Shown here one piece after another: positions 1 through 64,000 of a stretch of DNA of 64,000 nt (position 1 is its first letter; the number at the start of each line of letters is the position of its first letter). The position numbers were made by a program, and so were the translations under genes. Below the pieces are notes generated by a model. It saw only the letters and a program-made list of their open reading frames with translations. It was not told the DNA's origin and ran no database searches. Location of the stretch: contig NZ_CADDWI010000012.1 in NCBI RefSeq assembly GCF_902809845.1, positions 64,802 through 128,801 of the forward strand. The letters run 5' to 3'. Origin of the DNA: Chelativorans sp. Marseille-P2723 (lineage in GTDB: Bacteria; Pseudomonadota; Alphaproteobacteria; Rhizobiales; Rhizobiaceae).

Positions 1-842
1 CGGGCCACCTTCGGCATCTCGGCGGGCTCGCTCGGCGCACCGCGTTCGCGCCGCCCGATGGCGTCCAGCACGTCGCCCTTGAGGATCTGTCCGTCCTTGC
101 CCGAGCCGGAGACCTCGGAAGGCTTTATTCCCTGCTCCTGCATCAGTTTGGCGGCAGATGGTGCAGGCGGACGGTCGCGCTCCTGAATTTCCGGCTCGCC
201 GCTGATTTCTGCCGTCTTCCGCTCCGCTTCGCGAGTTGTAGAGGCACCGGCACCCTGCACTGCCTGCGCAACGGCGTCGGACTTGGCCGTTTCACCGCCT
301 GCCGCGCCTTCCTCGATCCGGGCCAGCAGCGCGCCGACCTTCACCTCGTCGCCGCTTTCGACGAGAAGCTCACGGATGACGCCGGAGACAGGGGATGGAA
401 CTTCCTGGGCCGCCTTGTCCGTTTCCAGTTCCAGGATAGGCTCGTCGGCCTTCACGGCATCGCCAAGCTTCTTATAGATTTCACCGACCTGAGCCTCGGT
501 GACCGACTCGCCTGCGGAGGGCACGATAACATCCACCAGCCTGCCCTGCCCAACACCGGCAGACGCGGCCTTCGGCTGTTCTGCCGGCTTTTCCGCCTGA
601 GCACCGCTCTCCCCGATCGCGCCAAGCAGCGCGCCGACTTCGACCGTCTCTCCTTCCTTCGCGGTAATCTCGGAAAGCGTTCCTGAGGCAGGCGCGGGAA
701 CCTCAACGGTCACCTTGTCTGTTTCAAGCTCGACAATCGGCTCGTCGGCGGCAATCGTGTCGCCCACCTTCTTGTACCAGCGGCCGATAGTGGCCTCCGT
801 AATGGATTCGCCCAAGGTGGGAACGCGGATTTCGGTAGCCAT
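1..842 (-). CDS. odhB: 2-oxoglutarate dehydrogenase E2 (dihydrolipoyllysine succinyltransferase), N-terminal part, two lipoyl domains
   Basis: E2 core of the 2-oxoglutarate dehydrogenase complex, which moves the succinyl group from E1 to CoA. The reading frame starts at the ATG ending at 842 ([13 protein letters not shown]) and runs off the window at base 1, so the catalytic domain is missing here. Two lipoyl domains are visible: residues about 1-77 with the acceptor lysine K43 in [10 protein letters not shown], and about 101-178 with K143 in [10 protein letters not shown]. An Ala/Glu-rich linker and an E3-binding domain ([12 protein letters not shown] onward) follow. Many rhizobial OdhB proteins have one lipoyl domain. 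The gene lies 29 bases after sucA and is surely cotranscribed with it. Confidence 0.95.
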
Positions 843-871
843 TGGTCTTGTTCCGTGTGTTCGATCGTTGA

Positions 872-3862
872 CTAGCCGCCCAGTGCGTCTTCAAGGAAGG
901 CATCGAGCTGTTCCAGGTGCTTTGACATCAGGCCCGTTGCCGGCGAGGCTGCCGCCGGACGCCCGGTATAGCGCACGCGCTGATGCTTGGCGTCAATGTG
1001 CTGCAGCACCCATTCCAGATACGGGTCGATAAAGGACCAGGCTCCCATGTTCTTGGGCTCCTCCTGACACCAGACCATCTCGGCGTTGCGGAAACGCGAA
1101 AGCTCGGTGATTAGCGCCTTGGCTGGGAAGGGGTAAAGCTGCTCGATGCGCAGCAGATAGATGTCGTCGATGCCGCGCTTTTCGCGCTCCTCGTAAAGAT
1201 CATAATAGACCTTTCCAGAGCACATGATGACACGGCGGATCTTCGAATCCTTGACGAGCTTGATCTGCTGGCCCTTCAGATACTCCGCATCGTCCCACAG
1301 CAGGCGGTGGAAGGAGCTTTCACCTGACATTTCGGCCAGCGTCGACACCGCCCGCCTGTGGCGGAGGAGAGATTTGGGCGTCATCAGGATGAGCGGCTTG
1401 CGGAAGTCGCGCTTTAGCTGCCGGCGCAGGATGTGGAAGTAATTGGCGGGCGTAGTACAGTTTGCAACCTGCATGTTGTCCTCGGCGCAAAGCTGCAGGA
1501 AGCGCTCGAGCCTTGCGGAGGAATGTTCCGGCCCCTGCCCTTCATATCCGTGAGGCAACAGGCAGACGAGACCCGACATGCGCAGCCACTTGCGCTCTCC
1601 GGAGGAGATGAACTGGTCGAACACGACCTGCGCGCCATTAGCAAAATCGCCGAACTGCGCCTCCCAAAGGGTCAGCGCCCGCGGCTCGGCAAGCGAGTAG
1701 CCATATTCAAAGCCAAGCACGGCCTCCTCAGAGAGCATCGAGTTGATGACCTCGTAGAAGGACTGCTGCGGCCCCAGATTATTGAGCGGGATATAGCGGC
1801 TCTCGTCGCGCTGGTCGTAGAGCACCGAATGACGCTGCGAGAAGGTGCCGCGCTCAGAGTCCTGGCCGGAAAGCCGAACGGGGCTGCCTTCGAGCAAGAT
1901 GGAACCGAAAGCCAGAGCTTCTGCCGTCGCCCAGTCGATGCCATCGCCCGTTTCGATCATCTTGCGGCGGTTGTCGAGGAACCGGCGAATCGTGCGGTGG
2001 ACCTCGAAACCCTCTGGCACCTCCGTGAGCTTCTTGCCGATCTCCTTCAACGTCTTTACCGGAACGGCGGTCTTGCCGCGGCGCTGCTCGTCCTCATTGT
2101 CAGCCTTCCTCAGGCCCGTCCAGGCGCCATCCAACCAGTCCGCCTTGTTCGGCTTGTAGGAGTGGCCGGCCTCGAACTCATCCTCAAGGCGCGCGCGCCA
2201 TTCGGCACGCATCTCATCGATCTCCCCCTGAGTGACCAGACCTTCATCAATGAGCTTCTTCGAATAGATCTGGACACTCGTCGGATGCGAGCGGATCTTG
2301 TTGTACATGATCGGCTGGGTGAACGCCGGCTCGTCACCCTCGTTATGGCCGAACCGCCGATAGCAGAACATGTCGATGACGACCGGCTTGTGGAACTGCA
2401 TCCTGAACTCGGTCGCCACCTTGGCGGCATAGACTACCGCTTCCGGATCGTCGCCATTCACGTGGAAGATCGGCGCCTCAATCATCTTTGCCACGTCGGA
2501 AGGATAGGGTGAGGAACGGGAAAAGCGTGGATTGGTCGTAAAGCCGATCTGGTTATTGATGATGAAGTGGACGGTGCCGCCCACGCGATGACCCCGCAGA
2601 CCGGAAAGCCCCAGCGACTCGGCAACGACGCCCTGCCCGGCGAACGCAGCGTCGCCGTGGATAAGCAAGGGCATCACCTTGGCCCGTTCCTCAAGCGGCA
2701 CGATCTCCTCGCGCTTCCGGCCGTAAATCTGGTCCTGCTTGGCGCGGGCCTTGCCCATGACAACAGGATTGACGATCTCCAGATGAGACGGGTTTGCCGT
2801 CAGGGAGAGGTGCACGCTGTTGCCGTCGAACTCGCGGTCGGAGGAGGCCCCAAGATGATATTTGACGTCTCCCGAACCCTCCACATCGTCGGGCGCGAAG
2901 GAGCCGCCCTTAAACTCGTGGAAAATAGCGCGGTGCGGCTTGCCCATGACTTGGCTAAGTACGTTGAGGCGGCCGCGATGGGCCATGCCCAGGACGATCT
3001 CCTTCAGTCCCAGCTGCCCTCCCCGCTTGATGATCTGCTCAAGCGCCGGGATGAGAGACTCCCCGCCATCAAGGCCAAAGCGCTTCGTACCCTTGTACTT
3101 GACGTCGAGAAACTGCTCAAAGCCCTCCGCTTCTACAAGCTTTTGCAGGATAGCCTTCTTGCCGTTGGGGGTGAAAGCGACACCCTTGTCAGGTCCTTCA
3201 ATCCGCTCCTGAATCCAGGCTTTCTCTTCCGGGTTCGAGATGTGCATGAACTCCACGCCGAGCGTAGAGCAATAAGTACGGCGAAGGATCGCCAGCATCT
3301 CACGGATGGTGGCGGTTTCCAGTCCCAGCACATTGTCGATGAAGATTGGCCGATCATAGTCGGCTTCCGTGAAGCCATACGCTTCCGGCGAAAGCTCGTT
3401 ATAGTCTTCTTGCGGCTTCGCAAGCCCAAGAGGGTCAAGATTGGCATGAAGATGCCCGCGCATACGGTAAGCGCGGATCATCATGATCGCGCGCACCGAA
3501 TCGCGCGTGGCGCGGTGAAGCTCCGCCGCGCTGACGGCAACGCCGCCCTCTGCCGCCCTGGACCTGACCTTATTCCCGAAATGGACTTCAGCCGCTCTCC
3601 AGTCGCCGTCGAACGCCGAGACAAGCTCGCAAGAGGGCGAGATGGGCCAATTTTCCTTCTGCCACGAAGCGCCACGGGCGTTCTTCTTCACATCGGCGGC
3701 GTTGTCCTTCAGACTGGCGAAGAATGTGCGCCAATCCTCGCTTACCGAACTCGGATCGCTTTCATAGTCGGCATAAAGGTCCTCAATATAGGCAGCGTTA
3801 CCGCCATAGAGGAAAGACGTGATGGAGAATTCTTCGTTGGCCTGATCTCGCCGCGCCATCAT
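872..3862 (-). CDS. sucA: 2-oxoglutarate dehydrogenase E1 component
   Basis: Thiamine-diphosphate-dependent decarboxylase of 2-oxoglutarate, 996 residues, the normal family length. The N-terminal segment ([21 protein letters not shown]) is the E2-interaction region typical of OdhA/SucA. The TPP/Mg core is seen as GDAAFAGQG near residue 403 and INNQIGFTT near 434, and the C-terminal transketolase-like half ends in a conserved EEPKNMGAW region. Two consecutive ATG codons open the frame; either could be used. It follows sucD after 132 bases that contain two hairpins and is followed closely by odhB. Confidence 0.97.
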
Positions 3863-3867
3863 CCTTA

Positions 3868-3885
3868 ACCGGCTTTTCAGCCGGT
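3868..3885 (-). promoter_or_regulatory. GNRA-type hairpin just before the sucA start
   Basis: A perfect 7-bp inverted repeat (ACCGGCT / AGCCGGT) with a 4-base spacer. On the minus-strand transcript the loop reads GAAA, a stable GNRA tetraloop. The stem ends 5 bases before the first sucA ATG, leaving only TAAGG for ribosome binding, so it could affect sucA translation or mark an mRNA processing point in the long operon transcript. A second, looser inverted repeat (GTAAGTG at 3912-3918 with CACTTAC at 3937-3943) lies upstream in the same gap. The structure is visible; the function is inference. Confidence 0.45.
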
Positions 3886-3994
3886 CTCCGTTTCGGGGTG
3901 AATCGTGAATGGTAAGTGTCAGTCAAAAATGCCGGTCACTTACGTCGTCCCATTCATTGCCAGGAACCATTCACTATAGAAGGTGTACAATTTG

Positions 3995-4906
3995 CTACCC
4001 CTTGATGGCCTCGACCAGCGTCTTGCCCAGACGGGCCGGAGAGGGCGAGACCTTGATACCAGCCCGCTCCATCGCCTCGATCTTGTCCTCGGCGCCACCC
4101 TTGCCGCCGGAGATGACGGCGCCAGCGTGCCCCATCGTGCGGCCCTTGGGCGCAGTGCGACCGGCAATGAACCCGGCCATGGGCTTTTTGCGGCCGCGCT
4201 TTGCCTCATCCATGATGAACTGTGCAGCTTCCTCCTCGGCGGAGCCGCCGATCTCGCCAATCATGACAATCGATTCTGTCTTGTCATCGGCAAGGAACAT
4301 TTCGAGGATGTCAATGAATTCAGTTCCCTTCACGGGATCGCCGCCGATTCCCACCGCAGTAGACTGCCCCAGTCCTTCATTCGTCGTCTGGAACACTGCT
4401 TCATAGGTAAGTGTGCCGGAGCGGGAAACAACTCCCACAGATCCCTTCTTGAAGATGTTGCCCGGCATAATGCCGATCTTGCATTCTTCCGGCGTCAGGA
4501 CACCGGGGCAATTCGGGCCGATAAGACGAGACTTCGACTTGTCGAGCTTGGCCTTCACATGGACCATGTCCATCACCGGAATGCCTTCTGTGATGCAGAC
4601 GATCAGCGGAATCTCCGCCTCGATCGCCTCAATGATGGCTGCGGCCGCGCCTGCAGGAGGCACATAAATCACGGAGGCATTTGCCCCGGTCATCTCTTTG
4701 CCTTCGGCAACCGAAGCAAAGATCGGCAGCTCCATTGAATCTGAATCGAGGTTGCTGCGCCACGTCTCACCCCCCTTCTTGGGGTGTATGCCGCCCACCA
4801 TCTTGGTGCCGTAATAGGCAAGCGCCTGCTCGGTGTGGAAAGTACCGGTCTTGCCGGTGAGGCCCTGGACAAGAACCTTCGTGTTTCTGTCGACGAGAAT
4901 GGACAT
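3995..4906 (-). CDS. sucD: Succinyl-CoA synthetase alpha subunit
   Basis: Alpha subunit of ADP/GDP-forming succinate-CoA ligase, 303 residues. The start at 4906 ([11 protein letters not shown]) is chosen because GGAGAAAG stands directly upstream and it matches the family N-terminus; the frame stays open 60 bases further upstream but that part looks non-coding. Visible are the CoA-binding Rossmann region ([12 protein letters not shown]) and the phosphohistidine in GRTMGHAGA near residue 260. It follows sucC by 81 bases within the TCA operon. Confidence 0.97.
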
Positions 4907-4987
4907 TCTTTCTCCTACGCCGCTTCGGGTCGGTCGGGATCGCTCCGTCTGGCGCTGCAATGACAATGCAGGCCAAAGAACATGATC

Positions 4988-6178
4988 CTATTGCACCGCC
5001 GCAACGATCTTCTTGGCCGCATCGTCGAGATCGTCGGCCGGAATGACATTGAGGCCGCTTTCGGCAATGATCTTCTTGCCGAGATCGACATTGGTGCCTT
5101 CCAGCCGCACAACCAGCGGCACTTCCAGCCCCACTTCTCTTACCGCTGCAATCACACCTTCCGCGATGATGTCACAACGCATGATGCCGCCGAAGATGTT
5201 GACCAGAATACCCTTCACATTCGGGTCAGCCGTGATGATCTTGAAAGCGGCCGTCACCTTTTCCTTGCTGGCTCCGCCGCCGACATCGAGGAAGTTAGCG
5301 GGCTCGGCACCATATAGCTTGATGATATCCATGGTCGCCATGGCAAGGCCGGCGCCGTTCACCATGCAGCCGATATTGCCATCGAGCGCCACATAGGCGA
5401 GGTCATATTTGGATGCTTCGATCTCCTTCTCGTCCTCCTCGGAGGTGTCGCGCAGGGCGAGAATGTCGTCGTGACGGAAAAGAGCATTGCTGTCGAATGA
5501 GACCTTTGCGTCAAGCACGCGCAGGCGGCCGTTCTCCATCACGATGAGCGGATTGATCTCCAGAAGGCTCATGTCCTTTTCGGTAAAGGCCTTGTAAAGG
5601 ATGGGGAATAGCTTTTCTCCGTCTGCTGCCGCCTCTCCTTCGAGCTTGAGCGCCCCGTTGAGTTGCTTCAGGTCGTCAGCAGTGACGCCCTTTTCAGGAT
5701 CGATGGGAAGGGTGAGGATCTTCTCCGGTGTCTCCTCGGCTACCGCCTCGATATCCATGCCACCCTCGGTGGAGACCACGAAGGCCGGCCGGCCAACGGC
5801 GCGGTCGACCAGGATGGAAAGATAAAGCTCACGGGCAATGTCGGCACCATCCTCAATGTAGAGGCGGTTCACTTGCTTGCCTTCCGGACCGGTCTGATTG
5901 GTGACCAGCGTGTTGCCCAGCATCTCCCTTGCATGCGCGACGACTTCCTCGGCGCTCTTGGCGAGCCGCACACCGCCCTTGGCGTCAGGCCCCAGCTCCT
6001 GGAACCTGCCCTTGCCGCGCCCCCCGGCATGGATCTGGCTTTTCACGACGAAAAGCGGTCCAGGCAGCTTGCGAGCAGCAGCCTCCGCCTCATCGGCCGA
6101 GAAGATGACAACGCCCTCGGCTACGGGCGCACCGTAGTCTTTCAGGAGCTGTTTGGCCTGGTATTCATGAATGTTCAT
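4988..6178 (-). CDS. sucC: Succinyl-CoA synthetase beta subunit
   Basis: ATP-grasp beta subunit of succinate-CoA ligase, 396 residues. The canonical N-terminus [16 protein letters not shown], the nucleotide-binding [12 protein letters not shown] segment and the glycine-rich [12 protein letters not shown] region near the C-terminus are all present. It lies 13 bases after mdh and is transcribed with it. With SucD it makes the heterodimer or heterotetramer that converts succinyl-CoA to succinate with nucleotide triphosphate formation. Confidence 0.97.
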
Positions 6179-6191
6179 GCGGAAAAGGCTC

Positions 6192-7259
<1,068 letters not shown>

Positions 7260-7298
7260 TCAACCGATTCTTTTTGACCTCGTTATTTCAAACGGTTA

Positions 7299-7326
7299 GA
7301 AGTATCGGCGCTTACGTAAAGGTCAA
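7299..7326 (-). promoter_or_regulatory. Candidate promoter with TTACGTAA palindrome upstream of mdh
   Basis: On the minus strand, TTGACC (7326-7321) and TACTTC (7304-7299) are 16 bases apart and could be the -35 and -10 boxes of the TCA operon. A perfect palindrome, TTACGTAA (7312-7319), sits in the spacer, the placement usual for MerR-type regulators. The boxes are imperfect and no start site is known, so this is only a candidate. Confidence 0.3.
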
Positions 7327-7412
7327 AAACCTGCTGCCGCGACCGCCATGGGACCCGTCCGACGCGTGTCTGAGGGCTGCAAAGCGGCTGCCTAACGAGG
7401 AGCAGACCCATC

Positions 7413-8588
7413 CTATTCCGCGGCGATGGCGTCCGGTTTCTGCCGCGGCTGAGCCCAATCCGCGCTCTGCATCTCCATGAGGCGGGAAGCCGTGCGCTCG
7501 AACTCGAAAGCTTCCGTCCCAGACGCGGCTACATATAGCCCATCGGGCTTCGCCTCGGCAGAAATAAAGACACGCGTGCGGCTATCATAAAGTGTGTCGA
7601 TGAGAAGAATAAATCGCTTTGCCTCGTTGCGGCGAGGCCGATCCATGACAGGAACACCGTCAATGAAGACGGTATCGAAGCGTTGCGCGATAACGATATA
7701 GTCGCGAGCGCCGAGCGGCCTGCCGCACAATTCTTCAAAGGCAAAGCGACCGGCTCGTCCAGCGGCGCGAGGCACCACCACCTGTCGACCCTTCACGGTA
7801 AGGCGTTCTTCCCGGCTGGGCTGGCCAGCTGTGATCATTTCCCATGCCTCGTCCATGCCACGCTTTGTTTCTGCATTGAGCGGGGTCATGTAGACCGGCA
7901 GCCGCCTCAGCTTTTCCAGTCGATAGTCGGTTGGGGCATCCAGATGCATCACCTGGGTAGAGCGTTTCAGAACTCCGATAAAGGGCTCGAAGAGGCCGCG
8001 GTTCAGACCGTCTCGATAAAGGTCCTCCGGGGCAACGTTCGAGGTGGCGACCAGCACCACACCCTCCTTGAAAAGCGCGGAAAAAAGGCGCGAAAGGATC
8101 ATAGCATCGGCGATGTCGGTGACGGAAAACTCATCGAAGCACAGGACCCAGGCTTCGCGGGAAATGGCTGCAGCGACTGGCGGAATCGGGTCCGTTTCCC
8201 GCGTTTTGCCGTTCTTGAGCGCCTCGCGGTGCTGCGCGATCCGGTCGTGCACATCCGCCATGAAGTCGTTGAAATGGGTTCGCCTCTTGCCACGTACTGG
8301 GAGCAGCTTGAAGAAAATATCCATAAGGGCTGTCTTGCCGCGTCCTACGCCTCCATAGATGTAGAGACCCTTTACGGCCTCCCTGCTCCTCTTGTTTTTT
8401 GCGAACAACCACCCGAGAGCGCTCGACTTGCGGGCAAGACGATGCGCGCTGATAGCTTCGATCAGCCCATCGAGTGCTGCCGCCACCTTTTCCTGCTCCA
8501 GGTCGCGGCTGAACGCTCCCGTCTCCACCAGATGCGCATAATGGCTCACAACGGAAGGATGCGTCACCAGGCTTCCGCTCAGGGACAT
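7413..8588 (-). CDS. zapE: ZapE/AFG1-like cell division ATPase
   Basis: AFG1-family AAA-type ATPase of 391 residues, known in bacteria as ZapE, which binds FtsZ rings; the mitochondrial homologue AFG1/LACE1 acts in respiratory complex turnover. Walker A is GGVGRGKT at residues 79-86, and Walker B is in VLCFDEFSVTDIADAM, where the family's usual Asp-Glu pair is seen. It is upstream of mdh on the same strand (255 bases), a neighbourhood common in rhizobia, but the gap is long enough for a separate mdh promoter. Confidence 0.92.
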   Translation of the reverse strand: MSLSGSLVTHPSVVSHYAHLVETGAFSRDLEQEKVAAALDGLIEAISAHRLARKSSALGWLFAKNKRSREAVKGLYIYGGVGRGKTALMDIFFKLLPVRGKRRTHFNDFMADVHDRIAQHREALKNGKTRETDPIPPVAAAISREAWVLCFDEFSVTDIADAMILSRLFSALFKEGVVLVATSNVAPEDLYRDGLNRGLFEPFIGVLKRSTQVMHLDAPTDYRLEKLRRLPVYMTPLNAETKRGMDEAWEMITAGQPSREERLTVKGRQVVVPRAAGRAGRFAFEELCGRPLGARDYIVIAQRFDTVFIDGVPVMDRPRRNEAKRFILLIDTLYDSRTRVFISAEAKPDGLYVAASGTEAFEFERTASRLMEMQSADWAQPRQKPDAIAAE

Positions 8589-8654
8589 TTGACTACCGCG
8601 GAAAAGTTGAGGTGGCGGATGATTGAGAAGCGAAGTTGTCTTCGCCCTTGAGCG

Positions 8655-9191
8655 TCAGCGTGAAATGGAAACAGGAGATCCATTCGTCGTTCGGCCGTCC
8701 AGCCTTTCTTGTCCACTTGGATAAAGCTGTGCGATCGTATCGCCATTTTCATTATAGATGACCACCTGATTGCCCGAGACATCCCAGGCACGCATGTTGG
8801 CAAGTTCATTGCCGCAGCCCCGGGTTCCTCCGCGCGACGAATTACCGTATTTGGTGAGGGTAAGGAACATCTGACAGGACGCTCCGGCAGTAGACACGTT
8901 CCAGGAACCGAGCAAACTGTTCTTGCTGACCGGGCCCGCCCCGGCCTGAGTGGCCGGATCGATGGCTGCCATCTGCCCACCGGCCTCCGCTCCGGGAGCC
9001 GCAGGAAATTCGGTGATCCCCGTGGGCTGGCTCGGGGGCGGAAGTTGGCCCACTGTCACGGAACCGGAGGGCGCGGCTGCCAAAGGCGCAGGGCGGCTCG
9101 CATAGGGAGAGCCGAAGCGCTCAGTCTGGCATCCCGCCAAAACAAGGGCAACAAGTGCAATGGCGAAAGCTCCGGTTCTATCCTGTGGCAT
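8655..9191 (-). CDS. omp19: Omp19-like outer-membrane lipoprotein with protease-inhibitor (AprI/Inh) domain
   Basis: Lipoprotein of 178 residues with a signal peptide ending in the lipobox LAGC (lipidated Cys about residue 21), a Pro/Ala-rich linker and a C-terminal AprI/Inh beta-barrel domain. The order of motifs ([42 protein letters not shown]) closely follows Brucella Omp19, which inhibits serine and cysteine proteases. Start at 9191 is chosen for the GGAGAGAGGA site in front and because it directly precedes the signal peptide. It lies 66 bases upstream of zapE on the same strand. Confidence 0.88.
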
Positions 9192-9586
9192 TCCTCTCTC
9201 CGTTAGCCGTCCCGCCCGGCTGCCTCTGCGGTCGCCGCGCACAAATGCGATTGTTTTCAACGCTATCACACATAAGCATGGTTAAGAACCGGTTTCAGGA
9301 AATATGGCAATGGCGGCGGAAAAGTGGTCCTATCCCAAAGAAGAGGCGGCAAAGCCTCTGCAACAACCGCTCGATGAACGAGGCTTTCCAAGCTCGAATA
9401 AGATCCGGATTTTCCGCCGTTGCGGTTACTGCAAGCCTGTCGAGCTACAATAACCTCACTCGTTGCCATGAGCCCGCTGCGACATCCTTCTCGCTCATCG
9501 CACTCGCGGCGCCGCGAGGGACGCCGACTGGTAATTTCGCTCGGCTTCCGCCATATAGGCGGCATAGCCGGATGGATCGGAGCCTT
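9192..9586. other. Intergenic region between divergent omp19 and dapF
   Basis: About 395 bases separate the divergent omp19 and dapF starts. The promoters of both must lie here, but no convincing -35/-10 pair, palindrome or RNA gene was recognised. Open frames on both strands look non-coding (Arg/Ser-rich, no family likeness). Confidence 0.5.
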
Positions 9587-10468
9587 ATGGCAATACAAGC
9601 GAACTTTGCGAAGATGAACGGGCTCGGCAATTCAATTATCGTTGCCGATATGCGGGGGTGCGCGGCTCACATCAGCCCCGCAGCAGCGCGTCGTCTCTCA
9701 GACGACCCGGCCACCCGTTTCGACCAGATTATGGCTATCCATGACACGCGCCTGCCAGGCATCGAGAACTATGTCGAGATCATCAATGCCGACGGCACTC
9801 AGGCGCAAGCTTGCGGCAACGGGATGAGATGCGTCGTGCTGGCGCTTGCCACCGGGACAGGCAAGCGCACCTTCACATTCGAGACAATTGCGGGCGTCTT
9901 GACCGCTGAAAAGCATGAGAACGGCCTGATATCAGTCGATATGGGCAAACCCCGCTTCGGTTGGAAGGATATCCCCCTTGCGGAAGAGTTTTTCGATACA
10001 AGCAGGATAGAGTTGCAGGTCGGGCCAGTCGATGCACCCGTACTGCACTCGCCTTCTGTCGTTTCCATGGGAAATCCGCATGCGATCTTCTGGGTTGAAG
10101 AGGACCCTTCACATTACGCGCTGGAACGGTTCGGGCCACTGCTGGAGAACCATCCGATCTTCCCAGAGCGCGCCAATATTACCATTGCTTACGTTGATTC
10201 CAGCGAGGCGTTGACCATCCGGACCTGGGAGCGCGGAGCAGGGCTGACGCTTGCCTGCGGTTCAGCGGCGTGCGCTGCGGCGGTATCGGCGGCGCGGACC
10301 GGGCGCACGGGACGCAAGGTCGCAGTCACCTTACCCGGCGGCGCGCTTGAGATATTCTGGCGCGAGGATGATCACGTCATTATGACGGGACCTGCGGAGT
10401 GGGAGTTTTCGGGCCGCCTGGATCCGGAGACCGGAGCCTGGGAGCGCGAGAGCGAAGGTGCCGCCTGA
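9587..10468 (+). CDS. dapF: Diaminopimelate epimerase
   Basis: Converts LL- to meso-diaminopimelate for lysine and peptidoglycan synthesis; 293 residues. The two catalytic cysteines are visible: C76 in ACGNGMRC and C224 in LACGSAAC, with the substrate-binding FAKMNGLGN at the N-terminus. Start at 9587 has GGAG four bases upstream; an in-frame ATG at 9572 is the alternative. The stop overlaps the mtaB start (TGATG), so the two genes are translationally coupled. Confidence 0.95.
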
Positions 10469-11748
10469 TGGCAGTCGACGTCATAACATTTGGCTGCCGC
10501 CTCAACACCTATGAGTCTGAGGTGATCCGGCGCGAGGCCGAAGCGGCAGGCCTTGGTGCGTTGCAAGATGGCGCGGTAGTCATCAACACATGCGCGGTGA
10601 CGGCGGAAGCCGTGCGGCAGGCGCGTCAGGCGATCCGCAAGGCCCGGCGCGAGAACCCACGGGCACGCATTATAGTCACCGGCTGCGCTGCACAAACCGA
10701 GCCCGGCACCTTCGGCGGGATGGAAGAGGTGGATCTCGTCCTCGGCAATGACGAAAAGCTGAAGGCCCATAGCTATCGCGCCCTTCCCGATTTTGGAGTC
10801 AACAATTTCGAGAAGGTCCGCGTCAACGATATCATGGAGGTACGCGAGACCGCCTCCCATATGGTCGACGCCATCGAAGGACGCGCACGCGCGTTCGTGC
10901 AGGTACAGAACGGCTGCGACCACCGCTGCACCTTTTGCATCATTCCTTATGGACGCGGCAATTCGCGGTCGGTGCCCATGGGCGCGGTGGTGGATCAGGT
11001 GCGCCGCCTGGTGGACAACGGCTATGCAGAAGTGGTGCTGACGGGCGTTGACTTGACGAGCTTCGGCACGGACCTGCCGGGCAGCCCACGCCTCGGCAAG
11101 CTCGTGCGCACGATCCTGCGCCAGGTTCCGGACCTGATGCGCCTCAGGCTTTCTTCCATCGATTCCATAGAGGCGGATCCAGTCCTCTTAGCGGCGCTCG
11201 CAGAGGAATCCAGGCTGATGCCGCATCTTCATCTTTCGCTCCAATCGGGCGATGACATGATATTGAAGCGCATGAAGCGCCGGCATCTGAGGACTGACAC
11301 CATTCGATTCTGCGAAGAAGTCCGCCGGCTGAGGCCTGATATCGTGTTCGGTGCCGACATCATCGCAGGATTTCCGACTGAATCCGAGGAGATGTTTGCT
11401 AACTCGCTCGCGATTGTTGAGGAATGCGGGCTCACCCATCTTCACGTTTTCCCCTTCTCTCCACGCGATGGCACGCCTGCCGCGCGCATGCCGCAGGTCC
11501 CGCGCGAGATCGTGAAGGAGCGCGCAGCGCGTTTGCGCGCAATCGGCGACGGAGCGTATCGGGCGCATTTAAACCGGCTCCAGGGCACGACGCAGCGCAT
11601 TCTCATCGAGCGCGATGGCCTTGGCCGCACGGAAGATTTCACGCTGACCGCAATCCAGGGCGGAAAGCCAGGCGAGATCGTCGACGTGCTTGTCACCGGC
11701 CATGATGGCGAGCGACTGTCTGCGACGATGCTGCAACAGGCTGCATGA
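10468..11748 (+). CDS. mtaB: tRNA t6A37 methylthiotransferase MtaB
   Basis: Radical-SAM methylthiotransferase that turns t6A37 into ms2t6A in tRNA; 426 residues. Domain order: N-terminal UPF0004 domain with its cysteines (GCRLN, NTCAVT, GCAAQ), then the radical-SAM core with C150-x3-C154-x2-C157 in CDHRCTFC, then a C-terminal TRAM region. The start ATG overlaps the dapF stop by one base; an upstream in-frame extension inside dapF is ignored. Confidence 0.95.
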   Translation: MAVDVITFGCRLNTYESEVIRREAEAAGLGALQDGAVVINTCAVTAEAVRQARQAIRKARRENPRARIIVTGCAAQTEPGTFGGMEEVDLVLGNDEKLKAHSYRALPDFGVNNFEKVRVNDIMEVRETASHMVDAIEGRARAFVQVQNGCDHRCTFCIIPYGRGNSRSVPMGAVVDQVRRLVDNGYAEVVLTGVDLTSFGTDLPGSPRLGKLVRTILRQVPDLMRLRLSSIDSIEADPVLLAALAEESRLMPHLHLSLQSGDDMILKRMKRRHLRTDTIRFCEEVRRLRPDIVFGADIIAGFPTESEEMFANSLAIVEECGLTHLHVFPFSPRDGTPAARMPQVPREIVKERAARLRAIGDGAYRAHLNRLQGTTQRILIERDGLGRTEDFTLTAIQGGKPGEIVDVLVTGHDGERLSATMLQQAA

Positions 11749-11762
11749 GGTACTGACAGCGG

Positions 11763-13208
11763 ATGGCGTTGGGTTTTATCAAGAAGGTTTTCTCTTTCGG
11801 CAAGAAGGAGGTGGAGAAGCAGCCGGAGGAAAGTGCTGCCCAGTCCGAATTGGTGGATGTGGCTGCCCCGCAGAAAGTGCACGAACCATTATCGCCGGCA
11901 CCGTTGACGGAGGATCCGGCGGCTCTTTCCCCATCTCCCAAACCGGAGGAACAGCAGCCTGAAACTCAGGCGCTGGTGGAGCACCCGGAGAGCCTTGACG
12001 CTCCAGCAGAGGCGTTCCCACCCGAAATACCGCAAGGCGTCAAACCGGAGGCGGACGTTTCACAAGCCCCTGACGCCGATGAAGCGCAGGACCCACCCTC
12101 CCTGTCCCTATCGGAGGATCGGATTGACGCGCAGCACGAGGACGAGGGGAAAGGTTCGACACCGCTGCCTGCCGATCTGACACCTTCCGCAGAGCCTTCG
12201 ACGATGGAAGGAACAGACGAGGAGGAAGCGGCAGCGGCTGTCGAGCAGGAAAAGGAAGCCTCGTCCTCGACCCTAGACGCCGAAGAACCACCCAAGCCAT
12301 GGTTCCAGCGCCTGCGTGAGGGTCTTTCGCGGTCCTCCCGCGATCTGCGCGAAAACATTGCAAGCATTTTCCTCAAGCGCAAGCTTGACGAAGATACGCT
12401 GCAGGATCTGGAGGACGTTCTGCTGCGAGCCGACCTTGGACTTGAGACCGCTATGAGCATCACGGACGCCCTCTCCACCGGCCGTTATGGCAAGGACATC
12501 TCTGGTGCCGAGGTGCAGGCTGTGATGGCCGAAGAGATCGAGAAGGTACTTGCGCCAGTGGCACAGCCGCTGGAGCTCGACCTTTCGGTAAAGCCGCATG
12601 TCATTCTCGTGGTCGGGGTCAATGGTACCGGCAAGACCACGACAATTGGCAAGCTGGCAGCAAAGCTCAGACAAGGGGGCCTTTCCGTCATGCTGGCGGC
12701 GGGTGATACTTTCCGTGCGGCTGCCATTGAGCAACTTAAGATCTGGGGAGAGCGGACGGGCTCGGCGGTTGTCGCTTCCCGACTTGGCGCCGATGCGGCG
12801 GGACTTGCCTATGACGCGTTCGAAAAGGCGAAGGCTGCCGGCAGCGATGTGCTTATCATTGACACGGCCGGCAGGCTCCAGAACAGGACCGAGCTAATGG
12901 CGGAATTGGAGAAGATTGTGCGGGTACTGCAAAAACATGATCCGCAGGCTCCCCACACAGTTCTTCAGACGCTGGACGCGACCACCGGGCAGAATGCCCT
13001 TAATCAGGTCGAGATCTTCCGCAATGTTGCGGGCGTCTCGGGCCTGGTCATGACCAAGCTTGACGGCACGGCGCGCGGCGGCATCCTTGTGGCAATCGCC
13101 GCCAAGCACAAGCTGCCTGTCTATTTCATCGGCGTCGGCGAAGGTGTTGACGACCTGGAACCCTTTTCCGCAGGCGATTTCGCCAAGGCGATCGCAGGAG
13201 TTCAATGA
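11763..13208 (+). CDS. ftsY: Signal recognition particle receptor FtsY
   Basis: SRP receptor GTPase that docks ribosome-SRP complexes at the inner membrane; 481 residues. An amphipathic N-terminus (MALGFIKKVFSFGKK) is followed by a long acidic A-domain to about residue 175, then the NG domain: P-loop GVNGTGKTT from residue 285, DTAGR, and TKLDGTARGG. It starts 14 bases after mtaB and is directly abutted by yciB (TGA then GTG), so the four genes from dapF form one unit. Confidence 0.97.
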   Translation: MALGFIKKVFSFGKKEVEKQPEESAAQSELVDVAAPQKVHEPLSPAPLTEDPAALSPSPKPEEQQPETQALVEHPESLDAPAEAFPPEIPQGVKPEADVSQAPDADEAQDPPSLSLSEDRIDAQHEDEGKGSTPLPADLTPSAEPSTMEGTDEEEAAAAVEQEKEASSSTLDAEEPPKPWFQRLREGLSRSSRDLRENIASIFLKRKLDEDTLQDLEDVLLRADLGLETAMSITDALSTGRYGKDISGAEVQAVMAEEIEKVLAPVAQPLELDLSVKPHVILVVGVNGTGKTTTIGKLAAKLRQGGLSVMLAAGDTFRAAAIEQLKIWGERTGSAVVASRLGADAAGLAYDAFEKAKAAGSDVLIIDTAGRLQNRTELMAELEKIVRVLQKHDPQAPHTVLQTLDATTGQNALNQVEIFRNVAGVSGLVMTKLDGTARGGILVAIAAKHKLPVYFIGVGEGVDDLEPFSAGDFAKAIAGVQ

Positions 13209-13856
13209 GTGGCTGATAACAGGATCCTTGAGCGCGAACCGTCCGCTCCCAAGCGCAAAGAAATGAACCCGCTGCTCAAGCTTGCGCTGGAACTCGGGCC
13301 CCTCATGATCTTCTTCTTCGCCAATGCGCGCGGAGATCAGCTTGCGGACCGATTTCCCGCACTATCCACCATGGGCGAGCCGATCTTCATCGCCACGGGT
13401 CTATTCATGGTGGCGACAGCAGTTTCCCTTGCCGTCTCATGGATGCTCGTGCGCAGCCTGCCCGTAATGCCGCTGGTTTCCGGTATCGTGGTCTTTGTTT
13501 TCGGCGCTCTGACGCTGTTTCTTCAGAACGATACGTTCATTAAGATGAAACCTACCATCGTCAACACGCTCTTTGGAACGATCCTTCTGGTCGGCCTCGG
13601 CTTCGGCCAGTCGCTACTGGGCTATGTCTTCGATTCCGCCTTCAAGCTGGATGCCGAAGGATGGCGAAAGCTCACCTTGCGCTGGGGCGTATTCTTTCTC
13701 GTGCTGGCCGCCATTAACGAGGTGGTCTGGCGTTCCTTCTCCACCGATTTCTGGGTAGCCTTCAAGGTGTGGGGAATCATGCCCATCACCATTCTCTTCA
13801 CCATGAGCCAGATGCCGCTCATCATGCGGCATTCGCTGGAGGAGAAAGGGCAATAG
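13209..13856 (+). CDS. yciB: Inner-membrane septation protein A (YciB/IspA)
   Basis: Intracellular septation protein family, 215 residues with about five or six membrane segments and the family motif [15 protein letters not shown]. The GTG start immediately follows the ftsY stop; ATG at 13264 ([13 protein letters not shown]) is an alternative that removes a charged N-terminal extension. Members are thought to act in envelope maintenance and septation; the molecular activity is not known. Confidence 0.92.
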
Positions 13857-13895
13857 CAGCAGCACGTCTACTGCCACTATCTATCTGATCCCTGC

Positions 13896-15599
13896 TTATC
13901 GTTCCCGGACCCTTACGGTGCGCCCCCGTGCCGCCGCAATGGCGTTGTCAAGGTTGTGGTAGTAACGAACCGTCGGTGCTCGCAGTCCGAGCTTGAGCAG
14001 CATCTGACGCATGGATCGGCTTGCACCGACCAGATAAACGACCGCGCCATTCCGGCCGACCTTGCGGACAAAACCATCGATCGTGGCAGCGGCGGTCGAG
14101 TCGAGCACGGTAACATCTGAAATGTCGAGGACATAGGCTTTAGGTTGCCCGCCCACTCGGTCCAAAGCGGCGCCTACGCTAGCGGCTGCACCGAAGAAAA
14201 AGGCACCCGAGATGCGGTAGACAACCACATCATCATCCGTCGCAACGCCCGGAGCGTAAGGCGTCTCTCCGTTGTCAGCACGATCCGGCTGAATGATCCC
14301 ATGCGGCCGGTCCACGGCAACGGCATTTGACATGCGGTGAAGGAAAAGCAAGGCGCCGATACCGAAGCCGACGAGAATGCCTTCTGTCAGATCACGGAAG
14401 ACGACGAGAAGAAACGTCACCATAAGCACGACTGCGTCGCCCCGTGTGGAGCGAAGAAGAGCAGCAAACTGGTGCTTCTCGGCCATATTCCAGGCGACCA
14501 CCACTAGAATTGCGGCAAGGGCGGAAAGTGGAATGAAGCTGGCAAGCGGCGCAGCAACCAGCATGAACGCCAGCAGGAAGAGCGCGTGCAACATTCCCGA
14601 AACAGGACCGTGCGCGCCCGCCCTCACATTGGCTGCCGTCCGCGCGATGGTTCCAGTGACGCAAAAGCCGCCGAAAAGGGCCGCCCCCATATTAGCCACG
14701 CCTTGGGCGACTAGCTCGCAATTGGAGCGATGGCGACGGCCGGTCATGGAGTCGGCTACCACTGCCGAAAGCAGGCTCTCTATTCCGCCGAGCATCGCAA
14801 AGGAGAGGGCTGCCGGCAGCACGGCGGTTATTTTCTCCCATGAAAGATCAGGAAGGGTGGGAAACGGCAATGTCTGCGGAATTCCGCCAAAGCGTGTGCC
14901 AATTGTCTCCACCGGCAAGGAAAATATCCATGCAGCAACCGTGGCAAGCGCGACGGCGATCAGGAAGCCCGGCCATTGGGGCCTGTAGCGACGAAGAAGA
15001 AGGATGACCGCCACCGATGCTACAGCCAGCACGACGGCAGCACCGTTGATGGTCGGAAGGGCCGCGCCCAATGCTTGCAGCTTCGGTATGATCGGGCCAG
15101 GTTCCTCGCCCTCCAATGTAAGCCCGAAAAAATCCTTGAGCTGACTGGCGAGTATGATGACCGCGATGCCCGCAGTGAAGCCCACCGTCACCGGATAAGG
15201 GACATATTTGATGAATGTCCCGAGCCGAAGCACACCAACGGCAAGCATGATGAGGCCCGAAAGGAAGGTGGCGAGGATGAGACCGTCCACACCATGCAGC
15301 TGGACCGTGGTCAGCACCAGCACGATGAAGGCACCCGCCGGGCCGCCGATCTGATAGCGGCTCCCACCCAGCGCAGAAACGAGAAAGCCTCCGATGATGG
15401 CAGTATAAAGCCCCCTTTCGGGGCCAACTCCGGAAGCAATGGCAATTGCCATCGACAAAGGCAGGGCGATGATAGCCACCGTAAGCCCTGCAATCGCATC
15501 TGCCTTGAGCGCGCGCAGGTCATAGCCTTCACGAAGGACCGTTACGAGCTTCGGTGTAAACAGTTCAAGAGATGTGGGCTCACGCGTTTGGGCGAGCAT
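13896..15599 (-). CDS. SulP-family anion transporter with STAS domain
   Basis: Secondary transporter of the SLC26/SulP family, 567 residues: about twelve membrane segments carrying the signature region near residues 40-80 (IALPLSMAIAIASG, GLYTAI), then a cytoplasmic STAS domain from about residue 440 (DDVVVYRISGAFFFG, VLDISDVTVLDSTAA). The substrate (sulfate, bicarbonate or a dicarboxylate) cannot be told from the sequence. It follows a small XRE regulator gene on the same strand after 56 bases, so the two may share a promoter. Confidence 0.93.
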   Translation of the reverse strand: MLAQTREPTSLELFTPKLVTVLREGYDLRALKADAIAGLTVAIIALPLSMAIAIASGVGPERGLYTAIIGGFLVSALGGSRYQIGGPAGAFIVLVLTTVQLHGVDGLILATFLSGLIMLAVGVLRLGTFIKYVPYPVTVGFTAGIAVIILASQLKDFFGLTLEGEEPGPIIPKLQALGAALPTINGAAVVLAVASVAVILLLRRYRPQWPGFLIAVALATVAAWIFSLPVETIGTRFGGIPQTLPFPTLPDLSWEKITAVLPAALSFAMLGGIESLLSAVVADSMTGRRHRSNCELVAQGVANMGAALFGGFCVTGTIARTAANVRAGAHGPVSGMLHALFLLAFMLVAAPLASFIPLSALAAILVVVAWNMAEKHQFAALLRSTRGDAVVLMVTFLLVVFRDLTEGILVGFGIGALLFLHRMSNAVAVDRPHGIIQPDRADNGETPYAPGVATDDDVVVYRISGAFFFGAAASVGAALDRVGGQPKAYVLDISDVTVLDSTAAATIDGFVRKVGRNGAVVYLVGASRSMRQMLLKLGLRAPTVRYYHNLDNAIAAARGRTVRVRER

Positions 15600-15655
15600 T
15601 ACCGTGCCTTCTCGTCAATCGGCAACGGCATTTTAGCCTGGCGATCGCCGTTGCA

Positions 15656-15934
15656 TCAGTTTTCTGCCGGCTCGTCCCTGACCACCACATCCTTGAAGCG
15701 GACACCGCGACCCCGGCCAGCGCTCGGAGCATTTTCGCCAATCAGTTCGATGCCGGCCGCGTCCAGAGCCTCGATCACCTTGTTCAGCGTGTCTACCACA
15801 CCACGCACGACGGCACCCTCGCTCGCCTCCATTCTTTGGATGGTAGGAAGCGAAACACCTGAAAGCTCAGCAAGGCGCTTCTGGTCAATGCCCAGAAGTG
15901 CGCGCGCGGCGCGCATTTGCGCGGCGGTGATCAT
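15656..15934 (-). CDS. Small XRE-family HTH regulator
   Basis: About 92 residues, nearly all helix-turn-helix at the N-terminus (QMRAARALLGIDQKRLAELSGVSLPTIQRME) followed by a short IEALDAAGIELI segment usual in Xre/HipB-like repressors. The start at 15934 (MITAAQM) fits the family; the frame is open 36 bases further. The gene precedes the SulP transporter and has a palindrome on its own -35 box, suggesting autoregulation and control of the transporter. No toxin partner is adjacent. Confidence 0.85.
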   Translation of the reverse strand: MITAAQMRAARALLGIDQKRLAELSGVSLPTIQRMEASEGAVVRGVVDTLNKVIEALDAAGIELIGENAPSAGRGRGVRFKDVVVRDEPAEN

Positions 15935-15965
15935 GAAGAATAGATCGTCCGTTAATGATGTGTAA

Positions 15966-15995
15966 AACATAATCTATGATGCTTGAAAAATCAAG
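15966..15995 (-). promoter_or_regulatory. Promoter and palindromic operator of the XRE-sulP unit
   Basis: Minus-strand boxes TTGATT (15994-15989) and TATGTT (15971-15966) are 17 bases apart, a good sigma-70 layout. The -35 box lies inside a perfect inverted repeat, CTTGA-N4-TCAAG (15982-15995), a typical size for an XRE repressor site. Binding there would block RNA polymerase; the regulator is likely the XRE protein itself (inference). Confidence 0.5.
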
Positions 15996-16094
15996 ATTAA
16001 CGTTTCAAAGGCGCATTAAGGCGCACTTGCAAACAGGCCATCATCTGCGGTGATCGGTTTTTAAGGGTCCTGCTCAGCTTGCTTCAGATGAGCA

Positions 16095-16754
16095 TCAACC
16101 GAAACGCCAGACCGTCGTCCGCTTCACCTCGGCATCCTCCAGAACACGCGTCACCGGCACGCAATAGGTAGCAAGCGGCAACAGCCGTTCCTTGGGAAGG
16201 TAAGCGCGGCCCGGATCGCCAACCAGAACGTCGGTGCCTGCCTGGGCAAGGGCGGCAAACCATTCTTCCAGACGCGCCGCGAACGCCCGGTCATAAAAGA
16301 CATCGCCCGCCAGCAAGACATCGCAGGATTGCTGCGCACCTACCAGATCATCAGCAACAATTTCAAAGGCCACATCGTTCGCCACCATGTTCAACTGGCA
16401 GGCGACCGCAGAGAATGGATCGGTATCCGCTGCTCTGACCAGTCTAGCGCCAGCAATGCAGGCCGCCACCGCTCCAAGCCCGGACCCGGCGGCGAAGTCG
16501 AGCACACGCTTGCCCGCTACCGTCTCAGGATGGTCGAGAATATAGCGGGCGAGGCCCTGCCCGCCCGCCCAGGCGAAAGCCCAGAAGGGCGGCGGCAGGC
16601 CTATTTCATCGAGCTCTTCCTCCGTTTTCTGCCAGAGTCCGTGTGCCTCATCCGCAAGATGCAGCATGATCTCCGGCACGTGCGGCGGGGCAGCAAGCGT
16701 CGTGTTCGCCAGTATGAAGGCACGGCCTTCGGCAACATCCAGTTTGTGCGTCAC
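16095..16754 (-). CDS. ETFB-type protein lysine methyltransferase (class I SAM)
   Basis: SAM-dependent methyltransferase of 219 residues: motif I VLDFAAGSGLGAVA, a second motif with AADTDPFSA, and LLAGDVFYD. The sequence resembles METTL20/ETFBKMT, whose bacterial homologues methylate the electron-transfer flavoprotein beta subunit and a ribosomal protein. The GTG start at 16754 overlaps the stop of the EVE gene (GTGA); a longer upstream frame is a shadow of that gene. The family call rests on overall likeness, so the substrate is inferred. Confidence 0.8.
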   Translation of the reverse strand: MTHKLDVAEGRAFILANTTLAAPPHVPEIMLHLADEAHGLWQKTEEELDEIGLPPPFWAFAWAGGQGLARYILDHPETVAGKRVLDFAAGSGLGAVAACIAGARLVRAADTDPFSAVACQLNMVANDVAFEIVADDLVGAQQSCDVLLAGDVFYDRAFAARLEEWFAALAQAGTDVLVGDPGRAYLPKERLLPLATYCVPVTRVLEDAEVKRTTVWRFG

Positions 16755-17179
16755 GGTGCCTTGTCGAGGCCGCCCATGCGGCAGATTTCCTTCCATTCCG
16801 CCTCGCTTACGGGCTGCACGGAAAGACGAGAATTGTTGACTAGAACCATATCCTTGAGCTTCGGGGTCGCCTTGATCTCCTCCAACGTGACCGGCTTGGG
16901 CATATCCTGCACTGCGCGGACGTCGACACACTCCCAGCGCGGGTCATCGGTCGTCGAGTCGGGATGGGCCTCAGCGCAGACCTCGACAATGCCGACGATG
17001 CTTTTTTCCTTCACCGAGTGATAGAAGAAGCCCAGGTCGCCCAGCTTCATCGCGCGCATATTGTTGCGCGCCTGGTAGTTGCGCACGCCGTCCCATTCCG
17101 CGCCTTTCGAGCCCTGCTGCTTCTGCATTTCCCACGACCAGGTTTCAGGCTCGGACTTGAACAGCCAATAGGCCATCAC
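16751..17179 (-). CDS. EVE-domain protein (PUA-like)
   Basis: 142-residue single-domain EVE protein similar to human thymocyte nuclear protein 1: MAYWLFKSEPETWSW at the start, the WDGVRNYQARNNMR pocket region, and GFFYHS. EVE domains are PUA-like readers of modified bases in DNA or RNA. Its ATG overlaps the yciI-like stop (ATGA) and its stop overlaps the methyltransferase start, so the three are coupled. Confidence 0.9.
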   Translation of the reverse strand: MMAYWLFKSEPETWSWEMQKQQGSKGAEWDGVRNYQARNNMRAMKLGDLGFFYHSVKEKSIVGIVEVCAEAHPDSTTDDPRWECVDVRAVQDMPKPVTLEEIKATPKLKDMVLVNNSRLSVQPVSEAEWKEICRMGGLDKAP

Positions 17180-17472
17180 TCGCTCTCCGGTCTATTAAAC
17201 ACCCAGTTCCACGGGCGGACCTTGATGGATTCAAAAAGCCCTGCCAACGCGTAGGGATCGGCATTTGCCATTGCCTCGGCATCCGCTTTCGCTGCCGCCC
17301 GCACAGCCACCATGCTACCACAAGGTTTTCCCTCATCATCGAGGAATGGGCCGGCGAATACGAGTTTCCCTTCGGCATCGAGCTTTTCGAGGTGCGCAAG
17401 ATGCTCGGGCCGCGTGTCCATGCGGACTTGCAGATGGCCGGGCTTGTCGCGGCAAGTGATGACAAAGATCAT
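17176..17472 (-). CDS. YciI-family protein
   Basis: 98-residue ferredoxin-like-fold YciI protein (MIFVITCRDKPGHLQVRM, HLAHLEKL with the conserved His, GPFLDDEGKPCGSM). The family's role is poorly known; some members have weak dehydrochlorinase-like chemistry. It follows gpsA after 25 bases and overlaps the EVE gene by four bases. The family's pairing with EVE and tsaD-gpsA is common in rhizobia. Confidence 0.88.
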   Translation of the reverse strand: MIFVITCRDKPGHLQVRMDTRPEHLAHLEKLDAEGKLVFAGPFLDDEGKPCGSMVAVRAAAKADAEAMANADPYALAGLFESIKVRPWNWVFNRPESE

Positions 17473-17497
17473 GGTACCCCCTTCCTGGTTCTAAATT

Positions 17498-18481
17498 TCA
17501 GCCGGTCTCGCTCTTCAGCGGTCTGGCGAGGAAAGCATGCATGGTCGCCTCAACCGTGAGGCGGCCTTCAAGTATTCCGGTCACCGCTTCGATGATCGGT
17601 GCATCGAGCCCTCTTTCGCCGGCAATCCGCGCTGCGATGCCTGCCGTGAAGACGCCTTCGGCGAGCGGCAGCCCTTCAACACTTTCGCCTCGCCCTAGCG
17701 CCATGCCATAGGCGAAATTCCTCGATTGCGCCGAACTGCAGGTAAGGATGAGATCGCCCAGACCGGAAAGGCCCATCAGCGTCTCCGATTGTGCTCCGAA
17801 GGCTTTCCCAACTCGTCTCAACTCAACGAAGCCGCGCGTCGTTATGGCCGCGACTGCGCTGGCACCGAGCCCTGCTCCGCTTGTCGCGCCCGCAGCGATG
17901 GCCAGCACATTCTTGAGCGCGCCGCCCATCTCCACGCCCGCCAGGTCGTCGCTTGAATAGCAGCGCAGGTTGGGTGCGGAAAGCTTCTCGGCAAGACTTG
18001 CAGCAAACGTCGCCTCGCTCGCGGCGACGGTAACCGCAGTGGGAAGACCGCGCGCCACATCCGCAGCAAAGCTCGGACCAGAGAGGGTTGCAAGGGGATT
18101 TTCGGGCAGAACCTGGCGGGCGACTTCGGACATGCGCTGCCCCGTTTCCCGCTCAATGCCTTTTGCGCATAGCACCACAGGCACATTTGGCGCGAGCACG
18201 GGCCGGGCGGCAGATAGAACACCCCTCATGGCTTGTGCCGGAACCACGGCAAGCACACAATCCGCCCCGGCCAAAGCAGCGTCCATGTCGTCGAGCGCAG
18301 CTAGGCGTGGCTCAAGAGACACAGCCGGTAGATAGCGGCTGTTTACATGCGCGTGAGTGATCTCATGCGCCAATGCCGCGTCTCGGGTCCACAGCACAAC
18401 CTTGTGGCCGGCACGCGCCATGGTCAGCGCGAGCGCGGTGCCCCAGGCTCCGGCTCCCAGAACCGCGATCGACCAGCTCAT
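17498..18481 (-). CDS. gpsA: NAD(P)H-dependent glycerol-3-phosphate dehydrogenase
   Basis: Reduces dihydroxyacetone phosphate to sn-glycerol 3-phosphate for phospholipid synthesis; 327 residues. The Rossmann [10 protein letters not shown] is at residues 8-17, the catalytic Lys lies in [12 protein letters not shown], and [12 protein letters not shown] marks the C-terminal helical domain. The ATG overlaps the tsaD stop by four bases. Confidence 0.96.
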
Positions 18482-19566
18482 GCCTTGGCTCCACGTTTGC
18501 CAGCGCCGATGACAGGCGCGCTTTGTTCATCGAGCGGCCACCGTGGACGGGGAGCAAAAGCAAGACCATCCGATGGCACCATGTCCCTTTCCAGCCGCTC
18601 TAGGGCCGCCCAGGCGATCATCGCGGCATTGTCGCCGCAAAGTTCGGGCGGCGGTGCGACAAGCCGGAAGCCTTCACGCCGGCAAAGTTCTTCCAAGGTC
18701 CGGCGGACCGTTGCATTGGCTGCCACCCCGCCCGCGACGACAAGCGCAGGGTCTACTAGCTCAGGATAATCCGCGCGAAACCGCGAAAAGCTCCGCGCCA
18801 CGCGGTCCGAGAGCGTTTCCGCTACTGCCATCTGGAAGGAGGCGCAGATGTCCGCGATATCGGTGTTCGACAGCGGCGCCAGTTCGCTCGCCAACCGCCG
18901 CACCGCGGTCTTAAGTCCTGAGAAGGAGAAATCCGGACGTTTCTCGCCCTTGAGTGGGCGGGGAAAGGCGAAGCGGGTAGGATCGCCCTTTCTAGCTGCC
19001 TTTTCAACGCTCGGGCCTCCCGGATAGGGCAGGCTAAGCAGCTTTGCCGTCTTGTCGAAAGCTTCCCCGAGCGCGTCGTCGATGGTCGTCGCCCAACGTT
19101 CGTAACGGCCGATGCCGGCGACATGCACGATCTGCGTATGCCCTCCGGAGACAAGAAGCAGGAGATAGGGAAAATTCAGCCTGTCGGTAAGGCGCGCGGT
19201 AAGCGCGTGCCCCTCCAGATGGTTGACGGGCAGAAATGGCTTGCCACACGCAGCCGCTAGCGCCTTGCCGGTAGTAAGCCCTACGATCAGCCCGCCTATG
19301 AGGCCCGGCCCCGCGGTCGCGGCAATCCCGTCTACATCGCCGAGCGCAAGGCCCGCCTCATCGAGGGCCGCCTCGATAACGCCGTCCAGCGCCTCCACAT
19401 GGGCGCGCGCGGCGATTTCCGGCACAACGCCGCCAAAGGCCGCATGCTCCTTGATCTGGCTCAGGATGACATTGGAAAGAATCTTTGGTGCGCCGTCGGC
19501 ATCGCGGCCGACAATGGCTGCGGCCGTTTCGTCGCAACTCGTCTCGATGCCCAGCACACGCGTCAT
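18478..19566 (-). CDS. tsaD: tRNA t6A synthesis protein TsaD
   Basis: Threonylcarbamoyl transferase subunit of the t6A37 pathway, 362 residues, ASKHA fold. Visible are [12 protein letters not shown] at the N-terminus, the metal-binding His pair in HLEGH (about 116 and 120), VSGGHTQ, and [10 protein letters not shown] near the C-terminus. t6A is the substrate of MtaB, encoded about 7 kb away. It is the first gene of the minus-strand chain and is divergent from hemC, with 77 bases between. Confidence 0.97.
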
Positions 19567-19643
19567 TCGGTCCGGCCTTCCATTGTTGCCGAGAGGTTTC
19601 GTCCCAGGTAGTTAGGTATGCCGGTTAGCACGGACATGACAGC

Positions 19644-20573
19644 ATGCAAACTGATGTGGTGAGAATCGGAACGCGCGGTAGCGCACTTGCTTTGGCGCAG
19701 GCAGCTGAAACGCGCGCGCGTTTGATGGCGGCGCACGACCTGCCGGAAGAGGCATTTGAGATTGTCGTCATCAGCACCACTGGTGACCGCATTCAGGACC
19801 GTGCCTTGGCACAGGCCGGCGGCAAGGGCCTTTTCACGAAGGAGATCGAGGAGGCGCTCATTGATGGCCGCATCGATCTTGCCGTACATTCCTCCAAGGA
19901 TATGCCGACCGTACTTCCCGAGGGGCTGGAGCTTTCAGCCTTTCTGGAGCGTGAGGATGTGAACGACGTCTTCATCGGCAGGACAGGAGGCGGGCTTACG
20001 GACCTTCCCCAGGAAGCGCGCCTAGGAACGTCGTCCTTGCGCCGCCAGGCGCTGGCTTTGCGGATAAGACCAGACCTGAAAGTTAGTGTTTTCCGTGGCA
20101 ATGTGCAGACCCGGCTGCGCAAGCTTGAAGAGAATGTCGTAGATGGCACCATGCTTGCCCTTGCGGGCCTTAAGCGACTGAAGCTGGAGCATGTCGGGAC
20201 GGAAGTTCTGGACATCTCGGATTTTCCTCCAGCTCTTGGGCAAGGGGCGATCTGCATCGAAACGCGGGTGAATGACAAGCGTATCTGGGAACTGGTGCAA
20301 GCGATCCATCACGCTGAAACCGGGGTCGCGCTGGCATGCGAGCGCGCTTTTCTCGCCGCTCTCGATGGTTCCTGCCGAACGCCCATGGCCGGTTATGCAC
20401 AAGTGGACGGCGATCGCATCCACTTTTCCGGCATGATTCTGACACCCGACGGCAAGGAGGTGCATGAGATAACGGGCGAGGGCAGCCTGATCGAGGCATG
20501 CGAGATAGGCACGCAAGCGGGCACCCGCATACGTGAGAGGGCCGGAAGCCGGTTCTTCGAAAGCTGGAGCTGA
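19644..20573 (+). CDS. hemC: Hydroxymethylbilane synthase (porphobilinogen deaminase)
   Basis: Builds the linear tetrapyrrole from four porphobilinogens; 309 residues. The [12 protein letters not shown] start, the VHSSKDMPT active-site loop and the dipyrromethane-cofactor cysteine C244 (DGSCRTP) are present. It is followed by hemD after one base, so the two haem enzymes are cotranscribed. Confidence 0.97.
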
Positions 20574-20574
20574 G

Positions 20575-21288
20575 ATGCGCCGCATCCTCGTAACCCGGCC
20601 CGAGGCCGCTGGCCGCCGTACGGCGGCCAAGCTTTCTTCCATGGGTCTGGAAGCGGTCGTTTTGCCTCTGACAAGGATCGTTCCCCTCACCCCGAAAGAT
20701 CTGCCCGATCCGCAGAAGTTTTCCGCTGTTGCCATCACCAGTCCGAACGCGGCCAGCCATTTTCCGCCTTACCTCGCCCAAAGCATCAAGCATGTGCCCG
20801 TCTTTGCTGTCGGCAAGGCGACCGGCAATGCCGCCCGGCTGCTTGGCTTGCCGCCTGTCGATGAAGGTGCTGGCGACGCGGAGGGGCTGGCAAAAAGGAT
20901 TATTGAAGCAGCCGCGCCGGGTGCGGATATTCTTGTCCTCTGTGGTTGCGTCCGGCGGGGCGTTCTTGAGAAGCGTCTGTCACAGGCAGGTCTCAACCCA
21001 TATCTGTTAGAAACCTACGACACCCTCCCGACGCCGCCGACAGAACGCGAATTCACCGCGGCACTGCAGGCGTTGCCCATCGATGTGGTGCTGCTCTATT
21101 CAGGCTATGCGGCTGAAATCTTTGCTGAACTGGCGGAAATGCCTTGGGCCGCGCCTCTGCTCGGCGAAGCAGAATATGTGGTCATTTCCCGAAGGGTTGC
21201 AGATCTGCTGCCACCCACCGTACGAGCGCGGACCCGGGTTGCAGCGGAACCAACCGAGGAGGGCATCCTTTCACTGCTAGCCTGTTGA
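20575..21288 (+). CDS. hemD: Uroporphyrinogen-III synthase
   Basis: Closes and rearranges hydroxymethylbilane to uroporphyrinogen III; 237 residues. The sequence is divergent, as usual for this family, but ILVTRPEAAGRRTAAKL, AITSPNAASHF, VGKATG and ALPIDVVLLYSGYAA fit. The start at 20575 is two bases after the hemC stop; the frame runs back into hemC but that part is not used. Confidence 0.92.
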   Translation: MRRILVTRPEAAGRRTAAKLSSMGLEAVVLPLTRIVPLTPKDLPDPQKFSAVAITSPNAASHFPPYLAQSIKHVPVFAVGKATGNAARLLGLPPVDEGAGDAEGLAKRIIEAAAPGADILVLCGCVRRGVLEKRLSQAGLNPYLLETYDTLPTPPTEREFTAALQALPIDVVLLYSGYAAEIFAELAEMPWAAPLLGEAEYVVISRRVADLLPPTVRARTRVAAEPTEEGILSLLAC

Positions 21289-21382
21289 ACGGACGGTTAT
21301 CTATTTTCGGGCACGATGGCTGTGCTAGGAGAGTTGCTGCGCCGCACACGGCGCGGACAGAAATTGCCAAGCGGAGCTGCTG

Positions 21383-22843
21383 ATGGCCAAGAGCACGCGC
21401 CACTCCAAAAAGAAACGGGAGCCGGTAACGATCGACCTGGAAGCCGAATCGGTCGAGCCTTCCACCCAGGACGCGCATAAAGGCGAGCTAGCCTCCGAAG
21501 GGGCAGATAAGGGCGTTGAGAACGAGGCCGCTACGGTGGAGAACGGACCGCAGCCGGAGGAACCATCCTCTTCCGAAAGCGATTCAGCATCGGTCGAGAC
21601 GCAAGATCAATCGCCGACCGGGGCTGGGGAAGCTGCTGGTGACGACGTCTTCATGGCGCAGACAAGCCACGGTGAAGAGCTTGACCATAGGACGGGCGAA
21701 ACGTCCAGCGGAGTGCCCCCTGCCCGAAAGGCTTCCCGCGGCGGATTGGGCCTTGCCCTTCTGGGCGGCGTTACCGGTGCCGCTCTTGCCTTGGCGACGG
21801 CGGGAGCCTTGCAGTGGTACGGAATTCTGCCCCTGGCAGGCGAGACCGGTGAGGACCCCGCATTGCTGGAGCTTCAGCAGGATCTGGCAGCGTTGCGGGG
21901 TGAAGTCGCACAATTGCGGCAGGTGGAACCGCAGGGACTCTCGGCGGAGGAACTGGAGCAGGCGCTAGCTGAGCCCCGACAAGAGATCGGCGAATTGCGC
22001 GATATGGTCACCGCCATGCGCTCGGCCACGCCGGGCGAAGTAAGCGCCGAAGTGGACTCCCTGGCAGAGCGGATTTCGGAGACCGAAAGCCGCCTCTCAT
22101 CGCTTGTTGAAATGGCCCAGGCGGCCGAAAGCGGCGATTTCGGAGAGCGTCTAGCCGGCCTGGAATCAAGTCTCAACGAGCTGGCTGGTACCGTCGAAGA
22201 GGTGAGCCAAATGGCGAGGGCGGTACAACAATCGATGGAAAGCGATGCAAGCCGCCTGGACGAGTTCGCCGAGCGGGTGACACAGCTTGACGAGCGGGTT
22301 GCACAGCTTGACGAGGAGATGGAACGTCAGGACGAAGGGCCCCGCCTGGCGCTCATCGTCGCTGCTTCCGCCCTGAAGACCGCCGTAGAACGGGGGGCGC
22401 CCTTTTCCGGGGAACTGGAAACCTATACGGCTCTGACCCCGGACAAGGCAGCTATTGAGCCGCTTCGTCCATATGCGGAGACCGGCATTCCCACCCAAGC
22501 CGAGCTTTCCGCTGAAGTGTCCGACGTCGCCGCGCGCATCGCTGCCGCAAACACGCAGGTTCCGTCCGATGCGGGCCTCGTCGAGCGGCTGGTGGCGAGC
22601 GCCCGTTCCGCGGTGACGGTACGGCCCGTGGGCGAGGTGGAAGGTGATGCGCCCGAGGCGGTCGCCGCACGCATGGAGGCTGCGGTCGAGCGAGGCGACT
22701 ATGCTAGGGCGCTGTCCGAATATGACGCGCTGCCGCCTGAAGCAAAGGAAGTGGCAGGCGATTTTGCCGAGAAGCTGCGTGCACGGCAGGCAGCCGACAA
22801 GGTGCTGGAAGAGGCGCTCTCACGCGCACTCAACCCGGCTTGA
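21383..22843 (+). CDS. Mic60/mitofilin-like inner-membrane protein (COG4223)
   Basis: 486 residues: an acidic, disordered N-terminal region of about 110 residues, one membrane segment near 120-145 (LGLALLGGVTGAALALATAG), a long coiled coil from about 150 to 320 (repeated Leu/Glu heptads), and a C-terminal mitofilin-like helical domain. This is the alphaproteobacterial Mic60, the homologue of the protein that shapes mitochondrial cristae; the hemD-mic60-hemY position is typical. It likely bends or tethers inner membrane to the envelope. Confidence 0.85.
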   Translation: MAKSTRHSKKKREPVTIDLEAESVEPSTQDAHKGELASEGADKGVENEAATVENGPQPEEPSSSESDSASVETQDQSPTGAGEAAGDDVFMAQTSHGEELDHRTGETSSGVPPARKASRGGLGLALLGGVTGAALALATAGALQWYGILPLAGETGEDPALLELQQDLAALRGEVAQLRQVEPQGLSAEELEQALAEPRQEIGELRDMVTAMRSATPGEVSAEVDSLAERISETESRLSSLVEMAQAAESGDFGERLAGLESSLNELAGTVEEVSQMARAVQQSMESDASRLDEFAERVTQLDERVAQLDEEMERQDEGPRLALIVAASALKTAVERGAPFSGELETYTALTPDKAAIEPLRPYAETGIPTQAELSAEVSDVAARIAAANTQVPSDAGLVERLVASARSAVTVRPVGEVEGDAPEAVAARMEAAVERGDYARALSEYDALPPEAKEVAGDFAEKLRARQAADKVLEEALSRALNPA

Positions 22844-22853
22844 GGACGCGCTG

Positions 22854-24539
22854 ATGATTCGCATTCTATTCTTCCTGCTGGTCGTCCTTCTTCTCGGTGC
22901 TGGCTTTGCCTGGCTGGCAGATCGACCCGGCGACCTAGTGATAAGATTTGCCGGTTACGAGTACGAAACGACGCTTATGGTTGCGGCAATCGTCCTCGTA
23001 GCAGCAGCCGCCGCAGTCATAATCCTGTGGTGGCTTATCCGCGGGATCTGGCGCAGCCCCTATGCCGTGGCGCGCTACTTCCGCGTCCGGCGGCGTGATC
23101 GCGGATATCAGGCGCTTTCCACAGGGCTTATTGCGGCTGGAGCAGGCGATGGCGGCCTTGCAAGTCGCATGGGCAAGCAGGCGAAGAAACTCATCGCATC
23201 GGATCGCGAACCGTTGCTCCATCTGCTCGATGCCCAGGCGGCACTGTTGAAGGGCGACCATGAAGCTGCGCGGGAGAAATTCAACGCCATGGCCGCCGAT
23301 CCAGAGACGCGCCTGTTGGGCCTGCGCGGACTTTATCTGGAAGCGGAGCGCCTGGGTGAGCGTGAGGCGGCTCGGCACTATGCTGCTGAGGCGGTAAGAG
23401 TGGCACCACAACTTGATTGGGCGGTTGAAGCGACGCTTGAAACGTTGGCGGAACAACACGACTGGCCGGGGGCGCTGGCATTGCTCGACCGGCAAAAGCC
23501 TGCGGCCAAGGAACAGCGTCATGGCTTTGCCAGAAAGCGAGCAGTCCTGCTTACGGCACAAGCGATGGAGCAGCTTGACTCCGATCCGGCAGCCGCTCGC
23601 ACCGCCGCAGTAGAAGCCAATCGGCTACAGCCGGACTTCGTGCCGGCAGCGGTCACAACCGCGCGGGCCCTCCTCAAACAGAACGATCTGCGCCGGGCAA
23701 CGAAGGTGCTGGAGGCCATCTGGAAGAAAGAGCCCCATCCCGAAGTTGCCGATGTTTATGTCCATGCGCGTCCTGGTGACTCCACGCATGACAGGCTTGA
23801 GCGCGCCAAGAGGCTTCGCAGGCTGAAAGTCAATCATGTAGAATCGGAACTCGCGGTTGCGCGCGCCGCTTTCGATGCGGGTGAATACCAGGAAGCGCGT
23901 GCGGCTGCTGAAGCGGCCGTTCGCATTGCCCCGCGCGAAGGCGCGTTCCTCCTTCTTGCAGATATCGAAGAGACGGAAACCGGCGATCAGGGCCGGGTGC
24001 GCCATTGGCTCTCAAAGGCGCTGCGAGCGCCGCGCGATCCGGCATGGGTGGCAGATGGCACGGTTGCCGAGCGATGGGCGCCCATATCCCCGGTCACGGG
24101 ACAACTCGACGCCTTCGAGTGGCGGGCACCCATGGAGCGCCCTGGACAGGTAATCGAAGGCGATGAGGCCTTGCGGACACTGCCGGCGCTCGAAGCTGAC
24201 AGGGTCGAGGTTATTGAAGAGGAAGCTCGCCCGCACGTGCTGAGCCTTGAAGCCGAACCGGTCCCGTCTGCCTTGGCTGAGAATGTAGCGGAGACCAATA
24301 ACGGCGCGGCCGAAAAAGCAGCGGCCACAGGGACAGCACGGTCAAATGCCCCCGTCCCGGAACCTGCGCCGGCCAAAGACGAAGGAGAGCCAGAAACGGC
24401 CGGCTCCGATCAGGTCCAGGAAGCCGATTCCAAAACCACTCCGGTTCAGGAAGAGATGAAACCCCCGATACCCGACGATCCAGGTGTCGATCCAGCGGAC
24501 GTGGAACAGCAACCGCGGCGGCCCTTCCGCCTGTTCTGA
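22854..24539 (+). CDS. hemY: HemY-like membrane TPR protein
   Basis: 561 residues with two N-terminal membrane segments (IRILFFLLVVLLLGAGFAWL; VAAIVLVAAAAAVIILWW), then tetratricopeptide-like helical repeats to about 430 and an acidic, Pro/Glu-rich tail. This is the proteobacterial HemY_N protein, not protoporphyrinogen oxidase. The start at 22854 lies ten bases after the mic60 stop; an upstream frame overlapping mic60 is discarded. Role in haem metabolism is suggested by gene order only. Confidence 0.9.
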   Translation: MIRILFFLLVVLLLGAGFAWLADRPGDLVIRFAGYEYETTLMVAAIVLVAAAAAVIILWWLIRGIWRSPYAVARYFRVRRRDRGYQALSTGLIAAGAGDGGLASRMGKQAKKLIASDREPLLHLLDAQAALLKGDHEAAREKFNAMAADPETRLLGLRGLYLEAERLGEREAARHYAAEAVRVAPQLDWAVEATLETLAEQHDWPGALALLDRQKPAAKEQRHGFARKRAVLLTAQAMEQLDSDPAAARTAAVEANRLQPDFVPAAVTTARALLKQNDLRRATKVLEAIWKKEPHPEVADVYVHARPGDSTHDRLERAKRLRRLKVNHVESELAVARAAFDAGEYQEARAAAEAAVRIAPREGAFLLLADIEETETGDQGRVRHWLSKALRAPRDPAWVADGTVAERWAPISPVTGQLDAFEWRAPMERPGQVIEGDEALRTLPALEADRVEVIEEEARPHVLSLEAEPVPSALAENVAETNNGAAEKAAATGTARSNAPVPEPAPAKDEGEPETAGSDQVQEADSKTTPVQEEMKPPIPDDPGVDPADVEQQPRRPFRLF

Positions 24540-24681
24540 CCCGGAGCCGGACAACGTTTCGCGTCACGTGGAACCGTTGTCCGTCCCACATCATTTTCAG
24601 TCGCGCTCTGTTGCCCAAAAGCACTTGTGTGGCTCCAACAGGCTCTTCACCATTGCCCCTGTTGATTCAAAAAGGGCGTCC

Positions 24682-25152
24682 ATGTTCGAACGTATTTTCA
24701 GATTCCTGAAGGACTTGCCCGGGGGCGAGGACAGATCGCGGCGGCCGGTCGAGGACGATCCGCGGGTTGCGGCGGCGGCATTGCTCACCCATATCATGAG
24801 CGCCGACGGCATCCGCAGCAAAGACGAGCGTGCAAGACTCAAAGAAGCCTTGTCGCGTGCCTATAATGTCAGCGGAGCCGAGCTCAAGGTGCTGATGCAA
24901 GCAGGTGAGAAGGCGGAAGCCGAGGCTGTCGACCTTTATGTGTTCACCAGCGTGCTGAAACGTCACCTTGATGAGGATGCACGCGCGGAGTTCATCCGGC
25001 TAATGTGGGAAGTTGTCTTTGCCGATGGCGAAATGCACGAGCTTGAAGATAATCTGGTGTGGCGCGTGGCAGAACTGATTGGCGTCGATAGCCGCACGCG
25101 TGTCACACTGCGCCAGAAGATACGGCAGGAAGAAGAACGAAGAGGGAGTTGA
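24682..25152 (+). CDS. TerB-family protein (tellurite-resistance-like)
   Basis: 156-residue all-helical TerB/COG4103 protein. The domain fills residues about 30-150 and carries the acidic metal-binding-like pair of segments THIMSADGIRSKDE and VVFADGEMHELEDN. Start at 24682 (MFERIFRFL) follows 142 bases after hemY. The stop overlaps the next gene's start (TTGA). Function in the cell is not known. Confidence 0.88.
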   Translation: MFERIFRFLKDLPGGEDRSRRPVEDDPRVAAAALLTHIMSADGIRSKDERARLKEALSRAYNVSGAELKVLMQAGEKAEAEAVDLYVFTSVLKRHLDEDARAEFIRLMWEVVFADGEMHELEDNLVWRVAELIGVDSRTRVTLRQKIRQEEERRGS

Positions 25153-25949
25153 CAATCACGGTGATCAACGGGGGGGCTGGCAGGAAAATCCTGGTTGTCC
25201 TGCATCAGGAACTCTCAAGCCCCGGTCGCGTCGGCCAGGTTCTGGAGAGGTCGGGCTTCGTTCTCGACATACGCAGGCCGCCGCTAGGAGATCCTTTGCC
25301 GGAAACGCTTGATGAACACCATGGCGCGGTGATTTTCGGTGGTCCGATGAGCGCCAATGACCGCGACGAGTTCGTGCGCAGGGAAATCGAATGGCTGGCT
25401 GTACCTCTTAAGGAGAACAAGCCATTTCTGGGTATCTGCCTTGGTGCACAAATGCTCGTCAAACATCTTGGTGGGCAGGTAAAGAGTCATGACGACGGGC
25501 TGGTGGAGATCGGATGGTACCCTCTCCGGGCTAGCGAGGAGGGACGCCGGCTCATGCACTGGCCCGAAATGGTCTATCAGTTCCATCGTGAGGGCTTTTC
25601 CTTGCCCTCCGGCGCCACTTTGCTTGCCACGGGGGAGCATTACCCCAACCAGGCTTTCCGCTACGGTGAAAATGCCTGGGGCATCCAGTTCCACGCGGAA
25701 CTGACTCGGGCGATGATGCATAGATGGGTGGTACACGGCGCGCATCGTTTCGTGCTGCCTGGAGCACAGCCTGGGCGCGATCACCTTGGCGGACGCCTCA
25801 TCTGGGACAGGCATCTGAAGCAGTGGCTCGTGGAGTTTCTCGGCATCATTTTTGGCGCTGAGCCTGAGGCAGCGCCTTCTGCCGGGGCTGAGGCCGAAGC
25901 GCAGAAGCCAATCGGCCATGCTAAGGTGGGTCGGCGCGGAATTGCCTAA
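25149..25949 (+). CDS. Glutamine amidotransferase class-I protein (GMP-synthase-like)
   Basis: About 266 residues with a class-I GATase domain: the nucleophile Cys lies in GICLGAQML, and the His of the triad in GIQFHAELT. FGGPMSAND is the oxyanion-type loop. It resembles stand-alone GuaA-N-like amidotransferases that act on unknown substrates. The start may be TTG 25149, overlapping the terB stop, or GTG 25161. The C-terminal 30 residues are Ala/Glu-rich and poorly conserved. Confidence 0.85.
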   Translation: MTITVINGGAGRKILVVLHQELSSPGRVGQVLERSGFVLDIRRPPLGDPLPETLDEHHGAVIFGGPMSANDRDEFVRREIEWLAVPLKENKPFLGICLGAQMLVKHLGGQVKSHDDGLVEIGWYPLRASEEGRRLMHWPEMVYQFHREGFSLPSGATLLATGEHYPNQAFRYGENAWGIQFHAELTRAMMHRWVVHGAHRFVLPGAQPGRDHLGGRLIWDRHLKQWLVEFLGIIFGAEPEAAPSAGAEAEAQKPIGHAKVGRRGIA

Positions 25950-26023
25950 ACAAAAGAAGCATAAGAACCGCTCTGGAGTGCTCCAAACCTCTGGCGCGGG
26001 ATACGGCCAGGACCTATATTAAC

Positions 26024-26185
26024 AAAGACGGTCTGCGCCTCGCGACAGGAATTCTTTTCCCCGGGGCCTTATCGATCCTTGAGGGAGCTGTCCCTGGCCT
26101 CGCTCGTGGGCTTGGTCATACGGCGCCCACCTACATTGTAGGTTCCCGGGATCGAACATTCCATCGGTTGCCGTGGATCGTCTTT
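26024..26185 (+). ncRNA. ssrS: 6S RNA
   Basis: The stretch between the GATase and the 5-formyl-THF cyclo-ligase gene, the standard place of ssrS, folds as a long closed RNA. The ends form a 10-bp helix (AAAGACGGTC at 26024-26033 with GATCGTCTTT at 26176-26185, one G-U pair), and inside are the G/C-rich arms around CCCCGGGGCC and GTTCCCGGGATCG. A -10 box, TATATT (26015-26020), stands just before the 5' end, and a T-rich tract follows the 3' end. 6S RNA mimics an open promoter and binds sigma-70 RNA polymerase. Confidence 0.85.
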
Positions 26186-26277
26186 TCTGTTTTCTCTTCT
26201 CTCCTTCACTTTGCCATGCGCTCAGCCATACTTGCTCCCATCGTATTCCGGCTCTGCAATCAATGGGAGGAAGGGCA

Positions 26278-26862
26278 ATGACGGACGAGCGCGAGATGAA
26301 AAAGACCCTGCGGCGGGAGACGCTGGCCAGGCGCGACAGCCTAGACCCTTCCTGGCGGAGCAAAGTATCCTTCCATCTCGCACGCTGGGCGGATGAGCTG
26401 GCGCCCTCGCCGGGCGCCATTGTCTCCGGTTTCTGGCCCATGCGCTCCGAAGTGGATGTGCGCCCACTTATGGCTGCGCTGCAGGAACGCGGAGCCCGCC
26501 TTAGCCTGCCGGCGATCCTCGACAAGACCACCATTCTTTTTCGTGAGTTCCTCCCCGGTGCGCCGCTCGTTGACCAGGGATTCGGCACGATGGGTCCTGA
26601 TGAGGCGGCAGCGGTTGTCGAGCCTTATCTCATGCTCGTGCCGCTCGTTGCCTTCGACCAACGTGGACACCGCATCGGCTACGGGGCAGGCTATTACGAC
26701 CGGGCCATAGCGCATCTAAAGGCCAACGGCCACGCCCACCGCCTCGTTGGCATCGCTTTCGATTGCCAGGAGGTGGAACGGGTACCTGACGAACCTCATG
26801 ATGTGGTCATTCCGGAGATCCTGACCGAAAGTGGCTTGCGCCGATTCGCATCTGCCGGTTAA
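26278..26862 (+). CDS. fau: 5-formyltetrahydrofolate cyclo-ligase
   Basis: Converts 5-formyl-THF to 5,10-methenyl-THF with ATP; 194 residues. The C-terminal signature FDQRGHRIGYGAGYYDR and the N-terminal TLRRETLARRDSL are typical. Start at 26278 has GGGAGGAAGGG directly in front. Synteny with 6S RNA is conserved across proteobacteria, and in E. coli the two are one transcript. Confidence 0.95.
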   Translation: MTDEREMKKTLRRETLARRDSLDPSWRSKVSFHLARWADELAPSPGAIVSGFWPMRSEVDVRPLMAALQERGARLSLPAILDKTTILFREFLPGAPLVDQGFGTMGPDEAAAVVEPYLMLVPLVAFDQRGHRIGYGAGYYDRAIAHLKANGHAHRLVGIAFDCQEVERVPDEPHDVVIPEILTESGLRRFASAG

Positions 26863-26871
26863 GAGCAGGCA

Positions 26872-27696
26872 ATGCGTATTGTTTTTCTTGGCGATATGGT
26901 CGGGCGCACCGGCCGAACGGCTGTCTGGGAGAGGCTTCCGGGACTCATCTCCGATTTCAAGATCGATTTTGTGATCGTCAATGGCGAGAACGCCGCCGGC
27001 GGTTTCGGCATCACCGAAGAAATCTTCCAGAACACTCTGAAAGCGGGCGCCGACGTGGTCACCACGGGCAACCATGTATGGGACCAGCGCGAAGCGTTAA
27101 GCTTTGCTCCGCGCGAAGAACGCTTTCTGCGGCCGGCCAATTTCCCCAAAGGCACGCCTGGCCGTGGCTCCGGTCTCTATACTGCCAGGAACGGCGCGCG
27201 TGTGCTGGTCGCCAACATTATGGGCCGGGTCTTCATGCAGCCGGATCTGGACGATCCCTTCCGGGCGGCGGAGGAGGAACTGGCTGCCTGCCCGCTCGGC
27301 GAACAGGCCGACGCTGCGATCATCGATTTTCATGCTGAGGCAACATCGGAAAAGGTCTGTTTCGGCCATTTTGTCGATGGGCGGGTCAGCGCTGTCATCG
27401 GCACGCACACCCACATACCGACGGCTGACCACCAGATTCTTTCCGGCGGCACCGCCTATATTACTGATGTAGGCATGTGCGGCGATTTTGACTCCTCCCT
27501 CGGCTTCGACAAGGAGGAACCACTCAACCGCTTCACCACCAAGGTACCCAAAGGACGCTTCGAGGCGGCTTCGGGGCCCGCTACCATTTGCGGTCTGGGT
27601 CTGGAAATTTCCGACCGTACCGGGCTTGCGGAAAGGGTTGCTCCGCTGCGCCTTGGACCGAGGCTTGAGGAAACCGTCCCAGCATTCTGGCGTTGA
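26872..27696 (+). CDS. YmdB-like metallophosphoesterase (TIGR00282)
   Basis: 274-residue calcineurin-like phosphoesterase of the YmdB family: GDMVGRTGR, VNGENAAGGFG, TGNHVWDQ and GTHTHIPTADHQIL carry the di-metal ligands. In Bacillus, YmdB hydrolyses cyclic nucleotides. It starts ten bases after fau and is likely cotranscribed with it. Confidence 0.93.
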   Translation: MRIVFLGDMVGRTGRTAVWERLPGLISDFKIDFVIVNGENAAGGFGITEEIFQNTLKAGADVVTTGNHVWDQREALSFAPREERFLRPANFPKGTPGRGSGLYTARNGARVLVANIMGRVFMQPDLDDPFRAAEEELAACPLGEQADAAIIDFHAEATSEKVCFGHFVDGRVSAVIGTHTHIPTADHQILSGGTAYITDVGMCGDFDSSLGFDKEEPLNRFTTKVPKGRFEAASGPATICGLGLEISDRTGLAERVAPLRLGPRLEETVPAFWR

Positions 27697-27759
27697 CGCT
27701 CAGCTATAGCGCACCTACCTCTGCGCAATCCCGCCAAAGCCCGCCGGAGGACCTGCCAC

Positions 27760-28551
27760 ATGGAATGGCTGCTTTCACAGTTTTATTTCATCAATGACCC
27801 GACCGCGTGGGTGGCGCTGGTCACCCTTGTCGTTCTCGAAATCGTGCTCGGTATCGATAATCTTATTTTCATTTCTATTCTTACCAACAAGCTGCCCAAG
27901 GAAAACCAGAAGTTTGCCCGCAGGCTGGGCATCAGTGGAGCGCTCGTCCTGCGCCTTGCACTGCTTGGCACTATCTCCTTCATCGTTCAGCTTACCACGC
28001 CGATCTTCACCCTCTTCGATCATGGCTTCTCATGGCGCGACATTATCCTGATAGCCGGCGGTCTGTTTCTCGTCTGGAAGGCGACGCGGGAAATACATCA
28101 TTCAGTCGACCCGCATGATTCCAAGGAGGACCTGGTGCGAGCCCCGGTCACGCTTAGCGTGGGCGGTGCGATCGTTCAGATCCTGCTGCTTGACCTGGTC
28201 TTTTCCGTCGACTCCATCATTACGGCCGTAGGCATGACGGACCATCTTCCCATCATGTTCATCGCCGTCATCTCGGCGGTAATGGTGATGCTGATTGCCG
28301 CCGAGCCGCTTTCGCGCTTCATTGCGGCTAATCCCACGGTGGTCATGCTGGCGTTGGGCTTCCTGCTCATGATTGGAATGACACTCATCGCCGACGGCTT
28401 CGGCTTCCATGTTCCGAAAGGTTATGTTTATACCGCCATGGGTTTCTCAGCCATGGTTGAGGGCCTCAACATCATGGCACGCCGCAAAAAATTGCGAGAA
28501 CAGTCGATCCTGGAGGAGCCGAGCCCTCCGAAGGATGACGTGGCAGTGTGA
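27760..28551 (+). CDS. TerC-family integral membrane protein
   Basis: 263 residues with about seven membrane segments and the TerC motifs [12 protein letters not shown] and [16 protein letters not shown], whose Asp residues in the membrane are the family hallmark. TerC proteins have been linked to metal (Mn) export and metallation of secreted proteins. A charged C-terminal tail follows the last membrane segment. Confidence 0.92.
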
Positions 28552-28687
28552 GCCACGCCCGCCTGGAAACACGATGCGAGACCGCCTGCACGATCTGTCC
28601 TCTCGCATCTTCTGGACCTTGCGGCCCATTTTCACTATAAAGCCGGCAATCCAAGACATTTCAGGAAGAAGTCCGACAAGGAGCCCC

Positions 28688-29437
28688 ATGGCCGGTCATT
28701 CCCAGTTCAAAAACATCATGCACCGCAAGGGCCGTCAGGACGCGGCGCGGTCAAAGATCTTTTCCAAGCTTGCCCGTGAGATCACGGTAGCGGCCAAATC
28801 CGGCCTGCCCGATCCGGCGATGAATCCGCGGCTTCGCCTCGCCGTGCAAAACGCCAGAGCCCAGTCCATGCCCAAGGAAAATATCGAGCGCGCCATTAAG
28901 AAGGCGTCTGGGTCGGAGGCGGAAAACTTCGAGGAAGTGCGCTACGAGGGCTATGGTCCTGGCGGCGTGGCGGTGATCGTCGAGGCGTTGACCGACAACC
29001 GCAACCGCACCGCCTCGAACGTTCGCGCCGCCTTTACGAAGGCCGGCGGGTCGCTGGGCGAGACGGGCTCCGTCTCCTTCATGTTCGACCGGGTTGGTGA
29101 GATCCTCTATCCCGCCAGCGCCGGAGATGCCGAAAAGGTGATGGAGGCGGCCATCGAGGCGGGCGCAGAGGACGTCCAATCCGACGAGAACGGCCATGTC
29201 ATCACCTGCGCCTTCGAGGATATTGGCGAAGTGACGACAGCGCTGGAGAGCGCCCTTGGAGAGGCCGAGCAGGTTAAGGCCGTATGGCGCCCGCAAAACG
29301 GTACCCCGGTGGACGAGGAGCGCGCGCAATCGGTGCTGAAGCTGATCGCCGTTCTCGAAGACGACGACGACGTGCAGAACGTCTACGCCAACTTCGAAGT
29401 GGACGACGAGACAATGGCCAAGCTCAGCGCGGCCTGA
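28688..29437 (+). CDS. yebC: YebC/PmpR-family transcription/translation factor
   Basis: 249-residue YebC protein beginning [18 protein letters not shown], with the central [10 protein letters not shown] and [10 protein letters not shown] motifs. The family includes DNA-binding regulators and factors that help ribosomes through proline stretches. The start at 28688 is the conserved one; the frame extends back into terC only by chance. In many rhizobia ruvCAB follows; here a broken SelW-like gene does. Confidence 0.95.
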
Positions 29438-29445
29438 AATCTGCA

Positions 29446-29733
29446 ATGGCCACAGCCTGCCGGGCGACAATCATTTTGTTGCGCTCAATGCAAATGGCTC
29501 CTGCGGGCAGGCTGGATGGCGCAGGAGCTGCTGTCCACCTATGGAACGGAACTGGCCGAAGTAAACCTGCGGCCAGGCTCCGGCGGAATCGTCCAGACAT
29601 TTTGCGCCGAAGAGCTGATCCGGACCGCAAGCGACAGCGGGCTTCCGGATGCTTTCGAGCTCAAGCGGCAATTGCGTGACAGGACAGGATCGCCCCCGAG
29701 CGCGATCTGCGACATCAGGGAAGGGAACCATAA
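29446..29733 (+). pseudogene. Rdx/SelW-like thioredoxin-fold gene broken by two frameshifts
   Basis: Joined over three frames this encodes a small Rdx (SelT/SelW/SelH-type) redox protein: ATG 29446, a CxxC redox motif (CAQC), then WLLRAGWMAQELLSTYG, a central GSGGI, FELKRQLRDR, and an end IAPERDLRHQGREP with stop at 29731-29733. The first break is one extra base at the T4 run 29474-29477, just before the CxxC. The second is a 5-bp tandem duplication, GACAG-GACAG, at 29678-29687. Removing one T and one GACAG copy restores one frame of about 94 codons. Two independent lesions suggest decay, though assembly errors cannot be excluded. Confidence 0.75.
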
Positions 29734-29784
29734 GGCAGGCTCTTTGGGAAAGCCCCTTCCAGCCAGTTGCAGGGAACAGGAGGC

Positions 29785-29829
29785 AAAAAGCCCGCCGAAG
29801 TGGCAGGCCTTTGCACTTCCTCCGGGCTT
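29785..29829 (-). terminator. Rho-independent terminator of rpmE
   Basis: Nested inverted repeats: AAGCCCG (29788-29794) with CGGGCTT (29823-29829), and inside them GAAGTG (29797-29802) with CACTTC (29814-29819). On the minus strand the stem is followed by a T5 tract, so it ends rpmE transcription right at the stop codon. It also separates rpmE from the broken SelW-like gene coming from the other side. Confidence 0.85.
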
Positions 29830-30050
29830 CAGATTCCCAGGCCTTCGTAGCGCTTCTTGAATTTGGAGACACGGCCGCCACGATCAACCAAGGTCTGCTG
29901 GCCGCCTGTCCAGGCCGGATGCGTGGTCGGGTCAATGTCGAGCTGCAGCGTGTCCCCTTCCTTGCCCCAGGTGGAGCGCGTCAAGTACTCCGTGCCGTCC
30001 GTCATGACGACCTTGATCATGTGGTAGTCGGGATGGATATCGGCTTTCAT
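29829..30050 (-). CDS. rpmE: 50S ribosomal protein L31
   Basis: 73-residue L31: [22 protein letters not shown], then the [16 protein letters not shown] segment and a basic end. It has none of the four zinc-binding cysteines of the C+ type, as usual in alphaproteobacteria. It is divergent from the ABC exporter gene and ends in a clear terminator. Confidence 0.97.
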
Positions 30051-30233
30051 GTGTTTTCTCTATCTGTAGTTGCGCAGCGGCCTACGCTGCGGCATCTCGC
30101 CCTTGCATCAAAAACTTGAAGCCACTGCCAAGGAAGGATACGGCTTCGGAAAGGTTTGCGTGCCTATACCTCAGCCACCCGGCCGAGACAAGGCCGGGGA
30201 ATGAATCTTCGGGACATGCTGGAAGGAAACGCC

Positions 30234-32039
30234 ATGGCGGAAGGAAAAGCCGCACCGGAGGCCGGTTCGCACCGCTCGCTGGACCCCTTGCGGCAGCTTC
30301 TGCCCTATATCATTCGCTATCGCGGCCTGACGGCGGGGACCGTGCTCTTCCTGCTCATCGCCGCGCTAGCGGCGCTGGCTCTGCCTCTTGCCGTACGGCG
30401 GATGATCGACCACGGTTTTTCCGGGGCGGACGGCGCATTCATCGCCAACTACTTCGCGATGCTTCTCATCGTGGCTGCAATTCTGGCGCTTGCATCCGCT
30501 CTTCGCTACTACTTCGTCGTCACCCTGAGCGAACGTGTGGTTGCGGATTTGCGGCGGGACGTCTTTTCGCACGTGATGCGGCTTTCGCCCGCGTTTTTTG
30601 ACCAGGCACAATCAGGCGAGATCGTCTCGCGCCTCGCTGCGGATGCGACCCAGATAAAGTCTGCCATTGGAGCCACTGCCTCCGTTGCTCTTCGCAACAT
30701 CATCATGGGAGCGGGCGCTGTCGTGATGATGGTCGTGACCAGCCAACGTCTTTCGTTGCTGGTGCTTGTTGCCATTCCAGTCATTGTCCTGCCACTCATG
30801 GCATTTGGCCGGTCGGTGCGGCGGCGTGCGCGCCTTGCGCAGGATGAGCTCGCCCAGGCTACGGCCTTCGCCGGAGAACAGATCAGTGCCGTGCGGGTGC
30901 TGCAAGCATTCACCTATGAGAAAACCGTGATAAGCCGCTTTGCAGCAGCAGTCGATGCGGCATTCGTGGCAGCCAAAGCCTCTATCGCCGCGCGTGCCGT
31001 CCTGACCTTTGTGGCGATCTTCACCACCTTCGCCTCGATGGTGGTCATGCTTTGGGTAGGCTCCCGCGACGTGCTGACCGGCGCGATGACAGTGGGCACG
31101 CTGGGTCAGTTCCTGCTTTATGCGGTACTTGCCGCCGGCGCCATCGGCGCGCTTTCGGAAGTCTGGGGCGAACTCTCGCAGGCGGCCGGTGCCGCCGAAC
31201 GGATGAGCGAGCTTCTGGCTGAAGAACCCGCCATTACAACCTCGTCTCATCCGATCGCCCTTCCCTCACCGCCGCAAGGCAATGTCGAATTCCGCAACGT
31301 TCACTTTGCATATCCGTCCCGTCCGCAGCAAACTGCCCTCCGCGGCCTTTCCTTCCACGTCGCAGCGGGCGAAACCGTCGCCATCGTCGGTCCATCGGGA
31401 GCAGGCAAGAGCACGATTTTTTCGCTCATCTTGCGCTATTACGACACTGATGAAGGCTCCATACTCATCGACGGCATCGATCTTCGCCAGGCCGATCCTA
31501 AAGCCGTGCGAGAACGGATCGCAATTGTGCCGCAGGATGTGACGGTCTTCGCAACGACCATCTTCGAAAATATCGCCTTTGGCCGCCCCGGCGCCACGCG
31601 CGAAGAGATCGAGGCTGCGGCCAAAGCGGCACTTGCCCATGACTTCATCATGGCTCTCGGCCAAGGCTATGACACCCAGGTGGGCGAGCGCGGGGTGACA
31701 CTTTCCGGTGGTCAGCGCCAGCGCATTGCGATCGCCCGCGCCATCCTTCGCGATGCACCGATCCTGCTTCTCGACGAAGCCACATCCTCGCTTGATGCCG
31801 AAAGCGAGACGTTTGTGCAAACCGCCCTTGAAAGGCTTATGGCCGGACGCTCGACCATCGTCGTCGCACACCGGCTTGCCACCATCCTCAAGGCAGACCG
31901 TATCCTGGTCATGGACGAAGGCAGGATCGTGGAGGAGGGAAATCACACCGAGCTCGTGGCACGGGGCGGCATCTATGCGCGGCTTGCAAGCCTCCAGTTC
32001 GACAATGATCCCGAGGCATTCCGGGGCGCGGCAGAATAG
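30234..32039 (+). CDS. ABC exporter (fused membrane and ATPase domains)
   Basis: About 601-residue half-transporter: six membrane segments (residues about 25-310), then a nucleotide-binding domain with Walker A GPSGAGKST at 386-394, signature LSGGQRQR at 490-497 and Walker B ILLLDEATSSLD. It is of the MsbA/lipid- or drug-exporter class and would act as a homodimer. Start at 30234 has GGAAGGAAA upstream; ATG 30201, preceded by GGGGA, is the alternative. The substrate is unknown. Confidence 0.9.
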   Translation: MAEGKAAPEAGSHRSLDPLRQLLPYIIRYRGLTAGTVLFLLIAALAALALPLAVRRMIDHGFSGADGAFIANYFAMLLIVAAILALASALRYYFVVTLSERVVADLRRDVFSHVMRLSPAFFDQAQSGEIVSRLAADATQIKSAIGATASVALRNIIMGAGAVVMMVVTSQRLSLLVLVAIPVIVLPLMAFGRSVRRRARLAQDELAQATAFAGEQISAVRVLQAFTYEKTVISRFAAAVDAAFVAAKASIAARAVLTFVAIFTTFASMVVMLWVGSRDVLTGAMTVGTLGQFLLYAVLAAGAIGALSEVWGELSQAAGAAERMSELLAEEPAITTSSHPIALPSPPQGNVEFRNVHFAYPSRPQQTALRGLSFHVAAGETVAIVGPSGAGKSTIFSLILRYYDTDEGSILIDGIDLRQADPKAVRERIAIVPQDVTVFATTIFENIAFGRPGATREEIEAAAKAALAHDFIMALGQGYDTQVGERGVTLSGGQRQRIAIARAILRDAPILLLDEATSSLDAESETFVQTALERLMAGRSTIVVAHRLATILKADRILVMDEGRIVEEGNHTELVARGGIYARLASLQFDNDPEAFRGAAE

Positions 32040-32090
32040 CCGGCGTAGTTCCAGCTTGCTTGAAAGCGTATTTAGGAATATTGTCCTAGC

Positions 32091-32540
32091 ATGCTGCTTC
32101 GCTCCCGATTCAATGTGCTTTGTGCCGCCTGTTCTGGAATCCTCGCGATAGCGTCGCCAGCTTGCGGGAAGGAAATGCTGCCCGGTCCCGTTGAGGCGCA
32201 GGTGCTTCGCGTCATCGACGGCGACACTTTTGTTGCAGAGGCACGGGTTTGGCCCGGGCAGACGATCACTGTGAGCGTGCGCATCCGGGGCGTGGATGCT
32301 CCGGAACTGCGCAGCCGCTGCGCGAGGGAAAAGGCAGCGGGCGCGAAGGCCCGGGCAGAGCTGGAACAGATGATCGGGGGAGCGACGGTCAGGATCTACA
32401 ATGTCAGCGGCGACAAGTATTTCGGCCGCGTGCTTGCGGATGTAGTAACCGCAGAGGACGACGCCGTTGCCGACCATTTGCTGGAGCGGGCATTGGCTCG
32501 TCCCTATTCAGGCGGACGCCGGATAAGCTTCTGCGGCTGA
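32091..32540 (+). CDS. Secreted thermonuclease-family (SNase) protein
   Basis: 149 residues with an N-terminal signal peptide (cleavage near residue 25-27) and a staphylococcal-nuclease domain: VLRVIDGDTFVAEA with the metal-binding Asp, IRGVDAPELR with the catalytic Arg, and DKYFGRVLADV. Many alphaproteobacteria carry such short periplasmic SNases. It starts 51 bases after the ABC exporter. Confidence 0.85.
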   Translation: MLLRSRFNVLCAACSGILAIASPACGKEMLPGPVEAQVLRVIDGDTFVAEARVWPGQTITVSVRIRGVDAPELRSRCAREKAAGAKARAELEQMIGGATVRIYNVSGDKYFGRVLADVVTAEDDAVADHLLERALARPYSGGRRISFCG

Positions 32541-32680
32541 CACTGTGCTGCAGCCACCGTTTGCGGTGCATTCAGCTGGAGCACCAAGATCATCTCAGAA
32601 TGTCGGAAACGTGAAATGATCTGACTTCGTTTCGTCGCCAATTATGGTCGGAAAACGCGATCCACAGTTCTGGAACTGCG

Positions 32681-33013
32681 TCAGTGAACGCTGGTCTTGG
32701 ACAGGAGGTGGAGAACCAGAACCCCCGCTACGATGAGCCCCATTCCGATGAAGCCGGCAACATCCGGACGCTGGCCGTAGACGAACCAGGCCGCAACGGC
32801 GATCAGTATAATTCCTCCCCCTGCCCAGATTGCGTAAGCAACTCCCACCGGTATCCGGTCTAGAACTTGTGACAGCAGGAAAAACGCCAACGCATAGGAA
32901 AGAATGACCACGGCCGAAGGACCGAGCCTGGTAAAGCCCGCAGAGGCTTTCATTGCAGTCGTGCCAACGACCTCGAAAATAATTGCGAGAGCAAGGATGG
33001 CATAAGCAGGCAT
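32681..33013 (-). CDS. Small multidrug resistance (SMR) transporter
   Basis: 110 residues, four membrane segments. The essential proton/drug-binding Glu is in ALAIIFEVVGTTAMK (about residue 14), and WAGGGIILIAV is the conserved third helix region, closest to the EmrE/QacE branch rather than the guanidinium (Gdx/SugE) branch by eye. It would act as an antiparallel dimer exporting cationic compounds. It is a single gene with no partner. Confidence 0.92.
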   Translation of the reverse strand: MPAYAILALAIIFEVVGTTAMKASAGFTRLGPSAVVILSYALAFFLLSQVLDRIPVGVAYAIWAGGGIILIAVAAWFVYGQRPDVAGFIGMGLIVAGVLVLHLLSKTSVH

Positions 33014-33136
33014 AAGAAAAACCCCCGCAGCTGGAGGCGATTAGTGATCATAAATACGGTGGGTTCTTCGTGCAAAATTTTCGTGACTGCACAAGAAAAC
33101 CAGCGCCTTGTGCAGCATGCAAGCATGAACGTCCCC

Positions 33137-33826
33137 TTATTCCTCGCCGTTGTCCTTAGACCTGAGCGAGGACAGCTTGGCGAAGACCGCGTCGGCGTCG
33201 AGTTCCTTCTCTTCCGGCTCCTCCTGTACGGCCTCCTCGACCGGAAGCTTCTCCGTCTCGGATGCCGGCAACAGCGTATCGCCTACCGGCGGAGGCGGCG
33301 GTGCATGGCGGGCCGCGCGGGATACTTCAAGATCCAGATCAATCTGGGAGCAGAGGCCAAGCGTCACCGGGTCCATCGGCACAAGATTGGCCGAGTTCCA
33401 GTGAGTACGGTTGCGGATCTGTTCGATGGTGGACTTGGTCGTGCCTACCAGCCGGGAAATCTGCGCATCCTTCAACTCGGGATGGTTGCGAAGGAGCCAG
33501 AGAATTGCGTTGGGCCGATCCTGCCGCTTTGAAAGCGGCGTATAGCGTGGTCCCTTGCGCTTTGCCTCGGGCACGCGCACCTTGGGCTCGGACAGTTTCA
33601 GCCGATAATCGGGATTGGCCTCGCCCCGGGCAATCTCGTCCCGGGTGAGCTGGCCGGTCATCACCGGGTCCATGCCCTTGATGCCCTGCGCCGAATCGCC
33701 ATCGGCAATGGCTCTTACCTCCAGCGGGTGGAGCTTGCAGAACTCAGCGATCTGATCGAAGGACAGCGCTGTATTGTCCACCAGCCAGACGGCGGTTGCC
33801 TTCGGCATGAGAAGCTTGTTGGCCAT
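33137..33826 (-). CDS. trcR: TrcR-family (DUF1013) cell-cycle transcriptional regulator
   Basis: 229 residues. The start at 33826 (MANKLLMPKATAVWLVDNT) is the conserved one; upstream frame to 34204 is discarded. The N-terminal 160 residues are the DUF1013 domain with HTH-like segments (LSFDQIAEFCKLHPLEVRAIADG; AQISRLVGTTKSTIEQIRNRTHW), followed by an acidic, Pro-rich tail. The family is nearly restricted to alphaproteobacteria and tied to cell-cycle transcription. Confidence 0.9.
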   Translation of the reverse strand: MANKLLMPKATAVWLVDNTALSFDQIAEFCKLHPLEVRAIADGDSAQGIKGMDPVMTGQLTRDEIARGEANPDYRLKLSEPKVRVPEAKRKGPRYTPLSKRQDRPNAILWLLRNHPELKDAQISRLVGTTKSTIEQIRNRTHWNSANLVPMDPVTLGLCSQIDLDLEVSRAARHAPPPPPVGDTLLPASETEKLPVEEAVQEEPEEKELDADAVFAKLSSLRSKDNGEE

Positions 33827-34094
33827 CGCAAAAATATCCTGTCTTCGCCCGCGTCCCCGTCGCGGGCGGTGGTCAAACCACCGATGTTTGGGAATGCTGG
33901 TTATATAGTTGCATTCCATGGGTGAGGCAAGACAACTGTGCTGTGAATTACGCCACCGCGTGAGGTGCAACCTTGTAGCACCGGCTTCTGAACCCGTCCG
34001 AAAACGCGCTCGACAATCGTGAGCAGGCTCCTTTCCGGGCTGGAACAATCCTTCATGATGGAGGGTTCGGCGGGGAATAAAGAGGGAGCATTCC

Positions 34095-34748
34095 ATGTAC
34101 CGCCGACATCGCAATAACAGCAACGGGAAGGCCATTGCAGCGGCCATGATCGGCGCAGCAGCCGGGTTTGCTGTCCTGATGGCAGCACGCAGCCTCATGC
34201 GCAACGGTCACCTGATGCACCCTGACGATGCGCTGCCAAAGGCATGGCGCGACCGCGGTGGCCACGGCCGTCGCCGGCAGCGGGCTATCGTCGGCCGCAC
34301 CATCACTGTCAACCGCCCACGCGACCAGGTCTACGCTCATTGGCGCGACTTCTCTATTTTTCCGAACTTCATGGAGAATGTGCGTTCTATCACCACGCTC
34401 GACCAAACGCGCTCACGATGGGTTGTTGAGGGCCCCGCAGGTACCAGCGTCGAGTTCGAGACGCGTATCACCGAAGACCGTCCAGGTGAGGTGATCGCCT
34501 GGGAGACAGACGAGAATGCGGATGTACGCCATAGCGGGCGCGTCTCCTTCCGAGATGCGCCAGGCGGGCGCGGTACGCTCGTGGATGCGCTTATCACCTA
34601 TGAGCCGCCGGGCGGAAGTGTCGGCCGTATGGCAGCGAAGCTCTTCCAGCGCGAACCAGGTACGCAGATCCGTCGTGAGTTGCGCCGTTTCAAGCAGCTT
34701 GTCGAAACAGGCGAGATCGCCTCTGCAGCAGGTCCCAACGCCCGCTAG
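34095..34748 (+). CDS. SRPBCC (START-like) membrane-anchored protein
   Basis: 217 residues: a short basic N-terminus, one membrane segment (about 13-35, AIAAAMIGAAAGFAVLMAA), then a polyketide-cyclase/SRPBCC domain from about 65 (TITVNRPRDQVYAHWRDF, FPNFMENVRSI). Such proteins bind hydrophobic ligands. It is followed after 21 bases by a zinc alcohol dehydrogenase; the pair is seen together in rhizobia and may be stress-induced (inference). Confidence 0.85.
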   Translation: MYRRHRNNSNGKAIAAAMIGAAAGFAVLMAARSLMRNGHLMHPDDALPKAWRDRGGHGRRRQRAIVGRTITVNRPRDQVYAHWRDFSIFPNFMENVRSITTLDQTRSRWVVEGPAGTSVEFETRITEDRPGEVIAWETDENADVRHSGRVSFRDAPGGRGTLVDALITYEPPGGSVGRMAAKLFQREPGTQIRRELRRFKQLVETGEIASAAGPNAR

Positions 34749-34769
34749 GGCTGAAAACGGGAAAACGAT

Positions 34770-35966
34770 ATGCGAGCCATCACCTGGCATGGCAAGAAAG
34801 ACGTTCGGGTCGACACCGTGCCTGATCCGGAGATTGTCAATCCGCGCGATGCGATCATCGAGATCTCTTCGACCGCGATCTGCGGCTCCGATCTGCATCT
34901 TTATGACGGAGTCATTCCCGGCATGCGGACAGGGGACATCCTCGGCCATGAGTTCATGGGCGAGGTGGTCGAGGTAGGGACAGGCAACAAGAAGCTCAGG
35001 AAAGGGCAACGGGTCGTGGTGCCTTTCGTGATCGCCTGCGGCTCCTGCTTCTTCTGCGAGAAGCAGCAATATTCGGCCTGCGACAACTCCAACCCTGCCG
35101 ACAAGGCCGACATCTCCCATGCGGCTTACGGGCATCACATTTCTGGCTTCTTCGGCTATTCGCATTTGACGGGAGGATATGCCGGCGGGCAGGCAGAGTA
35201 TGTGCGCGTACCTTATTCCGACGTCGGCCCGGTCGTCGTTCCCGAGGATTTGGAGGATGAGGAAGCGCTTTTCCTTTCCGATATCCTGCCAACGGGCTGG
35301 ATGGCAGCAGAAAATTGCGAGATCGAGGAAGGCGATACGGTTGCAGTCTGGGGCTGCGGCCCAGTCGGCTTGTTCGCGATCCAAAGCGCGCTTCTCATGG
35401 GCGCTGCACAGGTGATCGCCATAGATCATTATCCGAACAGGCTGGAACTCGCCCGCGGACTCGGCGCGAGAATCGTGAACTACAAGAATACGGATGTCTA
35501 TGAAGCATTGATGGAGATGACCGGAGGCATCGGTCCTGATGCGGCAATCGACGCGGTAGGCATGGAAAGCCATGGTTTCGCCCCGGACAACATATACGAC
35601 TACGCCAAGCAGACGCTCATGTTGCAAAGCGACCGCGCCCACGCTCTGCGCCAGGCGCTCTACGCCGTCCGCAAGGGCGGGCGCGTTTCGGTTCCGGGCG
35701 CTTATGGCGGCTTTGTCGACAAGTTTCCCGTCGGCGCCTTCATGCAGAAGGGGCTGACAATACGAACCGGCCAGACTCACGTGCAGAAATACATACCCCG
35801 ACTCCTCGACATGATCCGCGAGGGCAGGATTGACACGACGTTCCTCATCAGCCATCGCCTTCCACTGGAAGAGGGTCCGGAGGGCTATCGCAAGTTCGCT
35901 TTCGAACAGAACGAGACGACCAAAGTTGTATTGAAGCCAGGCATGACGAGGAGTAACGGCCTGTAA
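34770..35966 (+). CDS. Zinc-dependent alcohol dehydrogenase (formaldehyde-dehydrogenase-like MDR)
   Basis: 398-residue medium-chain dehydrogenase: catalytic zinc ligands in [10 protein letters not shown] and [12 protein letters not shown], a cysteine-rich structural zinc loop ([15 protein letters not shown]), the Rossmann motif [13 protein letters not shown] and ID after it for NAD binding. The long insert between the zinc loop and the Rossmann domain resembles glutathione-independent formaldehyde dehydrogenases. The true substrate is unknown. It forms a unit with the SRPBCC gene and the DUF2905 gene. Confidence 0.9.
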
Positions 35967-35997
35967 TCAGGGCTTCCCGTCTTCATCGGCGAGCAGC

Positions 35998-36198
35998 ATG
36001 AGCAGAATACTCATCGTTTTTGGAATCATCCTCGTTGCCGTGGGACTCTTCTGGCCCTTCCTGCAAAAGATTGGCCTTGGCCGTCTACCGGGCGACCTCA
36101 CCATAGGGGGCGAGAACTTCCGCGTTTATATCCCCATCACCACCTCGCTGATCGTCAGTGCTGTGCTAAGCCTCATCTTCTGGCTGCTCAGCCGCTGA
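35998..36198 (+). CDS. DUF2905 small membrane protein
   Basis: 66 residues with two membrane segments (LIVFGIILVAVGLFWPFL; TSLIVSAVLSLIFWLL) and the family motif GRLPGDL between them. It starts 31 bases after the dehydrogenase stop. Function is not known. Confidence 0.88.
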   Translation: MSRILIVFGIILVAVGLFWPFLQKIGLGRLPGDLTIGGENFRVYIPITTSLIVSAVLSLIFWLLSR

Positions 36199-36411
36199 GC
36201 GCGGTCTCGTATCCAGTTCTCAAACTGCCCGGAAATTCCCGCAATTTTCATGCTTTTCGCCATCCAAGGCGAAACCATAAGTAGTGCTTTTTCACGAAAG
36301 TCGCGCGCAGCTCTTGCGGCAGACCGGCAAGACTCAATATGTTCGCGCCGCGCCGGCCAGTTTGGTCCGGCGTGAGCGCGGTATTATTGCTCCGTTCTCA
36401 GACCATTTTTT

Positions 36412-36422
36412 TATGATTCATA
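36412..36422. promoter_or_regulatory. Candidate MarR operator before the MarR gene
   Basis: A perfect 11-bp palindrome, TATGATTCATA, lies just before the GGAGG ribosome site of the MarR gene. Its position over or next to a likely -10 region (TATGAT) suggests autorepression, as in other MarR systems. Only the palindrome is seen; the binding is inferred. Confidence 0.35.
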
Positions 36423-36435
36423 TTGGAGGTGTTTG

Positions 36436-36909
36436 GTGGCTTTTCAGCATCATGACCAGCAAGATGCGGCGAGAGAGACGTCAGCCGGCGTCAATCTGGG
36501 TCCCCTCCCCGCATCGGTCTGTTTTGCACTGCGTCGAGCGCAACATATGGTCACAGACGACCTCGTCCGCACTTTGCAGCCCCTTAATTTGCGTCCTACC
36601 TACTTCGCGGTGCTCGTCGTCATCGGGGAGAATCCTGGTCTCAATCAGTCGGAAGTGAGCGCGGCGTTGGGTATCCAGCGCACCAACTTCGTCACGATCA
36701 TCGACCATCTGGAGACGCGCGGTCTTGTCGAGCGGCATCCGTCGAAGGAGGATCGGCGATCCTACGCGCTGCACCTGACTGAGGAAGGTCGCGAGGTCCT
36801 GAACGCGGCGCGGCAATTACAGGCCGAGCATGAACAGCGCCTGACGCAAAAGCTGGGACAGGAAGGCCGCGAGTTGCTGCTGCCTCTGCTTCGCAGGCTC
36901 GCGGCCTGA
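36436..36909 (+). CDS. MarR-family transcriptional regulator
   Basis: 157-residue winged-helix MarR protein: recognition region LNQSEVSAALGIQRTNFVTIIDHLETRGLVER and wing KEDRRSYALHLT. The GTG start at 36436 is chosen for its spacing of six bases from GGAGG; TTG 36433 is too close. A 90-base gap separates it from the NfeD-slipin pair, which it may or may not control. Confidence 0.9.
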   Translation: MAFQHHDQQDAARETSAGVNLGPLPASVCFALRRAQHMVTDDLVRTLQPLNLRPTYFAVLVVIGENPGLNQSEVSAALGIQRTNFVTIIDHLETRGLVERHPSKEDRRSYALHLTEEGREVLNAARQLQAEHEQRLTQKLGQEGRELLLPLLRRLAA

Positions 36910-36999
36910 TCAGCTAGGCACGTTAAGCCGGCTTCTGCGGCCTCAGCGGTAGAGCAAGCTGCTTCTGACTTTTCGCCGGCGAATTGTGGCCTATATCGG

Positions 37000-38457
37000 G
37001 TGTGCATGGAGTTTCGCTTGCAGAGCGTGCAGCACCCTGCTGCTGCGCCAAGGCATGCCCGCCGGTGCGGATGGCTGGCCATATTTGTTGCCGGTCTGTT
37101 TGCACTGACCCTGCCGCTTTCCGGACAACAGCAGGAGCGCGTGATTGTGCTACGGCTCGAAGGCGCCGTGAGCCCTGCTACTGCCGACTATGTAAAACGC
37201 GGCCTTTCCCATGCCGCACAGGTCGGCGTGCCGCTCATCATCCTGAGCATGGACACACCCGGCGGATTGGACAGCTCCATGCGTGAAATCATCAGCGCCA
37301 TTCTTGCCTCCCCCGTGCCGGTGGCTAGCTATGTAGCACCTTCCGGTGCACGAGCGGCAAGCGCGGGTACCTACATCATGTATGCAAGCCACGTTGCTGC
37401 CATGGCGCCGGGCACCAATCTCGGAGCGGCAACGCCCATCGCAATCGGCGGCGGGGGCCTGCCCTTCAGCGCAGACGATGAGGAACCTGCCCCAGGGGAC
37501 AAGGAAGCCAGGGAGAGCGACGGCGAGCGCCGCACTCCCCATAACGCGGCGGAGGCAAAAGCGATCAACGATGCGGTCGCTTATATCAGGGGGCTGGCAG
37601 AGCTGCGGAACCGCAACGCCGACTGGGCGGAGCAGGCCGTGCGGCAGGCCGCGAGCCTCTCTTCCACAGCAGCCCTGCGGGAAGGTGTCGTGGATTTCCT
37701 TGCCACCAACTACGACGAACTCCTCTCGCAAGCCGACGGGCGCGAGGTTCAGGCGGGCGGTCAGACCGTGAGGTTGCAGACAGCAGGATTGCCCTTGCAG
37801 GAGATGGAGCCCGACTGGCGGACCCGGTTTCTGTCGGTCATCACCGATCCGAATGTTGCACTCATTCTGATGATGGTGGGCATTTACGGCCTGCTCTTTG
37901 AGTTTCTCAATCCCGGCGCTCTCGTGCCAGGAACGATCGGGGCGCTGTGCCTGCTAACGGGCCTTTATGCCCTGGCCATCCTGCCGGTCACCTATGCCGG
38001 GGGCGCCTTGATGCTCCTCGGCCTGGGGCTCATCGTTGCCGAAGCCTTCGCTCCCTCCTTCGGCATTCTCGGCACAGTCGGGACACTGGGGCTGATCCTG
38101 GGAGCAACGATTCTCTTCGATACGGAGATTCCCGGCCTGCAGCTCTCCTGGCAAGTGGTCGCGGCGGTCGGACTACTAAGCTTCGTGCTTACCGTTTTGA
38201 TTGTCCGGTTGGCCTGGACTTCGCGGCGAACAAGAGTGGTCACGGGCGACCAGATGCTGATTGGAGCCGCAGGCTCGGTAGACGATTGGAGCGACAGGCA
38301 GGGCTATGTACTGGTCCAGGGCGAGCGTTGGCGGGCTGTCTCTTCCCGCCCCCTTGCGCCCGGCGACCCGGTACGGGTCATCCGCCGGGATGGCCTCATT
38401 TTAGAGGTCACTGCGGAAAACGGAGATAACGTCACCACCAGAGGAACAACGCCATGA
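37000..38457 (+). CDS. nfeD: NfeD-family membrane serine protease
   Basis: About 485 residues: signal/anchor segment (about 25-42), a ClpP-like protease domain ([37 protein letters not shown] with the catalytic Ser; GTNLGAATP), four to five membrane segments (about 285-405), and a C-terminal OB-fold NfeD domain ([18 protein letters not shown]). Start GTG 37000 or ATG 37006. It overlaps the slipin gene by four bases; in archaea the NfeD protease cleaves the tail of its partner stomatin. Confidence 0.93.
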
Positions 38458-39224
38458 ATCCCCTCGGCGGCTTCACCTTCTATGCCGTACTCGTCATCCT
38501 TGTCCTCCTCATCGTCGCTCTGGCGATCAAAGTCCTAAGGGAATACGAACGCGGCGTGGTCTTCACCCTCGGCCGCTTCACCGGCGTCAAGGGGCCGGGC
38601 CTCATCCTGCTCGTTCCCATCGTGCAGCAGATGGTTCGCGTCGATCTGCGCACGCTGGTTCTTGACGTGCCAAGCCAGGATGTGATCTCGCGTGACAATG
38701 TCTCCGTGCGTGTCAATGCGGTGATCTATTTCCGGGTTGTCGATCCAGAAAAAGCGACGATCCAGGTAGAGAATTTCATGATGGCGACGAGCCAGCTTGC
38801 ACAAACCACGCTGCGCTCCGTACTCGGCAAGCACGATCTGGACGAGATGCTGGCCGAACGCGACAAGCTCAATGCTGACATCCAGGAGATCCTCGATTTT
38901 CAAACCGATGCCTGGGGCATCAAGGTAGGGAATGTCGAGATCAAACATGTCGATATTGATGAGTCCATGGTCCGCGCGATCGCGCGGCAGGCGGAGGCCG
39001 AGCGGGAAAGGCGCGCCAAGATCATCAATGCGGAGGGCGAGCAGCAGGCTGCGCAGAAGTTGCTGGAGGCAGCCGAGATCCTCGGCCAGCGGCCCGAAGC
39101 CATGCAGCTTCGCTATCTCGGCACGCTCAGTGTCGTGGCGTCGGAGCAGAACTCCACCATCATCTTCCCCTTCCCTATGGAACTTGCCAGCTTGGTGCCG
39201 GGCATGACGAGGGAGAAAGGTTGA
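38454..39224 (+). CDS. Slipin (SPFH/band-7 membrane protein)
   Basis: 256 residues: one N-terminal membrane segment ([19 protein letters not shown]), then the SPFH domain ([35 protein letters not shown]) and a coiled-coil stretch about 175-215 ([17 protein letters not shown]). It overlaps nfeD (ATGA), the classic nfeD-slipin operon forming membrane microdomain scaffolds. Confidence 0.95.
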
Positions 39225-39229
39225 GAGCT

Positions 39230-40024
39230 TTACTCCCTCTCACAAAAGGGCATCTTCAGTTCGGCAATCACCGGCAGATGGTCAGAAGCTTTGCGTGCAG
39301 AAGGATTTGTCCAACTCCTGACAAGCATGTCCGCAGGCTGGCTATAGATCCGGTCTAGCTTGAGAAGAGGGCGAAAAGCCGGGAAAGTGCGCAAATGGCT
39401 ACGACCTGGGAAGACGTTATTCAGGGTCTTCTGAACCTCGCCGCCCCATAACCAGTCATTGAAATCGCCAAGCAGAACCGAAGGATAAGATGCTGAACGC
39501 GCAACATCGGCCAGCAGCTTCGCCTGATGACGCCGCTCCCCCAGCTTCAATCCGAGATGCGCAGCGACGACGTGAAGCGGTCCAAAAGGCGTATGAGCAA
39601 CCGCCTCGATAGCCGCTCGGGGCTCTCGTCTGCGGTAGGAGATATCGTGCAGGCGTATATCGGAAAGTGGCCAGCGGCTGATGATCGCGTGCCCGTAATG
39701 GCCATCCGGCGCAGTGACCAGCCGGCTTTCAGCAAGATGGTTTCCGAGCATTTGGCGTAGAAAGGCGAAATCGCCGCTCGCATCTGGAACGTGCTTGCGT
39801 GAGCCAACCTCCTGCAATGCAAGTATGTCAGGCTCCTCGCGGCGGGCTATGTCAACGATACGCGCCAGATCGCGCTTTCCGTCATAGCCCACTGCGCTAT
39901 GGATATTCCATGTCATTACCCGCAGGGTACGAGTCCCTTCAGCGGTTGAGCGCACTTCTGAGGCTATTTCCCTTTCGGAATCATGCATGTTGCTTAACGC
40001 AGAGACCTTGTACTCGTAGTTCAT
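39230..40024 (-). CDS. Endonuclease/exonuclease/phosphatase-family protein
   Basis: 264 residues with the EEP fold motifs MTWNIHSAVG, LALQEVGS, LLGDFNDWL and SDHLPVIAEL, giving the metal and catalytic His/Asp positions. In rhizobia it is found next to YbhN and phospholipase D genes, as here, which suggests action on lipid- or inositol-like phosphates rather than DNA (inference). An in-frame ATG 36 bases inside may be used instead. Confidence 0.88.
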   Translation of the reverse strand: MNYEYKVSALSNMHDSEREIASEVRSTAEGTRTLRVMTWNIHSAVGYDGKRDLARIVDIARREEPDILALQEVGSRKHVPDASGDFAFLRQMLGNHLAESRLVTAPDGHYGHAIISRWPLSDIRLHDISYRRREPRAAIEAVAHTPFGPLHVVAAHLGLKLGERRHQAKLLADVARSASYPSVLLGDFNDWLWGGEVQKTLNNVFPGRSHLRTFPAFRPLLKLDRIYSQPADMLVRSWTNPSARKASDHLPVIAELKMPFCERE

Positions 40025-40098
40025 TTTCAGAATTTCTTCCGGCGGATCAGAAGTTCAGTTCGTGCGTTGTCATCCACATTGAGGCGGAGAACGCGTTC

Positions 40099-41073
40099 TT
40101 GTCCCTAAAAGATAGTGTCAGGCCGCTCCTATTTACACGCCGGTCCTTCCGGAACAGTCTGCGGATCGTGATAGGAGTTGCCGCAATTGCTCTTGCCGCA
40201 TTCCTACTCTACCGCACCCTTTCCCAATATGCGTGGAATGAAGTGGTAGAGGCGGTCACGGCGGTGCCCTTCTACCGGCTGCTGCTTGCCATGGGATTCA
40301 GCGCAGCCAGCTATCTCTGCCTCACCGGCTTTGATTGGCTCGGGCTGATCTACGCGGGGCATCCCCTAGCCTATCGACGGGCGGCGCTTGCCTCCTTCAC
40401 AAGCCTTTCGCTTGGACATAACATCGGCTTTGCCGCGCTCAGCAGCGGCACTATACGATACCGCTTTTATTCGCGCTGGGGACTAGGCCCAGGCGAGGTT
40501 GCCAAGGTCATCTTCTTCTGCGGAATAACGGTAGGCCTCGGCCTGTCATTTCTCGGCGGAATCGGCCTCCTTGCCAGCCCAGATACAGCGTTGGAGGTCG
40601 TCGGCCTGTCAAAGAACACGGTCAGGCTGGTCGGGCTAGCATGCCTGTTTGGTCCGGCGGTCTACTTGCTGCTTGCCGCTATGTGGGGCGGCCGGGCGCT
40701 GCATTTTGGCGGACAGCGACTGGCGATGCCGTCTCTGCCCCTTGCTCTGGCGCAGGTGGTAGTCGGCACGCTCAACTTCACCTTTGTTGCAGCAGCTCTC
40801 GATCAGGCGATATCGGCGCTCGCAGACGTGCCGTTTCTGGAAGTAGCTACGGTATATGTCAGCGCCAATGTTGCCACGCTTATAACACACGCGCCCGGTG
40901 GACTTGGTGTGATTGAAAGCGTTGTCCTCTTCCTTTTACCTGAAGCATCGCTGATCGGCGCAGTGCTCGTTTTTCGCTTCGTCTACTTCCTGTTTCCGCT
41001 TCTGATCGGCAGTATTTTGCTCGGAGCTTCGGAGATGCTGCTGTCACGGGACTCAGGGGACGCGGCTTCATAG
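40099..41073 (+). CDS. YbhN/UPF0104-type lysylphosphatidylglycerol-synthase-like membrane protein
   Basis: About 324 residues with seven to eight membrane segments, of the LPG-synthase transmembrane (flippase-like) superfamily, without the C-terminal aminoacyl-transferase domain of MprF. The frame is open far upstream but there it runs antisense to the EEP gene, so the start is set at TTG 40099, after GGCGGAGA; this is uncertain. The last 91 bases overlap the convergent phospholipase D gene. Confidence 0.8.
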   Translation: MSLKDSVRPLLFTRRSFRNSLRIVIGVAAIALAAFLLYRTLSQYAWNEVVEAVTAVPFYRLLLAMGFSAASYLCLTGFDWLGLIYAGHPLAYRRAALASFTSLSLGHNIGFAALSSGTIRYRFYSRWGLGPGEVAKVIFFCGITVGLGLSFLGGIGLLASPDTALEVVGLSKNTVRLVGLACLFGPAVYLLLAAMWGGRALHFGGQRLAMPSLPLALAQVVVGTLNFTFVAAALDQAISALADVPFLEVATVYVSANVATLITHAPGGLGVIESVVLFLLPEASLIGAVLVFRFVYFLFPLLIGSILLGASEMLLSRDSGDAAS

Positions 41074-42536
41074 CCAGCCACCATCCGCCACCGCCAGCGC
41101 GCCCACTCCACCAACCGGAACGGGCGCTCCGGGTCCATGAAGCGCGTACCGGGGAACGAGCGGACCGATCCTCTTCCGACCGCTTTTGGGCGCAAGCAGC
41201 GTCCCTCCTTCCGGTTCAGCCGCTCAAGAGCCCTGATGAGCGATCCTTCTCTCTTGATTGCAGCTCGAACGAGTGCCGGATCAATGCCAAGATGCTCAGC
41301 CAGAAGCTTGTCCCGCAGGGACTTGATGGTTTCCCGCATCCCCGGCTCTTCAGCCTCGATCACCAGATCGCATTCCGTATCGAGCCCTACCGAGCGGTTA
41401 TTGAGGTTGGCAGAACCGACGCGAAGGATGCGGTCGTCGACGATCATTAGCTTCGCATGCACCATCACGGGGCAATCGCTACCTCCGCTGCCGGGCACCA
41501 CCGGATAGTACAGGCGGAGCCTGCCGTACCGATCGGCATCTTTGAGGCTGCGGAACAGGCGGTCCCTGTTGGCACCCATAATGAAGCGCTCAATCACGCC
41601 ATTGGCATTAAGCGGTCCGATCACCACGATTTCCGGTCCATCGGGCTTGGATAATAGTTCGCGCAGGATCGGCCTCAGGCGCCTGGCGGCAAAATACTGC
41701 GCCTCGATATAGACGGTGTCCTTTGCCGATCTAAGCATGTCGTCGGTGAGGGCAGCAATCTCCTCGACAACCATCGAGCCATTCAGGCGCGGGGCCGTGC
41801 GGGCAATGCCCACGGGAACTTCTTTGAAATGTGCGGTGAGGCCCGCCGGCCATCGTCTGGAGGAAGCACCCAATGGAACGTCTTCCCCCGTGGCGTCGCG
41901 CCAACGCTCACGCGCAACACGTGCAATGACGCGCGCGGCTGGACCGTCCACAGCCATCTGAAGATCATGCATGGGCGGATACGGGGCGCCATCGGACGCC
42001 GAGCGCAGAGGCTGGTCCGCCTTGTGCTCCGGCGTATCCCAACGGCCGACGGTAAGATCCATTCCACCCACAAAAGCAATCGAATCGTCGATGGTGACGA
42101 TCTTTTGATGATGTGCGGCGTGGATCGGGTGGTGCGTGTCGAGGCAAAGGCGGATGCGCGGATGCATCTGCCACTCTTCTCCTATGAGCAAAGGCAATGC
42201 CGCACCGGGAGCGTGCACCGCAGCAAAGCTCCATACCAGTATCCTAATCTCAAGCTCCGGCCGCTCTTCGACAAGGTTACGCAGGAATGCGCCAAGAGCC
42301 GGTGTCTCCTTCCCGTCCTGGGGACGCAGTTGAACGCGGGAATCGAAGTCCCACGCAACCACAAAAACTGTCCGCCGCGCTCCACGCAGTGCTTTCTCAA
42401 GCGCCGCGAAGTAGTCCGCTCCATCCACCAGGAGAGCCGCGTTGTGCGCTTGGGCAATAGCGCAGCAGTTACGCCCCGGAACAAGCACCCGCTCAACCTC
42501 CGGTCCGGACAATCCATGTACTTGTGCTTCGCTCAT
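40983..42536 (-). CDS. Phospholipase D-family protein
   Basis: 517 residues with two HKD half-sites: HHQKIVTIDD (about residue 142) with VGGMDLT after it, and HAKLMIVDD (about 361) with GSANLNNRS. This is the layout of cardiolipin-synthase/PLD enzymes that cleave or exchange phosphodiester head groups. It has no clear signal peptide. The C-terminus overlaps the end of the YbhN gene on the other strand by 91 bases. Confidence 0.93.
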   Translation of the reverse strand: MSEAQVHGLSGPEVERVLVPGRNCCAIAQAHNAALLVDGADYFAALEKALRGARRTVFVVAWDFDSRVQLRPQDGKETPALGAFLRNLVEERPELEIRILVWSFAAVHAPGAALPLLIGEEWQMHPRIRLCLDTHHPIHAAHHQKIVTIDDSIAFVGGMDLTVGRWDTPEHKADQPLRSASDGAPYPPMHDLQMAVDGPAARVIARVARERWRDATGEDVPLGASSRRWPAGLTAHFKEVPVGIARTAPRLNGSMVVEEIAALTDDMLRSAKDTVYIEAQYFAARRLRPILRELLSKPDGPEIVVIGPLNANGVIERFIMGANRDRLFRSLKDADRYGRLRLYYPVVPGSGGSDCPVMVHAKLMIVDDRILRVGSANLNNRSVGLDTECDLVIEAEEPGMRETIKSLRDKLLAEHLGIDPALVRAAIKREGSLIRALERLNRKEGRCLRPKAVGRGSVRSFPGTRFMDPERPFRLVEWARWRWRMVAGYEAASPESRDSSISEAPSKILPIRSGNRK

Positions 42537-42605
42537 CGCTTTCCGCCTGGAAAAACGCGACCTTGTCGCTGCGAAGCTCTAACGCACGGAAAGCCGTTTA
42601 GGTTC

Positions 42606-42764
42606 TCACTGCGCCGAGAGCGAGCTTGGTGCCGCTACCGCCTGATTACGCCGTGGCATGCGGTGGAAGCCTCTCCGCTTCCTCCTCCTGTCGCAGATAG
42701 AAGCGACGAAAGCGATAATCAGCGCCGCAGCGACGAGGAATGCAAGAGCCACACTCTTATTCAC
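42606..42764 (-). CDS. Possible small membrane protein
   Basis: A 52-codon frame from GTG 42764: one strong membrane segment (SVALAFLVAAALIIAFVASIC) followed directly by a very basic stretch (DRRRKRR) and a short tail. The layout is that of a single-pass small protein with a cytoplasmic tail. There is no strong ribosome site and no family was recognised, so it may be chance. The rest of the gap to 43002 shows nothing else except the presumed promoter of the AGCS gene. Confidence 0.3.
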   Translation of the reverse strand: MNKSVALAFLVAAALIIAFVASICDRRRKRRGFHRMPRRNQAVAAPSSLSAQ

Positions 42765-43002
42765 CAGCGTTGATTCGCCATGGCCGGCAGAATGATTACG
42801 GCCAGCAGAACCAATGGCGAGCCTGAGGCCCCCAAACACTCTTCTGCACCTGACCGCTTTCCATAAAGAAATGTCTCCGCTAATCTCCCCATTGCCCCGG
42901 CCAGGGCTGCGTTTTGCACGCTTCACCGGGGTGCCGCACTGGGAGGTTACCCGGACGCGGGAGGATTTCATTTGGCCGTTCGGGCGGCCCGGAGTTTTTT
43001 GC

Positions 43003-44475
43003 ATGATAGTTATTATAGATTCTTTGAATACCATCCTTTGGAATTATTTGCTTGTATACGGCCTCCTGGCCATCGGTCTCTACTTTACCGTCAGGCTTGG
43101 CTTCTTCCAGTTTCTCCATTTTGGCGAGATGCTACGGAGCATGCGCGGGACGCGAGAGGACCAGTCGGGCATCTCACCCTTCCAGGCATTGATGGTCAGC
43201 CTTGCCTCGCGCGTAGGAACGGGCAATCTCGCCGGCGTGGCAGTAGCGCTTTATCTCGGCGGCGCAGGTGCGATCTTCTGGATGTGGGTGGTCGCGCTGT
43301 TGGGGATGGCTACGGCTTACGCCGAGAGCTCCCTCGCCCAGCTTTACAAGGTGCGCAATGAAGAGGATCAGTATAGAGGCGGACCTGCCTTCTATATTGC
43401 ACGGGGCCTGAACGCGCGCCGGGCAGGCTGCGCGTTTTCCATCTGCCTCGCTCTTTCCTTCGGCCTCGTCTTTAATGCGGTGCAAGCCAATTCCATTGCC
43501 GATGCCATGGAAGGCGCCTTCGGCGCTTCGAAAATCCTGGTCGGCGTCGTGCTGGCGATCCTCTCCGCCATGATCATTTTCGGGGGGATACGGCAGATCG
43601 CGCGTGTGGCAGAGATCGTTGTCCCTTTCATGGCCATTGGATATCTGCTTCTGGCGGTTTATGTGCTGATCGTCAATATCGGCCAGGTACCGGCAATCCT
43701 TGGCCAAATCCTGTCGAGCGCCTTTGGCTTGGACCAAGCCGCAGGCGGCGTCACCGGCGGTATCGCCGCTGCGATGCTGAATGGTGTCAAACGCGGCCTC
43801 TTTTCCAATGAAGCGGGCATGGGATCTGCTCCGAACATTGCCGCGGTCGCCACAACGAGCCATCCTTCGTCGCAAGGGTTCGTCCAGGCGCTCGGCGTTT
43901 TCATCGATACCATTGTTATCTGTACCGCGACTGCAGTAATGATCCTACTATCCGGCACGCTTGAGCCGGGATCCGGAGTGACGGGAACTCAGCTTACTCA
44001 GAACGCGATGTCAGCCCATATCGGGGCAACAGGCACATATTTCATTGCTTTGGCCGTCTTCTTCTTCGCGTTCACTTCCATCATTGGCAATTATGCTTAT
44101 GCCGAGAGCGGGCTGTCCTTTCTCGGGGCGAGCACCGGCATGCCCATCCTGGCGCTCAGGGTGCTGGCAACGGCCATGGTCGTCTGGGGAGCTTATGCGA
44201 ATGTGAGCACCGTTTTTGAAGCGGCCGACATTTCGATGGCGTTCATGGCGATCATCAATCTCGTCGCCATTATCCTCCTTTCCGGAACAGTGGTGAAACT
44301 CACCAAGGATTATTTCGCGCAGAAGAGAAGCGGGCAGATTCCAGCCTTCGATCCGGCTGCCTATCCCGAGCTCGAAGGCAAGATCGATCGTGATATCTGG
44401 TCGCAGAGCTTCCTGAAGGAGCGTCAGGAACTCGACGAACGCGCTGCGGGCAGCTTGGCAAGCACCTTGCACTGA
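43003..44475 (+). CDS. Sodium:alanine/glycine symporter (AGCS family)
   Basis: 490 residues, about eleven membrane segments. The family motif ASRVGTGNLAGVAVAL and GLFSNEAGMGSAPNIAA are clear. It imports alanine or glycine with sodium. Start at 43003 has GGAG upstream; the long upstream extension in frame is ignored. It is a single-gene unit. Confidence 0.93.
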   Translation: MIVIIDSLNTILWNYLLVYGLLAIGLYFTVRLGFFQFLHFGEMLRSMRGTREDQSGISPFQALMVSLASRVGTGNLAGVAVALYLGGAGAIFWMWVVALLGMATAYAESSLAQLYKVRNEEDQYRGGPAFYIARGLNARRAGCAFSICLALSFGLVFNAVQANSIADAMEGAFGASKILVGVVLAILSAMIIFGGIRQIARVAEIVVPFMAIGYLLLAVYVLIVNIGQVPAILGQILSSAFGLDQAAGGVTGGIAAAMLNGVKRGLFSNEAGMGSAPNIAAVATTSHPSSQGFVQALGVFIDTIVICTATAVMILLSGTLEPGSGVTGTQLTQNAMSAHIGATGTYFIALAVFFFAFTSIIGNYAYAESGLSFLGASTGMPILALRVLATAMVVWGAYANVSTVFEAADISMAFMAIINLVAIILLSGTVVKLTKDYFAQKRSGQIPAFDPAAYPELEGKIDRDIWSQSFLKERQELDERAAGSLASTLH

Positions 44476-44510
44476 AACTTCTGACTCGCTGCAAGAACAC
44501 CGTCTGAATT

Positions 44511-44549
44511 GCGGCGGAACGAATAAATCCTTTTGTGTTGTTCCGCCGC
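44511..44549. repeat. Perfect 10-bp inverted repeat after the AGCS gene
   Basis: GCGGCGGAAC (44511-44520) and GTTCCGCCGC (44540-44549) are perfect inverted copies with a 19-base loop. It begins 36 bases after the AGCS stop, so it could end that transcript, but there is no T-tract, making it a weak intrinsic terminator or a protein site. Confidence 0.5.
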
Positions 44550-44868
44550 TCTTCGCACGCTTCTCCGCCCCCCACTACACGCTGGCGATTGACTCCATCC
44601 TCAATCAGCGTAAAAGCATCGCCTGAAACGGAGACGATCTGGTCATGCGCACAGGCCATACCGTGCCTGACATTGACAGCCTTTGCGACGCTGCCGGCAA
44701 CGGCGGCGCGGTCTCCTGCATCGACAAAACGACGGCCAAAACGACCGGCAAAACGGTCTGATCTTCCTTGGCCCGCTCGCTCTCTCCCCGAGACAGGCCG
44801 GGGAGGTGAAAGCCCGTAAGGTCGGCGGGCTCGAATCCAAAGCCAGGCGGAGAGGACAGGAGCTTTCC
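44550..44868. other. Intergenic region upstream of asd
   Basis: About 320 bases with no convincing gene. Short frames are Pro/Ser/Arg-rich and lack ribosome sites. A small run of near-repeats (AAAACGACGGCC, AAAACGACCGGC, AAAACGGTC) lies at about 44727-44760, of unknown meaning. The asd promoter should be here but no good box pair was seen. Confidence 0.45.
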
Positions 44869-45903
44869 ATGGGTTTCAAGATTGCAATCGCAGGCGCTAC
44901 AGGAAATGTCGGCAGGGAGATGCTGAACATCCTTGAGGAACGCGGCTTTCCCGCCGACGAGGTGGTGCCGCTCGCTTCGCGCCGCTCGGTGGGGACGGAG
45001 GTTTCCTACGGGGACAAGACGCTTAAGGTGAAGGCGCTGGAGAACTACGATTTCTCCGATACCGACCTCTGCCTCATGTCGACGGGCGGCTCCATTTCCA
45101 AGGAATATTCGCCACGCATCGGCCGGCAGGGCTGTGTCGTCATCGATAATTCCTCGGCTTGGCGCTACGATCAGGATGTGCCGCTGATCGTACCGGAGGT
45201 TAACCCCGACGCGATTGAAGAATTTCGCAAGAAGAACATCATCGCCAACCCGAACTGCTCGACCGCGCAGCTGGTCGTCGCGCTGAAGCCGCTTCATGAC
45301 GCAGCCACCATCAAGCGCGTGGTCGTTGCCACCTACCAGTCGGTCTCCGGTGCGGGCAAAGAGGGCATGGACGAGCTGTTCGAACAGACACGGGCCGTCT
45401 TCGTTGCCGATCCGATCACGACGCAGAAGTTTACAAAGCGCATCGCCTTCAACGTCATCCCCCATATCGACGTCTTCCTGGACGACGGATCCACCAAGGA
45501 AGAATGGAAGATGGTGGCGGAGACCAAGAAGATGCTCGATCCCAAGATCAAGCTGACGGCCACGGCTGTGCGCGTGCCGGTCTTCATCGGCCATTCCGAA
45601 GCGGTGCACATCGAATTCGAGAAGCCGATTACCGCCGATGAGGCCCGCGAGATCCTGCGCGAAGCGCCCGGCTGCCTCGTTGTCGATAAGCGCGAGGATG
45701 GCGGCTATGTCACCCCTTATGAGAGCGCAGGCGAAGACGCCACCTATATCAGCCGCATCCGCGAGGACCCGACGGTGGAGAACGGTCTTGCCATGTGGGT
45801 GGTCGCCGACAACCTTCGTAAGGGCGCGGCCCTTAACACGGTGCAAATCGCCGAACTGCTGATCGCCCGCGGCCTGATCCAGCCGAAGAAGCAGGCTGCC
45901 TGA
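44869..45903 (+). CDS. asd: Aspartate-semialdehyde dehydrogenase
   Basis: Reduces aspartyl phosphate to the semialdehyde for lysine, threonine and methionine; 344 residues. NADP-binding GATGNVGREML is at the N-terminus, the catalytic Cys is in NPNCSTAQL, and SVSGAGKEG is the substrate loop. Start at 44869 has CAGGAG upstream; the in-frame extension to 44683 is not used. Confidence 0.96.
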   Translation: MGFKIAIAGATGNVGREMLNILEERGFPADEVVPLASRRSVGTEVSYGDKTLKVKALENYDFSDTDLCLMSTGGSISKEYSPRIGRQGCVVIDNSSAWRYDQDVPLIVPEVNPDAIEEFRKKNIIANPNCSTAQLVVALKPLHDAATIKRVVVATYQSVSGAGKEGMDELFEQTRAVFVADPITTQKFTKRIAFNVIPHIDVFLDDGSTKEEWKMVAETKKMLDPKIKLTATAVRVPVFIGHSEAVHIEFEKPITADEAREILREAPGCLVVDKREDGGYVTPYESAGEDATYISRIREDPTVENGLAMWVVADNLRKGAALNTVQIAELLIARGLIQPKKQAA

Positions 45904-45920
45904 CGAATCGCAGCAGCGCC

Positions 45921-46382
45921 TTACCCCTCCGCCAGCCTGGACAGCAGGCGGAGGAAGGTTTCAGCCTCGCGAGGGGTAAGAGGCGCTAGCGTCTGCTCCG
46001 TTACCCGCTGGGCGAGCGGCAGGATTTTCTCGACCGTCTCACGCCCTGAAGTGGTGAGTTCGACAAGGAGCCGCCGCCTGTCCTGCGGGTGCGGAGTGAG
46101 CGAAACGAGCTTGCGCTCCTTCAGCCTTCCTATGACGCCCTTGATGGTCGCCGCGTCCATCGCCACAAGCTGCCCAAGCTGGTTCTGCGAGGTGCTTCCC
46201 ACCTCGTAAAGCTTGGCAAGCGCAGCGAATTGCGGGGGCGTCAAGCCATCGATATGCGCTGCAAATATCGCCAAATGCCGCTGGTTGGCTTTGCGCAGGA
46301 TGAAGCCTACCTGCGAATTCAACAGGTATTCGGCGGATGTCCGCGCCCCTTCGACCACGGTCAGCTTGCCGGGCATGCTCAT
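45921..46382 (-). CDS. MarR-family regulator, last gene of the N-heterocycle operon
   Basis: 153-residue winged-helix MarR protein: NQLGQLVAMDAATIKGVIGRLKERKLVSLTPHPQDRRRL is the recognition and wing region. Its ATG overlaps the UPF0280 stop by four bases, so it is made from the same transcript as the enzymes before it and most likely controls them. A matching palindrome lies on the operon promoter at 52488-52505. Effector is probably the substrate or an intermediate (inference). Confidence 0.9.
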   Translation of the reverse strand: MSMPGKLTVVEGARTSAEYLLNSQVGFILRKANQRHLAIFAAHIDGLTPPQFAALAKLYEVGSTSQNQLGQLVAMDAATIKGVIGRLKERKLVSLTPHPQDRRRLLVELTTSGRETVEKILPLAQRVTEQTLAPLTPREAETFLRLLSRLAEG

Positions 46383-47314
46383 GGCAGGATGTCCTCATCT
46401 TTCATGACTTGTCCCTGCGACGAGTAACCCACGAGGTCTTCCCTTACCTCGGGGCCCTTGTACAAACCGCCTTCGCCGATCGCAAGCGCACCACACACGC
46501 GGCTTTCTGCCTGAAGGAACAATGCAGCGGAGTGGATCAATTGCCGCCGTGCCATGTCGTGAGCGACCGCTACTCCCCGCTCCAGCGCGGCCGCTACCTC
46601 TTCCGCTGTGAGCCGGCCGACATCCTGCGTTACGAGGCGGTCACCCAGGTCGCTTTCAGGGTCGATCTGGCTGGCCGGCACACGTTTGATGGCCGGGTGC
46701 GCCGGCAGGTCGACAGCATTGGCGATCAGGGTGGCGGCCACATCGGCCGCTGCTCCATCCTGCGCAAGAACGGTGACGGCATCTGCGATACCCAATGAGT
46801 GGCTGCGCCCGCGCCAGCCGCTGGTGGCTATTCCACGCACGGGATCTGCCGCGTTAATCGTGATTCGGTCAGCAAAGCCGTGGCCGGTTCCCGCGATTGC
46901 GGCCTTCATGCTTTCCCCAGGTGCGAGGAAAAAAGCGATGTCTCCGCCGTCATTCACATAGGCACGATCAAGCTTGCGCCCCGCGCACATGGCAGCAAGC
47001 ACCTCGTCCGCGACAGCCCCCGCCACAGCGGCCATCGGCGTGACAAAGATTGGAAAGTGCCTTGCAGCCGCAATCTCCATGCGCCGCGCTGCTGAAAAGC
47101 GCAGCTTGCGCGGCCTTTCGCCCACCGCCTGCCGCAGCAGCGGAAGCTCGCTGACTAGCTCCTGAAGGAGGTTGCGAAAACGCATTTCTGCCTGGGCATA
47201 GGCTTCAAGCCGCTCTTCCGGCGGGCCGAAAGCCTCAAGAACAAGATCGATGGGACCGTGATTCATGTGCAGCCGGCGCCCTTCGGGGAGCCAGACTGCC
47301 GTTGCGCCGCTCAT
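46379..47314 (-). CDS. UPF0280 protein (ApbE superfamily), putative flavin transferase
   Basis: 311 residues of UPF0280/COG2122, a family placed in the ApbE superfamily. ApbE-like features are visible: NDGGD at 121-125, GIATSG at 161-166, ADAVTVLA at 177-184, and ADVAAT at 190-195, which matches the Mg-binding Asp/Thr motif of ApbE. ApbE enzymes attach FMN from FAD to Thr or Ser. The gene overlaps both the reductase gene before it and the MarR gene after it (ATGA each). A role in flavinylating the reductase is proposed from this context; no UPF0280 activity is known to me. Confidence 0.85.
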   Translation of the reverse strand: MSGATAVWLPEGRRLHMNHGPIDLVLEAFGPPEERLEAYAQAEMRFRNLLQELVSELPLLRQAVGERPRKLRFSAARRMEIAAARHFPIFVTPMAAVAGAVADEVLAAMCAGRKLDRAYVNDGGDIAFFLAPGESMKAAIAGTGHGFADRITINAADPVRGIATSGWRGRSHSLGIADAVTVLAQDGAAADVAATLIANAVDLPAHPAIKRVPASQIDPESDLGDRLVTQDVGRLTAEEVAAALERGVAVAHDMARRQLIHSAALFLQAESRVCGALAIGEGGLYKGPEVREDLVGYSSQGQVMKDEDILP

Positions 47315-48831
47315 CGCCGTGGCCTGTCAAACCACTGTAGCGGCCAGGGATTTCTCGCCGGCGCATCCCGCTGCTCGCGTTCGTTGAAATATTCGCCACC
47401 ATGTTCGAGCAGATCCTGAAGGGTGCGGATCTGAGAGGCATGCCCACCCATGCGGATATAATCGTCGCGGCGCATGGTAAACTCGATAGGCGCCACCAGA
47501 GCGGGAGTTGGTACATAGCCGAAAGAATTATCAGGCATGCGCGAGACGTCTACCATCAATGTTATGCCTCCGCCCGGCCACACATAAACAGGCGCGCCTC
47601 CGCAGGTGACGTAGGTTTGCAATCCCTGCACCGAGCGCGTCAGGTTTACCGGATTCTCTGTCACTCCTGCGCGAAGGGAGCCGCCTGCACCGGCCATGAA
47701 GAGAACGGAGCAGCGAGCCGGCTCGCAATTCTCCTCGATCAGCCTTACCGATTTCCTGAGTCGCTCCGGAAACGGCTTTTCGACTGGCCGCAATTCCTCA
47801 TCCAGCTCGTAATAGCCAAATTGCTCGCCCGTCGTAGAGACCATAAGGAGCGACAATCCCGGCCGCGCCCCCTTCTTGGGATTGAACGGCCCAAGGATTT
47901 CCAGAGGGTCGGAGATCGTGGTCCCGCCCCAGCCAAGGCCCGGCTCGGAAACCTTGAAATAGCGCCCAGGCGTCGAGCGGTGGCCCAGAATCTTGATACC
48001 TGTCTCGCTCCAGCCAATCACCTTGCCGGCCTGATGCTCTGAAACGACACCGGTAATATGGTCGTCCACCACCACGACCTCGTCCACCAGGCCGCGCCAC
48101 TGCGTGGCGAACATGCCGATGGTCGCCGAACCGCAGCCCACGCGCATCCGCTCCTCGCGCTTTCCGTCGATCACCGGAGGGACCCCCGCCTGGACAACAA
48201 CCGTGGCACCGCCGTCGATGGCAAGCTCAACCGGTTTGCTGTTGCAAAGGTCCATCAAGGTGCGGCACGTGATGCGGCCTTCCGCTTTGGAGCCGCCCGT
48301 CAGATGCCGGACGCCGCCCAGCGAAAGCATCTGCGATCCGTACTCAGCCGTGGTCACATGGCCGACCGGCTCGCCCTCTGCGCGCACTGGCGCGGTTTCT
48401 GGGCCAAGGTGCCGATCCGTATCGATCTTCACCTTCACACCGCAATAGGAAAAGATGCCTTCCGTCACGACGGTGACAAGGTCCACCCCTTCCACCTCCT
48501 GGCTCACGATGAAGGGCGCAGGCTTGTAGTCAGGGTAGGTGGTGCCCGCGCCAATGCCACTCACGAAGGGCCGGCTTTTGTTTACGAGCGATCCGTCCCA
48601 CTGCTCCCCTGCATCGAAGGGGACTATCGTTCCGCCTTCTTCTGCCCTGTGTTCCAGAATGGTTACGGGATCGCAGCGGACGATCCTGCCGCCAAAATTG
48701 CCGTAGCGGTCGCAGGCCCCCGTGCGGCCCTCAGCGATGTAGCACATGACGGGGCAGGCATCGCAACGCAGCTTTTCGCCCTTCTGCGGCGTCGGCTGCC
48801 CAGACTCAAACCGCTCGGCAAGTTCATTCAT
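47311..48831 (-). CDS. 6-hydroxynicotinate reductase-like Fe-S flavoprotein
   Basis: 506 residues, resembling Hnr of Eubacterium barkeri, which reduces 6-hydroxynicotinate to 1,4,5,6-tetrahydro-6-oxonicotinate and is reported to carry covalently bound flavin plus [2Fe-2S] and [4Fe-4S] clusters. The N-terminus has a cluster motif C23-x2-C26-x3-C30-x9-C40. More cysteines (in SYCGVK, ITCRTLMDLC, VGCGSATIG, ENCEPARC, TYVTCGG) could hold the others. The gene sits between the molybdenum hydroxylase and UPF0280 with 4-base overlaps on both sides. Family likeness is recalled, not searched, and the heterocycle acted on is inferred. Confidence 0.75.
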   Translation of the reverse strand: MNELAERFESGQPTPQKGEKLRCDACPVMCYIAEGRTGACDRYGNFGGRIVRCDPVTILEHRAEEGGTIVPFDAGEQWDGSLVNKSRPFVSGIGAGTTYPDYKPAPFIVSQEVEGVDLVTVVTEGIFSYCGVKVKIDTDRHLGPETAPVRAEGEPVGHVTTAEYGSQMLSLGGVRHLTGGSKAEGRITCRTLMDLCNSKPVELAIDGGATVVVQAGVPPVIDGKREERMRVGCGSATIGMFATQWRGLVDEVVVVDDHITGVVSEHQAGKVIGWSETGIKILGHRSTPGRYFKVSEPGLGWGGTTISDPLEILGPFNPKKGARPGLSLLMVSTTGEQFGYYELDEELRPVEKPFPERLRKSVRLIEENCEPARCSVLFMAGAGGSLRAGVTENPVNLTRSVQGLQTYVTCGGAPVYVWPGGGITLMVDVSRMPDNSFGYVPTPALVAPIEFTMRRDDYIRMGGHASQIRTLQDLLEHGGEYFNEREQRDAPARNPWPLQWFDRPRR

Positions 48832-51566
48832 TGCCGCCTCCCTGCCGCGTGGATTGCCTCCAGCACGCGCGCGGGCGTTGCCGGAACCCTTCGGATTTCA
48901 GCACCGGTGGCATGCCGGATCGCGTTGAGAATTGCTGGCGCTGTGGGGATCAGCACATGCTCTCCCAGCCCCTTGGCCCCGAATGGCCCTTCCGGGTCCG
49001 GCACCTCCACGAGGATGGTCTCGATCTCCGGAACGTCGCCAATGGTCGGGATAAGATAGTCGTGCAGATTCTCCGTGCGCCCTGGCACATATTCCTCCAT
49101 CAGCGCAAGCCCGATGCCCTGTGCGATACCCCCTTCGATCTGCCCCTCGGCAAGCAGAGGGTTGATCGCGCGGCCGACGTCATGTGCGGCGGTGATCCTG
49201 ATCAACCTTACGGTGCCAAGCGTAACGTCCACCTCCAGTTCCACAAGCTGTGCGCCGTATCCGTAGACAGCGTAGGGAACGCCCTGTCCGTTTTCGTCCA
49301 GAGGGCTGGTCGGCGGGTCGTAACTGGCCTCAGCAGCAAAGACATAGCCGTCCTCCTCCGAAGGCAGCTGGGAAAGCATGATCGCACGGCGCACCCCACC
49401 TTCGCTGACCACAAGACACTCCTCGTCGAGTGCAAGCTGCGCTGCGTCGGAGACATTGGCGTGACGCAAGATCTTCTCGCGCAGTTGGCTTGCTGCAAGG
49501 GCCGCCGCCTTGCCCGAAACATAGGTCTGACGCGAAGCGGACGTTTTGCCGGCGTCGGGAGTTATCGACGTGTCCGGGCTAAGCAGCGTGAAGGCGGAGA
49601 GAGGCAAACCGAGCGCATCGGCAGCGATCTGCGTAATCACCGTATTCGCACCCTGCCCGATGTCGACCGCCCCTTGGTGCAGCACCACCCGCGCGTCCCG
49701 CGTGATACCAAGCTTCATGGTGGACGGATTCGGGAGGGAAGTATTGCCGCAGCCATACCAGCAGGAAGCCACCCCCACGCCCCAACGAAGCTTCTGCGCC
49801 TGCGCGTTAAATTCGACCGCCGCCGCCAAGGCCTTATGCCAGCGGGGCCTCAGAGATTTGAGACACTGGCGAATACCGACGCCACCTGAAAGAAGCTGGC
49901 CGCAGGTCGTCCTGTCCCCATCCGCAAGTGCATTCCTTATCCGGAACTCCAGCCGGTCGATGCTAAGCTTGTCCGCCAGGCGGTCATAGAGCGTTTCCTG
50001 CATGATCGTTGCCTGCGGCACGCCGAAGCCACGGAACGCACCGGCAATCGGCCCATTCGTGTGTATCGCCCGGGCGGTCGCCCGGTAGTTTGGCGTCACG
50101 TAAGGGCCTGAAGCGTGCACCGGCACACGATTTGCCACGGTCGGCCCCCAGCTTGCATAGGCGCCGGTATTGAAATCGCCTTCAAAAATCATCCCCGTGA
50201 TGCGACCATTCCGGTCCGCTCCGATTGTGGCCTTCATGCGGGCAGGATGCCGTTTGGTGGTGGAGCGCATGGATTCGGCGCGTGAATAGACGATGGCCGC
50301 GGGTCTGCCGGTCTTCAACGCCACCAGCCCTACCAGCGGCTGCAAGGAAACGTCGAGTTTAGAGCCGAAGCCGCCGCCCGTTGCGAGCGCCACGACGCGC
50401 ACCTTCTCCGGCGGAAGGCCAAGCACAGCGGCGGTATCGTCGCGGTCCATATAGGGTGCTTGAGTGCAAGCCTTGATTACGAGCGTATCGCCTTCCATGA
50501 AGGCATAGCCTGCCTCCGGCTCAATATAGGCGTGTTCGACGAAGGAGGTTTCCACTTCGCCGCTGACGGTTGCGTGAGCGGCAGCGAGCGCAGCATCAGG
50601 TTTGCCACTGGCGACGAACCCTTGGGTCAGAAGGTTTCCGGGCCGGTCCTCATGCAGCGGGGCGGACGCTCTGGCCTCATCTATCCCCAATGCATGAGGC
50701 AGTTCGCGCCAAGTGATCGGGAAGTCGGCGGGATCCACCTGCATCATCGCCTGGCGCTCGCCGGCGATCAGCGCCACCGCCTCCCCCCGGAAGCGCGCCC
50801 GGTTCTCGGCCAGAGCAGGCTGGTCGGCAAAGGGTGCGATGACACCGAAGCGGTTGCGGCCGGGAATGTCCTTGGCGGTAAAGATCGCGATGATACCTGG
50901 ATGCGCCCGCAGGAACTCATCGGTGTCTCCTATCTCGAAGGTGGCGTGCCAGTAGGGCGAACGCACCACCAGCACCGAAAGCGCATCCGCCGGCCGCTCG
51001 TCGGCGCCGAACACCTCAGCCCCCGATACTTTGCGCTCGCCGTCAAGCCGGATGGGAGAAGCGCCGACAGCACGGCCGGGCGCGATTTCCTCCTCTTCCT
51101 GTCCTTCCGCAAAAGCGTCCATCACCGCGCGCACGATCTTCCGGTAACCCGTACAACGGCAGAGAACGCCGCCCAGCGCATCCTGGACATCCGCTTCGCT
51201 CGGCGACCGATTCCGATCCAGAAGCGTGGTCGCTGTCATAAGAAGGCCTGGCGTACAAATTCCGCACTGCGCAGCCCCATGACGCAAGAATGATCGCTGA
51301 AGCGCAGAAAGAGTACCATTCGCAAGTCCCTCGACCGTTTGCACCCGCGCACCTTGCACACTGGCTGCCGGCACGAGGCAGGCGCAAACCACCTCCCCGT
51401 CTATGATCACCGAACATGCGCCGCAATCGCCTGCGTCACAGCCCACTTTTGTGCCGGTGAGCCCCAGGCGGTCGCGCAGGAGCGTGGAAAGTCGCTCGAC
51501 CGGCGGCGCATCAATGGTGACGGGACGGCCATTGATCTCAAAGGAGAGCGGATGGAAATGGTTCAT
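48828..51566 (-). CDS. Molybdenum hydroxylase with fused 2Fe-2S and molybdopterin domains (xanthine dehydrogenase family)
   Basis: 912 residues. Residues 1-155 are a CoxS-like module: plant-type [2Fe-2S] cysteines C43, C48, C51, C63 and a second cluster (CGIC, CRC). From about 165 to the end is the molybdopterin subunit with GGGFG near 397, FRGFGVPQ, and the catalytic Glu in GAKGLGE near 869. In related enzymes these are separate proteins; the fusion removes one subunit. With the FAD protein encoded before it, it would hydroxylate a carbon next to a ring nitrogen using water. Nicotinate is the likeliest substrate given the next gene. Confidence 0.9.
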   Translation of the reverse strand: MNHFHPLSFEINGRPVTIDAPPVERLSTLLRDRLGLTGTKVGCDAGDCGACSVIIDGEVVCACLVPAASVQGARVQTVEGLANGTLSALQRSFLRHGAAQCGICTPGLLMTATTLLDRNRSPSEADVQDALGGVLCRCTGYRKIVRAVMDAFAEGQEEEEIAPGRAVGASPIRLDGERKVSGAEVFGADERPADALSVLVVRSPYWHATFEIGDTDEFLRAHPGIIAIFTAKDIPGRNRFGVIAPFADQPALAENRARFRGEAVALIAGERQAMMQVDPADFPITWRELPHALGIDEARASAPLHEDRPGNLLTQGFVASGKPDAALAAAHATVSGEVETSFVEHAYIEPEAGYAFMEGDTLVIKACTQAPYMDRDDTAAVLGLPPEKVRVVALATGGGFGSKLDVSLQPLVGLVALKTGRPAAIVYSRAESMRSTTKRHPARMKATIGADRNGRITGMIFEGDFNTGAYASWGPTVANRVPVHASGPYVTPNYRATARAIHTNGPIAGAFRGFGVPQATIMQETLYDRLADKLSIDRLEFRIRNALADGDRTTCGQLLSGGVGIRQCLKSLRPRWHKALAAAVEFNAQAQKLRWGVGVASCWYGCGNTSLPNPSTMKLGITRDARVVLHQGAVDIGQGANTVITQIAADALGLPLSAFTLLSPDTSITPDAGKTSASRQTYVSGKAAALAASQLREKILRHANVSDAAQLALDEECLVVSEGGVRRAIMLSQLPSEEDGYVFAAEASYDPPTSPLDENGQGVPYAVYGYGAQLVELEVDVTLGTVRLIRITAAHDVGRAINPLLAEGQIEGGIAQGIGLALMEEYVPGRTENLHDYLIPTIGDVPEIETILVEVPDPEGPFGAKGLGEHVLIPTAPAILNAIRHATGAEIRRVPATPARVLEAIHAAGRRQ

Positions 51567-52420
51567 GCGGCGAGGCCTCCCCTCTCCCTCTCCAGGGCTT
51601 GCAGAAAAGCGCGGATGACGATCTCGCGCGCCGCACTCCGACGATAGCCGGCGGTGCCTCGCACATCGTCGATGGGTGCAAGCTCGGGAAAGTCGTAGTC
51701 GGAGATGATGGATGCTGCCCTGTCAGCTTCCATTCCGCGAAGGCCCTCTTCGAGCTGCCGCAAGCGCTGGGCCACCGCCGAGCAAGCTCCTACGGAAAGT
51801 GCCACATCCTCAATCTTGCCATGCGCAAGCACCACGCGTGCGGCCGCCATGGCGATGGAGATAACGAGATAGCGCCGCGCGCCGAGCTTGACGAAGCCTG
51901 AGCCCCCTTGGACAGCGGCTTTGGGAATGCGGATGCCGGTGATCATCTCGCCAGGCGCCAACGCCGTCTCACGGTTGCCAAGAAGGAAGGAGGAGACCGG
52001 GAGGCGGCGCATATTTCCCAGCATTCGTAGCTCGATCTGCGCATCGAGGGTGAGCAGCGGCGGAACTCCGTCGGCTGCCGGAGAGGCGTTGCCAAGATTA
52101 CCCGCCACCGTACCGCGGTTCTGGATTTGGATAGAGCCCACCTCGCGGGCGGCAAGCTTCAGCCCGTCAAATGCGGCGGGGAGCGGATGATAAATGACAT
52201 CCGTCCATGTCGTGCGCGCACCGATAACCAGATGTGTTTGCGTCTCGGCAATCCCGCGCAATTCCGCAAGGCCGTTTATATCGAGCACATTTTCGCGCAG
52301 GGGCCAGTCTCCAAGAGACGGATAGAAGTCCGTCCCGCCAGCAAGAATTTTCCAGCGGTCCTCCTTTAGGAGCCGCAACGCTTCCTCCAGCCCGGCGGGT
52401 TTGGCGTAGCGCAAAGCCAT
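51563..52420 (-). CDS. FAD-binding subunit of the molybdenum hydroxylase (CoxM-type)
   Basis: 285 residues of the FAD_binding_5/CO-dehydrogenase-flavoprotein C family: LAGGTDFYPSLG, then QIQNRGTVAGNLGNASPAADG, the two FAD pyrophosphate-binding stretches. It passes electrons from the Fe-S clusters to an acceptor. Start at 52420 has GAGGAAA upstream; the in-frame extension to 52501 overlaps the promoter and is rejected. It is the first gene of the operon and overlaps the hydroxylase gene by four bases. Confidence 0.92.
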   Translation of the reverse strand: MALRYAKPAGLEEALRLLKEDRWKILAGGTDFYPSLGDWPLRENVLDINGLAELRGIAETQTHLVIGARTTWTDVIYHPLPAAFDGLKLAAREVGSIQIQNRGTVAGNLGNASPAADGVPPLLTLDAQIELRMLGNMRRLPVSSFLLGNRETALAPGEMITGIRIPKAAVQGGSGFVKLGARRYLVISIAMAAARVVLAHGKIEDVALSVGACSAVAQRLRQLEEGLRGMEADRAASIISDYDFPELAPIDDVRGTAGYRRSAAREIVIRAFLQALERERGGLAA

Positions 52421-52487
52421 GCCGTTTCCTCGCTCTCGATCCCCCTCGGTCCCGGCTCGTTCTTGCTTTTGGTGGCGGCCGGATAAT

Positions 52488-52529
52488 TCATTGGTGTGCA
52501 AATGATATACGCGCCATCGCGCTTGTCAA
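52488..52529 (-). promoter_or_regulatory. Promoter and MarR-type operator of the N-heterocycle operon
   Basis: Minus-strand TTGACA (52529-52524) and TATCAT (52507-52502) are 16 bases apart, a near-consensus promoter for the FAD-hydroxylase-reductase-UPF0280-MarR operon. An 18-bp imperfect palindrome at 52488-52505 (arms TCATT and AATGA, 7 of 9 pairs matching) covers the -10 box and start point. The size and position fit repression by the operon's own MarR protein. It may also affect the divergent nicotinamidase gene. Confidence 0.6.
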
Positions 52530-52629
52530 AGGAAACCATTCGCGCGAAGGTCGGGGCACAACAGCATCGCCGATGCTGCAAGCCATGAAATTAGCGTATC
52601 TTTCGGTGCGCCCGGAAATGGAGAGAAGG

Positions 52630-53229
52630 ATGGCAAAGGAAGCGCTCATCGTCATCGATATCCAGAACGATTTCTGTCCTGGCGGAGCGTTGGCTGTGGA
52701 TCGAGGCGACGAGGTGGTGCCACTGATCAACGAACTGATAAGGCGCTTCGACCACGTCATCCTTACGCAGGACTGGCACCCCGCCGGTCACTCCAGCTTT
52801 GCCTCCTCTCACCCCGGGAAGGCGGCTTTCGAGACCGTCACCATGCCCTATGGGGAACAGACGCTTTGGCCGGACCATTGCGTGCAAGGAACACCCGGTG
52901 CCGAATTTCACGCGGGATTGGAATGGACCAAGGCGGAACTGGTGTTGCGGAAGGGTTTCAGAAAGACGATTGACAGCTACTCGGCGTTTTTCGAGAACGA
53001 TCACTCAACACCAACGGGGTTATCCGGGTATCTGCGCGAAAGGGGCGTCGAGAAGGTGACGCTGGCTGGCCTCGCCACGGATTTCTGCGTCGCTTATTCC
53101 GCGCTGGATGCGAGACGTCAGGGGTTCGATGCGACGGTAATACTCGAAGCGAGCCGCGGCATCGACATCTCCGGCTCGGTAGCGGCGATGACGGAAAAGA
53201 TGCGGGCGGCCGGAGTGGAGCTCGTGTAA
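52630..53229 (+). CDS. pncA: Nicotinamidase
   Basis: Isochorismatase-fold amidase of 199 residues that turns nicotinamide into nicotinate. The triad is D10 (VIDIQNDF), K108 (LRKGFRK) and C153 (ATDFCVAY); metal ligands are in QDWHPAGHSS (D48, H50, H54 region). Start at 52630 has GGAGAGAAGG in front. It is divergent from the hydroxylase operon and convergent with the transporter operon (25 bases). It could be the housekeeping NAD-salvage enzyme, but its place suits feeding nicotinate into the neighbouring pathway. Confidence 0.95.
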   Translation: MAKEALIVIDIQNDFCPGGALAVDRGDEVVPLINELIRRFDHVILTQDWHPAGHSSFASSHPGKAAFETVTMPYGEQTLWPDHCVQGTPGAEFHAGLEWTKAELVLRKGFRKTIDSYSAFFENDHSTPTGLSGYLRERGVEKVTLAGLATDFCVAYSALDARRQGFDATVILEASRGIDISGSVAAMTEKMRAAGVELV

Positions 53230-53254
53230 TCACAGGGAGCCTTCGTAGGGAATC

Positions 53255-53962
53255 CTATCCGACCCCCACATAGCGGTGCACCATCTGGGGGTCCGAACGC
53301 AGATGTTCGACCTCTACGGTTTGACGGTTCCGGCCATTCTCAATGAAGGACACGCGGTCCGCCACGGGCAGGACCGCCTCCACCCGCTGCTCCACTAGCA
53401 GGGTCGAGACCCCGCGTTCCCGCAAAGCGGCCACCACTTCCCGAATGCGCGCGATCATGGAAGGCATCAGTCCTTCCGTCGGCTCGTCGAGAAGAAGGAC
53501 GTCCGGCTCCAGGCAGAGTGCCCGGGCCATGGCAAGCATCTGCTGCTCACCGCCTGAAAGCGTGCCTGAACGCTGCCTGAGCCTCTCGCGCAGCACCGGG
53601 AAAAGACCGAGCACCCTTTCCAGGGTATCGCGCCCCTTCCCTCTCGTCATCAGGCCGATTTCTAGATTTTCAGCCACCGTCAGATCGGTGAAGAGGCGCC
53701 GGCCCTGGGGCACGTAGCCGATTCCCGTCTTTGGCACCTCGTATGCCTCAAGCCGGGATATTCGGAGTTCCCTCTTCATGATCCTGCCGGCCCGAACCGG
53801 CACCAGCCCCATGATCGCCTTTAACGCCGTCGTCTTTCCCGCCCCGTTGCGGCCAAGCAGGCAGTGCACCTCGCCGCGCCGCAGTTCCAGCGACAGACCA
53901 TGCAGCACCTGCACTTCGCCATAGGAGCAGTCAATGCTGTCGAGTGTCAATGCGGCTTCCAT
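53255..53962 (-). CDS. ABC transporter ATPase, LivF type
   Basis: 235 residues: Walker A GRNGAGKTT, Q-loop near YVPQGRRLF, signature LSGGEQQML and Walker B VLLLDEPTEGL, with the LivF-type C-terminus. It begins directly after the LivG-type stop (TAG then ATG) and ends the transporter operon. It supplies ATP hydrolysis for a branched-chain-amino-acid-type (HAAT) importer whose substrate here is probably not an amino acid. Confidence 0.93.
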   Translation of the reverse strand: MEAALTLDSIDCSYGEVQVLHGLSLELRRGEVHCLLGRNGAGKTTALKAIMGLVPVRAGRIMKRELRISRLEAYEVPKTGIGYVPQGRRLFTDLTVAENLEIGLMTRGKGRDTLERVLGLFPVLRERLRQRSGTLSGGEQQMLAMARALCLEPDVLLLDEPTEGLMPSMIARIREVVAALRERGVSTLLVEQRVEAVLPVADRVSFIENGRNRQTVEVEHLRSDPQMVHRYVGVG

Positions 53963-54694
53963 CTACGCCCCCAGATAGGCCCGCTGAACGGCCTGATCAG
54001 CGCGGATCTCCTCGGGGTTTCCCTCGGCGAGCACGCGGCCACGCTCCATGACCGTGATGCGGTCGGAAAGCGCCATCACCACATCCATATTATGCTCGAT
54101 GAGCAGTACCGTGGCCTTCCGTCCGATTTCACGCACGAGCGCTATAAAATTCTCGATCTCTCCATCGGAAAGACCCTGCGTCGGCTCATCGAGAATGAGG
54201 AGGCGCGGCCGGAGCGCCAGACCCATCGCCACCTCCAGAAGCCGCTGGTGTCCATAGGAAAGATGGCCAGCTTGCTGATGCGCGTACTGCCCAAGCCCTA
54301 CTTCTTCAAGAGCATGAAGCGCCCGTTCGCGAGAGCTTCCGGACGCCGCTACCTGCCGTGCAGAAGGGCGCTGCGCGGCCGGCGCCACATTGTCAAGGAC
54401 AGTGAGGCCGGGAAAAATGCTGGTAATCTGAAAGGTATATGCAATGCCCGCACGCACGCGCTGATGCGCCGGCAGGCGTGAGATGTCCCGCCCTTCGAAG
54501 AAGACCTTACCCGATGATGCCGGGATTCGTCCGCAAACGAGATTTACGAAGGTGGTCTTGCCGGCGCCGTTCGGGCCGATGATCGCCCGGATCTCTCCGC
54601 AAGGAAGCGCAAAGTCCACCCCGTCGACGGCCCTGAGACCGCCAAAGGCGCAACTCAGGCCCTTCGTGGAAAGCAGCGGCATCATTGCAGCCAT
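53963..54694 (-). CDS. ABC transporter ATPase, LivG type
   Basis: 243 residues: Walker A GPNGAGKTT, an unusual signature LSYGHQRLLEV in place of LSGGQ (typical of LivG-type proteins), and Walker B LLILDEPTQGL. Start at 54694 with GAGAGGTGG upstream overlaps the LivM-type gene by 13 bases; internal ATG 54685 would give the 4-base overlap seen elsewhere in this region. Confidence 0.92.
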   Translation of the reverse strand: MAAMMPLLSTKGLSCAFGGLRAVDGVDFALPCGEIRAIIGPNGAGKTTFVNLVCGRIPASSGKVFFEGRDISRLPAHQRVRAGIAYTFQITSIFPGLTVLDNVAPAAQRPSARQVAASGSSRERALHALEEVGLGQYAHQQAGHLSYGHQRLLEVAMGLALRPRLLILDEPTQGLSDGEIENFIALVREIGRKATVLLIEHNMDVVMALSDRITVMERGRVLAEGNPEEIRADQAVQRAYLGA

Positions 54695-55641
54695 CTAAGC
54701 CACCTCTCCCGGATAGTGCCGGCAATTCCTTTCGGGAAGTAGAGAACCACCAGGATGAGGGCGATTCCTACCACCAGCAGGTGGGCGCGCGTAAGGCCGG
54801 AAGCGATGTCGATCACGTAGAACATGAAGAGTGTGCCAATCAGCGGGCCGAGCGTCGTCGCCGCCCCTCCAAGCAGCACCCACAGCAGCGGCAGTATGGA
54901 ATATTGGATTGCGGCGAAGCCGGAGCCGACATAGCCGAAAAGCACCGCATAGGCCGCTCCCGCAGCCGCGCAGATTACGCCCGACACGATCATCGCCAGA
55001 AGCTTGTTGGCGAACACGTCATAGCCCAGCATGCGCATCCGTTCCTCGTTCTCCCGGATGGCTACAAGCGCCCGCCCGAAGGAAGAGCGGACAAGCAGGA
55101 AGATGCCGACCAGTACCGCCGCGAACAAGGTAAGCGCCGTCATGTAGCGCACGGCAGGATCGGTCAGGATCAGCTCCGCGCCGGGCAGCTCCAGCTTTCG
55201 GCTTGCCTGCGGGAGAATGAGTCCCTCCTCCCCACGCGTGTAGGTCGTGAAGTAAAGCGTCCCGAGATAAAATACCTGGGCAAACATCAGCGTGACAATC
55301 ATGAAGGCCACGCCTGTGGTCCTCAGTGCCAGAAACCCGATCGCCGCAGCGACGACACCTCCCGCCAGAAGTCCCGCGCCAAATGCCGGCCAGACGCTCC
55401 AGCCCAGGTGGTAGATCGTAAGCCCCGCCCCATAGAGCCCGGCGGCGAAGAACATCGCGTGGCCGAGGCTGAGCAGGCCCGTATAGCCGAAGGCAAGATT
55501 GTAGCCCATGGCGAAGACAGCCAGAACCATGACGCGTGAAAGGATGCCGCGGTGATATTCGGGCAGAACGAAATTCAGGGCAAAAAGGAGGACCAGCACG
55601 GCCCCGTGCAACAGGAGGTTCCTCGCACCCGCACGTGTCAT
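54682..55641 (-). CDS. Branched-chain-type ABC permease, LivM type
   Basis: 319 residues with about nine or ten membrane segments and the LivM signature GYTGLLSLGHAMFFAAGLYG. The permease loop (RMLGYDVFANKLLAM) that contacts the ATPases is present. Its ATG at 55641 overlaps the LivH-type stop (ATGA); a much longer upstream frame is antisense or out-of-frame shadow of that gene and is dropped. Confidence 0.92.
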   Translation of the reverse strand: MTRAGARNLLLHGAVLVLLFALNFVLPEYHRGILSRVMVLAVFAMGYNLAFGYTGLLSLGHAMFFAAGLYGAGLTIYHLGWSVWPAFGAGLLAGGVVAAAIGFLALRTTGVAFMIVTLMFAQVFYLGTLYFTTYTRGEEGLILPQASRKLELPGAELILTDPAVRYMTALTLFAAVLVGIFLLVRSSFGRALVAIRENEERMRMLGYDVFANKLLAMIVSGVICAAAGAAYAVLFGYVGSGFAAIQYSILPLLWVLLGGAATTLGPLIGTLFMFYVIDIASGLTRAHLLVVGIALILVVLYFPKGIAGTIRERWLRWLQ

Positions 55642-56519
55642 CGCATCGCCGTCCCGAAAAGGCCTTGCGGACGGAACACAAGGACGAGCGCAACGAGGAG
55701 GGTCGCAAGCATCTTTGCAAGGGTGGGCGAGAAGAACATCGAGATGATGCCGTCCGAAAGGCCGATCAGCAAGGCAGCCACTAAAGTGCCGCGCAACGAG
55801 CCCAACCCGCCAATGATGACGACGATGAAGGACAGCAGCAGCGGATCGAGGCCCATCAGATAATGCGCCTGCTGGGTTGGAACGATCAGCACAGCCGCCA
55901 CGGCAGCCAGGCCTGCGCCCAGTGCGAAAACGCCTGCATAGACGCGGCCTACGGGAATGCCGAAGGCCAGGGCCGTCTCGCGGTCGGACTGGGTGGCCCG
56001 CATGAGCAGCCCGATCTTTGTGCGCGTCAAAAGGATCCATGTCGCAAGCATCAGGAGAACGGCCATGCCAATGACGGAGAGCTTGTAAGCCGAATATCCG
56101 AACCACGGCAGCGCGATGCGCATGTCGAAAGGCGCTCGTACCGGCCGCGCCTCCGGGCCGTAGAAGGTAAGGGCCAGTTGCTGGATGATGTAGAGCAGCC
56201 CGATAGTGGCCACGATGGTGGCTTCGGGTTCGTATTTCAGCCTGCTGAGCACGAGACGCTCGGCAAGAAAGGCAACCGCCGCCACCAGCAGCGGGCTGAC
56301 GATCAACGCAAGCAGGAATCCAATTGCAGGGTGGCCGGAAACGAGGCTTGCCAGCCACCAGGCAAGCACCGCGCCAAGCATGTAGAATTCGCCATGCGCA
56401 ACATTCACCACACGCATGACGCCGAAGACAAGCGAAAGCCCTAGTGCCGTCAGCGCCAGCACCGCTGCCGTCACAAGTCCTTCAAGGGTCGCGAGCAGGA
56501 AATAGGGACCGAACGCCAT
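55638..56519 (-). CDS. Branched-chain-type ABC permease, LivH type
   Basis: 293 residues, about eight membrane segments, with the LivH signature GVMRVVNVAHGEFYMLGAV. Start at ATG 56519 is preferred; a TTG at 56558 would start inside the inverted repeat before the gene. The ribosome site is weak, which fits lower expression than the binding-protein gene just before it. Confidence 0.92.
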   Translation of the reverse strand: MAFGPYFLLATLEGLVTAAVLALTALGLSLVFGVMRVVNVAHGEFYMLGAVLAWWLASLVSGHPAIGFLLALIVSPLLVAAVAFLAERLVLSRLKYEPEATIVATIGLLYIIQQLALTFYGPEARPVRAPFDMRIALPWFGYSAYKLSVIGMAVLLMLATWILLTRTKIGLLMRATQSDRETALAFGIPVGRVYAGVFALGAGLAAVAAVLIVPTQQAHYLMGLDPLLLSFIVVIIGGLGSLRGTLVAALLIGLSDGIISMFFSPTLAKMLATLLVALVLVFRPQGLFGTAMR

Positions 56520-56556
56520 AGAATTTGCTCTGAAGGGCTGCGGGCGGACGAGATTC

Positions 56557-56584
56557 AACCTTCTCCCGGAATTAGGAGAAGGTT
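56557..56584. repeat. Perfect inverted repeat between the binding-protein and permease genes
   Basis: AACCTTCTCC (56557-56566) and GGAGAAGGTT (56575-56584) are exact inverted copies with an 8-base spacer. A hairpin here, between the substrate-binding-protein gene and livH, would protect the upstream mRNA or reduce read-through, giving more binding protein than permease. It resembles CTTCTCC-type short palindromes common in rhizobia. Confidence 0.6.
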
Positions 56585-56608
56585 GGTGAGCCGAAGAGAC
56601 TGTTACGA

Positions 56609-57913
56609 TCAGAACGACATCGTGGTGTAGTCGGCTTCCGGCTCGTAGAGCCCGTCCTCGATGGAGGTGCGGTGTACCACCTCAAGTTTTCCATCTCTCA
56701 CCTGGCTGATGGACTGCTCGCCGAAAACCTGATGAATCTTGCCGTTGAAGACCTTCCGTCCCTGTGGATGCTCGGGGCCAGCGTCCATCTCCGTCATTGC
56801 CTCGGTTGCCTCTATCAGGCTGGTGCGATCCTGTGGACCTCTATAACCGCAGGCTTCCATGGAGCGCTTGATGACATAAAGCGTCTCCCAGCAACCGAAC
56901 ATGTGCGCGGCGGTGGAAACGTCCTTCGGGTCATTCACACTGGCACCGCTCTCGTCCAAGCCGACGGCCTCGCGATAGGCAATTTCGTAGTCCGGCATCT
57001 CAGGCTGGACATAGCGTGCCATCCCTTCCCAGAAATGGCTGCCTTCAAGGAACTCCAAGCCGGGGCTGTTCAGATCGACAGCTTCCAGCGAATCGATGAA
57101 ACCGAAGAGCTGCGGACCGCCGGTGCCGAAAAACTCACCCATTTCCTTCACGAAGGTCAGCACCGCCGGACCCACCATGACGTGGTAGATCACGTCGGTA
57201 TCGCTGGGGATTTGCGGGAAATAGCGGGTGAAGGAAGTCTCGGTGGGGGGGATGGGTACCTGAGCAATGACCTCTCCGCCCTGAGCCTCGATAGCCGGCC
57301 CGAAGAAGTCCCGGTGGTCATGGCCGAACGCATAATCCGGATAGATCAGCGTCACACGCTTGCCGAGATTTTCGGCGATCCAGGGCGCCATCGAACGCAC
57401 CTGCGCCTTCACATCGGTGATGCCCGGCTGCACACAATAGCGGTTCATCTGGCCGGAAGCGACGTGGTAGCCCTCGCTCACCACGTAGTAGGGGATCTTC
57501 AACTCGCCTGCCATCGGCGCAGAGCCGACGACAACATGCGAGAACAGCGTGCCGTAGACGAGATCCACCTTGTGCTGGTTCGCGAATTTCTCCAACACCT
57601 CGGAACCGCGTGCGGCGTCGGTACCGTCATCCTCGATGATGATTTCCAAAGACCGGCCGTTGATGCCGCCTGCCTCATTGATAACGCGGGCCGCGACATT
57701 GGTCACACGTTCGTACCAGCGGCCATAGGCAGCGCCAATCCCTGTGCGGTGGCACTGGAAGCCAATCCTGATCGGCTCGGAGGTCTGCGCCTGTGCGTAC
57801 CGCACAAAGCCAGGCGCAGCCATAAGTCCTGCGGACGCCGCCATGCCCTTGAGCGTCGCTCTGCGGGTCAAGCCATTTGACGTTATGATGTTTGGTTTGC
57901 GATTCTTGCTCAT
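56609..57913 (-). CDS. ABC transporter substrate-binding protein (LivK/AmiC-like)
   Basis: 434 residues. The N-terminus has a Tat-like signal (LTRRATLKGMAASAGLMAAPG, cleavage near AQA about residue 43), then a type-I periplasmic-binding fold (RIGFQCHRTGIGAAYGRW; GGINGRSLEIIIEDDGTD). It resembles the urea/amide- and aromatic-binding members more than strict amino acid binders. It heads the transporter operon. Ligand is unknown; a pyridine carboxylate or amide is suggested by the neighbours. Confidence 0.9.
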   Translation of the reverse strand: MSKNRKPNIITSNGLTRRATLKGMAASAGLMAAPGFVRYAQAQTSEPIRIGFQCHRTGIGAAYGRWYERVTNVAARVINEAGGINGRSLEIIIEDDGTDAARGSEVLEKFANQHKVDLVYGTLFSHVVVGSAPMAGELKIPYYVVSEGYHVASGQMNRYCVQPGITDVKAQVRSMAPWIAENLGKRVTLIYPDYAFGHDHRDFFGPAIEAQGGEVIAQVPIPPTETSFTRYFPQIPSDTDVIYHVMVGPAVLTFVKEMGEFFGTGGPQLFGFIDSLEAVDLNSPGLEFLEGSHFWEGMARYVQPEMPDYEIAYREAVGLDESGASVNDPKDVSTAAHMFGCWETLYVIKRSMEACGYRGPQDRTSLIEATEAMTEMDAGPEHPQGRKVFNGKIHQVFGEQSISQVRDGKLEVVHRTSIEDGLYEPEADYTTMSF

Positions 57914-57928
57914 GAGTGTCCCCTCTCG

Positions 57929-57947
57929 GCTGCCGCTGAGCGGCAGC
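57929..57947 (-). promoter_or_regulatory. Hairpin directly upstream of the binding-protein ribosome site
   Basis: GCTGCCGC and GCGGCAGC form a perfect 8-bp stem with a 3-base loop, about 15 bases before the ATG and just before the GAGAGGGGA ribosome site. It could be a stabilising 5' mRNA structure or an operator. No promoter boxes were recognised with confidence in the 104-base gap. Confidence 0.45.
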
Positions 57948-58017
57948 TCATCTTAAGGCACATGCCGCCGCAAGAAGAAAACCACCAAACCCGCGCAGTT
58001 GCAACAATTTCAACTAT

Positions 58018-59448
58018 CTATCCGGCTGTAGGCGTCGACAGGAGCCAAAGCCCGAATATCGTATAGCCGATCATGAGAACTGTCATGGGGAGCTGACTCA
58101 AGTTGGCGCGCCGACCGGAACCATAAAGGCGCGAAGCGATGCCATGTGCAAGGATGACCGCCAGCACATGGCCGGCGATGATGGCAAGCGCCTGCGCGTT
58201 CCAGATTACCCAGGCAGAATCGGCGCCAAGCACAATACCCGCCTGCACATGAGGTATTGCGGTGCCAAAAAGGTCCCACCCTTTGAAAAACGGGTCGGAG
58301 AAGGAGGCAAGCGCGTACTGCCCGTCAACGAGCAGCGCTGTGAGGTAATGGGAGAAGTGATAGGCGAGTGCGATTGGAACGATGGACCAGACGAGAAGGC
58401 CTGACGCCCGCAACCAGCCGCGCCCACCTGCAAGCCGCTCACCCGCCCAGGTAGCCAATGCGAAAAGTGTCCCAAGGGCGAGAAACATGGCGAGAAGTCC
58501 GAAGGTGTTTTGCGCCACCACCGCGGAGCGGCCCGGAAACTCCAGCGGATTGATGCCAATAGTGCCAAGCCAGAGGAAGGTGCGCATGAATCCGTCGAAG
58601 GATACGGAACTCAGCGCAAGCAGGAGAAAGGCGACACCGCTGGGCGGCAAAGGCTCGATACTCGTTAGCTTTCCGCCGGGAACACAGAGGAAGAGCCGGA
58701 ACCCGTGGCATTCCCTCTTGGCCTCGAAGATCGAAAGCCGCGACAGCAGCCGGAAGAAAACGGAGAGGAACTCCATGCGCGCGGTCCACACTTCGAAGCC
58801 GAAGAGGCAGATACCTGCAAAGGTGAAGAACCAATAGATGAAGACGGCTATCGCAAGTCGCGCCGGATCATCCGGAGCGATGTAGACCAGTTCAAACCAG
58901 GCGAAAGCGAAGAGCATCAAGACGGCGGGTCGATAGGCCAGCCGGGCGGGCAGCCGGAATGAACCCTTTTCGGGAAGCCCGAGCCGCACCAGCAGCCGCC
59001 ACAAGCCGTACCATGGGTTGACCCACCCCCAAAGATTGCCAAAGAGCCCGTGAGCAAGCGTCAGCCCCACCCAGAACAGCGTCCAGACGACCAGTGGCAG
59101 CGGGTTTGCCAGTGGGTCGCGGCTGCCCCACAGGCCGGCATAAACCAAGGCAGAGAGGAAAAGAAACGACGCAAAGCTTATTCCTGTGCGACCGTCAAAG
59201 GGGATACGCAGGAACGTCACGCGCCAGGCGGCAAGCCGCAGAAGTGGTCTTGCTGGCAGGAAGGCGAGTGCCAAAAAACTCACAGCGACAGCGAGCGCCC
59301 CTCCAAGCACATAATATTGTGTCGGCAAAAGAAGCACATGCCCCCTATCGGAGGCATGCGCGAACGCGGGCCCGCACAACGAGACCGAAAGGCCCACACA
59401 GTAAAGCAACAGCAAGAATCGGTAAAATGTAAGCGCCCTCATGGGCAC
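58018..59448 (-). CDS. Polytopic membrane protein of unknown function
   Basis: 476 residues with an N-terminal signal-like segment ending near AFAHASD and then about ten to eleven membrane segments (Trp- and Phe-rich). No catalytic motif was recognised; conserved-looking polar membrane residues include AYHFSHYLTAL and WNPWYG-like WVNPWYGLW. It is on the same strand and 104 bases before the binding-protein gene, so it could be part of that operon or simply adjacent. A periplasmic metal or heterocycle role would be guesswork. Confidence 0.85.
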   Translation of the reverse strand: MPMRALTFYRFLLLLYCVGLSVSLCGPAFAHASDRGHVLLLPTQYYVLGGALAVAVSFLALAFLPARPLLRLAAWRVTFLRIPFDGRTGISFASFLFLSALVYAGLWGSRDPLANPLPLVVWTLFWVGLTLAHGLFGNLWGWVNPWYGLWRLLVRLGLPEKGSFRLPARLAYRPAVLMLFAFAWFELVYIAPDDPARLAIAVFIYWFFTFAGICLFGFEVWTARMEFLSVFFRLLSRLSIFEAKRECHGFRLFLCVPGGKLTSIEPLPPSGVAFLLLALSSVSFDGFMRTFLWLGTIGINPLEFPGRSAVVAQNTFGLLAMFLALGTLFALATWAGERLAGGRGWLRASGLLVWSIVPIALAYHFSHYLTALLVDGQYALASFSDPFFKGWDLFGTAIPHVQAGIVLGADSAWVIWNAQALAIIAGHVLAVILAHGIASRLYGSGRRANLSQLPMTVLMIGYTIFGLWLLSTPTAG

Positions 59449-59567
59449 AATGTGACCGAGAAACGCCGTCGTGAAAAGGAGATGTGCCGGGCTAGAGGGG
59501 AATCGGCTCTCTTATCCGGAATGCCCGGAGTAGTTTTTGCTCCCGCGGTCATCTTCGGCTGGCAAGA

Positions 59568-60464
59568 TCATGCCGCCTTCGCTGCCCCCATCGCGGTCAG
59601 CCGGGAAATCAGCGAAGCAGCGTCAAATGGTGCTCGCACTTTCGCATCATTGTCGAAATAGACATAGACGTCGCGCCCCGACGCACGTGGTTTCACAGGA
59701 CCAAGCACGCGGCTTGCGTCCTCCGGCTCACGGCCCTGCGCCCAGGCACATATGCGCGCCGCCCAGCGCCCAAGAGCTTCATCGTCATAGCCGCTCGCAT
59801 AAAGCTGCTCCGAGCCATGCAACCGGCAATAGACGAAGTCGGCGGTGACATCCATCAGCAGCGGCCATTCCGGTGCATCCGCCACAACCAATGCATCGCC
59901 ATATCTTCGCAGAAGCGCAATGAATTCCTCCGTACAGAAGCTTGCATGCCGAATTTCAATGGCGTGGTGCAATGGCTGCTTGCCGCGGGCATCGACGAAA
60001 GCCCGGCCTTTCATCCGTCCGTCATGCCGGCGGGCCAGCCTGGCCGCTTCGTCCATGTCACGCGGCAATAGTTCGAGAAAAGCGGCAAAACGGTCCGGAT
60101 CGAACTTCATGCGGGGCGGAAACTGCCAGAGAATTGGCCCCAGCTTCTTCCCCAGCAGAAGCACACCGGATGCCATGAAATTGGCAAGCGGAGCTTCTAC
60201 ATCCTTCAGCCGTTTCATATGGGTGATGTAGCGCGAGCCCTTCACGGCGAAGACGAAATCGTCCGGCGTCTCCTCCCGCCAGCGCGCAAAGCTTTCCGGC
60301 CGTTGCATCCCGTAAAAAGTGCCGTTGATCTCGATCGAAGGGAAACGCTGCGCCGCATGGGCAAGCTCCTTACTGTGTGGCAGGCCCTTCGGATAAAAGA
60401 CGCCCCGCCACGGCTTGTAGGTCCAGCCGGAGATGCCGATGCGGATCGTCCCTTGCTTGCCCAT
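59568..60464 (-). CDS. DUF72 (YecE-like) protein
   Basis: 298-residue TIM-barrel-like DUF72 protein: RIGISGWTYKPWRGVFYP, EINGTFYGMQRPESFARW, FAVKGSRYITHMKRL, ILWQFPP and VYVYFDNDA are the conserved segments. Family function is not known. It is a single gene, 119 bases before the membrane-protein gene. Confidence 0.9.
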   Translation of the reverse strand: MGKQGTIRIGISGWTYKPWRGVFYPKGLPHSKELAHAAQRFPSIEINGTFYGMQRPESFARWREETPDDFVFAVKGSRYITHMKRLKDVEAPLANFMASGVLLLGKKLGPILWQFPPRMKFDPDRFAAFLELLPRDMDEAARLARRHDGRMKGRAFVDARGKQPLHHAIEIRHASFCTEEFIALLRRYGDALVVADAPEWPLLMDVTADFVYCRLHGSEQLYASGYDDEALGRWAARICAWAQGREPEDASRVLGPVKPRASGRDVYVYFDNDAKVRAPFDAASLISRLTAMGAAKAA

Positions 60465-60595
60465 AACGCGTCGCCATCATTACGCCGGTCGCCTGCCGGA
60501 ACGGGGCGCGCCGCAATTTCGTTCCGAAGAGTTAGGCATCGCGAGCGAGGCGTGGAAGGAAGGTCCTGAATTCGATGGCACTCCACCTAGAAAGG

Positions 60596-61270
60596 TCAGA
60601 CCGCTACCGCGTGATTGCCTTGCAGGACAACCACGCGTGTGCCCGGAGGAACGCGCCGGTAAAGATCGATGATGTCCTGGTTCAGCAGGCGGATGCAGCC
60701 ACTGGAAATTGCCCGGCCGATTGACCAATCCTCTGTCGTCCCATGGATACGGTAGAGCGTGTCGACGCCATTCCTGAAAAGATAAAGTGCCCGTGGTCCC
60801 AGCGGATTCGTGATTCCGGGCTCCATGCCCCCCGCAAGATGTGCGTAGCGCTCAGGTTCGCGAGCGATCATGCTTGCCGTTGGCGTCCAGCGGGGCCATT
60901 CGCGCTTGTATTGCACAACCGCCGCCCCCTCAAACTCCAGTCCTGCCTTCCCGACGCCAATACCGTAGCGCAACGCGCGACCGTTCTCCTGAACGAGGTA
61001 GAGAAAGCGTGCGGCAGTATCGATAATGACCGTTCCCGGCGGCTCGTGCGTTGCATAAGACACTTCCTGCCGCCAGTATTGCGGCTCCACCTGCGAGAGA
61101 TCCGCCGCCTTTATCGGAAAGGGCTCGTCGTGGATCGGGGCGTACATCATCAGGAAATGCTCCGGAATCGCAGGTTTCTGCGGCACCAGTTCCGGGGTTC
61201 CACGGAAGCTGCACCCGCTTGCGAAAGCGGCGGCTGAAAGCAAAAATGCACGACGGGACAACTGAAGCAA
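60596..61270 (-). CDS. L,D-transpeptidase lipoprotein (YkuD domain)
   Basis: 224 residues. A twin-arginine-like start (LSRRAFLLSAAAFASGC) ends in a lipobox, so it is likely a lipoprotein. The YkuD domain from about residue 85 has the HGTTEDWSIGRAISSGCIRL signature with catalytic C192 and the His about 13 residues before. It crosslinks peptidoglycan or attaches proteins to it. The start is set at TTG 61270, after GGAGAA; no ATG stands nearby, and the frame upstream to 61399 looks non-coding. Confidence 0.88.
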   Translation of the reverse strand: MLQLSRRAFLLSAAAFASGCSFRGTPELVPQKPAIPEHFLMMYAPIHDEPFPIKAADLSQVEPQYWRQEVSYATHEPPGTVIIDTAARFLYLVQENGRALRYGIGVGKAGLEFEGAAVVQYKREWPRWTPTASMIAREPERYAHLAGGMEPGITNPLGPRALYLFRNGVDTLYRIHGTTEDWSIGRAISSGCIRLLNQDIIDLYRRVPPGTRVVVLQGNHAVAV

Positions 61271-61402
61271 CGCGGGTTCTCCTGGACCAACTTGGTGTGT
61301 GTGAACCTGTCGATCCAAAAAAATGACCAGAGAATGGCTCCGACGATGCAGGAAAAGGTGATCGGGAGATAATTGGCTAATGTTGCAGAAAGGGCGCACA
61401 AT

Positions 61403-61425
61403 CTCTCCTCTTTCTATAAGGAGAG
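61403..61425. repeat. Short palindrome of the CTCTCCT/AGGAGAG type
   Basis: CTCTCCT (61403-61409) and AGGAGAG (61419-61425) are inverted copies with a 9-base spacer, similar in style to the palindrome at 56557-56584. It lies between the L,D-transpeptidase gene and the decayed ParB-like gene. Confidence 0.4.
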
Positions 61426-61509
61426 GTTCAATTGCCGCCGACGGTTATGCCACCAGCAGTGGTTCAACCAATACTGGCGGGAAAGCCGTTTTGCAGAGGC
61501 TTCGCTTTG

Positions 61510-62263
61510 ATGGACGAGGTCCAATCGGAGGGGCCACTTTGGGAGAACCGGAAGGTTGCTCGTGACCAGATTGTCGTTGATCCTGATTTTAGGACCCGCA
61601 GAGGCGGCTTAATGCGACACACGTCAAGACGCTCATGGGAGCACTGCGGCGAGGAGGACATCTAACCCGTGTGGTCTTGTGGAAGGCAGAAGGGCCGAGC
61701 GTTCTGGTACTTCTCGACGGCAAGCACAGGCTTGCGGCTTATGCGTCCACCGGATGGCGGGGAAAGATACCCGCAAGGATCGTTGAGTGTTCCCGTAAGG
61801 ACGCCCTGCTGATTGCTGCTGCCGCCAATACCAAGGATGCGTTGCCGCTGTCACAGAGCGAGAGGACGGATGTTGCTTGGCGGCTTGTCCGTGAGCCCAA
61901 TGCTCATTCACGAAAGCCGAGATTGCGGGGGGCCTCGGGCATAGCCGAGCGAACCGTGACAACGATGCGGGCACGGTGGCGGAAGATAAAAGTGGCCGGA
62001 AGGGAACCAACGGGGTTTTGGTTTCAGGATCGAAAGGAAGATACCGGTGATGAGGATTGCCGATCGATGAACGACGCGAGAAGATTGATGCTCTCGCGGT
62101 GAAGATGAGGAAGGCTGCCGGACATGTGGCTTTCGCTGATGAGCAGCTATTTGCTGAGGCTCTTGATGCGGCTTTTGGGCGTCGGCTACGTGCCGCCATA
62201 GACTACCTTTATCCGCCCGAGGACTTCAATGAATGGCTGGAAATGGAGATTGTCGATGCGTAA
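61510..62263 (+). pseudogene. Decayed ParB-like gene (ParB/Srx N-terminal domain)
   Basis: Read over three frames this gives a ParB-like protein: DQIVVDPDFRTRRGG in the first frame, then NATHVKTLMGALRRGGHL, VLLDGKHRLAAYASTGW, and ERTDVAWRLVRE with a possible HTH (GIAERTVTTMR) in the second, and EKIDALAVKM to EWLEMEIVDA in the third. The first break is a one-base loss at 61606-61608; the second lies at about 62040-62060. The DGKHR motif is the ParB-type nucleotide-binding box. Such stand-alone genes occur in phages and plasmids, so this is probably a remnant of a mobile element. The third piece could be a separate small gene. Confidence 0.65.
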
Positions 62264-62422
62264 GAATGTGACGATGAAGACGATCCCGAGATACCGTTCT
62301 AAGGCGCTCAGGGCAACCTAGAGAGGGCAAATTGCCCCCATTCTTTCCCAAATGGATCAGTTGCAGTGATTCCAGTTCTTGCTAAGACTAAGAGAGCTTG
62401 GTCGTGGGGGGGGTCATTGCAG

Positions 62423-62701
62423 ATGCAAGTTTTTCTTATCATCGCCTATATCGTCGTGGGACTGGTCCAGCTATTCGCCATTATGGACGGCGTGGCATAC
62501 GGATTGAACATCGCGAGCTTCTTTAGCTTCTTCATTGCGCTGTTCGTGACTTATGTCCCTCTCTTAGGGTCGCTGCTCGGAGTATATGGCGCTGTGAACG
62601 CGTGGGATTGGGGATTGTGGCAAGCTCTTGTGCTATTTTTCTGGTATGTTCCCGTAGCTCTCGCACTTGCATCTGCGAGCGCGGTATTTGATCGTCGGTA
62701 A
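62423..62701 (+). CDS. Small hydrophobic membrane protein
   Basis: 92 residues with three membrane segments (VFLIIAYIVVGLVQLFAI; ASFFSFFIALFVTYVPLLGSLLGVYG; LWQALVLFFWYVPVALALA). Start at 62423 is the first ATG with a G-rich upstream stretch; ATG 62366 is also in frame. No family was recognised. It is directly followed by a DUF805-type gene. Confidence 0.6.
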   Translation: MQVFLIIAYIVVGLVQLFAIMDGVAYGLNIASFFSFFIALFVTYVPLLGSLLGVYGAVNAWDWGLWQALVLFFWYVPVALALASASAVFDRR

Positions 62702-62705
62702 AAGA

Positions 62706-63089
62706 GTGGGTGTTGCCGCGACAGAGAGTTGGTTTTCTCTCTCTACGAGGAGGAACCGTAAGAGCTTCATTTTAGCGTCACTGCTTTTGTCAGGAGTAAT
62801 GCTCGCGCTTTCGGCCGCGTTGTGGTTCTTTGCTCCGTCGCAGCAGACCGGTACCACGATTTTTCTACTCTTTTTCATCCCCTACCTCATATGCGCCTAT
62901 ACGCTATCTGCTCAGCGTCTTAGAGACATGAACCTCAGTGGTTGGCTAGCGCTACTGTGGATCCCGGTCGGTGTTGCTGATGAACAATTCGGAGGGGCTG
63001 CTTCGCTCGCGTTCCTGATTGTGCTATGCGCCATTCCCGGCACCTCCGGGGTAAATCGGTATGGACCGGATCCGCTAACGGGAGAGTAG
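62706..63089 (+). CDS. DUF805-like membrane protein
   Basis: About 127 residues with three to four membrane segments and the DUF805 features: FSLSTRRNRKSF at the start, AQRLRDMNLSGW in the middle and NRYGPDPLTGE at the end. The start is GTG 62706 or TTG 62688; no ATG fits. It probably shares a transcript with the small membrane protein before it. Function is unknown. Confidence 0.7.
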   Translation: MGVAATESWFSLSTRRNRKSFILASLLLSGVMLALSAALWFFAPSQQTGTTIFLLFFIPYLICAYTLSAQRLRDMNLSGWLALLWIPVGVADEQFGGAASLAFLIVLCAIPGTSGVNRYGPDPLTGE

Positions 63090-63322
63090 GAGCCAGAGCA
63101 TCTTAACGTTTGCGCCTCCAATTTGTTTGCAGCAGCCGAAAAGATGATGTCGAGAGGCGTTTCGATAAGAGACCCTGGGGTGAGACATGGCTTCTAAAAG
63201 TGCAGGAGCTGGAAAACTCGCACTAGCGACAGGCGAAACATAGAAACTTTGAAGGGGTCAGAACGCGGGGCAGAAGGTCAGAACTGACACTAACTTATTG
63301 ATTTTTATAGTGAATATATACT

Positions 63323-63398
63323 TGGTGGAGCTGAGGGGAATCGAACCCCTGACCTCATCATTGCGAACGATGCGCTCTCCCAACTGAGCTACAGCCCC
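63323..63398 (-). tRNA. tRNA-Ala (anticodon CGC)
   Basis: A full cloverleaf on the minus strand beginning GGGGCTGTAGCTCAG, with anticodon loop TTCGCAA (anticodon CGC, reading GCG), a T-loop GGTTCGATTCC and an encoded 3' CCA. The acceptor stem pairs with one G-U. The 76-base gene ends in an AT-rich stretch. tRNA genes are frequent integration sites, which may explain the decayed mobile-like genes beside it. Confidence 0.96.
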
Positions 63399-63598
63399 GT
63401 AATCGCCAGAATGGCGCGCATTTAGGTCTTGCCTGCCGGCCCTGTCAAGCGTGCTGTTGGGCAAGCATGCCTCTTGAACCGATCCGGCGTTCCGAACGCT
63501 GCTTCAAGGGGAGAGCCCGCCACCGGTGGACGCCCCCGCGCAGGGCTTGCCGCCGCGCCCGCCAGTGGCTACATGTCGCAAAACTTTGGGAGACCGGC

Positions 63599-63889
63599 AT
63601 GCTAGCGCTTTTCCGCACCATCGATCTGGCGCTGAATATATACTGGTGGTTCATCATAGCGGCTGCCATCTTCTCGTGGCTTTATGCCTTCAACGTCGTC
63701 AATCCCCGCAACCAGTTCGTGGGCATGATCGGCGACTTCCTATTCCGCGTCACGGAACCAGCGTTGCGGCCGATCCGCAGCTTCCTGCCAGACATGGGCG
63801 GCATAGACATCTCGCCCATTATCCTGCTGCTGATCATCTTCTTTCTGCGTCAGCTTCTCTGGACGACGATCGCCCCCGTCTTTATGTAA
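63599..63889 (+). CDS. yggT: YggT-family membrane protein
   Basis: 96 residues, two membrane segments, with the YggT motif [30 protein letters not shown] split across the two halves of the pattern. Start at 63599 has GGGAGA upstream; the in-frame extension to 63467 is discarded. In rhizobia it often precedes a DUF167 gene, but none is seen in the last 110 bases. Confidence 0.92.
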
Positions 63890-64000
63890 TGTGCGAGCGT
63901 GCCTGCCCCGTTATCCAAGGGGATGCTATGGCAAAGCCTCGTGCTGACGCTCGTGCAACGGACCGTGGCGTCAGTCTTTCGATAGCGCGTCGATCTTCCG

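Follow-up and report, generated by a model that had tools for sequence, protein, structure and literature searches.

The closest described relatives of the locus studied here are the Rdx family (PF10262) and the SelT-SelW-SelH family (TIGR02174), in their cysteine forms with a CxxC motif. From the family name and the motif, the intact protein is expected to play a redox role, by thiol-disulfide exchange through the CxxC. In PMC1794560, Table 4 counts SelW-like proteins among the families of selenoproteins that sister organisms have lost; the passages concerned do not deal with the present gene. The window, that is the whole 64-kb stretch of DNA analysed, contains an rdx gene that shares with these families a match over profile positions 7-74, the CxxC and the place after yebC. 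It differs from them in that no usual start codon allows it to be read in a single frame, that a WxRK motif is lost and that it stays below the TIGR02174 cut-off. This gene is very probably a real pseudogene reflecting the ordinary loss of a dispensable gene, a conclusion that concerns one genome of the species. The features of the locus are collected in Table 1.

Table 1. Features of the rdx locus in the window
Feature	Position	Strand	Description and basis
yebC	28688..29437	+	Intact gene for 249 aa, ending in TGA; adjoins rdx on its upstream side; translation and YebC identity to relatives
rdx (SelW-like), very probable pseudogene	29446..29733	+	Remains of a gene some 93 codons long; PF10262 match and alignment with 14 orthologues
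Extra base relative to orthologues	29472..29480	+	Frame break; T4 run 29474-29477 or its neighbours; pairwise and 14-orthologue alignments
CxxC motif, CAQC	29480..29491	+	In the Rdx frame; direct reading
ORF of 114 aa	29516..29860	+	From an internal Met codon; carries neither CxxC nor WxRK
Scrambled WxRKR motif	29612..29652	+	Net -3; compared with orthologues, 1 nt is lost near 29620/29621 and 2 nt near 29630-29632
GACAG tandem duplication	29678..29687	+	GACAGGACAG; frame break by +5 nt, which shifts the C-terminal tail to another frame
rpmE	29829..30050	-	Intact ORF, downstream neighbour of rdx; presumably ribosomal protein L31, judging by the protein sequence

By direct reading, the remnant begins with an ATG at 29446 and ends with a TAA at 29731-29733. 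The frame of this ATG meets a stop at 29677-29679 after 77 codons, and it had no hit at E 0.01 in Pfam or NCBIfam. In phase with yebC, the Rdx frame stays open for 140 codons from the yebC stop to 29860 and keeps the CxxC. However, no ATG, GTG or TTG is found in this frame between the yebC stop and the CxxC, and the CAQC falls outside the ATG-started ORF of the Rdx frame. No one open frame contains both a usual start and, downstream of it, the CxxC. In profile searches, the Rdx frame (29438-29857) scored 55.3 bits against PF10262, above the cut-off of 22.6, as compared to 116.1 bits for the copy of a sister genome. With TIGR02174 (cut-off 34.2), it remained below at 29.0 bits whereas the sister's copy was above at 80.6 bits. 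The initial annotation had noted that automated calling gives only a 114-residue frame devoid of the CxxC. This ORF was confirmed; it scored 29.5 bits against PF10262 and had no NCBIfam match. In the mechanically produced ORF list, yebC is extended upstream to 342 aa (28409-29437), running into the end of the terC-like ORF before it (27760-28551); the alignment of the relatives' YebC begins at 28688.

The orthology of the gene was established within the genus. Most of the named members of this genus are Chelativorans, and Nitratireductor luteus is one of the others. A profile search found PF10262 in 15 of the 16 genus genomes, the window's own included. There, the rdx of the window scored 56.4 bits over profile positions 7-74, as compared to 108.5-115.9 bits over positions 1-74, with no internal stops, for the single-frame copies of 14 of the 15 other genomes; the remaining genome had no match. 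In all 14 loci, yebC directly adjoins rdx, 5-50 nt upstream, and an rpmE match lies inside the downstream flank in 10 of them. The gene of the window is thus orthologous to the intact gene by place and by sequence. A search of plasmids returned five records, which matched the yebC part only. More widely, among the best 80 of 522 confirmed loci, both cysteines are kept in 80, a count partly selected by search patterns some of which covered the cysteines, and WxRK is kept in 79. The window has lost this WxRK, a feature observed in these relatives and not part of a published definition of the family. Loss of the ribosome-binding site is not informative, as inspection by eye showed no clear site in at least two of the 14 orthologues.

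The initial annotation had placed two frame breaks in an Rdx gene following yebC, an extra T in a T4 run and a GACAG duplication. A script verified both features, the T4 run at 29474-29477 and GACAGGACAG at 29678-29687. With the strictest of three scoring schemes, a 1-nt insertion was obtained at 29472-29474 in each of six pairwise alignments. One extra base is therefore present as claimed, though it is not assignable to the T4 run alone, as a neighbouring G would serve equally well. The +5 change is one 5-nt block in the multiple alignment, for which three of its 14 orthologues (L013, L015 and L024) were trimmed N-terminally at a chosen internal point, and is split as +4 and +1 in pairwise alignments. 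Looser schemes introduced further small gaps that differed among relatives and were left out of the count.

On comparison of the sequences, the damage is deeper than these two breaks, with a -1/-2 pair scrambling the WxRKR motif. A 1-nt and a 2-nt loss fell within the WxRKR codons in each of the six pairwise alignments and with all three scoring schemes. Over these 41 bases, the two gaps gave 3-6 more matches than one 3-nt gap for all 14 orthologues. The gap positions were 29620/29621 and 29630-29632 in 12 of the 14, the first gap being placed elsewhere with L012 and L024. The gaps were 10-12 nt apart in 12 of the comparisons, and 14 and 20 nt apart in the other two. As a control, in-frame deletions were simulated with the substitution count kept equal, in 300 trials per orthologue; they reached the two-gap gain in 0/300 trials for 12 orthologues and in 1/300 for two. 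The restored 94-codon protein, which the initial annotation had described as having a CxxC and typical ends, has a length of 93 aa plus stop. It is not typical, however, because these two further frame-changing losses deprive it of the WxRK motif. The pair nets -3 and might by itself be tolerated in a working protein, which is a point against a pseudogene.

The alignment with post-yebC orthologues, as the initial annotation had suggested, showed that the breaks are peculiar to the window's rdx in a comparison with 14 relatives. The same breaks in relatives had been named there as grounds for giving up a pseudogene; the opposite was found, the gene being one open frame in all 14 other genus genomes that matched.

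To evaluate the constraint on the protein, the Rdx of the window was aligned after bridging the two reported breaks. The 14 orthologues share 43 invariant residues, 10 of which are changed in this Rdx; the scrambled motif accounts for four of these changes and that of Y to C depends on the bridging, so that five are independent of indels. In leave-one-out controls, some of which retain a near-identical sister, the number of changed residues was 0 for eight genomes, 1 for five and 4 for one. Rdx of the window is 52-62% identical to the 14 orthologues, despite YebC being 87-94% identical; among the 65 of 91 other pairs in the same range of YebC identity, Rdx is 64-89% identical, with a median of 77%, although the scrambled motif inflates the divergence figures of the window's Rdx. 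The terminal branch of the window's Rdx is the longest of 15 on the YebC topology (1.07, the next being 0.55) and reaches 0.91 on the Rdx tree itself (next 0.29), as compared to a YebC branch of 0.022. The ratio of differences at codon positions 1 and 2 to those at position 3 was 1.04-1.32 between the window and its relatives. In 90 of the 91 other pairs, one being dropped for having fewer than 15 third-position differences, its median was 0.67 and its maximum 1.12, so that the two ranges overlap. It should be kept in mind that the 14 orthologues are related and that their agreement does not equal 14 independent tests. Overall, the gene carries more than one disabling change and shows relaxed constraint. 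Third-position differences still nearly equal those at the first and second positions together, and the CxxC and much of the sequence survive. The decay is therefore not advanced; it appears genuine, though not of long standing.

Local sequencing or assembly errors that broke an intact rdx, which the initial annotation had set beside a recent pseudogene, are an unlikely explanation. The draft assembly consists of 13 contigs, and sequencing errors commonly affect a base of a short homopolymer. However, such errors do not readily account for a 5-nt tandem duplication and a -1/-2 pair within 288 bases, nor for the replaced invariant residues and the long Rdx branch. Moreover, the window was aligned with ORFs of at least 80 codons taken from 80, 60 and 60 kb of three sister genomes, a comparison that covers mainly 0.3-32 kb, about half of its length, with shorter ORFs, including rpmE, excluded. 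Greedy selection of best matches gave 37 stretches, 32 of them without any stop. The other five, with 1-3 stops, are explained by open readings or overlaps. Three of them (16101-17177, 17507-18847 and 18481-19689) give open readings with shorter ORFs from other relatives (16754-17176, 17507-18475 and 18481-19566), and two (13124-13486 and 29737-30168) are other-frame stretches over open genes. For rdx, the fraction of the relative's ORF that was covered was 0.54, 0.73 and 0.75 in the three comparisons, the lowest value being obtained with an ORF (from G009) that extends upstream past the usual start. Besides rdx, five of the 37 stretches had a coverage of 0.71 or less. One of these, 27760-28506, is full-length with two other relatives, and the others (9434-9586, 26028-26156, 53330-53911 and 53999-54631) are weak, short or paralogous matches. 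Since the replacements and the further indels concentrate in rdx while the best-scoring readings of the neighbouring genes are open, a general assembly error is disfavoured and, of the two initial possibilities, the pseudogene is the well-supported one.

A remodelled functional protein, made from the 140-codon Rdx frame by stop read-through or from a non-standard start, would agree with the phase of this frame with yebC, its openness and its CxxC. This reading appears very improbable, as the frame offers no usual start upstream of the CxxC, WxRK is lost though nearly all the relatives' loci considered above keep it, the tail is out of frame past the duplication and conserved residues are replaced. 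Low-level synthesis of a YebC-Rdx fusion by read-through of the yebC TGA, with the CxxC kept and a new C-terminal tail, is extremely unlikely. Programmed ribosomal frameshifting near the T4 run, which lies between the ATG and the CxxC with the Rdx frame open downstream, has hardly any likelihood of yielding a working Rdx protein, as the 14 genus orthologues are single-frame here and lack the extra base, leaving no common recoding site, and as the later breaks and the lost WxRK would persist; the doubt first cast on programmed slippage therefore holds.

Loss of rdx was also observed elsewhere. The genome of one sister species (G013) has no PF10262 match at E 0.001. Its yebC and rpmE ORFs are separated by 129 bp (L125 2251-2379), in which no significant rdx remnant was found (best E 0.75 in a small search). 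G013 and the window's genome have in common the loss of rdx at the yebC-rpmE site and differ in that G013 has no significant remnant. By eye, the gap in G013 contains a GC-rich inverted repeat with T residues after it, resembling a terminator. Genome G107, from another genus of the family, has a broken-looking rdx directly after yebC (L127 1436-1716). As in the window, no usual start precedes the place of the CxxC and the tail is in another frame. In contrast, the second Cys of the CxxC is replaced in G107, and its rdx passes TIGR02174 at 44.1 bits. The G107 gene looks independently broken, on less firm grounds than the rdx of the window. A set of 297 genomes of the family, taken from a larger group, comprised 203 with a PF10262 match and 94 without; when completeness of 90% or more and contamination of 5% or less were required, a match was present in 196 of 273. 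By eye, just two of the 203 matches, those of the window's genome and of G107, were weaker than E 1e-26.

The pseudogene in the window can be accounted for as follows. The ancestor would have had the yebC-rdx arrangement with an intact Rdx/SelW-like CxxC protein. Selection would have lapsed on the branch leading to this species, after the split from the sisters that kept rdx. Frame-changing indels would then have occurred, which by the simplest alignment are +1, -1, -2 and +5, together with replacements at conserved residues and the loss of the WxRK motif. The order of these events, relaxed selection as their cause and the absence of a working product are inferred. No other PF10262 match was found at E 0.001 in the 3.77-Mb genome, which is 99.8% complete. 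Because there is no second copy, rdx function has probably been lost in this genome.

In practice, the 114-residue ORF should carry a pseudogene label. Beyond this label and the suggested dispensability of the protein, the finding changes little. The rdx of the window would represent a partly decayed intermediate between the species with an intact rdx and the one that has none at the same site. Overall, the data suggest that the SelW-like protein is dispensable in the group.
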